A program made the position numbers and the translations under genes. A stretch of DNA of 64,000 bases from Hyposmocoma kahamanoa. Taxonomy: Eukaryota; Arthropoda; Insecta; Lepidoptera; Cosmopterigidae. The notes beneath the pieces were generated by a model. The model worked only from the letters and a program-made list of their open reading frames with translations. It was not told the origin of the DNA and did not search any database. The DNA is taken from contig NW_020653726.1 in the NCBI RefSeq assembly GCF_003589595.1, positions 14,130,525 to 14,194,524 of the forward strand, written 5' to 3'. Shown here piece after piece: positions 1 through 64,000 of this stretch. The first letter of the stretch is position 1, and every line of letters begins with the position of its first letter.

Positions 1-480
1 TTATTTTCATTTCATAGCAGCGTTGCTAATGCCAATTGTTCACAATCCCCAAAAATTACGGTTAAAATCCCCAAATTTGGGGAGAACAAAGTTCATATTC
101 CCCACATTTCGAATTTCATTATTTATTACAAATACATACCTCGTTTAAAAATAATTATAATAAACAATGAAGAAACTCAAATTGTAACCATCCGTTACGT
201 TTGCTGTGAATGTAAACAGAATGTAAAATGTAAAGCAAATTATAAAATTACATGACCTCAAATCGTTTTTTTTTTAATGAGATTCAGCATTAGTCAAACT
301 TTAAAAAAAAACATTTTTCTTTGCCTTACAAAATTAAGCAACTTAATTATTTTGTTGCGCATTTGGTGACACTATGGTTAATGTTGGAAAAAATCATTGA
401 GTTGACGAGTGCCGAGTGGTAAGTTGTGGTTTGGAAGTACCAACTGCTCGGCTTTGTTTATCAATAGCTGATTTCGAGTT
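1..480. repeat. Dispersed repeat R1, copy 1 (cut by window edge)
   Basis: This AT-rich stretch resembles 14405-14930. Both have a block of paired CCCC and GGGG runs, then AT-rich sequence with a stretch close to AGAAACTCAAATTGTAACC, and both end near CTCGGCTTTGTT. Copy 2 is interrupted by a short inverted-repeat element; copy 1 is not, so it shows the empty site. I see no coding potential. Identity was judged by eye. Confidence 0.6.
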
Positions 481-1137
481 TCTTCACACCCCGGGGCCGT
501 CCCAGGCCCGTGCCTAAGTGGGAGAAAGGATCGGGAACTCAACACTCACCGAATGGTCATTTTACAAGAGTTAGTATTTAACCGCTTACCAAAAAAGAAA
601 GTTGTGACCAAATTTGCCACTTCCTCAACAAAAGTACCGATTGCACATCGAAATATGTACATACATCAAAAGAAAATTAATTTAACATTATGTACCTACT
701 AAAATTAAAGCATAACATTTTATCGCAATGCATATCTAACATCTAAATACATAGGTATCTAATATTTCTGGCATACAACAAACGTATGACCACAAATTTA
801 TGAGAAAAAACATAACTATTTCACTGAAAGGTATATCAAACTATCGAAATGAAACACCATTTTATATGACATAATGGCCTAATTGTACAATTTGTCCAAA
901 ACAATAAGATCAACAAAAAAAATTTAAATTGCACACAAACATTGCAACAAAGTCTAATGCTTGAAAATCGTAGTATTTTTTTTGTATTTGCAAGTAAAAG
1001 TTCAGTTTAGTTCCAATATAATAATAATATAATAATAATAACGCACACACTCAACATATTATAACGTTCCGTTTGTTTGTATCGTTTACTTTTTCAACGC
1101 TTCGCTATTACATATTCTTTACATAATATTGGTAAAC
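481..1137. other. No gene seen; includes SINE tail fragment
   Basis: AT-rich sequence without a convincing reading frame. At 1018-1058 it holds an AAT run followed by AACGCACACACTCAACATA. That is the 3-prime tail of the tRNA-derived SINE found more completely at 56090-56299, here on the minus strand. Confidence 0.5.
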
Positions 1138-1530
1138 TAGTATTGGGTCATGGGAAAATTTCAATTTCGAAAAAAATCATATTTTTCAGGAAAATAAATA
1201 TTTTTTCGGATATTTTTCCAATAATTTTCCTTTAATTTTCCACAGTTGACACCATCAGTCAAAAGTTCAAGTTCTGAACGAAACGATGAAGCAATTAAAA
1301 TTTTAGAAGTTATCTTTCGGTGTTGTGATGTCGTTTTTTTCTATAGCCAGTTAAACAAGTTTGTTTTAAAATTCACGCTAAATAAAACTTCAAAGTATAT
1401 TTCTAAACTTAGAACATCATATGAACATTCAAATTATATTTTTTACCAATTGTTCGGGAATTTTTCGAAAAAATTTCTACTATTTGTAATTTTCCGGAAA
1501 ATTACTCAAAAGTAAAATTATGTCACACTC
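1138..1530 (+). repeat. Dispersed repeat R2, copy 1 (no nested element)
   Basis: It starts near TTGGGTCATGGGAAAATTTC and continues with AAATATTTTTTCGGATATTT and a block ending in TCTGAACGAAA. Copies lie at 1642-2085 (inverted) and 54101-54540, with a fragment at 49680-49830. The two larger copies carry a GGGTCGTATTCCAG element at the same internal place. This copy does not, so it shows the empty state. A short open frame at 1246-1515 is part of the repeat and not a gene. Confidence 0.6.
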
Positions 1531-1641
1531 TATTGGGGCCCATTAATTGTCTTGCACTTCAGCCTATCCGGTCGTCCACCGCGCGTTGCAGGACTGTGAA
1601 AGTAGTTGCACGCTGCAACTACATTCATAGTCCTATAATAC

Positions 1642-2085
1642 TGTTGGGTAATTTTCGGGGAAATTTCAAATAGTGACACTTTTTCCAAAAATACCTAAAA
1701 AATTGGAAAAATTTGAAAAATTGGACAAAAAAAATTTAATAAATTGGAAAATTGGACTCAAGTCAGGACTTGAGTATTGCAGTGAGCACTGAAAATCATA
1801 CTCAAGGCCTTGCCATTAGGGTCGTATTTCCAGTGCTGGAAATCATACTCAAGTCTGCTCAAATCCTGACTTGAGCATTGAGTAGAGTTCTGGAATATGA
1901 CCATTAAAATGATTTCACAGCGAAAAAAAACCTTTAAAATGGTTCCATCATTTTCGTTCAGTAACTTCAACTTAAAACAGGCGTCAACGTCAAATTCGGA
2001 AAATTAGAGGAAAAATTTTGGGAGAAATGTTTGATTGATGATTTTTTCAAATATTAATAATTTTTCCATGATCAACACTAGTCCA
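1642..2085 (-). repeat. Dispersed repeat R2, copy 2, with nested MITE
   Basis: On the minus strand this matches the start (GTTGATCATGGAAAAATT), the TTACTGAACGAAAA block and the end (CCGAAAATTACCCAACAG) of repeat R2. A 5-prime-degraded GGGTCGTATTCCAG-type inverted-repeat element occupies about 1755-1902 inside it. Confidence 0.6.
1755..1902. mobile_element. MITE family M1 (GGGTCGTATTCCAG), copy A
   Basis: Near-palindromic element built from the recurring words CTCAAGTC, GACTTGAG and GGAAATCATACTCAAG, ending in TTCTGGAATATGACC, the complement of the family terminus. Other copies: 14065-14196, 21764-21938, 34739-34903, 54306-54415. No coding capacity, so a non-autonomous DNA element. The left end is eroded. 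Confidence 0.65.
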
Positions 2086-2251
2086 ACATCCGCGGCGGAC
2101 GGCGGTATGACAGGCTGCAGTGCAGCATGATGTACAACTTACTAGGGATTCTAACGCATGTGATGATGAATGGGCCTTTTATGTTCTTCTCTATACAAAC
2201 CATACGCAAAATGGCGGGATTTTCAAGTTTTTTTACAAAGATTAATTTCAT

Positions 2252-2612
2252 TTGAAGTATATTATGAAGTAAATACGAAGGAAGAAATAGTGATGAAGAA
2301 AGTTAGAAAATATTCCTTATTTTAAACCAAATTTTAGAAGAGTTTACCCTGAAAATTCCTATAATTACGAATTCAAAGTTTTTGTTCAAAGTGACAATAA
2401 TGTGAAATAAACGATACAAGTGAAAGTGAAAACATAAATATTGACTCACACCCATCCGCTTATTAAAAGACTATTTAGAAAGCCTAAACAAGATAACTAA
2501 GTTATTAAGGAGAAAGTGAAAACATAATGTAGAACCACAATAGAAAAATACTTCCCGATAACGAAGATATGGCACAATTACTTATATTCAAGCCAAAACT
2601 CTTAATAAAAAA
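2252..2612 (+). repeat. Dispersed repeat R3, copy 1, upstream of TMEM177
   Basis: It matches 49028-49376 (minus) almost throughout and 44945-45172 (plus) in its second half. Shared words include GTGATGAAGAAAGTTA, GAATTCAAAGTTTTT, GTGAAAGTGAAAACATAA, and CCAAAACTCTTAATAAAAAA at the end. This copy ends 165 bases before the TMEM177 ATG, in the same orientation as the gene. Confidence 0.65.
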
Positions 2613-2776
2613 TACAAACCATGTGTTTTTGACACAAACTATTTTTATGACATTTCGTTAGAGAATCTTGTATTAGTAGTTTGTGGTTAGAGAACATGGT
2701 TTATTTTTGATTTTGAAACGCAAAGTTATGGGAATTAACTAAGATCAACATTAAAATAAACTTATTAATAATCAAA

Positions 2777-5700
2777 ATGGTGTATAGAAGACCAGTTTCT
2801 TGGTTCCTAACTGAGTCAGGACGTAAGTTTTCCTTCGCTGTCGTTACCGGTACTGGACTAGGGTTTACTGCTGCTAAATGGGCTCCACATACATTACTAA
2901 TCGATAAATACAAGGAATTCGTACAATACTATAGGTAATTTATAGTGCTCCGTACACAAATCTTTTTATAAAATTGTATTTTTCGGTGATGAATGTACCT
3001 TAAACTTACTCTGTTGACAGTAATGGAAAACCGCAAGAATTGTCTAATGAACTCCAGAAGCGCTGTGAACAATGTCTCGACATTCTAAAGTTGCCCGATG
3101 TGCACAGACGCCTAATAACACCGTTCAGCGTTTACGGATATGACCTATTCCATGCAGGTAATTTACTAAGAAATGTCGTAGTTTTTGTTGTAATTTCCCA
3201 TAGTTCTTTTAAATATGTTGCGATGTTAGGCGATTAACACACTGCACCGCGCCCCGCGACGGAGCGCGGAGTTGCGTTTTTTAACGTTGTACTGAAGTAC
3301 CTTAGTTTGTATGGAAAAAACGCGCCGTCGAACACACTGACAACGCTTCTCCGCGCGGAGGGGCGCAGCGAACCGCAGGGTATAGCGCACACTGCCCCCG
3401 CTGCTCCCTACACTCTGCACACTGTTCCCTAACAAATAATTAAAGGATTCAGTTGACATTTGTGTGTAGTTGAAAAATTAATCTTCATATTTTCTTAAAT
3501 CTTTGTAATGAACTTAAATGTTACCTTCAGTGTCTTTTTATTTGAGCAAACAAAAACAATCGACGTTATAACTAGTAGCACCCTGAATGAGTTCTGTATT
3601 ATTAACCATTCTTGTCAAAGAAGCAATCACTATGGCGATCAACTACGACGCGAGTACTTTGAGTGGCGCGGGGCCGCTAGACTGCTGCCCCCGCGCAGAT
3701 TGTGTCTCCGCCACCGCGCGCATGATTCGGCGCCGTGCAGTGTGTTAATCGCCTTACTGAAAGTCCTTTATGTGGTTTATGTTTTAAGCACTGATTTATT
3801 GTAATTTTCATTATGTCTGCAAATTTAACCACTACTTTTGAAATTATTGTTACCTCCATATTCCATAATCTAAGAAGCTAACAAAATTTAATTATGTGGT
3901 GCTTTAATTCTGAGAAGTAATTAAATTAGTTTTTTTTTTTCGAATATTTAGTAACCATCTGTGATCAATCTTTGATCCATAAACTGAACTGTTTATTGTA
4001 GTTTTAAATAAAGAGTCTTGTAATGCTTTTCTTCATTAGTCATTACTCAGCTGATTGTGTTCTACTGATTCAACTTTCTAGTATCCTTGACAAGATCAAA
4101 TTGCTGGTCGAAGTGACGTAAAGCTGCATAGTTCTTAAAAGCTGCCTTAACAATAAGTTTTTTTTTTTAACACACTTATAGTCCCGCACTAGGGAAATCC
4201 TGTATGGCGGGTACTATGGACACATACATAGACAACCACAAATTACACCCAAGGTCATGAAAGAAATAAATGTAGGCCATACAAATATTTCTCCCAGCCC
4301 GGGAATCGAATCCGGGACCTCTGCGTGACAGTCCAGTATGGTAACCGTTCGGCCATGGAGGCAGTTTGTGTGACACTTATTTTTATGTGTACATATAATT
4401 CTTTTGAATTTTTTTGTAGGCAGCTCGAAATCCAAATTTGGAGTAGCTGTTGGGATTCCTGTAAACTTCACTTACAAATCAATTGCTGATATTCTAAACG
4501 ATAATAATAATATACAAGTGAGTACATCCTTATTTCAGGATCTGAGTAATGCAGGCTTATCTTTTAGTTACAAAGTACATTAAACTGAACCCTACGTCCT
4601 AAGTACCAAGGTGAGACCAGCTTGGAGTATGCAGAATAGCATAGGTATCCTAAAAATATTTTTTTATCCGAGCAACCCTATAGGGTTCATCATCAGCCTA
4701 TTGCAGTCCACTGCTGGACATAGGCCTCCCCTAATGCACGCCATTTCGCCCTGTTCTCGGCTTGACGCATCCATTTCCTGCCAGCAATCTTCCGCAGATC
4801 GTCACTCCATCTGGCTGGAGGGCGTCCCACACTACGTTTGCCAAGTCGTGGTCTCCACTCAAGAACTCGTTTACCCCAGCGGTTGTCGGTTCTTCGGCAG
4901 ATATGTCCAGCCCACTGCCACTTCAGCTTGCTTATCCGAAGAGCTATGTCGATCACTTTGGTTCTCTGTCTGATAACCTCATTACGGAGTTTATCTTTCA
5001 GAGAAACTCCGAGCATAGCTCGTTCCATAGCTCGCTGAGCGACTTTAAACTGGTGGACTAGCCGTATCGTGAGTGTCCACGACTCAGCTCCGTACGTTAG
5101 AACTGGTAGGACGCACTGGTTGAAAACCTTTGTTTTTAAGCTCTGCGGGATGGGTGACGAAAAGACTCGACGGAGCTTCCCAAACGCTGCCCAGCCAAGC
5201 TGAATCCTCCTCCTGGCCTCCTTCTCGAAGTTATTTCTACCTAACTGCAGAATCTGCCCGAGGTAAGTGTATTCGGAAACAACTTCAAGAAGGTGGCCAT
5301 TGACGCAGATGGGTCTCGGATCAATGTGGTCATTGATCATGACTTTGGTTTTATCAAAGTTCATGCCAAGACCAATCCGCCGCGAGGCGGATGCTAGGCT
5401 GTTCAGCATCTGATCCAGTTCTTCCAGCGATTCTGCCATTAGGACTATGTCATCTGCAAATCGCAAGTGTGAGATGTACTCGCCGTTTATGTTAATGCCC
5501 ATCCTTTTCCAGTCCAGCGTCTTAAACATATCCTCCAATGCAGCGGTGAACAGTTTCGGGGATATGACATCCCCCTGTCTCACCCCTCTGCGTAATTGGA
5601 TAGGTTCAGACTGCTGGTCCTGTACTTGGACACTCATGGTAGCAGCATCGTAAAGACATCTCAACACTTGTATATAACGATAGTCCACTTGGCACCGCTG

Positions 5701-8700
5701 TAAGGATTCCAGGACAGCCCAGGTTTCGACAGAGTCAAAGGCCTTCTCATAGTCCACGAAAGCTAAACACAGGGGCCGATTATACTCTTCGGACTTCTGT
5801 ATAATCTGCCTCACTGTGTGTATGTGGTCTATGGTGCCATATCCTCCCCGAAACCCGGCCTGTTCCGGTGGCTGAAACTCGTCGAGTCTTCTTGCGAGGC
5901 GATTCGTGATGACTCTAGAAAACAGCTTGTAGACGTGACTCAGGAGTGAGATGGGTCGGTAGTTTTTCAGTAGAGTTTTATCTCCCTTTTTAAAGAAGAG
6001 AACTACAATACTCCTGTTCCACGCCCGTGGAGTTCTCCCGCAGTGAATGACCAAGTTAAAGAGCTTCTGAAGTTCCTGGATAATAGGAACTCCTCCAGAC
6101 TTCAAAAGCTCCGAAGTAACTCCGTCTTCACCGGGGGCTTTTCCATTTTTAAGCTGTTTTAGAGCCAACACGATCTCGTCTTGACTGATTTCTGGCAGGT
6201 CGTCGGTATAGTGGCGCGTCAAGGTGGCTCTCAAATCGTGATTGTCACGCTGGACCCGAGGAGCATTTACAGCGTACAAACGGCCATAGAAGTCCTCTAT
6301 CTCGTCGAGTATCTGCTGCCTTGACGTAACGGTTAGGCCATCGTGCGTTGTAAGCTTCGTCAGGTGGCTCCTTCCAAGCTGCTGAGTGAATACTTTGGAC
6401 CCTCGGTTTCGCTCTATCGCCTCCTCAATGAGGCGTGTATTGGAGCTCCGAAGGTCACGCCGTACCATCTTCGCAATCTGCTTGTTTAGGTATGACCTCT
6501 CTGACGAAGTGTCCTGGATGTCATCGCGTCTTTTCGTCATAAGTCGCAGAGTCTCATCCGAGAGTTTAGACTTCTTTCCCGTACGCTGCAATTGACAGAA
6601 TTTGATGCCCTCGCTTCTCAGCGTCCCAACCACGCCTTGTAGGGCCTCGTCAACGTCCTCGGTGGGTTCCAGCTCGACGAATCTCGCTTCGAGAAGTTCA
6701 TGGAACTTCTCGGAGCCCGCCATGATCTGGAGTGGATTAGGACGGAGCGTGGACTTCATCAAGCGGCTTCTTTCAAGTTTGACATCGATATTCAGAGAGC
6801 CTCGTACAAGTCGGTGATCAGATCCGGTGCTAAACCTGTTGATCACTGAGACATCTCTGAATATGTGTCTCTTGTCCGTCAGGATGAAATCGATCTCATT
6901 TTTAGTCACAGCGTCGGGGCTTCGCCAAGTCCACTTCCTTTGAGGCTTCTTCTTGAAGAACGAATTCATCAAGAAGAGCCCCTCGTGCTCGAGGAAGTTG
7001 ACTAGCGTTTGCCCCCTGTGATTCCTTACTCCATAACCATGCGGGCCGACTCGAGACTCGTCAAGATTTGGGAATCCCACTTTAGCGTTAAAGTCCCCCA
7101 TAACAACGTTGAAGTGAGCCTTGGTGGTGTTGTGTAAGGCTTTCGATATGTCCTCGTACATATCTTCTACATCGTCATCCGAATGTGTCGAGGTCGGTGC
7201 GTAGGCCTGAATGATCTTCAGGCAATACCTTTTTGATAGCCGAAGGATCTATAGGGTTGCTAGACTAAAATCTTCAACATTTTATACTGGAAATATAAAA
7301 TGTACACCAACCACATACATTGATTAGCATATAGCTAATAGTTAAAGAAAATGAAAAACATTTAAAGCACAAAACAATGAGATCAAAATTTATAATAAAA
7401 TTCACAAAACAGTACAAGAAAAAGACAAGTGAAATTAACCTAAAGGCCAAACTATTGTGTCTGACAACTGATTACTGCATACAACAAATGCAAATCATTT
7501 AATTTAGTTGCAGTAGAGCTCAGTGTGAAAAAGTTTGTCCAGGGAAGTACTGCCACCTTACCTTCTACCTGCGTACCTTACCTGCCACCAGTAACGTGAG
7601 CATTACTGCATTCTGGTTTGGAAGGGTAAGGGTGCTATGGTGAAATTACACACACATTTAACCAGTGTTGGACGTTAATCAACTAAACGATGAGATATTT
7701 AATTGGCTAAAACATTAATTGCAATTAATATAAATTGCAATTAAACCATTGCACATTGCAATTAATTTTAATGAAATTGATCTAAGTTAATTGTGGTTCG
7801 CAATTAAGTCACTTGCAATTTTTCTTTAATTGTCCGAAGAAACAATTAAAACTAACAATTAAATCCGGAACTACCGAATAAAAGCGTCAACTATACAATA
7901 TACTCTGCGATGAAATCAAAGTCTGAAAATGTAAACGTAGATGCCTTTGAGTGCCAGCAAGTGTTTAGTGCCTTCGAGCGCCCGCGAGTGCCTTCGAATG
8001 TTTTCGAGCGTCCACGAGTGCCTTTGAGTGCCCGCGAGTGCCTTTGAGTGCCTTTGAGTGTCTTTGAGTACCCGCTAGTGCCTTTGAGTGCCCGCGAGTG
8101 CCTTTGAGTGCTTTTGAGTGCCCGCTAGTGCCTTTGAGTGCATGCAAGTATCGGCGAGTGCCTTTGAGTGCCCGCGAGTGTCTTTGAGTGCCCGCGAGTG
8201 TCTTTGAGTGCCCGCGAGTGCCTTTGAGTGCCTACGAGTGCCAACGAGTGCCTTTGGGGCTTTGCAATTCAAAGCTCTGAAAGGAACTGCAACTGTTCTA
8301 CTAACTACCTGTTCGTCCCGTCACTTGGTATTATAAAAAAAAACTTAAAATATCTCCGCCAGTGGTCCTCATCGACTTTCACCGCAACATTATACGGACG
8401 TAGTTTGTGGTGCCACTAGGGATTCTGGCAAAACCCGATTAGTCAAAGTTGCAGTCGTTTGGTGTAGAAAATCTGCATTAAACGTGTGCTTCCTGTACAA
8501 ATAGATTCCAGCTGACTCAATAAGATTTTGGCCTATGAAACTGCTTCTTCTCCACTAGGGAATACGTCCTATACAAATGAAGAACATGAAGCGTTGCTAA
8601 ATGTGTACGTAAAAAATTTCTTCAACTTCGTTGACAGGTGCGCCCTTCTGACACAGATGGTACACATTAATGCTCAGGCAGGCCACACGGAGGCAAAGTT

Positions 8701-9796
8701 TCAGTGTGCCAGGATTCATATAAACTCGTACATTACAAAAATTCCCGCGCCCGGAACACTTCTGCGGCCGCCTCTGTGTGGTCAGAGCAAAATACTCGTG
8801 TACCTAAAATTTTCTATATGTAGATGAGTTAAAGGTAGAAAACTGTATGGATTTTTTCGTATCTTACTACATATATTCACGCCGATCAAGCCGCCGCGTC
8901 ACCGGCGCCGATCGAAAACCATCACATCCCGCCGCCGACGATTTTATGAATGATCGGCCTATTGTAAAAAAATAGTGCAGAGTGTCAAAAATATTTAGAT
9001 CATCATTTTTTTTTTCTACACTCTACAATTCATCCATTAAAATGGATTTTGTGTGGTGTAAATTGTTTCGGCGTTTGTGATACTTTAGATTTGCGGATAA
9101 GGTCGCTAGAATGCGATCTCTAACCATTTGATCATCTCTACCATACCAATGATATTATACTTATCCCTACTATGAATTACGTTCATATGCCTTGATTTTT
9201 TTTCTCCCCAGGTAAATCAGAAGACAGTTGACTGGGAATCAGAAGTTGGTAAGAAGTTAGCAAATGCCCTCATTTTACCTGAGAAGGTGCAGCAGTTTGC
9301 ACTATGCAGAGAAATACTTATGTGTCTCAACCACAAAATTCTACTTGAGGCTACCTATCCATTTACTTGTATGTTTTTGGCTTACAACGTTTCAACGTAT
9401 TTAAACAACAAACTTAATTTATACAAAATGCCTACAGCCACTAGAGGTATTCTTTACTCTATTGTTGGATTATTTAGTTTGGGGACATACTTTTTAATGA
9501 AGGATATGACAGAAGTGTACTATGAAACACAAGTTGATAAAAAATTATGTGAACTAGGGCCAGACTTCATTGAAAGTGGTGTAATCTTTTATGATAAGTT
9601 GTTACAACGTAATCAAGCCCTAAGAGAACTTATGGGGAGTGAAGGAGAGAGAAAATATTCAAAATTAGGCAACGAAAACTATTTTCTCAGACAACCTCGC
9701 ATGGCTCTCATCCATAGGAAACAGTTCTTCGAAGAACGGTTAAAAGGAGCTCGCAAAGACTCTGAAGGTGTTGATGATGGCTTTACATCAACATAG
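2777..9796 (+). CDS. TMEM177: Transmembrane protein 177 (TMEM177)
   Basis: Four coding exons at 2777-2934, 3021-3157, 4420-4517 and 9212-9796 join in phase to 325 residues, close to the vertebrate family length of about 310. The ATG at 2777 is the first in frame. Family-like features: GVAVGIPVNF in exon 3, VDWESEVGKKL and FALCREI in exon 4, two hydrophobic segments (one near VSTYL, one at GILYSIVGLFSLGTYFL), then GVIFYDKLLQRNQALRELMG. In vertebrates TMEM177 is a mitochondrial inner-membrane protein that assists COX2 maturation with COX20. That role is inferred here by homology. Intron 2 carries an inverted-repeat element. Intron 3 (4.7 kb) carries a SINE, an RTE LINE and a minisatellite. A poly(A) signal lies at 9858. 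Confidence 0.9.
3229..3753. mobile_element. Inverted-repeat DNA element M2 with TTA duplication
   Basis: The termini are GGCGATTAACACACTGCAC at the left and its complement at the right, flanked by TTA on both sides (3226-3228 and 3754-3756). The interior is GC-rich with no transposase. A TTA duplication with a terminus starting GG fits PIF/Harbinger-type mobilisation. The element lies in TMEM177 intron 2. Confidence 0.8.
4162..4368 (-). mobile_element. tRNA-derived SINE, copy 1
   Basis: On the minus strand the head reads GGCCGAACGGTTACCAT (A-box-like), followed about 30 bases later by GGTCCCGGATTCGATTCC (B-box). A conserved body follows (AAATATTTGTATGGCC, GTGTAATTTGTGGTTGTC). Copies lie at 42485-42690 (+) and 56090-56299 (-), with a tail at 1018-1058. 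It is not a tRNA gene: no acceptor stem or cloverleaf follows. It lies just before TMEM177 exon 3. Confidence 0.8.
4670..7262 (-). mobile_element. 5-prime-truncated RTE-like LINE in TMEM177 intron 3
   Basis: A 5-prime-truncated non-LTR retrotransposon carrying one long open frame (4693-7161) and the short 3-prime CAGCAGTGGACTGCAATAGG tail. It is bounded by a 13-base inverted match, AGCAACCCTATAG at the left (about 4671-4683) and CTATAGGGTTGCT at the right (about 7249-7261). I cannot find a clear target-site duplication. The insertion is antisense to TMEM177. Confidence 0.8.
4693..7161 (-). CDS. LINE endonuclease-reverse transcriptase (822 codons open)
   Basis: It starts inside an APE-type endonuclease domain: NVVMGDFNAKVG and SDHRLV are the Asp/Asn and Asp-His active-site motifs, and the N-terminal third is missing. 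A complete-looking reverse transcriptase follows: YRPISLLSHVYKLFSRVI, GFRGGYGTIDHI, AFVDYEKAFDSV, RRGVRQGDVISPKLF, and the catalytic FADD in HLRFADDIVLMAES. The C-terminal tail includes GHICRRTDNRWGKRV and RPPARWSDDL. Frames like this are usually annotated in Lepidoptera as endonuclease-reverse transcriptase of RTE type. The enzyme would copy its own RNA into nicked DNA. The ATG at 7161 lies inside the endonuclease domain and is unlikely to be the native start. The frame has no stops, so the insertion is fairly recent, but the copy is probably dead because it is 5-prime truncated. Confidence 0.85.
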   Translation of the reverse strand: MYEDISKALHNTTKAHFNVVMGDFNAKVGFPNLDESRVGPHGYGVRNHRGQTLVNFLEHEGLFLMNSFFKKKPQRKWTWRSPDAVTKNEIDFILTDKRHIFRDVSVINRFSTGSDHRLVRGSLNIDVKLERSRLMKSTLRPNPLQIMAGSEKFHELLEARFVELEPTEDVDEALQGVVGTLRSEGIKFCQLQRTGKKSKLSDETLRLMTKRRDDIQDTSSERSYLNKQIAKMVRRDLRSSNTRLIEEAIERNRGSKVFTQQLGRSHLTKLTTHDGLTVTSRQQILDEIEDFYGRLYAVNAPRVQRDNHDLRATLTRHYTDDLPEISQDEIVLALKQLKNGKAPGEDGVTSELLKSGGVPIIQELQKLFNLVIHCGRTPRAWNRSIVVLFFKKGDKTLLKNYRPISLLSHVYKLFSRVITNRLARRLDEFQPPEQAGFRGGYGTIDHIHTVRQIIQKSEEYNRPLCLAFVDYEKAFDSVETWAVLESLQRCQVDYRYIQVLRCLYDAATMSVQVQDQQSEPIQLRRGVRQGDVISPKLFTAALEDMFKTLDWKRMGININGEYISHLRFADDIVLMAESLEELDQMLNSLASASRRIGLGMNFDKTKVMINDHIDPRPICVNGHLLEVVSEYTYLGQILQLGRNNFEKEARRRIQLGWAAFGKLRRVFSSPIPQSLKTKVFNQCVLPVLTYGAESWTLTIRLVHQFKVAQRAMERAMLGVSLKDKLRNEVIRQRTKVIDIALRISKLKWQWAGHICRRTDNRWGKRVLEWRPRLGKRSVGRPPARWSDDLRKIAGRKWMRQAENRAKWRALGEAYVQQWTAIG
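7663..7880. mobile_element. Left part of a hAT-like element (CAGTGTTGGAC terminus)
   Basis: It starts CAGTGTTGGACGTTAATC and continues with many ATTAATTGCAATTAA words, like the left end of the complete element at 55939-56897. I could not identify the right end or the matching target duplication. It runs towards the decamer minisatellite at 7949-8262. Confidence 0.5.
7949..8262. repeat. Minisatellite, 10-base unit (20-base dimer)
   Basis: Decamers of the types TGCCTTTGAG and TGCCCGCGAG alternate for about 310 bases with little variation. In three frames this encodes a repetitive HSKAL/AGTR-like peptide, but there is no start context or conserved protein signature. I treat it as a tandem repeat in TMEM177 intron 3. 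Confidence 0.9.
8263..9211. other. Rest of TMEM177 intron 3; no gene seen
   Basis: Unique-looking sequence with a short GC-rich patch at about 8880-8955 (CGCCGATC and related inverted words). No recognisable coding region. The intron ends at the TTTCTCCCCAG acceptor before 9212. Confidence 0.5.
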
Positions 9797-9857
9797 ACAC
9801 GTTTACGATTAGTAATTAATTATATTATACTATAGTTGTTTGTACATAGAGTAGTTG

Positions 9858-9863
9858 AATAAA
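9858..9863 (+). terminator. TMEM177 poly(A) signal AATAAA
   Basis: A canonical AATAAA 62 bases after the TMEM177 stop codon, followed by a T-rich stretch. Confidence 0.7.
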
Positions 9864-10064
9864 TGTTGTGCATTTATTTTACATTGATTTTTATTAAGTC
9901 TAACAAATAATTATTAGTTAGTCTGTCTGTTAGTAGTCTGATGTTGTATACTCTAAGGTCTGCTATTAGAGATTGCAATTTGCTTAATCGTCAGTCAACA
10001 TGAATATGTTAACAAGGGTCACCTTAATTAGAATGTCTTTTTAACTAAAATGCCATTGTTAGGA

Positions 10065-10375
10065 ATGAAAGTGTGGCATCCAGAGAGATTAAAAATAGGA
10101 GCGGAAAGCGACAGGGATGCTTGTGATCATCTACACTCTTTAACATTTACGCTGATGCGATCGTGACGGAAGCCCTGGAAGATCTTGTTTGTAAGATTAA
10201 AGGACGCCTCCCTGTCCACATAGTATTCATAAAAATGGACGTTCAAAAAAATCGTCGAAAGGGTGAAAGAGTGTAGTGTCAAGGCCAGCCTTAGAATGAA
10301 TGTAAAGAGATGAAATGCAAATATCTCGACACGTGGTTATCTGACAATTAGGATAGTAAAAATTAAATTAAAACC
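10065..10375 (+). pseudogene. Degenerate LINE reverse-transcriptase fragment
   Basis: In one plus-strand frame, with an internal stop, the sequence reads RQGC, a stop, then SSTLFNIYADAIVTEALEDL. This is the conserved RT block before the catalytic motif. A later piece reads KCKYLDTWLSD, like the RT connection region. Frameshifts separate the pieces, so this is a dead fragment. Confidence 0.6.
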
Positions 10376-11264
10376 GCATTGAATTAGCCTACCAGTGAGC
10401 TTAGCTTGAGCCTAAGGCTAAGCCTGCTGGAGTCTTTTTAACACCATGAGGAAAGTACTATGTGTGCCGCCGTGTTATGATTCAGCTACGTGTTCGACTT
10501 CTATAGTTATTACATTTGGTAAATGTTTGAACCCTGGACAATAAAAGTTCATCTCAGGAAACTTATAGAGGCATTCAAAATCCCTTCGGTACAAATCATC
10601 TACTTTCCTGATTGCTCCACTTTCACTATTCGTCTACTTTCACGATCGGTCCACTTGTTTTTCCCGATTCGTCTATTTTCAATTTCGTCTACTTTTCTGT
10701 TTGGTCTACTTTCCCATGCGGCTAGTTCGAATGATGATACATGATAGATGAGATGATACATCTCGTGGAATCAGAAAGTTTCCAATGAGCCAATCCTAGG
10801 ACTGGTGAGGTTAGACAGAAATGAAAGCTTACAAAGACAAGACAGAAGACAGACAGACTTGCTAGACACAACGGATAGGAGCCCCTGCAATTTATGATGA
10901 TGAGGGAAAAAACGCTAGTAGAAGGAACGCTGGTCGTAGAAAAAGCATATGAGAGTGGCCAAGTTGTGTAGCCTCGCCAGAGATAAGCACAGATATGCTG
11001 AGCTGACTGCCAACTTTAAAATGCAGCACCTAATTCTTACCACATTTAATTAGGTACGTACATTCATTACAAATGTATGTTCTTCAATACTACCGACTCT
11101 CAGTAAAATATTTAAAAAATATATTTTTAATCCGCTGTGCAGGTAGACATTTTTTAGAATTAATTGGGGTCAAAACGAATGCTGATATGGAATGAAAGAA
11201 ACATAATAATATTATTTGATGCATGGGAAGACTCAGATGATCATATAGTTGTATTTTGTGACCT
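10376..11264. other. No gene seen
   Basis: No reading frame or repeat structure that I can support. A pyrimidine-rich stretch near 10600-10710 repeats TCTACTTTC-like words. Confidence 0.4.
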
Positions 11265-11940
11265 TTTAAGCCGTTTGATTCTGTGCAGGCTGTGCAGCAT
11301 GATGCTTTGATCAGGAAACTTCGCCGTTATGTTGTGGCGACCCTGACATCGACCTTCTGTAATCATATTTGAGTAATGGGGTCCAGAAGATCGATGTTAA
11401 CCACAAATTAGAAAGATATAGTAGGAGATCATCAGGGTGTGCAATTAGCATTAGCGTCCCTCAAGGTTCCATCCTAGGTCAATTCTTACTTAGGCTCAAT
11501 TTATTATATTGAGGCGGAACGGAAAGGAAGCGAATTTTTGTAACGATATTGTTACATTAATGAACTTTAAACAAAAATCATGTCGCCTGATTTCTGCAGA
11601 ATTCTCGCGCATGTTCGTAAATGCTCGGTCACTCGCGAGAATTCCGCAGCTGCCGTCGGCGACGTCTGGCGAATCTGCGGGAAGCAGCGCGAAGGCAGGC
11701 GCAGTGTGACGTCATACGTCGACGAAATACAGCCTCAAGGCGCGGTCGCTGGAATGCTCGAGCATCCCAACGACCGCACGCGCCTTTCTCGCGCAGCGAG
11801 GCAAAATTGAGGCTTCCATTCCATTCCGTTTCGCCGCAATGTAAATTGAGCCTTAGCCTTTTATGGAAGGTATACAAGGAATAGCATTGTTTGTAGATGA
11901 TGCTTTCTTATTACTTGTTGTTAAACGGCAACAATGATCC
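11265..11940 (+). pseudogene. Jockey/CR1-like RT fragment split by a MITE
   Basis: The left part (11265-11490) translates with frameshifts to KPFDSV, HDALIRKLRRYVV, SNGVQKIDVN and SVPQGSILGQFL, the RT palm upstream of the catalytic site. After the inverted-repeat element at 11493-11852 the sequence resumes with GIQGIALFVDDAFLL at about 11870-11915, which corresponds to the catalytic F-x-D-D block. The order of motifs shows one LINE fragment interrupted by the element. Confidence 0.65.
11493..11852. mobile_element. Inverted-repeat DNA element M3 with TTA duplication
   Basis: Termini GGCTCAATTTA and its complement, extended by an imperfect match (GAGGCGGAACGGAAAGGAAG against GCGGCGAAACGGAATGGAAT). 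TTA flanks both ends (11490-11492, 11853-11855). The interior is GC-rich with no transposase. It is inserted within a LINE RT fragment. Confidence 0.75.
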
Positions 11941-12268
11941 TATGGCCAGAAAATAAAAAGTAACGAGAATGGACACTCTCCGCCCCTCTCTAGCTTTAGA
12001 TACTGCACGCCCCGCACATTGACGGTCACATTGACTGAATTAAGACAGCTTTCATCATCGAGTATATAGTTTTCATCTTTAGAAACCTAGCCCGCACACG
12101 CTAAGTGAGGCAAATTGAAGCGCTCCCAATGGGCCTACACGAGCGGGCGGGCCGTCAGTGTTCAAGGTCAACTTGTACCGCGAACAGCTCAAGAATTTTA
12201 GCTAAAAATGACGAAATGTGCGATAAATGAGTGTAAAAATACGTCAGACAAACATAAAATAGATAATA

Positions 12269-12751
12269 GGGGTTAAAGTATGAAATTGCCGATTTGTACT
12301 GAAAATCTANNNNNNNNNNNNNNNNNNNNNNNNNNNNNNNNNNNNNNNNNNNNNNNNNNNNNNNNNNNNNNNNNNNNNNNNNNNNNNNNNNNNNNNNNNN
12401 NNNNNNNNNNNNNNNNNNNNNNNNNNNNNNNNNNNNNNNNNNNNNNNNNNNNNNNNNNNNNNNNNNNNNNNNNNNNNNNNNNNNNNNNNNNNNNNNNNNN
12501 NNNNNNNNNNNNNNNNNNNNNNNNNNNNNNNNNNNNNNNNNNNNNNNNNNNNNNNNNNNNNNNNNNNNNNNNNNNNNNNNNNNNNNNNNNNNNNNNNNNN
12601 NNNNNNNNNNNNNNNNNNNNNNNNNNNNNNNNNNNNNNNNNNNNNNNNNNNNNNNNNNNNNNNNNNNNNNNNNNNNNNNNNNNNNNNNNNNNNNNNNNNN
12701 NNNNNNNNNAGAACCTATTGCAATAAAACGGCAATTTCATACTTTAACCCC
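12269..12751. mobile_element. Inverted-repeat element with TA duplication, mostly assembly gap
   Basis: Termini GGGGTTAAAGTATGAAATTG (left) and its complement (right), flanked by TA at 12267-12268 and 12752-12753, as in Tc1/mariner-type insertions. The interior is 400 N (12310-12709), so neither true size nor coding content is known. Confidence 0.75.
12310..12709. other. Assembly gap (400 N)
   Basis: A run of exactly 400 N inside an inverted-repeat element. The length is probably a placeholder. Confidence 0.99.
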
Positions 12752-12779
12752 TAATACTAACATCACATTCCACAAGGAA

Positions 12780-14064
12780 GTAACGCGTTTCAACTTGTAT
12801 TTTAATATAAATATTCATTAAAACCGAAAATTAATTTCGTTGCAACAAGACACGAATATGTTGCAAAGTAACGTATTTCTTTCTCCCAATTTTGCTATTC
12901 TGTTTCAAAATAATTATATTACGTATTTTTTGAGAATAGGCAATATCGCGATGGCTGCAAATATATTTTTATTGTAATGTAAGTGTGCATTTGACCTCCA
13001 TTTCTGCAAGTTGAATGCGTACAAATGTTGTTTATAAAGAGCAACCCCTAGAGTTTCTTGCTCATATTTCTCGGGGGAATCTGCCTTACGAACGAGCGGA
13101 AGAGTAAAAATAAGATCCGCGCAGGTAGCAGTTGAGTCAACGATTATAAATACTTATATTTCCTAAACTACACAGGTGTAATCGTTAAGTGTGCCCAGGC
13201 AATTATTCAGTAATTATAAGAGATATCAAAAAAACTTTATACTACTGGTATCGAAAGCGTGCCTAATTAATAAAACGACATGAATAGTTACAAAATAAAT
13301 AAAACTCCTCCCGGCGCATGTATTCCCCTCTATAACATCGGGTCCTTCAAACGTAGTGTGAAGAAGCATTTGGCCAGACCGGCAAAATGATAGTGACGGA
13401 GTGAAGATATTTGTGTTTTCCATCCGTTACTCTCATCTCTGGACTGTATTCGCACTTTCCATCAGGCGCGGTGCAGTCATTTTGCCGAGTCACAATAAAA
13501 AAAAAAAAAAAAAAAGTAGAAATATTCAAAATTTCCCATACATCTAATATGACATTCGTAGATATTACTTTCGATACTAGTTTGTGACGATGCGACCTCT
13601 TTCATCGTCATCCCACCTTTTTATCCCACCCTTTTCTCTGGTTCCTGGCCGCTTTTTTTTTGAAATTTTGAATGGTTCTCTAATTCTTTTCCTTCGTCAT
13701 TCTTACTTTGCTTCGTTCCGTCGTCACTCCCATCAAAATTTAGAAGAGAAAGTACGAGTCTGTCGTAAAAACCGCAATCATAATTTAAAGCCTTACGAAA
13801 CATTAATTGATTATAAAGCATCCGATACTAAATAACTATAATATTTATGCGAATACAGGCTACACTATATTACCTTTTAATATATGTAAGTTTTCCTTGT
13901 TACGTTTGATAGGTAGAGAGTGTAACAACAAACAAAGATATAAAAATATCTTTGTTTGTTGTTACAGTCTTTTCCTCGCTTTGTTCTTTCTGCCTTCCTA
14001 CAATAAAATTATGTGGACCGAGCCTTCTCTTTAACTCCGCCAAGGCTATATAAAGGCATACTCA
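12780..14064. other. No gene seen; contains a perfect hairpin at 13921-13966
   Basis: AT-rich with a poly(A) run near 13498-13515. The only clear structure is a 21-base perfect inverted repeat with a 4-base AAAA loop (13921-13941 and 13946-13966), whose arm starts TGTAACAACAAACAAAG. Confidence 0.5.
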
Positions 14065-14196
14065 GGGTCGTATTCCAGAACTCTACTCAATGCTCAAATC
14101 ATACTCAAGTCTTTGCCATTAGGGTCGTATTTCCTGTACTTGAAATCATATTCAAATCCTGATTTGAGCATTGAGTAGAGTTCTGGAATACGACCC
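14065..14196. mobile_element. MITE family M1, copy B
   Basis: Starts GGGTCGTATTCCAGAACTCT and ends with the complement TCTGGAATACGACCC. The flanks are TCA (left) and TTA (right), compatible with a mutated 3-base duplication. No coding capacity. Confidence 0.8.
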
Positions 14197-14404
14197 TTAG
14201 TGCGACAATACACGTCCGTTTTTTTCATCCGATAGTCTGATCCGACTACCGGAAGGCGATCGTACCATATAATTGTATGAACACTCAATACGTGGCGTGC
14301 GAGTCGAAAATAGCGTCCGATTTTATTACCGATCCGATTGTCTGAAGGCGCGCTCTCTATACTTTTGCGGGGAGACGAAATACCGTCGGATTCTTCCCTC
14401 CGAT

Positions 14405-14930
14405 TTGCAGCGTCCCCAATGCAAATTATTCAGAATCCCCAAAAATCAAGGTTATAAATTTGAGGAGAGCAAAGGTCATTTCCCCACATGTAATAATATT
14501 TATTCATTCTCAGTATTTATTATATTATTATTATTACGCTTAAAAATATATCAAATAATTAAGAAAGTCAAATTGTGCCCATCTGTTACATATACCTTAT
14601 GCTATAATTAGAAATAAATTCAACATGTTGAAGAGTTTAAACCTTAAATATTAAGCTTGAAAAGTGGCACGTTGTGGTATTAAGGTCTATCCATACATAT
14701 CCGGGCCGTGTCCGGGACGTGGACGGGCCGTGCTCCGTCAGGGATTCAAAAAATATCGTTGCGTTTATTTTGTATGAACTCCTTCACACATGTCCGTGTC
14801 CGGGCCGGCGCCGGGACGGGCCCGCAGTTCATACAAACTAGCACGCCCCGTCCAAGTTCCGTGCACGGCCCTGAGGTGCGTGGATAGTCCATTAAAATAC
14901 CTACGGCTCGGCTTTGTTCAGCAACAGCTC
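14405..14930. repeat. Dispersed repeat R1, copy 2, interrupted
   Basis: It matches 1-480 on both sides of an inserted element at 14684-14890: CACGTTGTGGTATTAA before it and CGGCTCGGCTTTGTT after it correspond to adjacent sequence in copy 1. Confidence 0.6.
14684..14890. mobile_element. Inverted-repeat element M4 (GGTCTATCCA)
   Basis: About 55 bases at each end form an imperfect inverted repeat (GGTCTATCCA with GGACTATCCA, and GGGCCGTGTCCGGGACG with GGGCCGTGCACGGAACT). ATTAA flanks both sides. The core is GC-rich and non-coding. Confidence 0.75.
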
Positions 14931-14954
14931 ACCCACCCATTGTGGATTACTATC

Positions 14955-15374
14955 ATGCCCACTAAGGGAAACGAACTACCATTAAACGTGTGTGTATGTT
15001 ATCTTCCACCGTATCTGGAAACTGCTGATCTGGAAAGATTTACGACCCACTGTCAAAAAAATATCCTAAAGTGTACCAATTCTGGCCCGTTCATCCTTGT
15101 AGGAGACTTGAATATACCTGAAATTGATTGGTGTTCGTCGTTAGGTGATGCAATTCATTCTGTGGGTGACAGTAAAAAAGTATGTAATTTGAAAGAAATG
15201 ATATCTCTTTGCAATTTAGCGCAATTTAATGGTATTAAGAATCGGAATGAGCGAATTTTGGATTTGGTTCTATCGAATGTCGTTACCGGTTTGGGAGTGG
15301 AAGAGGCTATACCTCTGTTAAAGTTTGATAAACTTCACCCTAGCTTACTTATTTCACTTGATAGCTATAAATAA
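14955..15374 (+). pseudogene. LINE apurinic-type endonuclease domain, partial
   Basis: The frame contains LPLNVCVCYLPPYLE, then GPFILVGDLNIPEIDW (catalytic Asp-Leu-Asn motif) and RILDLVLSN, typical of jockey and CR1 ORF2 endonucleases. The N-terminal part of the domain is missing and the frame stops at 15374, before the RT. Confidence 0.7.
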
Positions 15375-15594
15375 AAAAATGATTATCTACAGGCTAATAA
15401 TGCTTCATTGAAACCTAACTTTCATAAATGCAATTACGTTAAGCTTAAAGCTCAAATTGGAGCTGTTGATTGGTGTGAACTTTTAAAAAATATGGATACA
15501 GATGACGCGTTGGAACGCTTTTATCAGGAACTACAAAAGGCTATTTTATTAATTACCCCATTAAAAAATGTACTTCTTCACAATATCCATATTG

Positions 15595-15795
15595 TAGGAA
15601 ATGAAACTATTTTTCCGGATTTAAATCGCGTATATTTGTGATACTGACCAACCGTCACCACAGTCAACCGTGACCATGGGACCTGTAAAGGGCCCGAAAC
15701 GTCGGTTTGTTTGAAAAAACAAATATACGCGATTTAAATCCGGAAAAATAGTTTCATTTCCTATGTGTAACAATCGCGAAAACCTAAGAACTCGA
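15595..15795. mobile_element. 45-base hairpin element with 13-base duplication
   Basis: Two perfect 45-base inverted arms (15595-15639 and 15719-15763, starting TAGGAAATGAAACTATTTTT) enclose an 80-base loop that includes GGGCCCGAAACGTCGG. A further 32-base tail follows. The insertion is flanked by AATATCCATATTG at 15582-15594 and 15796-15808. A piece of the same repeat lies at 33849-33896. Confidence 0.75.
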
Positions 15796-16768
15796 AATAT
15801 CCATATTGGTATAGTCATACAATTCGACGCTGTTTACTGTTGAGAAATTGAAGTATCACAAACGATATAAAATGTATGGTAATAAAAGAGATTATGACAC
15901 ATTTGCACTTCTTAGATCTAGAAGAAAAGTATTAATTAGGGAATGCTATAGATCCTTACTTAATGACGTGGAATGCAGCGTTGATGGTAAAATGCGTAGT
16001 TTTTGGAAATTCGTTAATAGTAAAAGTCAAGTATGTCTTTATCCCAAACCATGATATATAATAATAATACCTACAGCATCAGATTCACAAAGCATTTGTG
16101 ATTTATTTTCACAATACTTTTCATCGGTTTATGTGTTCCAGTTCTACTAGTACCTCTCATGAACATTTGATCGATATATTTCCATTCTTAACAGTATTAA
16201 TTTGTCCTGCCATATATTCTAACAAGCATTCGAAAACTGGATACCACGAAATGGCCCGGACCCGATGGTATTCCAGCAATATCCGTTAAGACTTGTGCTG
16301 AACTGGAACATTGTATTCCATTATGCATTATCTTTAATAAATCTCTAAAAACTGGAAAGTTCCCTTAAATATGGAAGACTGCCTACATAATACCAATCTT
16401 TAATCTGGTGACAAAACAAAATGTGACAATTATCGACCAATAAGCATATTGTCTTGCCTGGCCAAACTTTTGAGTGTACTTGCATCTGTATAATCATGTT
16501 AAACAACAAATAACTCCATTACAACATGGTTTCATCGTGGGCAGATCGACTATAAGTAATTTACTCGTTTACAAAAATTATATTTGTTCCGCTTTTGCCG
16601 ATAAGGGTCAGATAGATGCAGTGTATACAGAAGGCTTTTGACCGGGTAAATCATTAACTTTGGTGTGCAAAGCTCTCGGATTATGGGATTCACGGAAGTT
16701 CACTTAGACAGTTTGAATCATATGTTACCAGACGTAATCAAATTGTCGCTATAAGAGGTCATCTGTCG

Positions 16769-17577
16769 GTGCCAACTCCGGTACCTATGGGAGTTCCCCA
16801 AGGTTCTCATCTTGGGCCACTAAAGTTCAATATTTTTATAAATGATATTATTGATTGCATTGACAGTTGTTGCCTCTTGTATGCTGATGATATGAAATTA
16901 TTTCATACAATCAGGGAGACTAGAGATTGCCTTGCTTTACAACGTGACACTGATGCTGTCACAGAGTGGTGCACTAGGAATTACTTACATCTTAATGTAG
17001 CGAAGTGTTTTACTATCACTTTTACCACAACGCATTCGGCAGTTCAGAACAATTATACTATAAAAGAACAGCAATTGAAACGTAACAAGTGGCGAAAGAT
17101 TTAGGTGTCTATTTTGACTTGAAATTGAATTTCCATACACATTTAAATTATGTTACTAACAGAGGGTTTCAGATGCTGGATTTTATCATTAGTGCTTCGA
17201 AGGGTCTTAAAAAGCCTTTAACCTTATTCCGACTTTACTATGCTTTAGTTAGGCCAATTTTGGAATACGCTTCTGTAATTTGATCACCATTCTATAATGT
17301 TCACTCGCAAAGTATTGAACGAGTTCAAAAATCATTTTTGAGATCAGTTTGTGGTAGGTTCGGTTTACTGCGAAGTCTGCAATCGTATGCCAATAGGGTT
17401 GAGTACTTTAAGGTGCCGTTATTGGAAAAAAGGCGAGATTTTAATGAACTCATTTACTTACATAAAATCATACATTTTATAGTGGATTGTCCCGATCTTT
17501 TAAGCCAAATTAATTTTAATGCCACTTTGGCATTAAAATACGCCACGTCTCCAGGTGCCGAGAATTTTTCGTCTTAA
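16769..17577 (+). pseudogene. LINE reverse-transcriptase domain, frameshifted
   Basis: Two overlapping frames (16769-17104 and 17089-17283) and a third (17338-17577) carry consecutive RT motifs: PMGVPQGSHLGPLKFNIFIN, LLYADDMKLFH, NYLHLNVAKC, DLGVYFDLKLNFHTHL, LFRLYYALVRPILEYASVI, SYANRVEYFKVPLLEKRRDF. The catalytic YADD is intact, but the protein is broken by frameshifts and a stop after ASVI. Confidence 0.75.
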
Positions 17578-17646
17578 TGTATATAAAAATAATATCTCTT
17601 TCTATAACCCCATAGTGAAAATGTGTCGAGCTTATGATGAACTTAA

Positions 17647-20166
17647 CCTTCGGCATACAAGGTGAAATTTAGTAACAAGCCGTACAAGGTGGGGTGTGAC
17701 ATACCCTAATAAATCCACAAAACGTGGTAATATTATTGAGTTTGGGTTGAATTGATTGAGGTTTTAATATTATGCGAAAGGTCATATAATAAAATATAAT
17801 TTTAAATTAAGTAATTGTTTATTATTATTAGGAACAAAAAAACAGTCAACTTCTGACTATATAACTGAATTGACTTGACATTAGGAACTATAACATAATA
17901 TTTATTTTCATAAAATCACAGTAAAGGTTATAAAAATGAACACAATTGACTCTTAATGAGTGAACATATACATATCTATCCTTAAAAAGATAAAATAATA
18001 ATAAAAGCTACTTTGAAATAATAAAAAATTATTCTCCATGTATGGAACAATTTTCACACAAAAAATGACAATGTTCGAGGCACAACGGTATGGAACATTT
18101 CTCGCATACATATTTGGTTTTGCGATCTTTTTTCCTAGGGCATTTGGAACATCTTTGGACACCATTCGTCTTTTTACCAGGTGAAGCCAATGATGGTTCT
18201 CCTAGATGTTCTCCTAATCTTTTACGTAATTCTTTGGGCAGCCTTTCGTTTTCTTTTCTATTTTTCTGATGCTCTTCCAGCAGCGATAAACCCAATTTCT
18301 TGAGAAATTTTCGCCTATGGTTAGATTTTTTCATTTGTATATTATTGTTTGATAGATAGACTATCATTGAGTTTATACCTGCATGATTCACCAAAGCAAA
18401 AAATATAGTGAGTGGCCACCGATTCGAGTTGCGGGAAACATCATAAGTTCTTGAAAGCTTATCAACTACATCTACGCCGCTTTTTGTTGCATTATAGAAG
18501 GTGATAATTTCTGGTTTTTGTTGAGCTCCAGTTTGTTCGTCTATTATTTGATCATGATGGAGTGATGACATTAAATAAACCATTTTTCTCGGTTTTGGCA
18601 CATAAGACACCAAAGTGATATCTTTTTGGAACCCAAACATTGAAGATTTCTCCTCACGTCTGGTCTTGAATTCAGCTGGTAAACAGGTTTTATTTGCCCG
18701 TAAAGTACCGACAACAGTGAGCTTGTGGTACTCTAGTAAATGTTGTGTGCTCTCTAAACTGGTAAAAAAATTGTCCATTGTAACATTACGTGAAGTACCC
18801 GAAACGCATCTTACTATCCTGTCTACTACATCGTATGGTTTGTTGCTGACAGTGTATGGGCTGTTATCAGGTTGTTTTCCGCAGTAGATTTCTAAGTTTA
18901 CTGTATAGAACGTTTTACAGTCAACGAGAGCATAGATTTTTATACCATATTTTGCCGGCTTCGATGGTATGTACTGTCTGAAACCACATTTTCCTCTAAA
19001 CGCGACAAGCTCCTCATCCAACGTGAGGTATTCGTAGGGTGTATATGCGTCTTGGCAGTTGGTTACAAAACATTCGAATATATGTCGTATAGGTGCTAGT
19101 CTATCCGTTGAAGCTCTGTCTGTCCTTGTCAACATATCATCGAATCTTAAGTTATTGAGTAGAAAGGTAAATCTATTTCGTGTCATAGTTAGACGAAATA
19201 TTTCAATACCCGTACCATCCGTCGCCCACAAGTCTTCTAAGTTTTCTCTTCCAGCGCGGTATACCCCAGCTAATATTAATAATCCGATTAATGCCTTAAG
19301 CTCAATAAGAGTAATTTCAGATCTCGTGCAGTCAATGGTTTCAGAAGTACCATATTTTAATAGTAGATTTGTTTGAATCCTGTTATTCGTGTGTATCAAA
19401 ATTGAATACAGAATATCCTCCGACAAAAACAGTTCAAAACATTCTAAGTGTGATTTCTTATTCCTTGCATGCGACTTGACTCCCGGTGTTTCCTTTATTA
19501 TGTTTTCATTTCTGGTACGTACATTTATTCTTGGTGGATTTTTCTGCCATTTTGTTCCGTCTTTACCAATGAAATAATTTCTAGAAACCGATAAAGTAGG
19601 GCTTAAGATGCGAGGATGTTCCCGGTTTGATAAAGTGGACTCATTTGAAGACTGGCGAGAGCGGGATTGCCTTATTGGATGACTTTGTAAGTGGGTAGGA
19701 AGCTGGTTGATATCCTCAGCATCTACCTCACTTTGATGACCTGACGCTATACTCAAGTGATCGGATTCGCAGTCATTTTCACACGGTATAACGGCGTCGC
19801 AATCGCTGTCGTCTTCTTCTAATAAACATTGTTCAATTAGCTCATCTCTAATACTAGCCATTATTTTTACCTATAACCAAAAATTGTATGGTATTGAAAC
19901 ATAATAAACATTATTATAATACCGAAAAAAAATAATAAGACCCTTACCTTTATATTTAAGTCCGATACAAGGTGGGGTGTGAGAGACCCAAAACACGTCC
20001 AGCGCCTAACAACGCGTGCATAACACTGAGCCAAAGACACCAATCGGAGCGGCAACGTTGCTAACTCAGCTACTAAAAGTGGCAACACTGACGCGTCATT
20101 ATTTTAAAAATTGTAACGATTTTCAACCGTCCGGGGTGCACTAGACCCCATGTTGTATGCCGAAGG
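17647..20166 (-). mobile_element. Complete piggyBac element, 2520 bp
   Basis: A perfect 14-base terminal inverted repeat, CCTTCGGCATACAA (17647-17660) and its complement (20153-20166), is flanked by TTAA at 17643-17646 and 20167-20170. A 17-base subterminal direct repeat TACAAGGTGGGGTGTGA lies at 17683-17699 and 19966-19982. The element carries one intact transposase gene on the minus strand. It interrupts the C-terminus of a LINE frame. Confidence 0.95.
18029..19861 (-). CDS. piggyBac-like transposase, intact (610 aa)
   Basis: A single uninterrupted 610-codon frame from an ATG at 19861. The N-terminus is acidic (DDSDCDAVIPCENDCESD). The DDE core of the piggyBac family (DDE_Tnp_1_7 type) follows, with the three expected Asp residues visible: D282 in YLTLDEELVAFRGKCG, D363 in NVTMDNFFTSLE and D464 in KSGVDVVDKLSRTYD. 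Their spacing (81 and 101) is close to that of the Trichoplusia ni enzyme. A Cys/His-rich C-terminal finger (about 571-605, CSKCPRKK to FLCENC) follows, as in active members. The enzyme excises and inserts the element at TTAA. Length, catalytic residues and identical terminal repeats all fit a recently mobile and possibly functional copy. Confidence 0.95.
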   Translation of the reverse strand: MASIRDELIEQCLLEEDDSDCDAVIPCENDCESDHLSIASGHQSEVDAEDINQLPTHLQSHPIRQSRSRQSSNESTLSNREHPRILSPTLSVSRNYFIGKDGTKWQKNPPRINVRTRNENIIKETPGVKSHARNKKSHLECFELFLSEDILYSILIHTNNRIQTNLLLKYGTSETIDCTRSEITLIELKALIGLLILAGVYRAGRENLEDLWATDGTGIEIFRLTMTRNRFTFLLNNLRFDDMLTRTDRASTDRLAPIRHIFECFVTNCQDAYTPYEYLTLDEELVAFRGKCGFRQYIPSKPAKYGIKIYALVDCKTFYTVNLEIYCGKQPDNSPYTVSNKPYDVVDRIVRCVSGTSRNVTMDNFFTSLESTQHLLEYHKLTVVGTLRANKTCLPAEFKTRREEKSSMFGFQKDITLVSYVPKPRKMVYLMSSLHHDQIIDEQTGAQQKPEIITFYNATKSGVDVVDKLSRTYDVSRNSNRWPLTIFFALVNHAGINSMIVYLSNNNIQMKKSNHRRKFLKKLGLSLLEEHQKNRKENERLPKELRKRLGEHLGEPSLASPGKKTNGVQRCSKCPRKKDRKTKYVCEKCSIPLCLEHCHFLCENCSIHGE

Positions 20167-20531
20167 TTAAGCAAGGTAATGCTCATCTCGATAATTTTAA
20201 TTCGATTATTAATTCATACAAGACGCAATTACGTGTATCGCTTGAGTTTTAGCTTTTGATCATTTTGTGTTCTGTTATATTATTATTACTATTATTTTTA
20301 ACTATTTACACAAATCACTGTAAATTTTTTTTTATTAATTTCTTCGATTTGGATTTGGAGATTGTAGTTTTACACTAACCTAGTACTAAGACTTATTTTA
20401 TCATGCTGTGTATTTTTAGTTTGTGCTGTGTACACTGTTTTTGGAATGTGGTCTAGGCTATTAATGTATCAAGCTGTATCTGTTACCATGATATGTATTG
20501 TGTTAAAATAAAATAAAATAAAATATAATCA

Positions 20532-20850
20532 GCGCATGTGCGATGTTGAAAAAATATCAACACCGTTCACAAACAAACAAATAAATAGTGTTTTTATCAG
20601 TGATCATCAATGTAACAAAGATATAATAAAATTCTAGAATGCGGGATGTTTAAAAGAAATACTAAACCGCTATCTGCGAGGAGCATAAAAAAAATGAAGT
20701 TGACGTTTGCCGTGATTATTATACAAAAATTTTTGTGTTTTATTCACGTTTTATTATAATTTATTATTATCTTAAAACTAGAAACAATCATGCAAAACTA
20801 ATGGAATTTAACTAATCTTTGTAAAATATTTAATAAAGTCTTCTATTATA
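20532..20850. other. WASHC4 5-prime flank; no gene seen
   Basis: AT-rich stretch of about 320 bases between the LINE tail and the WASHC4 start. No recognisable promoter motif. Confidence 0.4.
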
Positions 20851-23800
20851 ATGCGTAACGATCACAGGACTGATGCGGAAAAGGAGGCGGGTGCCAGTCT
20901 CCTAAAAAACTATGGTGAATTTTTCAAGAAACAATATCAAGACTTTCAGTCTACATCCGGCGATAGGAACTGGTCAGAAAACAAGACCTATGTGCCGATA
21001 CAAGTGGACATGATACAACATGAATTGTTACCAATCACATACTTGGTGGCGTCGGATAACACTCTCATGACGAAAGTCCTGAGTGTCCTGTCGTCGTTGT
21101 GCGTTGAGGTGATTACTTTAAAACAGGAAGCGTTCGATAGGTTAGTAATAAAAATAATAGACTTTTAAATTTTGTACAAATTTTAATTGTTGTAAACATG
21201 TATTTACCTACCTGCCCCGTTATACAATTTATGTGATTTTGCTTGATGTGAGTACACTGTCATTTCCCTGCTGTTAAAGCTTCCTGAAGCGTTCCACTTT
21301 GTTGCTAGCCATACCAGAACACTAATAGGACTCTTGCAGCTGTGTTACACTTGGACTGGAGTACTGTAATGTAATTATTTCCATCATATAATTTCCATTT
21401 ATTGGCATATAAAATTACCATGAGCTGTGGGAGCCTAATGATTGACCTAGTGCCTCTAAAGCAGAGGCTGTCTTCAAATCCAGATGCAAAATTTTTTGGT
21501 GAAGCGAAACATGATAAAATCTGCATGTCGAAGAAGATTCATTACCCTCAGAAAATGTGTGAAGTCCTCAACCTGCATTGGGCCAACATGGTGAACTATA
21601 AATCCCTCACCTGAGAGAAGACTTGTGCCCAGCAGTGGGACGTGAAAATGAGTAGGTGATGGTAACTCCCATAGTCACAAGTAGTTATGAAATTGGTAAA
21701 CATTTTCTGAGAATACTCCAGTATCTTCACTTCAGTTAGTCTTAAACTCAGTGAAAACTCTAATGGTCGTATTCCAGAACTGTACTCAATGCTCAAGTCA
21801 GGATTTGAGCAGACTTGAGTATGATTTCAAGCACCGGAAATACGACCCTAATGGCAAGGACTTGAGTATGATTTCTAGTGCTTTGAATCATACTCAAGTC
21901 CTGACTTGAGCATTGAGTAGAGTACTGGAAGACGACCCTAAATTTTCTAAGGTTCAGCCCTTAATGAGTAACAGTTGTATTTTACATTTACATAGTCTTA
22001 GTACGTACTGTTAAAGATGTGACCATGTTTTAAAGTAAATAGTAAGCATTGCTCAGTATTATAATATGCTAACATGATTGCAAAAATACATCTTCATCTT
22101 TCCAGGCACTTCACTTTCTTGTCAGTATATGAAGAATATGGTATTACTGACATGAACTCCCAAATGGAATCAGTTTGTTTGCTGAGTGCATTTATTAGTC
22201 GTTGTGATGAGACACTGCGCAATCTATGTAGCCAGGTGTTCGCCATATTCACTGAAGCTGTTATTAATCTTAGTAAGTCACAATTTTATTTTATTTGGTG
22301 TAAAAGAATGTGTATCTTAAATTATATGTCTATGTCATATGTATTTCTGAATTATTTTTTTTGATATTTCAAAATTTTAATATTCACAAAATAATTGTCA
22401 TCACATTTAATTTTGCTGAACAAACTTTGTTACCTTGATTTCAGATGGTATTCAGCTGCACTACATAATAAACCACATTGGAGAACTATTTACAATCATA
22501 GTTCTGATGGAGCTACTCATCTCAAATACATCTTTGCCTGCTACTTGGAACAAGTACTGCAAGAACCTCAAATTACTTAGCCACATGCAGAACATTGACT
22601 TGATCGAAGAAAAGTTACAAGCATTAAGCTCTGCTGTAGATAACATTACAAAGAAGCTTATGTCAGACAATATAGTTCAAAACACACTCCAAAATCTAGC
22701 CACTCTAAGGAAGAGTTTAGTAGACAAAAACTGCTCAATGGTATCGTCAGAGTTCACAAATTACCTAAAGCAAGCCATAATTAACTTAGACAAACTAGTA
22801 CAAGATATACCCAATGTGACAACAATGTATAAATGCGTCAAGATTAATGCGCTGTTTGTTCTCAGCTCACATTTATTTGGCAATATCGATAAGAAAATTT
22901 TCAAATCATTGATTGAATTGAATACAAAGGTCTCTATCAAGTGTACCACCAATTATTGTGCTATTAAATACTTGTTATTTGCTTCTTTATTAAAATAATG
23001 TTTTATCATTTCTAGGCACACAGTGTCCACATAATTGGTACGACAGTTTGGTTCCCAGAGCAATTCCTACAAAGATATGCACCAGCACAAAGTTCAAGTT
23101 ATGGAAAGATGTCACAAACCATGATTAAAGCGCGCCAAACTTATATAAGCAACAAGAAAGCAAGTTTGGCTCGAGATATGACCTCTCTGCAAGTCATGTG
23201 CGCACAGTGGGTGCTCAGTGTCGAAGACGCCTTTTCTGCTAGTCACCACAAACTAAATGCATCAGAAATGAGCTTGCATGCAAAATTACTCTTGGAGGGT
23301 CTTAATGTAGCCTCAAATATAAACTATTCTGTACTAACTTTGATCAATGTACATGTTTCACTTGGAGTGCCATTATCAAAAAGCATGCTGATGTCATTGT
23401 TCGAAGTCATAGACATGTTAAAATGCCTTACAAATGCAGTGTCGCGAAATCGCAATCAAATTTTAAACTCTCTAAACATGACGATCCAACATTTCATTTT
23501 CCAAGCAATATCTTCAATACTAGAGGTAAAGAAAGCATTAATGACTGACAAGAACTACGCCAACAAGAGATTAGATGAGCTCACTTGTCTTGTAATAGCA
23601 GAACGATCTCTAAGAGGTGTGGCGTCTTTAGAACGTAACGTAGCCGCCAATGTTGCGTTGAGCTTTGTGCCAGACACTACTTACCTGGAAGATAGCTATG
23701 TGAAACTTGGAACTTTACTAGAAAAAGTACAAACCTTGTCAAATTTTACTAAATCCATGGATAACTTCTGCAACTGCTCATGGATGTTATGGCATCAACA

Positions 23801-25433
23801 TGTTATACCAATCTATTTGGACCAGAATTTCAGTATTCAGTTGAATGCTCTGAAGTTAAAGTATTTCTTGATGGTATTGGAAGATTGTGCAGTATTATTG
23901 CACAAAACAGACAAGCAATATAAAAAACATAAATCCAAAGATTTTATAAGCAGTATGAAAAGCATGATAAATGAAAGTTTACTCAGAACCACCAGCCAGA
24001 ACATAGAAACGAATTTACGTTTGCACATTCACTCTCATTTGCAACTGGATGTTGTGAATCCCTTCACATTCGACATGGTTAAAAAACTGCTATTGGTGAT
24101 TGATAACTTCAGAATCCAAAATATCTACATGTCTGTTGTGCCATCAGTGGAGCACTACTTATCAACTATGTATTATAATTTGACTACAGTTGTATTATCT
24201 GACTGGAAAACTTATGGAGAAATGCGACAAATGGCCAAATTTAAATTGAACTTAAAAACGGTACAAGACAATCTTCCGACACAGACTCTAGAACAGGGTC
24301 TAGATGTATTGGAAATCATGCGAAATATACACATATTTGTTTCTAAATACCTGTACAACTTGAACAATCAAATTTTCATTGAGAAGAGCAGCAACAACAA
24401 ACATTTGAACTCAATAAATATCCGACACGTCGCCAACTCAATTAGAACTCACGGTACGGGTATTATGAATACCACAGTGAACTTTACATATCAGTTCTTG
24501 AAAAAGAAATTTTTCACATTTTCTCAATTCATGTATGACGAACACATAAAATCGAGACTAATCAAAGATCTGAGATACTTTAAAGAAAATGCTGAAGTCA
24601 ATGAAAACATGTATCTCTACAAAAATGCAGACAAATTCAACAAAGGGATTAGAGTACTTGGCCTCGCTGAAGATGGTCAAAGCTACTTAGATCTTTTTAG
24701 AGATCTTATTAGTCAGATCGGAAACGCGATGGGATATGTTCGTATGATCCGTTCAGGCGGAAGACATTGCTGTTCCGACGCTACCGTCTTCTTGCCTACT
24801 CTTGATATAAGTAAATCCTTCAAAGAGTTGTGCGAGGAAGAAAACCTGGGGCATGATGCCATTCAAGCATCTGAAATTTTAGATAACAATATTAATTGCT
24901 TGATTACGAATTTCCTACAGGGTACGGAGTATTTCAAGTTGCTCGTCGACGTATTCGCGCCAGTATTTCGCAACCCTAAAAATGTCCATTTGAAGAATTT
25001 TTTCATAATTGTTCCACCATTGACATTGAACTTTGTAGAACACATGATACTGTCGAAAGACAAAATGTCTAAGAAAAATAAAGTGGGTGCAGCCTTTACT
25101 GATGACGGGTTTGCTATGGGTGTGGCTTACATTCTAAAACTATTGGACCAAGTACGTAAAGTTACTCCACATTATTTAAAACACGTATACGACTTATGAA
25201 CGTAACAAAAAAATGTTGCTTTTCAGGACTCCAATTTCGAAGCTTTGCATTGGTTCGACTCCATCTGGAAGCACATAAAAGACGAAAGAAGAGCCCTTGA
25301 GGAACAGAAATTAAAAGGTTCAGTGCAGTTACAGCAAGCCTTAGCCCTTACAGAGAAGAAAATTAAAACTCTCGAAGAAGAATACAAACTCCTTTATTAC
25401 AGCCTCACTAGCGCAAGGATATTTTTCAGATAA
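20851..25433 (+). CDS. WASHC4: WASH complex subunit 4 (SWIP)
   Basis: Five exons at 20851-21140, 22106-22272, 22445-22929, 23016-25151 and 25227-25433 join in phase to 1094 residues. Human SWIP is about 1170, with the extra length in a charged tail that is absent here. Strongly conserved family blocks: TLEQGLDVLEIMRNIHIFVS, HVANSIRTHGTGIMNTTVNF, FSQFMYDEHIKSRLIKDLRY, QIGNAMGYVRMIRSGG, EGTEYFKLLVDVF-like, VPPLTLNFVEH, and GAAFTDDGFAMGVAYILKLL. The final exon ends YYSLTSARIFFR. SWIP is a scaffold of the WASH complex, which activates Arp2/3 on endosomes for cargo retrieval. The donor after exon 3 (AAG then GTCTCT) is weak, but it is the only one keeping the frame. A MITE lies in intron 1. Confidence 0.93.
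21764..21938. mobile_element. MITE family M1, copy C
   Basis: Starts GGTCGTATTCCAGAACTGT and ends GTACTGGAAGACGACCC, with internal GACTTGAGTATGATTTC blocks in both orientations. TAA lies on both sides if the first G is mutated. It lies in WASHC4 intron 1. Confidence 0.8.
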
Positions 25434-26127
25434 CTATTCAACACAGGCTTATATTGTATTGTGTAGTTACAATGTATGTAAGATTATGTATGTATTTGTA
25501 TTTGGAATTTGTGATATGACACCAAATTGCATATTAATGATTAATCTAAAAACATTTTAATATTGTTGTAGTTAGTTATACATGTATTATAATAAGACCA
25601 AGTAAAACATAAATGATTTATTTACATACCATCCATTTTATTTCTTGCTCATTTATTTATTTAGTATTACTTTTTTGTAGAATTTATTATCTACAAACTC
25701 TTAACCCATTAAAACACATAAAAAGACCAAGGTCATAATCATCATGTCATATCATAACGTCAATTGTGTTAATCAATCACAAATACAGACAATAACATCA
25801 ACATGTTACAGAAATTCATAATTATCATTTTCACTTTGAAGTCTTGCCACAGTACACGTCACTATTTTCATTAAAGTATGCACTTTCCTATTTTGCCACT
25901 GGTTGAACAGGGATGGGAATGAAGGAAAGAAGGTTGGAAGGAAGGTTACCTACCAGCAAAGAGTCTGGAGTTGTATTTGTTGCTATGAATAAAGTAAAAA
26001 TGGAGCCCAGCAATCAAATAAGACATTACGTTTAAGGAACGAACTGAAAGTATATTTTTTTCTGCAGATGTAAAGTCCTTCGTGAATTAAGAAAATATTT
26101 AAAAAAATCTGAACTTAAATGTTGCAT
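25434..26127. other. Convergent intergenic region; no gene seen
   Basis: AT-rich 3-prime flank between WASHC4 and the minus-strand repeat frame. I see no recognisable element apart from possible 3-prime UTR sequence. Confidence 0.4.
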
Positions 26128-27013
26128 TTAGTCGTTGTTTACTGTTTCTTTGGATAAACGGAAAAAGTCAGCAGCGGCTTCGCGTTTCGAATTCACAACG
26201 TGATTCGAATTGAGAGTTTCAGTAGTTATATTATGGTCGATCATGGACGAGTCGACATTGAGTGCCGAAGTTGATTGATAAGAATAATTAACCGTGGATG
26301 AAGCATTGCATACTGAGGTCAATGTTGAAGTGGACGGCACCAGACTCTGCCACTGTGAATTCAGGTACTCGTTATAATCCTGTATCTCAAGTGGATCATT
26401 GCTCAGATGCATGGACGAAGTGAAAGGTGCTGCAGATGTAACGCGACTACAATGAATATCCCTGGGTGTTTCACTGTTACAAGCGTCTAATGATGAACGG
26501 AAAAAATGAGCAGCGGGAAAGCGATTAGATTGTGTGTTGAGGAACGAATTTGAAGCATTATAAGCTATGCCATCGTTGGATTCGGTAAACACGAATGAGC
26601 TGAAACGACGTGCGGATGAAAATTGGTAAGAATTATCAGCCATGTACGAAACTTTAGGATCAGTAACGGTAACGTCATCACGTTTACGTTCTGAGGGTAA
26701 CATTGACACCATTGGAGTAGGACATTGCAAACTACTCGTGTATTTGTTGTCAATATGTACTGGAAGGCGATGATTGCTATGCAAAGAAGTTCTGATAAGA
26801 ACTGCATCAGTAACGTCTTGGTTTTTAGCAGTCATAGATAAACGGAATAAGTCAGCAGCGGTAACGCGGTTAGAATTCACGTCGAGAAATGAACGAAGGT
26901 TATCAGTACATATAGCGTGATTAGACTCGGCGACAGTGGACGAGTTGACATCTGATGGAGGAAATTGGTAAGAATTAACGACCACGGATGAAGCAAAATC
27001 ATACTGAGGTTGT
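26128..27013 (-). CDS. Degenerate repeat units, shifted frame, possible C-terminal part
   Basis: This frame continues the tandem-repeat protein of 27020-29038 but is shifted by one base relative to it. It opens at about 27013 (no ATG at the junction) and ends at a TAA at 26128. It holds three more, more divergent units, each with the family marker: SNRVTAADLFRLS, SNRFPAAHFFRSS and SKREAAADFFRLS. A local 22-base duplication at about 26996-27030 (CTCAGTATGATT twice) separates the two frames. It could be a separate exon, a frameshift mutation, or an assembly error. Function unknown. Confidence 0.45.
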
Positions 27014-27019
27014 ATGCAA

Positions 27020-29038
27020 TCATACTGAGGTTGGCGTTGAAATTTTGGTCAGTGACGAGGCCTGGTGTCGCAAAGAACTCTGATATTTGTTGTATACAGA
27101 AACCTGATGTAAATCAGCACTTGGTTCTGCATATGCAGATGTGACACAATTAGAATTAATATCCATGTTAAAATCGTTGTTATTAGCAACCAAGGATAAG
27201 CGGAAAAAGTCAGCAGCGGTAACGCGGTCAGAATTGACGTTGAGAAACGAACTGATAGTATCAGTAGACGTAGCATGATTGGACTCGGAGGTCGTGCACA
27301 AGCTGACATGTGATGGAGGAAATCGGTAAGAATCGACGACCATGGATGAGGCATTGCTTACTGAGGTTACCGTTGAAACAGTGGTCAGTGTCGCGGCCTG
27401 GCGTTGCAAAGGACTCGGATATTCGTTGTAAATATAAACTTGGAGTTTATCGTCAACCGGATCTGCAGATGCACTTGTGACTCTATTAGAATTAATTTCC
27501 TTGTAATCATTGCTATTAGCAACCAAGGATAAACGGAAAAAGTCAGCAGCGGTTGCGCGGTTAGAAATGACGTTGTCAGTAAATGAAAAGTGGTTGAACT
27601 TCGCGATCGTCGACGAGCTGATACGTGATGCCGGAAATCGGTATGAATTAACGCATACGGATGAAGCTTTGCATACTGATGTTACCGTTGAAATCTTGGT
27701 CAGCGACGAAGGTTGCCGTTGCGAAGAACTCGTATATTTGTTGAATACAGAATCCTGGTGTGAATCGTCATTCGGTTTTGCGTATATAGATGTGACACAA
27801 TTAGAATCAATATCCGTGTTAAAATCATTGTTGCTAGCTACCGAGAAAAAGTCAGCAGCTGTAACGCGGTCAGAATTGACGTTGAGAAACGTACTAATAG
27901 TATCAGTAGAAGTAGCGTGATTGGACTCGGAGGTCGTGGACAAACTGACATGTGATAGAGGAAACCGGTAAGAATCGACGACCATGGATGAGGTATTGCT
28001 TACTGAGGTTACTGTTGAAACAATGGTCGGTGTCGAGGCCTGGCGTTGCAAAGATCTCGGATATTCGTTGTAAATATAAACTTGAAGTGTATCGTCACCC
28101 GGATCCTCAGATGCACTTGTGACACTATTAGAATTAATTTCCTTGTAATCATTGCTATTAGCAGCCAAGGATAAACGAAAAAAGTCAGAAGCGGTTGTGC
28201 GGTTAGAATTGACGTCGTCAGTAAATATAGCGTGGTTGGACTCCGCGATCGTGGACAGGCTGACATTTGATGAAGGAAATCGATGAGAATTAACGATCAT
28301 AGATGAAGCATTGCATATTGAGGTTACCGTTGAAACAGTAGTCGATGTCGTAGCCTGGCGTTTTGAAGAACTCGGATGTTTGTCGTATACAGACACTTGA
28401 AGTGAATCGTCACTCAGTTCTGCATATGCAGATGTGACACAATTAGAATTAATATCCCTGTTGAAATCATTATTATTGGCAATTAAGGATAGACGGAAAA
28501 AGTCAGCAGCGGTAACGCGGTTAGAATTGCCGTTGAAGAACGAACTGATGGTATCAGCAGATGTAGCGTGGTTGGACTCCGCAATCATGGACGAGCCGAT
28601 ATCTGAAGGAGGAAATCGGTAAGAATGAACGGTCTTAGATGAAGCGTTGCATACTGAGGTTAACGTTGAAACCGCAGTGGTCGGTGTCGGGGCCTGGCGT
28701 TGCGGAGTACGCGGATATTCGTTGTAAATATGAACTTGAAGTGAATCGTCACCCGTATCGGTAGATGTAGATGTGTCGTTATTAGAATTAATATCCTTGT
28801 TATAATCATTGCTATTATCAGCTGAGGATAAACGGAAAAAGTCAGCAGCGGTAACGCGGTTAGAATTCACATCGAGGAAAGTACTAGAAATAGATGTTGC
28901 GTGGTTTTGCTTTTGATTTGATTGGTTGATCTTTGACTTGATAAGACGTGTTGAACTAAATTGGTAAGAATTATCAACCAGCACGGAAGAAGTATCCAAT
29001 GATACTGAGGTTACCGTTGGTGTCTTAGTGGTCGTCAT
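27020..29038 (-). CDS. Unrecognised Ser/Asn/Thr-rich tandem-repeat protein (672 codons)
   Basis: I do not recognise this protein. An uninterrupted frame from an ATG at 29038 to a TGA at 27020 consists of six units of about 105-120 residues and the start of a seventh. Each unit has three markers: SNRVTAADFFRLSL, then [IV]-Y-N-E-Y-P or V-Y-N-K-Y-x, then VSTVTSV-NASSMVVDSYRFP. Units alternate between two types. Type A has NDYKEINSN and VYIYNEYP. Type B has NDFN-DINSNCVTSAYAE and VSVYNKY. There is no signal peptide or membrane segment. The frame is the same as that of PRPF40 upstream and is separated from it by four TGA-C stops. It may be a C-terminal extension reached by readthrough or splicing, a separate small gene, or a non-coding repeat that happens to be open. 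No identifiable promoter. Confidence 0.45.
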   Translation of the reverse strand: MTTTKTPTVTSVSLDTSSVLVDNSYQFSSTRLIKSKINQSNQKQNHATSISSTFLDVNSNRVTAADFFRLSSADNSNDYNKDINSNNDTSTSTDTGDDSLQVHIYNEYPRTPQRQAPTPTTAVSTLTSVCNASSKTVHSYRFPPSDIGSSMIAESNHATSADTISSFFNGNSNRVTAADFFRLSLIANNNDFNRDINSNCVTSAYAELSDDSLQVSVYDKHPSSSKRQATTSTTVSTVTSICNASSMIVNSHRFPSSNVSLSTIAESNHAIFTDDVNSNRTTASDFFRLSLAANSNDYKEINSNSVTSASEDPGDDTLQVYIYNEYPRSLQRQASTPTIVSTVTSVSNTSSMVVDSYRFPLSHVSLSTTSESNHATSTDTISTFLNVNSDRVTAADFFSVASNNDFNTDIDSNCVTSIYAKPNDDSHQDSVFNKYTSSSQRQPSSLTKISTVTSVCKASSVCVNSYRFPASRISSSTIAKFNHFSFTDNVISNRATAADFFRLSLVANSNDYKEINSNRVTSASADPVDDKLQVYIYNEYPSPLQRQAATLTTVSTVTSVSNASSMVVDSYRFPPSHVSLCTTSESNHATSTDTISSFLNVNSDRVTAADFFRLSLVANNNDFNMDINSNCVTSAYAEPSADLHQVSVYNKYQSSLRHQASSLTKISTPTSV

Positions 29039-29113
29039 CGGGACCTCGCATTGTAAAGTATTCAGGTACGCGCCGTCGAAATACGTTTCAGTTCGTACCT
29101 GGGCTGTCTTTTG

Positions 29114-29626
29114 TCACAAAACCTGTTCCACTTCACATCTGACCTGTGCCAAAAGAGCATTAATGGAAGTGCGGTCAAACTCATTCCCTGGCTTGGAACA
29201 AGGGAGGAAAGAGTGCGAAAAATGAAGGGGTACTGTAAAATCTTCCTGGCGCCTCAACCGTAAGGAAGTGTGGACCTGATGTCAGTAAACATGCTCCACG
29301 TCCGAATTAATTTGCGGTGAAGAATCAACACTGAGGTGGTCGATTTCAGAGTGTGAGGACGAACGGAACGAAGTTAGCCACGGGGACCCGAAAGACGAGT
29401 AATGCTCGAGGAGGGGAGAGGGCGGTAGAGAGTGGATATACTGAGGCGATGACTGTTTTGACACCAGCGGTGGGTGGCAGGAAGGGTACTGGTTGAAAAT
29501 GAGTATCTGAGGGGGCGTGGGGGAGGCGCTGTGTCACTCGAACGGGGAACCGTCGGAAGGCGCGGGGGTCGTGGTGGGGGTTCTGCGCGGGTACCGGTTG
29601 AAGATGTGCACGTGCGTGACGCGACG

Positions 29627-29629
<3 letters not shown>
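29114..29629 (-). other. Four in-frame TGA-C stops linking PRPF40 to the repeat frame
   Basis: In the PRPF40 frame, stops occur at 29629-29627, 29536-29534, 29284-29282 and 29116-29114. Each is TGA and each is followed by C. No TAA or TAG occurs between them. The segments between stops are 30, 83 and 55 codons. The first contains VHIFNRYP (29611-29588) and the second ILIFNQYP (29506-29483). Both match VHIYNEYP of the downstream repeat units. TGA-C is the stop context most often associated with readthrough in Drosophila. Whether translation passes these stops is inference. Confidence 0.6.
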
Positions 29630-43541
<13,912 letters not shown>

Positions 43542-44371
43542 CCCTGCGGCTATGATCAATTTCCAGACATAGAAGTTAGTGATTTGTACTTTATTTTAAT
43601 GAGAAGTGCGTGAAATCTCTCAGAATATCACAAAAATTGTGATGAAAATCACAGATGAAAATTAGGCGAATTGCGAAAATGTCAAAGCAAGCATCACACC
43701 GATTCACAGATCACACTTTATCACAGATTTTTTTATGTAGAATTTTAACGGCTTTGGCATGGTGCCACCCAGCCTAAGCATCACAGACTTTGTAGACAAA
43801 ACCGTAGATGATACACTATAATAGAAAGGCATCATGTAAGGACAGAGGGACAGGCATTGACTTACAAGTCAATGGGGACAAGTTAAAAATTATCGCTTTG
43901 CCAGAATTTCTAGTAATGTGGGTATCTTTCTAATAATGTGGGTATCGACAAAACTATTGAGTGCGGAGTAACCAAAATAAACCAATGTACTGCTTTACAT
44001 TGGTTTATTTTTTGGCTATTTTTAGTCGAGCTGCCATAGCATTTTTGTTTGTGTGAATACTGCAGCTAAGTAACCATCGGGGTAGGCAGAGACTACCACC
44101 TTCACCTACGATCCTGACACATGTCTTTCCCTTCATTAAAACACGTCAATACTTTCATACATATTCTGATACATATCTTTCGCCTTATGTCGAAAATGTT
44201 ACGCGTCAATCTTACGCGTCAATGTTTCATACACGTTCGTCGGCGAACAGTAAGTACTTTTACGTGGTCTTTAATATTTTTTCTTTAGCACGTTCAAGCT
44301 TGCAGTGGAATTCGTTTACACTACGTGTCTTTATTTTCAGAACTCCGGCAGCGTTATAAATTTTGGTAGCA
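43542..44371. other. PRPF40 5-prime flank; no gene seen
   Basis: PRPF40 5-prime UTR, promoter and spacer. TCACAGAT- and AATCACA-like words recur around 43600-43740. No coding region can be supported. Confidence 0.4.
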
Positions 44372-44495
44372 CGTACAGAACACATCAAGCTTGACACTTT
44401 GAAATTTGAACCATTTTTATCATAAGCGGCATAGAGTTCGATTCGGTTCGATTTAAATCTTAAGTGTCAAGCTTGACGTGCTCTTGACCCTGTAC
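44372..44495. mobile_element. Short inverted-repeat element M5, copy 2
   Basis: Arms ACACATCAAGCTTGACACTT and the complement AAGTGTCAAGCTTGACGTGC, bounded by GTAC. Same family as 33247-33362. Confidence 0.65.
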
Positions 44496-44944
44496 CGTAC
44501 AAGTCAATGACCTTTGGATCAAGTAGGATCGGTGATTGCGAATCTATGCTTACCGCACATTGACTTACAAATAAATGGACGACGGGTCTAATAAAAAAAA
44601 CCACGAAAAAAATGTCCCAAGTCAACCTATTCGAAATTTAAATTGCAATGTCATCGCAGTATCGCGCTGTTAGTCGAACAAATGAAGACTAAAACGGAGT
44701 TTGGCGCTCTGTATACGATTTTAGCGCCTTACAAGTGCGGACACTTTTAGCGCGGACCCGACGTCCATATAATTGTAAGTCAATGTTACCGCAACATTGT
44801 TTTAAATTCTTTAAAAAAAAAATAAGAATTTTTTCCAGATTTGGGTTCAGTTTCGGATTAGAATGACCTCTGCAAATATGGCGAGAATGCATATCAACAC
44901 ATTGTATATTTATATCGATATTTTTATAAATTGCCCATCCCTAT

Positions 44945-45172
44945 ATCTGCAAATTGTGATTTAAGTGAAAGTAAAACATAAATTGACTCCCGCCGCTTAA
45001 AAGACTATTTAATAAACCGAAATAAGTGAGCTTAAGTTATTTGGGAGAAAGGGAAAACATAATTGATTACAATTTAGAACTACAATGGCAAATATTACTG
45101 AGGATCCCGATAATTAAATGACGACATGGCTCAAAGTACTTGTATCCAAGCCAAAACTAATAATAAAAAAGT
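44945..45172 (+). repeat. Dispersed repeat R3, copy 2
   Basis: It shares the second half of R3 (AAGTGAAAGTAAAACATAAA, AAAAGACTATTTAATAAACC, GAGGATCCCGATAATTAA, CCAAGCCAAAACTAATAAT). It lies about 830 bases upstream of the BANF1 ATG in the sense orientation. Confidence 0.6.
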
Positions 45173-46002
45173 GAGCCTTCGAAATTCACTTTTCATCATC
45201 ATTCATCACTATCACTACGTACTTCTCATGCTCAAAAGTTCGTATTTATGCGGGTGTAGGCTGCATAAAATAGGATTTTATGCTCTAGTGCATAAAATAA
45301 AAACCCATCACGTTAAATATGTATAATTGTTGTAATTTTACATTCAATTTTAATTAAAGAATCGATTATTTGTAATATTGCTGTTTAATTTTAAGTGATA
45401 AGCAGGGTGTATAACTCGTTCATAAAACCCATTTTACCCTCGACGTGTTTTGCACTTGTTATACAATCTACTATTTTTCAATTTGAAAGATTTTTTTTTT
45501 CCGGAAAATTACCCAACAGTGATTTGACGGCAACGATATTTTGAAATAATTGCATGCGCGTTTCTCGGTAACTTTTGTAAACACAGTATTAATGTTACCA
45601 CAAAGTTATTTCTAGCACCCGATCACAAATAGAACCATTTTAATATATTGTGGGTAAAACAAGTAAAATTTTTATTTGACTTGACCATATATGAAAAACC
45701 CAATAACGTTCATTGTTCAAGTTAATTATTGTTAGTCACAAACTAAAAATACAAGAAAGAACTGGTAAATAAAGAACTGGTAAAGTAATTACTTCCCCAA
45801 ATTTAGTAGTAAAAGTAGTAAGCTGGCTATACTACGCCGAAAACGGTTACTTTTGTCTACTCTATGATTATTCGCGCTATGCGTAATTCGCATGCTACGC
45901 AAGTTTTAAGCTTGTTATTGCTATCAAATTTGAAAATAAATATCGCGATTAGTCAACTTTGTTGTTTTGGTATTAAAATTCAATAAAAACAAACTTGATA
46001 AA
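45173..46002. other. BANF1 5-prime flank; no gene seen
   Basis: AT-rich. A short piece near 45490-45522 (CCGGAAAATTACCCAACAG) matches the end of repeat R2. No other feature. Confidence 0.4.
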
Positions 46003-46526
46003 ATGTCGAGTACATCGCAAAAGCACAGAAACTTCGTTGCTGAGCCTATGGGAGAGAAACCTGTGAGTGAATTAGCAGGCGTCGGAGAAGTTTTGGGACG
46101 AAGACTTGAAACAGCCGGATTTGATAAGGTAACTACTGCAATATTGTTTACAAACGACGTGAACGTTAATTATTTAGAGTAAGAGCATTAAATTTCTAAC
46201 CTATAAGAACACTCTTGGTTTCTATTCTGTGTAACAATCTCCTATGTCACTTTCCATCTTGATTGTTGTTTCAATATAGCTTATCGTTTTACATTTTATT
46301 CACTTTATGAAACTGAAATAGTAGTAAATGTCGACATACTTAATAGTTTATGCTCAAAGTTGCAATTTTTGAATTACAGGCTTATGTTGTTCTCGGCCAG
46401 TTCCTGGTACTGAAAAAAGATAAGGAGCTCTTTCAAGAGTGGATGAAGGAAACCTGCAATGCTAACTCAAAACAGTCCACAGACTGCTATCAGTGTTTGA
46501 AAGACTGGTGCGATGAATTTTTGTAA
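46003..46526 (+). CDS. BANF1: Barrier-to-autointegration factor (BAF)
   Basis: Two exons (46003-46128 and 46380-46526) give 90 residues, the family length. The N-terminus [20 protein letters not shown] and the helix-hairpin-helix region [20 protein letters not shown] followed by [11 protein letters not shown] are diagnostic. The C-terminus reads [13 protein letters not shown] is a small dimeric protein that binds DNA without sequence preference. It links chromatin to LEM-domain proteins and the lamina during nuclear envelope reassembly. A poly(A) signal lies at 46711. It is convergent with syntaxin-5. Confidence 0.97.
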
Positions 46527-46710
46527 ATCTGTGCCATGGACTGCATACTACAATCTTGCATAAATAATGTAATTTTAAGTGCATTTCTCGGTCATATTTT
46601 GTAATTTTTTATTATTTTCCTCACCACATTTCATTATAAAGTACTGCATAAGTATTAACAAAGCTATTTACATAGCTCGCTAATTTAATGACCGCATCCA
46701 AATGTTATTG

Positions 46711-46716
46711 AATAAA
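46711..46716 (+). terminator. BANF1 poly(A) signal AATAAA
   Basis: Canonical AATAAA 185 bases after the BANF1 stop. Confidence 0.6.
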
Positions 46717-47200
46717 GAAATAATTAAATATAATTGTAAAGTGTAATCTTCTAAAACATTCTAAATAATTGTACAAGTACATTGCAATTTTTTTATGTTT
46801 TACTAACAAGACTATTGTTATTAGGTCAGGTAAATAAATGTATCAATTTTATATTCATAGTTTTACTGTAACATAAAATATACATATTCACATTATATTC
46901 AATTATAATACATAATGACAAATGTTAGATGATTCATCAGTCTGTCAACAAGTTCACTTTGGTGTTATGGAGTTTTTCACTAATTGGAACTACTTCTGTT
47001 GCAATTGTAATGAAAATGTAAACTACATAATATGTACAAATATAATGTTACTAAAAATAAATGTTTCTTTGAATCAAAAGTAGAATGATGGATTTAATTA
47101 GGTAAAAATGGTATGAGAACAGATATAGCAAGACTGGAATGCTGGTAAATTTACTACACCGGTTATACTAACCCCACGACCTAAAATGGAAAAGCTCAAC
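46717..47200. other. BANF1-syntaxin-5 convergent spacer
   Basis: AT-rich 3-prime flank shared by two convergent genes. No other feature seen. Confidence 0.4.
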
Positions 47201-48777
47201 TCAAGCCATGACCACAACAAAAAATATGAAGAAGAATATCAACACTCCAAACACCTTGAACATGAGAGCTCTGTTGCCTGTAATACTTTGAAAATACTTC
47301 ATGATTTCTCTATGACCTGCCTCTACATTCATTTCTGTTTCTTGGATGTTGGCATCAATCCGGCCTATGGCTTCATCTTGTTCTTTCACCATATGTGCCA
47401 GTTGCTGGAAAATACCTCCTAACTCAACAATAGTACTCTCTATGTTATGCATGGTCTCAGCTCTTTGCTGCATATACAATTCACTATCATCTCGTAAAGC
47501 TAACTGCTGGGTCTGTAAGCTGGACTGAGGATGATCCCCAAGGTCTATGCTCACTTCATCCTGCTGCAGTAGAGAGGGAACCTCTTTTACAATAGGTCCC
47601 ACTCTTGAAAATTGCTCACGTCTGTTATTTTGATGCTTCAAGTTTTCTGATCGTACTTCTAAAACCTAAAATCAAAAATTATTAAATTGGCAATTTACAC
47701 TATAAAAGAAAATTCTAAATTATGTAAGAATACTTGTGGGGAAAACTCTACAAGTGTATTTTAACGATAATTTTACCTATTTTGATTATTGTTTGCCTAC
47801 ATTTGAATATGTTTGTATACATATCAATGGTTTTCTAAAGAAACATAATTCATCAAGATGATTTAAAAAAATTAAGCATGAAGCAAGTTAAGCTTAGCTT
47901 CATTCGCGGCAGGTCCTGCACATAACTCACAAAGCTGACAAATTTTGTACCTGCTCAATGTTGTCACATGATTTTGATTTAGGCCAGTATTCATGAAAAG
48001 CAGTGATATGACACTGACACTGTTGTGAGTTAAGCAGTAACATAGAATATGGTTCAACACACTAATATTTTAAATGAAATGATTACCTGTTTGAACTGGT
48101 TACTCATCGATGCAAGTCGTGATTGTAATGCAAGTACTACACTGGAAGAGTGGCTGTGCATACTGTGGCGACCTCGGGGCATCTCTCCCAGTCTCGCAAT
48201 TTGCTGATTGAGAGAACTTATGTCTCCTTTAATTATGTATGTCAACTCTTGTATCTCTGTTGGCCTATCATCAAATAAGGACTTCTTCTTGGCCACTAAA
48301 ATAATTAATAAACAACACGCTATTATAGGAAATAACAATGTATATGTACGTAAGGTACATTTACTTACACAAGGCTAATTTTTCTAATTTGGCATAAGTG
48401 CTTGTAATGTTTTTGCTTATGACTTTTGCCATGCCCATAAATTGAGAATATGTCTCGAGAATGGCGACCTTGCGCTCATCGCGCACCACTGGCCGCACTA
48501 GTGTTCTTCCCTGTAAGCTGCGGACAGCCGCAGCGAACTCATTAGTCCTATCTCGGGCAGCCATTACTGGTTCGAAAACAAAATCTTCCAAGAAGTCAAA
48601 TACGAAATCTTGCTCAGGACTGTCAAATGTGGAACGACTTGGTTGTGCGTACGCTAGAGGCGCATAGGGCTTTGCATATGACGATCCCTTCTTGTCTAGT
48701 TTGCTGTAGGAGTCTTCGTTTTCGATCAATGGTGTGCGATCCGACACACCTCCAACGTTGCGACGACGAGGGAGCAT
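47201..48777 (-). CDS. Stx5: Syntaxin-5 (Golgi Qa-SNARE)
   Basis: Three exons (48777-48369, 48295-48087, 47665-47201) join in phase to 360 residues; human syntaxin-5 is 355. KSLFDDRPTEIQELTYIIK and LQSRLASMSNQFKQVLEVRS are family signatures. The SNARE motif (about 268-330) contains NIESTIVELGGIFQQLAHMV with the central Gln, followed by a C-terminal membrane anchor VFGVLIFFFIFFVVVMA. Syntaxin-5 drives fusion of ER-derived and intra-Golgi vesicles. The first exon starts MLPRRRNVGGVSDRT. Repeat R3 ends about 250 bases upstream of the ATG. The gene is divergent from the RNF26-like gene. Confidence 0.95.
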
Positions 48778-49027
48778 CGCATTCTAATTAATAGGTAACA
48801 GGGTAGACGCTTTTGTACTACGATTGACTGAAAATTTGTCAGTCTTCATTAAGAAAAATCACGCTTATTATTGTACAATTCTTGGAAAATCACTTCGACT
48901 TCAACTTTTGTGTCTATAGGAAAAGAACAATTTGTGTAAAGAAATGACAGCTGTTCGAGTTTGACGTTTCTTTGACACGTTTTACATACAAAGTTGCAAT
49001 ATGAAAAAATACTTGAAGGTATTCAAA
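48778..49027 (-). promoter_or_regulatory. Stx5 upstream region next to repeat R3
   Basis: A short unique segment between the Stx5 ATG and repeat R3. No TATA box is convincing. Listed because the same repeat abuts the TMEM177 start at a similar distance and orientation. Function is inference. Confidence 0.3.
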
Positions 49028-49376
49028 CGATTTTTTTTATTAAGAGTTTTGGCTTGGATATAAGTTCTATGAACCATGTCTGTTTAATTATCGGGATCCT
49101 CTAAAGTATTTTCCATTGTGGTTCTACAACATTATGTTTTCACTTTCATAACTTAGTTCTCTTGTTTGGGCTTTCTAAATAGAGTTTTAAGCAGCGGGAA
49201 TCAATATTTATGTTTTCACTTTCACTTAAACACATTTTCCTTTGAATAAAAACTTTGAATTCGTAATTATTGGAATTTTCAGGATAAACTCTTTCGTAAT
49301 TTGGTTTAAAATAAGGAATATAGCTTTAACTTTCTTCATCACTATTTTCTTCGTAATATACTCCCGGATACATAAT
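49028..49376 (-). repeat. Dispersed repeat R3, copy 3, upstream of Stx5
   Basis: Read on the minus strand it matches 2252-2612 almost throughout (GATGAAGAAAGTTA, GAATTCAAAGTTTTT, GTGAAAGTGAAAACATAA, CCAAAACTCTTAATAAAAAA). It is in the sense orientation for Stx5. Confidence 0.7.
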
Positions 49377-49679
49377 TCGAGCCACCTTGTATCTTCAATA
49401 TTAAATGCTTAGCTTAAACAAAGCTTGCTTGCCCAAAAATGCTATTATGCAACTTTGAAACTGGTATACTAAACGTCATCTCCTTATTGAAAATTTGAAT
49501 TTAAAATATCGGAGAAAACTTTTTCTTCGATGCTAACTATATTTTTATATAAAATTTTATCTAGGCTAAAAATGCAAGGTGTATACTTAAAATAAAATAT
49601 TAATCTTTGTAAAAATTGTACTTGTAATTGTAACTTCAAAAGCCCGCCATTTGGGATTCAAGCAAGAAGCTTTTTTGAG

Positions 49680-49830
49680 CCTAGGGAAAAATATCTATTT
49701 TGAAAAAATCATTTATTTCTCAAAAAATAAACATTTTCCGGATATTTTTCCACATTTGACGATGACACCTGTCAAGAATTGAAGTTACTGAACGAAAAGT
49801 ACGTTAAAGTGTGCAGTATGGTTTCTGACC
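49680..49830 (+). repeat. Dispersed repeat R2, fragment
   Basis: Matches the first part of R2: AAATATCTATTTTGAAAAAA, TTTCCGGATATTTTTCCAC and GAAGTTACTGAACGAAAAG. Confidence 0.5.
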
Positions 49831-49847
49831 TTTGGCTGTTGCAAACT

Positions 49848-50150
49848 GATTTTTTTTAATTTATTAAGGCTTTGGCAAAGCCATCAGCCTAAACATGAAG
49901 TTTAATTGTTTCTGTACATATGGTCGCCACAAAGAGAATAGGCAATTTGAGGCGGCGTGCTTCGATTGACTCGGGATTCCTTAGAACGGGCCGGTACGGG
50001 TATTTTAGTTCGAAATTCGTATAATTTCGCGTTTTAATCTTCGATTAAGTTACAATAGCACTATCCTATTCCACTTTAAACTAGATTTCACAAAATAATT
50101 GAAAGTCAAAATAAAAACGACACTTTTCCTTCCAAAATGCCCAGAGCGAA
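49848..50150 (-). repeat. Dispersed repeat R4, copy 1, upstream of RNF26-like
   Basis: Reverse complement of 54553-54845 over about 290 bases with few differences (AAGGCTTTGGCAAAGCC, AAACATGAAGTTTAATTG, GCGAAATTATACGAAT on the complement). It ends about 150 bases before the RNF26-like ATG. Confidence 0.75.
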
Positions 50151-50297
50151 TCTTGCAAACTGAAGGAAGGTAAAAAAAAATACTGTCACTTTCTGTCACT
50201 GTCAATTCAAAAACATTTCAGTATAGTATACTGTTAAAAAATGTTTCACTTAGATTTATTTATTTAGCAGGTATCATCACTACAATGAAATGTAAAA

Positions 50298-51266
50298 ATG
50301 ATTTCCTACATAGCAAAAGTAATAAATTTATTTGCGGCTACTATCCAAAGCGTATTCCATATCGCATGGCTAATCGGAAAAGTTATCGTTTCCGTGCTAA
50401 CTGGAATCTCATCTGCGTTACTGAATATTATAGAGAATGTGGCATTATTTTTTCAAATTGTATACGAAGATAACATACCTGTGTTTACTGAAGAATTACC
50501 GGCCATTGCAACCAACGTGATCAACATAATCAGCGAACAATGTACGCAATTACAAAATGGTGTTTTATTCGTGTTTAATGGTATAGGTTTCAAAGTAAGT
50601 GCAATATTTACTACAGTAAAGTGGTTTGTAGATGCAGTGATCTTAATAGTGTACGAAGTGCTGTTGCTTTTCAAGAATACAATAATATTTATTGGAGACA
50701 CATTATGGTTTATATTGACATTTATACCAGTGCACCTTCCACTACTCATGAGGGCCGTTTTCAGAAATGTTACAGATGTTGTAGTGGCCTGGATAGTGGA
50801 CTGTTATATGGCCTTACTAAAAGTAACAAATTTTTTGACTGATGTGCCTTTGGAGTCATTTATTGGATTAACAAGCACCATTGTGATTGTACGCCTCTGT
50901 GTACATTTTAGAGAGTGTATACAATCTCAGTTAACTACATTGTATTGGGCTGCGGTGAGGAAAATGTGGTACTATTATTATGCTTTCTATAATTACTTCA
51001 TTGACCCTGAGGTGAGGGAGATAACACGTATGTCTGGTGGCCAAGAGATAAGGTCGAGGGACATAGACGAAAGTCCACCAGTTGATGATGAGAATGCATC
51101 TGATGCTCTCTGCGTGATTTGTCAGGAACGTCAAAAATGCGTATTGACACTGCCGTGTAGACATGTATGCTTGTGCACTGAATGCTGCATGCGATTGTAT
51201 GGGTACCAACGCACTTGTCCTATCTGCAGGACTTTCATATACCATTCTGTCACTGTATATTTGTGA
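50298..51266 (+). CDS. RNF26: RNF26-like membrane RING E3 ubiquitin ligase
   Basis: A single-exon 322-residue protein (human RNF26 is 433). The first 225 residues carry several hydrophobic membrane segments (IQSVFHIAWLIGKVIVSVLT, FVDAVILIVYEVLLLF, TLWFILTFIPVHLPLL, FIGLTSTIVIVRL). A C-terminal RING of the C3HC type follows at about 272-311: CVICQERQKCVLTLPCRHVC to TCPIC, and then the family tail TVYL. In vertebrates RNF26 sits in the ER membrane, anchors perinuclear vesicles and modulates STING. The ligase role is supported by the RING. The rest is inference by homology. It is divergent from Stx5 and convergent with the NIPA gene. A poly(A) signal lies at 51602. Confidence 0.85.
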   Translation: MISYIAKVINLFAATIQSVFHIAWLIGKVIVSVLTGISSALLNIIENVALFFQIVYEDNIPVFTEELPAIATNVINIISEQCTQLQNGVLFVFNGIGFKVSAIFTTVKWFVDAVILIVYEVLLLFKNTIIFIGDTLWFILTFIPVHLPLLMRAVFRNVTDVVVAWIVDCYMALLKVTNFLTDVPLESFIGLTSTIVIVRLCVHFRECIQSQLTTLYWAAVRKMWYYYYAFYNYFIDPEVREITRMSGGQEIRSRDIDESPPVDDENASDALCVICQERQKCVLTLPCRHVCLCTECCMRLYGYQRTCPICRTFIYHSVTVYL

Positions 51267-52251
51267 TAGTAAGTGCTTGATATGAAAATGTTTATTACTG
51301 ACTTTAATCAAAACATTTTCTAAAAATTAGTTATGATTTTGGTAAAGGTGTAGGACATGAAGATTATAATTGATCAATTGTTTTAAGAGTGATTTAAAGA
51401 ATGCAAATGTGTATTGTGCATCACTGGAATTCCTTATCTAATTTCTTCATTGACTGTATGTGTGTACATTGTTGTTGTTATAAGCATTTTTTATATTGTG
51501 CATTTCAATTTTATATTGTAGTATAAAACTAGGGTTTCTATGTGATTTTATCTATATGGAAGTTAAGTACTTATAAGGTGACTTAAAATGTGTAGTGTGT
51601 TAATAAAAGAGATATATTTCATAATATAATTAAAAAGATCTATTTTTGTACTTTTTATTGTCTAATTACCTATCATAGTGTTATACTTTCACTTAGGTAC
51701 TTAATAGTTACATGCCTTTGGTATTTACTTAAATAATTAATCTTACACAATGTACTTGATCATCCATAGCATAGGTTCCCCATTTTTTTTGCTCACTACT
51801 TAGGCAAGATAAAAAATTTCCTCACCACCACAAAAAATAATTGAAAACACATTATTTTTTATATTAACTTCACAAACATATCATGAGGAAAAATTATATA
51901 TTTGTAGTGTAGTTTATATAGATAATGCAGGTGTTTTTCTTTCCAAATGCGGTAGCACCCTCTATTAGCATCAACACCTCACAATTGATTCCCAGGCCGC
52001 TATTGAACTACTAGGGGGCGGTAGGGACCACTTTATATAGATCATAGTTTCCCAAGAAAAAAAAAGTTATGTACCATACCAATGAACTAATTGTAACCTG
52101 CTGTTGAATGTTTCAGGCTAATTATATAGTTTGTAGTTACAATAACATTTTACTCAATACTGATCACATATTTTCACTTAACATTTCTTTCTATCTTTAT
52201 TTATCTATTAAGTTTTTTTAAAATGTATGGCATCCAAGACTTAACCTGTTG
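51267..52251. other. RNF26-NIPA convergent spacer
   Basis: 3-prime flank of both genes, with an AATAAA at 51602 for the plus-strand gene. No further gene or repeat that I recognise. Confidence 0.4.
51602..51607 (+). terminator. RNF26-like poly(A) signal AATAAA
   Basis: Canonical AATAAA about 335 bases after the stop codon, followed by AT-rich sequence. Confidence 0.5.
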
Positions 52252-53825
52252 TCATAACTGGTCATTTTGAATTCTTGTATGGTTTATCAAACCTATGCCA
52301 GTTTCCAATGTTGGATGATTTCTTCTATGTCTATCATTCAGATTTATATCCCGAAATGAAATATTAATATCTTTAAAAGCATTCAGCATAAATACAGCAA
52401 CCATTACTACTAAGAAACCGCAGATACACCCTAAAATATCATTGGGGCTCATATGCTCCCATTCTTTGAACAACAGTCCTGAAGCAATAATTACAAGTAC
52501 TGTAAACATTACATAATATATAGGAGTGACAATGCTAGTGTTGAATATGTCTAAAGACTTGTTTAAAAAATTCATTTGTATCATGATGCACACTATAGAT
52601 GTGCCCAAAAGTAGCCAGAACATATAGTTAGTCAAATTATTGTTATCACCAGTAATGGACTCCTTTATGCCTAATGCTACTGCTTTGCAAAATACTACAG
52701 TGAGACTGCCAATGGCAGAACATAACAATAGATACACAGCTATATTGGAGTTGCCAAATCTAGGCACAAAGACAACTTTGATGATGAAACTCATTAAAAA
52801 CATTATAAGTACATAACTTAAGAAAAAGTAATCACACAGCATGTAAGTAAGTTCATGGAATGTTTTGATCTCTTCAGATTTTGGTGAATGTATAACAAAC
52901 ATTACAGAGCCAATAATGCATAGGAAACATCCAATCTGAAACAAAAAAAGAATTACTCATTCAAATGCACATAGAAGTAGAAATGTTTTGAGAATGTTAC
53001 AAAAACAAACAGAAATCACAAATCACATAGAATAAAATTACAAAGTAACAAAATTATTTAAATGAATGGATGGCATGAAAGAAATATACTATAATCGAAT
53101 CAAGGCAAGTGCAAAATCGTTCTAGGATAGTAGTGTGGCAATTTAGCATGTGGTTTGTTCAAAATCATTTGTGTAGCTAGTGTGAAAAGTGGTCTATTGC
53201 TAAGTTTTACATGATTTTCAAAAATTATTTTCCTTAAAACGTTTGCTTTTCCTAAAAAAGAAATTTAGTTGCGACATGATTTATTTGTCCCAAAATAAGC
53301 ACAACTGCAATATACACATATTATTAAATAAACAACAGCTAAGTACAGTTGAGCAAAAAAATAATACCATACCTTTCCAACAAAGTTGAGTGTTTCGTTA
53401 AGGAATTTGGATGCGAGTATTGCTGCAACAAGCACACTAAGAGCTCCTAATGGAGTTACAAGTGCAGCTGGTGCAAAAGCATATGCGAGCAGATTTGCTG
53501 CTTCTCCAATTCCCACTGAAAATTAATCATAGGTTAATAGAGATTTGTGACACATCAAATGACTCACAAGCTTTTCTTTTAAAGTAGAGGAAAATAAATA
53601 CTCACTTGTTATTAACCCTAACCACCACAACCATTGCTTTAGGTAGGAATAGCCTCCAGCCGCCGCCCGAACATTTCCCGAACAGCTAATTTTCTTCAAT
53701 GCCACCTTCTTAATTATAAAGCTAGAGCCAATGAAAACACTTGATGATATCGCGAGACTTAGGCCTATGACGAATGATGTACTGTCGTATTCCCGCCCGT
53801 CCAATGAGACTTGAGAAGTTTTCAT
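52252..53825 (-). CDS. NIPA2: NIPA-family magnesium transporter
   Basis: Three exons (53825-53606, 53515-53373, 52935-52252) join in phase to 348 residues, starting at the ATG at 53825. A non-ATG extension upstream is not used. Nine or so membrane segments are visible: [20 protein letters not shown] with IKKVALKK after it, WLWWLGLIT then [59 protein letters not shown], and later [32 protein letters not shown] and the IHSPK element are typical of NIPA1/NIPA2. NIPA proteins move magnesium at endosomes and the plasma membrane. The single Drosophila relative, spichthyin, also restrains BMP signalling. Assignment to NIPA1 or NIPA2 is not resolved here. The gene is divergent from RRM1. Confidence 0.9.
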
Positions 53826-54100
53826 CTTGACTCTCGTTAATATTAGCTTTACATTTGAAGTCACTCCACTTTAGTTCTGAGAGAATTGTCGGACTCAAAA
53901 CTCAAAACACTTTTAAGTATGTTACTTCAATACATTCTGATTAGGGTACTACTATTATAATACAATCAATTATTATTGTCAAACTATATACCAATTTTTT
54001 TTGGTTCTGGGTACTTTTGAAATTCTGTTTCTGAATTTTGGGAATCTGAATCTGACACGCACTGGTTTTATTGATTATATTTTACTATGTGTGATTTAGT

Positions 54101-54540
54101 GTTGGGTCATGGAAAATTTTCCGTTCTTTTTCCAATCATATTGTTCAGAAAAATAAATATTTTTTCGAATATTTTTCCTTTAATTTCCACATTTGACATT
54201 GACATCTGTCAAAAGATGATGTTACTGAACGAAAACGATGGAGCCAACAACAAGTGGCGGTGGTGTGGTTGTTGGAGGTTTTTGCTGTTGTGAAATCTTC
54301 TTAAAGGTCGTATTCGCTCAAGTCGGGACTTGAGTATGATTTCTGAAAGTTTATAGTGCCTGAAATCATACTCAAGTCATGACTTGATATTGAGTACATT
54401 TCTGGAATACGACCCGAAATCTCGTTTTCCTTATTTCTGTCTATTTCTATCTGTTTGGCTTTTAGCTATAAGTTTATTTTATAATTCACGCTAAATAAAA
54501 CTGCAAAAGATATTTCTAAACGTAAAACATACTATGAGCT
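54101..54540 (+). repeat. Dispersed repeat R2, copy 3, with nested MITE
   Basis: Matches 1138-1530 (TTGGGTCATGGAAAATTTTC, AAATATTTTTTCGAATATTT, AATTCACGCTAAATAAAACT), with an M1 element at 54306-54415 at the same internal place as in the copy at 1642-2085. Confidence 0.65.
54306..54415. mobile_element. MITE family M1, copy E (shortened)
   Basis: Starts GGTCGTATTC and ends TTCTGGAATACGACCC. The left arm lacks part of the consensus. It is nested in repeat R2. Confidence 0.65.
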
Positions 54541-54552
54541 TTCCATTCCAAC

Positions 54553-54845
54553 ATGGGCCTTTTGGAGGGAAAAGTGTCGGTTTTATTTTGACTTTCAATT
54601 ATTTTGTGAAATCTAAGTTAGTGGAATAGGATAGTGCTATTGTACCTTAATCGAAGATTAAAACGCGAAATTATACGAATCTCGGAACTAAAATACCCGT
54701 ATCGGCCCGTTTTAAGGAATCCCGAGTCAATCCAAGTACGCCGCCTTATATTGCCTATCCTCTTTTTGGCGGCCATATTTACAGAAACAATTAAACTTCA
54801 TGTTTAGACTTTTGGCTTTGCCAAAGCCTTAACAAATTAAAAAAA
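54553..54845 (+). repeat. Dispersed repeat R4, copy 2, upstream of RRM1
   Basis: Near-identical inverted counterpart of 49848-50150. It ends about 150 bases before the RRM1 ATG. Confidence 0.75.
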
Positions 54846-54993
54846 AAAAATTTCCCGCGCATTCCGCTGTCAATCAATCTTAACGGTGGCTAAAGTGATA
54901 GGTGTTGGCTCAGTTTCTTCTCGACAAAAATTTTAAAGCCAGCTTTTTTCTTGCATTTCTTTGATTTAACCCACCTTACAAAAAATCTACACC

Positions 54994-57900
54994 ATGGTTG
55001 GCAAAAGTAACAAGTTATACGTTCACAAACGAGGTAAGAAGTGTCTCTAAGCTCTATCCTTATTAACCATCACCTAATACAAAGAGTTTAATGGTTATAG
55101 GTCCTAATTCACTCCCGGAACAGTCAAACCAAAACCAATAAATTTTAATGTCTCAAATTGGTCCTAGCGAGAATCGAACGTTGGACCTCACACAAGCAGT
55201 TCAAGTTGTTGGACCACCAAGACCACAACTTAATTGACATAATTTTTTTGTTTAAAAAGTTAATCTATACAGATGTAAGATAAATATTTGGTTAAGATTG
55301 TGGAGTTACATTGTGTTTGAATTATTGATTATTGTAATCTCATTATTTTGTTCAATGTTACAATTTTAGGAGGTAGGGTGGAAGAGGTGCATATTGACAA
55401 GATCACTTCTAGGATTAAAAAACTATGCTATGGCCTGAATATGGACTTTGTAGACCCTGTAAGTTGGATTTTGTAATAGTGCTGTACTGTCCTCCTTGTT
55501 ATGACTAACGCATTCGCATTTTGGTATCTTTCCAGATATGACACCTAGTTTTTTATTTGATTAATAAAAGGAAATTTTTGCTGATTTCAAATATGTTAAC
55601 TCAATTTTGCTAAAAATGTTGTTTACATTAGTTATGATAAGGAGAGCTGTATAGGCGCATCTTATAAGAATTTCTTTTTGGGAGAATAAATAAGCATTTT
55701 AAACTATCATTTTAACAGGTGTCTATAACACTAAAAGTTATCAATGGTATTTACTCTGGAGTGACAACAGTAGAACTGGACAATTTAGCAGCAGAGACAG
55801 CTGCTACAATGACTACTGACCACCCAGACTACGCAGTGCTTGCAGCAAGACTGGCTATATCCAACTTACATAAGGAGACTAAAAAGCATTTCTCAGGTAT
55901 ATAATTAATAGTTATATTCACATTTTATAAGCTGTATGCAGTGTTGGGCGTTAATCAATTAAATTTCAATCAATAATTCAATCAGATTAAAAAATCAATT
56001 CAATTGAAATCAATTGCAATTAAATCAATTGCAACGCGTCGCAATTGATTTAATTGCAATTGATTTTAATTGCAATTGAATTGATTTTAATTAATAACGC
56101 ACACACTCAACATAGCCCCGCACTAGGGAAACCCTGTGTCGCGGGTGCCATGGACACACATATAGACAACCACAAATTACACCCAAACTCACGAGAGAAA
56201 TAAATGTAGGCCATACAAATATTTCTCCCGGCCCGGGAATCGAACCTGGGACCTCTGCGTGGCAGTCCGGCATGGTAACCGTTCGGCCACGGAGGCAGTT
56301 ATCTGGGGACCCCAAGCGGGAACACCAACTGGGGCCCACAAGCGGGGACACCAACCGGGGGCCCCAAGCGGGGACACCAACCGGGGGCCCCAAGCGGGGA
56401 CACCAACCGGGGGCCCCAAGCGGGGACACCAAGCGGGGACCCCAACCGGGGCCCCCAAGCGGAGACCACAAGCGGGGACCCCAAACGGGGCCCCCAAGCG
56501 GAGACCACAAGCGGGGCTCCCAACCGGGGCCTCCAACCGGGCCCCCTAACCTGCCCCCAGCAGGCCCCCAACCGGCCCCCACAACCAACGCCCTAACTCA
56601 CCCCCATATGCCTTATAAATTTATCATAATTGTCAGTTTTAATTGTTAATCAAAAACATTGAAAAGATTGAAAATTGATTAATTGTTAATTGTAGATATT
56701 TGCGATTAACGATTGATCAATCGTTAGTTGCGAGAACCGCAATTAACAATTGATTAATTATCAATTGTCAATTATCAATTGTTAATTGCGGTTCTCGCAA
56801 CTAACAATTGATCAATCGTTAATTGCTGTTTCGCAATTGACAATTAATCAATTGTCAATCTTTAATTGCCAGAACAATTAAATTTTGCCCAACACTGGCT
56901 GTATGTTATTGGGATGCAAAATCTGTGGGAATTATATGTAATCAAATTTGTTACAATTTTTCTACCAAACATAACACTAACTTGTTTTTACTACTATTGC
57001 TCCAGATTTTTTAAACCTCGATAAGGTAAGCATTAATGTTTTTTATTTCAATTCTAAAAAATGCTTCAAAATTAATTATGAAACTATCTCCTGATTTCAG
57101 ATGTTATGACAGATCTTTATAATATTATTAATCCATTCACCAAGAAGAAGGCTCCAATGATTTCTGACTACCATTATGACATAATCATGAAGAATAAGGA
57201 GAGATTGGACTCAGCCATTGTCTATGACAGAGATTTCAAATATAACTACTTTGGATTCAAAACCCTTGAGAGGTCTTATCTTCTCAAGCTAAATAAGAAG
57301 GTAATTAATATCTAGTTTTGGATGGAAGTAAAATAGTAAAAAATACATGCATCTTACCTGTTATTTCTAGTTATTTATTATTATCAAGTGCAAAATGTGA
57401 ACTAAGATGACACATATAACAATTACAGGTGGCAGAGAGGCCTCAGCACATGCTTATGCGTGTAGCTATTGGAATCCATGGTGATGATATTGACGCTGCC
57501 ATCAACACATACAACCTGTTGTCAGAGAAGTATTTTACACATGCTAGCCCCACTTTATTCTCAGCTGCAACTCCCCGACCTCAATTGTCCTCTTGCTTTC
57601 TCATTGCTATGAAAGACGATAGTATTGAAGGTATTTATGACACATTGAAACAATGTGCACTCATTTCGAAATCTGCGGGTGGAATTGGAGTCCATGTACA
57701 TTGCATCAGAGCCAAAGGGACATACATTGCTGGCACAAATGGTGTCTCCAATGGCCTTGTTCCCATGCTCAGAGTATACAACAACACAGCTAGGTATGTT
57801 GATCAGGGTGGGAATAAAAGACCTGGAGCATTTGCAATATATTTGGAGCCATGGCATGGCGACATTTTTGAGTTCCTAGATCTCAAAAAGAATACTGGAA

Positions 57901-59339
57901 AGGAGGAAGTCCGTGCCAGAGAGCTGTTCTATGCACTCTGGATACCTGACTTGTTCATGAAGAGAGTGGAAAACAATGAAAACTGGAGTCTAATGTGCCC
58001 TCATAACAGCCCTGGCTTAGCTGACTGTTGGGGAGATGAGTTTGAAGCTCTTTATGAAAAATATGAACAAGAAGGGAGGTATATTAGGCAGGTTAGGGCA
58101 CAGATTTTGTGGAAGGCAATCATTGAGGCACAAGTAGAAACTGGTACACCATTTATGCTGTACAAAGATGCATGCAACAGGAAAAGTAACCAAAAAAACC
58201 TAGGTACAATTAAATGCAGCAATCTATGCACTGAAATTGTAGAGTATACTTCAGCAGATGAAATTGCTGTATGCAACTTGGCTTCTATTGCACTCAATAT
58301 GTTTGTCAATGAAGACAAAACATACAATTTCATGAAATTGAAGGAAGTAACCAAAATTATTACCCAAAATTTGAATAAAATCATAGATAATAACTATTAT
58401 CCTGTTCCTGAAGCAAGAAACTCTAACATGAGACACAGGCCCATTGGTATTGGGGTACAAGGTCTGGCAGATGCCTTTGTGTTAATGCGCATTCCTTATG
58501 AAAGTGAATCTGCAATGAAGTATAATCAGCAAATATTTGAGACCATCTATTATGGTGCACTGGAGGCAAGTTGCGAACTTGCTGAGAAAGATGGGGTGTA
58601 TGAGACTTATGAAGGTTCTCCTGCAAGCCAGGGAATTCTGCAGTATGACATGTGGAACAAGACCCCTACAGACCTGTGGGATTGGGCTGCTCTTAAAGAG
58701 AAAATTGCCAAGCATGGACTTCGTAATTCACTTCTGTTGGCTCCTATGCCCACAGCCTCTACTGCTCAAATCCTTGGTAACAATGAGTCCTTTGAACCAT
58801 TCACTTCAAACATATATCAAAGAAGAGTACTTTCTGGAGAATTCCAAGTGGTGAATCACCATCTCTTGCATGATTTGACTCAAGCCGATTTATGGGATGA
58901 GGACATGCAGAATCTTATTATTCATAACAACGGTTCTATTCAAAATATTGAAGCTATACCCAAAGAAATTAGAGATCTCTACAAAACTGTTTGGGAAATA
59001 TCTGTAAAAACCACTATACAGATGGCTGCTGACAGGGGAGCTTTTATTGACCAAAGCCAGTCTTTCAACATCCATGTTGCTGAACCAAACTACGGAAAAC
59101 TGACATCAATCCATTTTTATGCCTGGAAGATGGGTTTGAAAACAGGAATGTACTACTTGCGCACTAAGCCTGCCGCAAATGCAATTCAGTTTACAGTTGA
59201 CAAATCCAAAGTGCAGACAAAGGTGACAAACGGTAACGGCATTCTTCCTGAGAGGGATTCTGAAAGAGATGAGGCTGACATGGCTGCAATTACTTGTTCC
59301 TTGCAAAACAAGGATGCGTGCTTTAGTTGCGGTTCATAA
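54994..59339 (+). CDS. RRM1: Ribonucleoside-diphosphate reductase large subunit
   Basis: Five exons (54994-55033, 55370-55458, 55719-55896, 57101-57300, 57429-59339) join in phase to 805 residues; human RRM1 is 792. The N-terminal ATP-cone region includes [20 protein letters not shown]. Active-site elements of class I reductase are present: the Cys in [16 protein letters not shown], the NLCTEIVEY triad Asn-x-Cys-x-Glu, the Cys in [13 protein letters not shown], the YY pair in [16 protein letters not shown], and the C-terminal CFSCGS. The enzyme reduces ribonucleotides to deoxyribonucleotides with the small subunit RRM2 and is essential for DNA synthesis. Intron 3 contains a hAT-like element with a SINE and a minisatellite. 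A 20-base segment with good splice sites at 57006-57025 is skipped in this model because including it breaks the frame. Poly(A) signals lie at 59443 and 59447. Confidence 0.97.
56090..56299 (-). mobile_element. tRNA-derived SINE, copy 3
   Basis: Minus-strand head GGCCGAACGGTTACCATGCC (A box) and GGTCCCAGGTTCGATTCCCG (B box), then the family body and the tail TGTTGAGTGTGTGCGTTATT. The best-preserved copy in the window. It is nested in the hAT-like element. Confidence 0.85.
56300..56570. repeat. GC-rich minisatellite, 13-base unit
   Basis: Units of the form AAGCGGGGACACC and AACCGGGGGCCCC alternate, giving three near-perfect 26-base dimers at about 56338-56425, then more variable units. All frames are open and repetitive. 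I treat it as non-coding. Confidence 0.9.
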
Positions 59340-59442
59340 GCTAATTAAGTTATAAATAAATGTGTACTTAGTATTTGATCAATGTGAACTATTAGTTCAT
59401 AATAATATTATAAATTAGAATAATATTTTGCACAATTAATAA

Positions 59443-59452
59443 AATAAATAAA
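59443..59452 (+). terminator. RRM1 poly(A) signals (two overlapping AATAAA)
   Basis: Two overlapping AATAAA hexamers about 105 bases after the stop codon. Confidence 0.65.
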
Positions 59453-59669
59453 AGAGCATCACTCAAAATGTCCTTGTTTTACTTATGTCTAGATTTGTTT
59501 CACAAACTTAAATTGAGTATAATATAATGTACTCAAAACAAATCATTGAAGTAATTTACCACAATTCAAATAATTATATAATATAATCGCATTACCTATT
59601 ATTACAGTAAATATTTAAATAATTATACTTGCAATAATTAACTAACATTATAATTCTTGGTCTATTCGA

Positions 59670-62600
59670 TTAGCTCTTCCTGTAACTTCTGAGAATTGGA
59701 TAAATAATGTCTAATGCCTCATTGATTTCATTCCTTGTTTTTCCTCCTGCAAATAAATTCATTTTCTGCAGTTTTGATGTTAAACATTCAAATTATCATT
59801 TGATATTTTGTCATTTACCTGTGAATACTATTTTTCCATTAACAAAAATCAGTAACACAACTCTTGGTCTAACCATCCTGTATACTAGTCCAGGGAACAG
59901 TTCTGGTTCATAAGACGTGAATTGGCCATGAGCTTGTTGCAAAGCCTCTAGCCTCACTGGGAATCTTAAGTCTGCTGTTGCTATGAAGTTTTGAATTTTA
60001 AAATCTAAAAATTTTGCCTGAAAATGAAAGTAATCTATTATGTGGTTTGTTAATTTAAAAATTAAGTTTTTGTTCAAAACTTTTTCAGAGTATTTTAATA
60101 GTGAGCACTCACAGAGAACCCGAGTTTCTGAATGATTCTTGCAAATTTTCTAGCAGCAATGTAAGAGTCATGTTCATTTCTAGTTCCTGTGCATACAATT
60201 TTTCCAGACCTGTAGTATAGTTTTGAATTATTATAAGTTAAATCTTAGTTACTTGATAAATAGATAAAGATTATTATTGTCACAATCAAATAGGCCCATT
60301 TTGACACCTGTCATCGCAACATACAGAGTAAAGGCCCATTTAGATGGAGAGTTTCTCGTCTCGAAGATACGATTATGAAAAGAATATAAAAAACTTTTCT
60401 CGTCTAAACATTCGCGATTATCGCCCTTCCACGTGAACGATAATCTCCTCGTCTTTCAATATTGAACGTCTTCGTGTAAACAAAACTTAAAAGCAAAAAT
60501 CGTTTTTCGAGTTTTTGTGCCAGCCGTTTCTATCCTGAGTACAGTGCGCGAGGGTGTTTTGATTATCACTGCTTTTCTAAGACAAGAATTAAGGAAAGGA
60601 AAAGGAAAAAAAGAGTTCGAAATGTTATAAAATTTAAAAAAAAAATTAAAAATAATATGTATTTCTATACAGAGCAATGAACTTAACATTATCGGCCGTT
60701 CCAAATTTGAATGATTTTTGCGTCATTTTGATATATTCATAGTCAATACCGCAGTAATCACTGAACTCGAATGACGATTCTCGCACTCAAAACGTTTCGA
60801 ACCGATTTGTACGATAATCGTATGAACTTGAAAAAATGTCATACGAGATCGTGTTTAGACAAGTCGAAAACTCGTAAGTAAAAATCTCCTTACTACATAT
60901 TTCTCTGTGTAAACAGTCGAGGAGGCGATTAAGTTGCTCGCGAATCTCGTATGACATAATCGTAGGCGCGATTTTAGTTCTTGCCTGAATGTAAACATTA
61001 TGATACGATAATCTTATGGCGATTATTTCTTACGATAAGCGCGTATATTTTTCGTCACGAAGCGTGCGATAAACTCTCTCCATCTAAATGGGCCTTTAGT
61101 AGAAATCAGTGTGGTCAATTGAAAATTTGCAAAAAAAAGAAAATGTAACCTGGCCTTAGAGGATGGAAAAAAATAAAGGAAAGGAGTTGCCTTGTCTACG
61201 GAATAAACGTCCCTACCTAAACCAAAAATATCCACCACAAATGGCAGATTTAGTGTTGTACCATAATTATATATAAGTCAATATCTACATGCAAATGTAT
61301 GGCTTGAATGTTGAAACTGTTGTTACTATGTTTTATGTTTGCAAATTTGTGTAGTTTAATGTAATCAAAGTATGATTAATACTAGACTATAATTACTAGG
61401 CAAGTAATGAGCCATTTTAATCAAAATTAAATATAAAGTTATTTACCAATAAATATAACGATGGAATTGCATTATCATGTAATACAGTTACATTCAAAGT
61501 TCTATTTAAATTTGAATGGAGCGAACAAACTAAGATGGTATTTGACCCAATATTTATGTTCGGCAGTCCTATAATTTCCAACCATTCTTTCATTCTTTTT
61601 TCATTTGTAGATATACTTTAAAAATAATAAAAACCTCGTAGTGAATTATTTCAATAACATAGTGTCGATAATGTGTACTTACAAGACAACACTATCTCAA
61701 AATAAACAAACAGGCAATCTAAAGTAACCAAAGCAAAATTCGGCAAGACTTATTAAATGAGTCCAATTACTCGTACATGAGACGAAATATCTCATCTCAT
61801 ATCTATTGTATGATTTATAAGCAGAAAAATAACAAATGCCGGTGTAATGTAACATTCGGTTGAGTTCCGCTTTTTCTACTGCCGCACCCCTTAATGTTGC
61901 AGCGACGCATTTTTATCAATACTTAATTGTTCTCACTGTCAATATTTTTGTCCATTTCATTACAATCCATGTGAATAATTCACTAAAACATTTGGCCAAA
62001 CATTGGTTTTGACATTTGGTGTACTTCCCTTTGACAACCGGATATGGATGTCAAAGGGTACTCCAAAAATGGTAAAATGAGGACAGTTGGCATTTAAGAT
62101 GACGGTACGTATTTTCGATTCCCGTGTTTGACATAAATCAATGTAGTGCTGTTACTTTTGCATGCAGTAGTTAAACAAAGACAATAAAATGTTTATGTTT
62201 TCACTGTCTAAATGCATCATATACATACATATAACGTCTGATTTATATATGTCAATATAACATGTCCTTTGGTTTCCATAGTCTAAGAACCTGGCTTTAC
62301 TACTTTATGTACTACTCTTGAACTTATTTTAAGAAAGTTAGTATTTTTAGGTAAAATCAAACGCAATTGGTGCAATAGATTGGTTACAACTATTATTAAA
62401 GATAAAATGGATTGAGTATACGATTGTTTTTCAAATGGATTATAGTAATTCAAAATTGCATTTTTGGTATTCATACAAAAATAAGACTTGAAGTCTTCTG
62501 TAGTATAATAAAATTAATGCCTTTTTTAAAACCATTGGGTTCGTAATTATTTGTTTATTGTTTTGTTGATTTCATTCATTATGTCTATCATCAGTCTTAG

Positions 62601-63525
62601 CAGTCAGAATAAGCCTACTACATTGTGACAATTATACATAAAGAGCAAACTATAGACTTTTATTTTATTACAGTTAATAGGGTTCTAATAGGTTACTTTA
62701 TGTGGTAGGTTTTATATTTATCGTGATTCATGACCCACATAATTTAAGTAATATTTGATTTACCGAAAAACTAGAGCAGTTGCCCGTGGTTCAAGTATTT
62801 TCATAACCACTCCTTGAAACCTTGCAGGATTGTATTCTGAAAACCTAGTTTTGCAGTAAATATCCAGCAATTTCAGTTCGCACCCTAAACTGACCGTAGA
62901 TACACAATTTCTGAAAAATTAAACTCACATCAGGTTTTCTTTTTCTAATCAAATTTGGATCTAAGAGATATTGTATTTACCACTTAACTCACTGTATTTT
63001 AATGCTGTTTTTGGCTTGTGCTGTGCCGCTGACCATTGGTGTAATGGCAGCCAAAGAACTATGAGGATTTGCATGCTGAGGTGTAAACGAACTATGAGTT
63101 GGAGTTAACACTACGTCACTAAGTACTCTGGGCTGCGTAGACGCGCTGTAGTCACTACGAGCACTTTCTGGTCTCTGTACAGGTGTCCGTATCACACTGA
63201 TAGGAGCACTAGACTGAGATACTAAATTCACAGTGTTGATAACAGGCACTCTATTTTGTATTGTATCGTTTTCATATTGTTGATTTATTGATGAGCTTTC
63301 TGCATTGTTTGACCTGGGATCTTGATTGTCGATGTCCATTTGCTGTAATGAGTATGTGTCTAATATAGTTATGATGTAACGAGTATGAAAGCATGATATT
63401 AAATATTGCAATAAGTGTACTTTTACCTGTATGCCTTCGTCGTTCCATCTAGGTATGGGAACAGACGGCGTAAGCCGTTTCATAGGACTCGCAAGGTTAC
63501 TCGACGAGCTATTGCTTTCTTCCAT
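59670..63525 (-). CDS. Trf: TBP-family protein, probable TBP-related factor
   Basis: Six exons (63525-63427, 63342-62993, 62910-62764, 60209-60113, 60017-59819, 59746-59670) join in phase to 322 residues. Residues 1-150 are Ser/Thr/Pro-rich and lack the Gln-rich tract typical of TBP. The saddle core follows, with both repeats: [18 protein letters not shown] to QKLGFS, then [20 protein letters not shown] to [10 protein letters not shown]. The four DNA-intercalating Phe are present (ALVF, KLGF, ELFPGL, LLIF). The core differs from the nearly invariant animal TBP at many places (for example [32 protein letters not shown]), so a TBP-related factor is more likely than TBP itself. TBP-family proteins bind TATA-like DNA to nucleate transcription, and Drosophila TRF serves RNA polymerase III. 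Intron 3 holds a THAP gene and a large inverted-repeat element. Confidence 0.85.
60331..61096. mobile_element. Large inverted-repeat element M7, 766 bp, TA duplication
   Basis: Termini AAGGCCCATTTAGATGGAG and the complement, flanked by TA on both sides (60329-60330, 61097-61098). Inner segments repeat CGATTATCG- and TCTCGTATGA-like words in both orientations. No transposase is apparent. It lies in intron 3 of the TBP-family gene. Confidence 0.8.
61417..61910 (-). CDS. Small THAP-domain protein inside a TBP-family gene intron
   Basis: Exon 1 (61910-61834) reads [19 protein letters not shown] and then VTLHRH. Exon 2 begins at 61615 and reads [16 protein letters not shown], then TILVCSLH and NAIPSLYL. 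Joined, these give the full THAP signature C-x4-C-x46-C-x2-H (C4, C9, C56, H59), the invariant Trp in KEWLEI and the closing A-x-P-like NAIPS. The donor GTTATT of intron 1 is weak but the phase fits. Read on without further splicing the protein ends at a TAA (61417) after about 91 residues, almost only the finger. Alternatively a donor at 61446 (GTAAAT) leads to exons I could not find. THAP fingers bind DNA. The gene lies on the same strand inside intron 3 of the TBP-family gene. Confidence 0.6.
61911..62763. other. TBP-family intron 3, 5-prime part; no further gene supported
   Basis: AT-rich. An ATGACG followed by a GTACGT donor at about 62098-62109 on the plus strand could be the first exon of another gene, but nothing downstream supports it. 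Confidence 0.4.
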
Positions 63526-63858
63526 ATTTGTAACCGTTTTTCTTATTCAATATTTATGTCCCTTTAAATTACTAGTTTACCAATCTCGTCATATTTTGTA
63601 AATAGATCAATATATTTGCACTTTCAGTATGTACCAAAGTACACTTTGATTTGCACACAAGCAGCTAAGTCGTAGACACTGTCTACGAGACACGCTACGG
63701 AAACACTCTAGTATTTGAGCCGACCATAGACAATCATCCTCATCATCCATTTTATTCAGAACCTAAATATCAAACTGACGTACTGGGTATGGAGGTCTTA
63801 TTTAATTGGACGTCACGAGGCCCATGGCGTTTGACAAGTGCTTGACACAAAAAACATT
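63526..63858. other. TBP-family 5-prime flank; no gene seen
   Basis: Promoter and spacer of the minus-strand gene, running into an assembly gap. No TATA box is clear. Confidence 0.4.
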
Positions 63859-64000
63859 NNNNNNNNNNNNNNNNNNNNNNNNNNNNNNNNNNNNNNNNNN
63901 NNNNNNNNNNNNNNNNNNNNNNNNNNNNNNNNNNNNNNNNNNNNNNNNNNNNNNNNNNNNNNNNNNNNNNNNNNNNNNNNNNNNNNNNNNNNNNNNNNNN
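63859..64000. other. Assembly gap at window end
   Basis: N from 63859 to the end of the window. Confidence 0.99.

Follow-up and report, generated by a model that had tools for sequence, protein, structure and literature searches.

Coding exons of the orphan tandem-repeat type are characterized by in-frame repeats, avoidance of stop codons, weak constraint on their amino acids, and the failure to find a homologue. Two further systems with additional coding sequence downstream of a gene are described in insects, namely stop-codon readthrough and dicistronic transcripts. Among predictions of serial readthrough, Jungreis et al. 2016 (PMC5100048) give 35 double candidates in Anopheles gambiae, five of which are triple, and Crosby et al. 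2015 (PMC4528330) give 22 double cases for Drosophila together with two triple ones; conserved Drosophila extensions show a median readthrough of 5.2% (Dunn et al. 2013, PMC3840789). Here, we compare these systems with a repeat array behind the PRPF40 gene of Hyposmocoma kahamanoa, located in a stretch of 64,000 nucleotides (the window, to which all coordinates refer). The array shares the in-frame repeats, stop avoidance, weak constraint and lack of a homologue (within the searches described below) with the orphan exons; it differs from them in lying directly behind PRPF40, with motif copies that come as close as 15 bases to its stop codon. In common with the readthrough candidates of PMC5100048 and PMC3840789, the locus has a conserved stop position, a TGA-C context and a frame-0 motif past the stop; it differs in having four stops in series and a spacer that is not stop-depleted, as read in the DNA of one species. 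As in the dicistronic transcripts of PMC4528330, a second long open reading frame (ORF) follows a gene on the same strand with no AATAAA or ATTAAA in between (P=0.058); it differs in that the second ORF, as read from DNA, has no convincing start and is broken by a frame change.

PRPF40 is encoded on the minus strand; joining its exons in the window gives a protein with 99% identity to isoform X2 of H. kahamanoa PRPF40A (P0001, 825 aa), whose C-terminus is the same. The spliced model contains no internal stops: Its penultimate exon (exon 17, 29783..29946) ends in a phase 2 donor (GAG/GTCAGT), and its last coding exon (29627..29711) ends in HEHDD-TGA, the stop occupying 29629-29627. A homologue search with this protein, in which the query lacked an N-terminal part and included four extra residues (SRWQ), yielded 2121 matches, the best 41 of which were compared; the 39 with names are presumably all from moths or butterflies. 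The homologous end LLAQLH[EA][HQ]..D is found in 34 of these 41 best matches, whereas the other seven (P0029, P0030, P0031, P0038-P0041) have different ends and represent isoforms or partial models. Because so many of the best matches end at the homologous position, the alignment identifies the first TGA, at 29629, as the genuine and ordinary end of PRPF40, and its conservation implies that any extension always needed either readthrough or splicing. Residues past the conserved end occur in 0 of the best 41 matches, which is a weak observation, as annotated proteins stop at the first stop by rule. Four of these annotated proteins, P0029 (Bombyx mori X3), P0030 (Papilio polytes), P0031 (Brenthis ino) and P0038 (Papilio machaon), have other C-termini that depart close to where the penultimate exon ends, although some of them may be partial models.

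Past this end, the same frame meets three further stops at 29534..29536, 29282..29284 and 29114..29116. Each of them is TGA followed by C, as is the PRPF40 stop, so that the four in-frame TGA-C stops of the original prediction (29629, 29536, 29284 and 29116 on the minus strand) are indeed present. Beyond 29116, the frame of PRPF40 stays open as far as a TGA-T at 27022; neither TAA nor TAG appears in it before 26977. The prediction went further and proposed that these stops could act as a ladder of readthrough, in which all four would be passed in turn to give C-terminal extensions of graded length, up to one that runs into the array. This reading draws on the uniform context of the stops, as only 0.7% of null sequences holding three stops have TGA-C at all of the later three (a pattern picked out post hoc), on the position of the motif copies and the array in the PRPF40 frame, and on the triple readthrough that is predicted in insects (PMC5100048, PMC4528330). 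However, the spacer between the first and the fourth stop (29626-29114) is not depleted in stops: It contains three in 171 codons, and three or fewer are found with a probability of 0.51 in Markov sequences of the same composition. This is chance level, and its openness is therefore no sign of coding. The other two frames between 29626 and 29038 hold three (+1) and eight (+2) stops. The array, in contrast, has 0 stops in 1003 codons (versus 3/171 in the spacer, Fisher p=0.003), so spacer and array were not both kept open together.

Further observations do not favor the ladder either: CTA follows none of the four TGA stops, and no window behind them folds into an RNA stem significantly better than chance (z of 0.82, -0.76, 0.23 and -0.95). 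A DNA profile search of 29630-29050 gave no match, and Rfam returned nothing at gathering scores for 25000-30500. Moreover, not all segments between the stops look coding, since the third has neither repeat similarity nor an excess of GC at third codon positions (GC3). At the median of 5.2% per stop given in PMC3840789, simple arithmetic lets about seven ribosomes per million pass four stops in series, which is negligible, and quadruple readthrough was not found in our literature search. Neither PMC5100048 nor PMC3840789 mentions Prp40 or CG3542 in its main text, and AGAP008263 is likewise absent from that of PMC5100048; a search for Prp40 together with readthrough and stop codon retrieved, in the records covered, nothing beyond yeast translation work. 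With the spacer not stop-depleted, the stops unevenly distributed, no RNA fold significantly better than chance and, more weakly, 0 of 41 homologues extended, a ladder of leaky stops at PRPF40 is unlikely, and we give next to no credence to a chain through all four that ends in the array. The TGA-C triplets at 29536, 29284 and 29116 look more like ordinary chance stops in a spacer with two remnants of the repeat motif.

These remnants lie in the first two of three segments. Segment 1 (29537..29626, 30 codons) carries VHIFNRYP at 29611: The stretch VHIFNRYPRRTP starts 15 bases past the PRPF40 TGA and matches VHIYNEYPRTP of array unit A1. Segment 2 (29285..29533, 83 codons) carries ILIFNQYP at 29506, while no motif and no repeat similarity were detected in segment 3 (29117..29281, 55 codons). 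Both peptides thus occur in the PRPF40 frame as had been proposed, and the further claim that the segments share ancestry with the repeats and were probably coding divides: Segments 1 and 2 do share the repeat motif, and the repeats were coding, but the spacer as a whole lacks stop depletion. A copy of the motif was seen in 0 of 20,000 dinucleotide shuffles read in three frames, for a pattern written after the sequence had been seen. The profile of the whole unit is weaker: of 2000 shuffles, 15 reach its frame-0 score and 52 the score of its best single stretch. A single frame holds PRPF40, the two motif copies and the first ORF of the array (ORF A), for which arithmetic gives a chance of about 1 in 27. 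Among the three minus-strand frames, frame 0 has slightly better codon-usage scores than the others in 17 of 18 rows.

Segment 1 deserves separate consideration, because neither AG nor ATG lies between the PRPF40 TGA and VHIFNRYP. This excludes canonical splicing and ATG initiation, so that in-frame translation of the motif would need readthrough of the conserved stop. Readthrough might accordingly be confined to the first stop, in which case segment 1 would be a translated extension of PRPF40 to 29536 and the repeats would have arisen from or beside it. The stop position, which is conserved in 34 of the 41 best matches, and the leaky context (TGA-C, though not TGA-CTA) are in line with this, as is base composition: 26 of 30 third positions in segment 1 are G or C compared with 36 of 60 at positions one and two (p=0.015, one of nine segment tests), a GC3 similar to that of the last 60 codons of PRPF40 (0.85). 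In addition, the 11 codons aligned with the A1 motif (one extra codon excluded) differ at one first, two second and eight third positions, that is, at 8/11 third positions versus 3/22 others (p=0.0014), although this comparison is biased by ascertainment, as the motif was found through protein similarity. The synonymous differences may also sit on the branch leading to the array, which was coding anyway. Together with the missing RNA stem, and with a comparison that covers the DNA of one species, these points make readthrough of the first stop an improbable reading of segment 1. A still bolder version, in which readthrough of the conserved TGA-C yields the VHIFNRYP peptide that then seeded the array by in-frame duplication and so acted as a nursery for a repeat protein, strikes us as very improbable. 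If segment 1 is translated, the locus would connect the readthrough of stop codons with the origin of new coding sequence; if it is not, it is a warning that in-frame TGA-C chains and motif sharing arise without chained readthrough.

The array itself covers about 3 kb of the minus strand, from about 29095 to 26128; it opens with a partial unit, continues with about eight full ones of 103-115 codons each and closes with a stub. ORF A (27020..29113, first ATG at 29038) comprises the partial unit A0, the full units A1-A5 and the cut unit A6, and ends with TGA-T. ORF B (26128..27048) lies in the next frame and comprises the partial unit B0, the full units B1 and B2 and a 16-residue stub, ending with TAA. 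The long frame that had been noted behind the fourth stop, 672 aa from the ATG at 29038 to 27020, is real and far beyond chance. This ATG is nevertheless unlikely to be the original start because it lies inside the repeat-homologous first partial unit; five ATGs in other frames occur upstream of it since 29292. At the junction of the two ORFs (27000..27036, delimited by eye), there is a 21-base insertion that forms two copies of a 16-base stretch spaced 21 bases apart. Compared with the other units, the frame then moves by +1, and this shift at about 27020 cuts off the last third of the array. The units between 28852 and 27023 alternate between two types (A1/A3/A5 and A2/A4/A6) in trees and thus form a two-unit higher-order repeat, in which A3 and A5 are the closest pair with a dS of 0.117.

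Across the nine unit rows, with the B rows read in their own frame, not a single in-frame stop is present, while 25 and 94 stops are counted in the two alternative frames of this strand. We simulated neutral evolution along the unit tree, starting from the present-day units A5, A1 or A2: These tip-rooted runs accumulated on average 14.6, 15.7 and 14.2 stops, respectively, and none of the 3 x 1000 runs remained free of stops. A cruder test, based on a unit consensus and the minimum number of substitutions, expects 4.1 stops across six units and gives P(0)=0.017. The indels that differ among A1-A5 measure 3, 3, 9 and 18 bases; this count refers to A1-A5, as B1 and B2 show gaps that are not multiples of three in an unconstrained DNA alignment. 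From its stop avoidance, it follows that the array was coding: It clearly evolved while being translated.

The residues, in contrast to the frame, are hardly constrained. A codon model yields an omega of 0.88 for A1-A6, 0.82 with B0-B2 included and 0.95 with A0 included, and freeing omega from 1 gains only 0.27, 1.31 and 0.05 log-likelihood units (2dlnL of 0.5, 2.6 and 0.1), none of which is significant. Hence, purifying selection on the residues of the array is not detected, and the constraint on its amino acids is close to absent. A lower Nei-Gojobori ratio (pooled pN 0.32, pS 0.41) was mostly removed by the codon model, which estimates kappa. The product is rich in Ser, Thr and Asn and is probably disordered; the poor fold predicted for one unit from seven unit rows (mean pLDDT 52, pTM 0.13) agrees with this and is no proof of it. 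No relatives of ORF A were found among proteins of about 370-1176 aa (E 0.001) or about 1100-3500 aa (E 0.01), each search having scored the roughly 8000 candidates with the most shared words. Searches of Pfam and PDB with the repeat ORF returned nothing significant, and of seven stretches in viral contigs that fit its pattern none was confirmed. The array is thus probably best described as an orphan repeat-coding region whose frame was kept while its residues were free to change, and which has partly decayed. In this long coding region, which is missing from the searched protein entries, selection has acted strongly against stops and scarcely on residues, and it lies in what gene models would call a 3' untranslated region.

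The frame change at about 27020, together with the frame and motif that PRPF40, spacer and array share, could also mean that the whole stretch was once a single C-terminal extension of PRPF40, damaged in recent times by all the later stops and by the frameshift. Against this, the lesions are unevenly spread between spacer and array (p=0.003), and the best matches share the position of the first stop; we regard a decayed extension of this kind as unlikely.

We instead favor an explanation in which PRPF40 terminates normally at 29629 and the tandem-repeat region was being translated during almost the whole of its expansion, with none of the four stops being passed; we hold this reading to be the probable one. 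The array would either be joined by splicing as an alternative final exon or be read as a frame of its own, and would give a Ser/Thr/Asn-rich and probably disordered product that retained its frame and not its residues. With the +1 shift at about 27020 it would be at least partly decayed, and the three TGA-C triplets would be ordinary stops in a spacer that keeps two motif remnants. An alternatively spliced C-terminus and a decayed extension had been named as alternatives in the original prediction, and both fit better than its readthrough ladder. The favored explanation leaves several points unaccounted for: The array has no convincing start codon, the shared frame of PRPF40, motif copies and ORF A goes unexplained, omega does not differ from 1, and no array-containing entry turned up in the lengths searched.

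For splicing, a candidate route exists. A putative 3' splice site at 28954..28957 (score 3.9) would open an exon from 28955 in phase 2, in phase with the exon 17 donor; joining 29783 to 28955 would remove all four TGA-C stops with the intron and lead into the first unit, with the drawback of dropping the first part of A0. On their own matrix, the 16 acceptors of PRPF40 score 5.6-14.8, a circular yardstick; when each in turn is withheld from the matrix, the scores run from -1.8 to 11.0, and the acceptor at 28955 falls in the middle of this range and is ordinary for PRPF40. It proves little, because similar sites are common: of the 3457 AG sites on this strand of the window, 400 reach a score of at least 4. 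Other acceptors would enter deeper in the array (for example 28039, score 6.2, phase 0) or meet the stop at 29116 (29143, score 5.5), and strong donor-like sites at 29144 (8.3) and 29099 (8.2) have no evident partner. An isoform that skips the last PRPF40 exon and joins the penultimate one to the array is thus a specific form of the favored explanation and overlaps with it. The matching phases and the mid-range score speak for it, as do the other C-termini of P0029, P0030, P0031 and P0038, which part from the common sequence close to the end of that exon, some maybe in partial models. The abundance of acceptors of this strength, the lack of a fused protein among the entries of 1100-3500 aa searched and the coincidence to which the shared frame of the last exon would then be reduced speak against it, and we regard this isoform as a tentative possibility.

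A single transcript could, on weak grounds, span the array, since the minus strand carries no AATAAA or ATTAAA between 29626 and 25700; shuffled sequences hold 2.9 on average, so the depletion is not significant (P=0.058). The first AATAAA cluster past the PRPF40 stop lies at 25617..25688 on the minus strand and marks a possible transcript 3' end beyond the array.

Facing the array and convergent with PRPF40, a WASH complex subunit 4 gene with WASH-4_N, WASH-7_mid and WASH-7_C domains occupies 22435-25199 on the plus strand. Further away, two uninterrupted minus-strand frames belong to mobile elements or resemble them: One of 851 codons (4693-7248) with endonuclease and reverse transcriptase domains is similar to a non-LTR retrotransposon ORF, and one of 613 codons (18029-19870) contains a DDE_Tnp_1_7 domain and is presumably of the piggyBac type. 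At 56305-56586, a GC-rich tandem repeat of 13/26/39 bases leaves several frames open on both strands and thereby produces long spurious ORFs.
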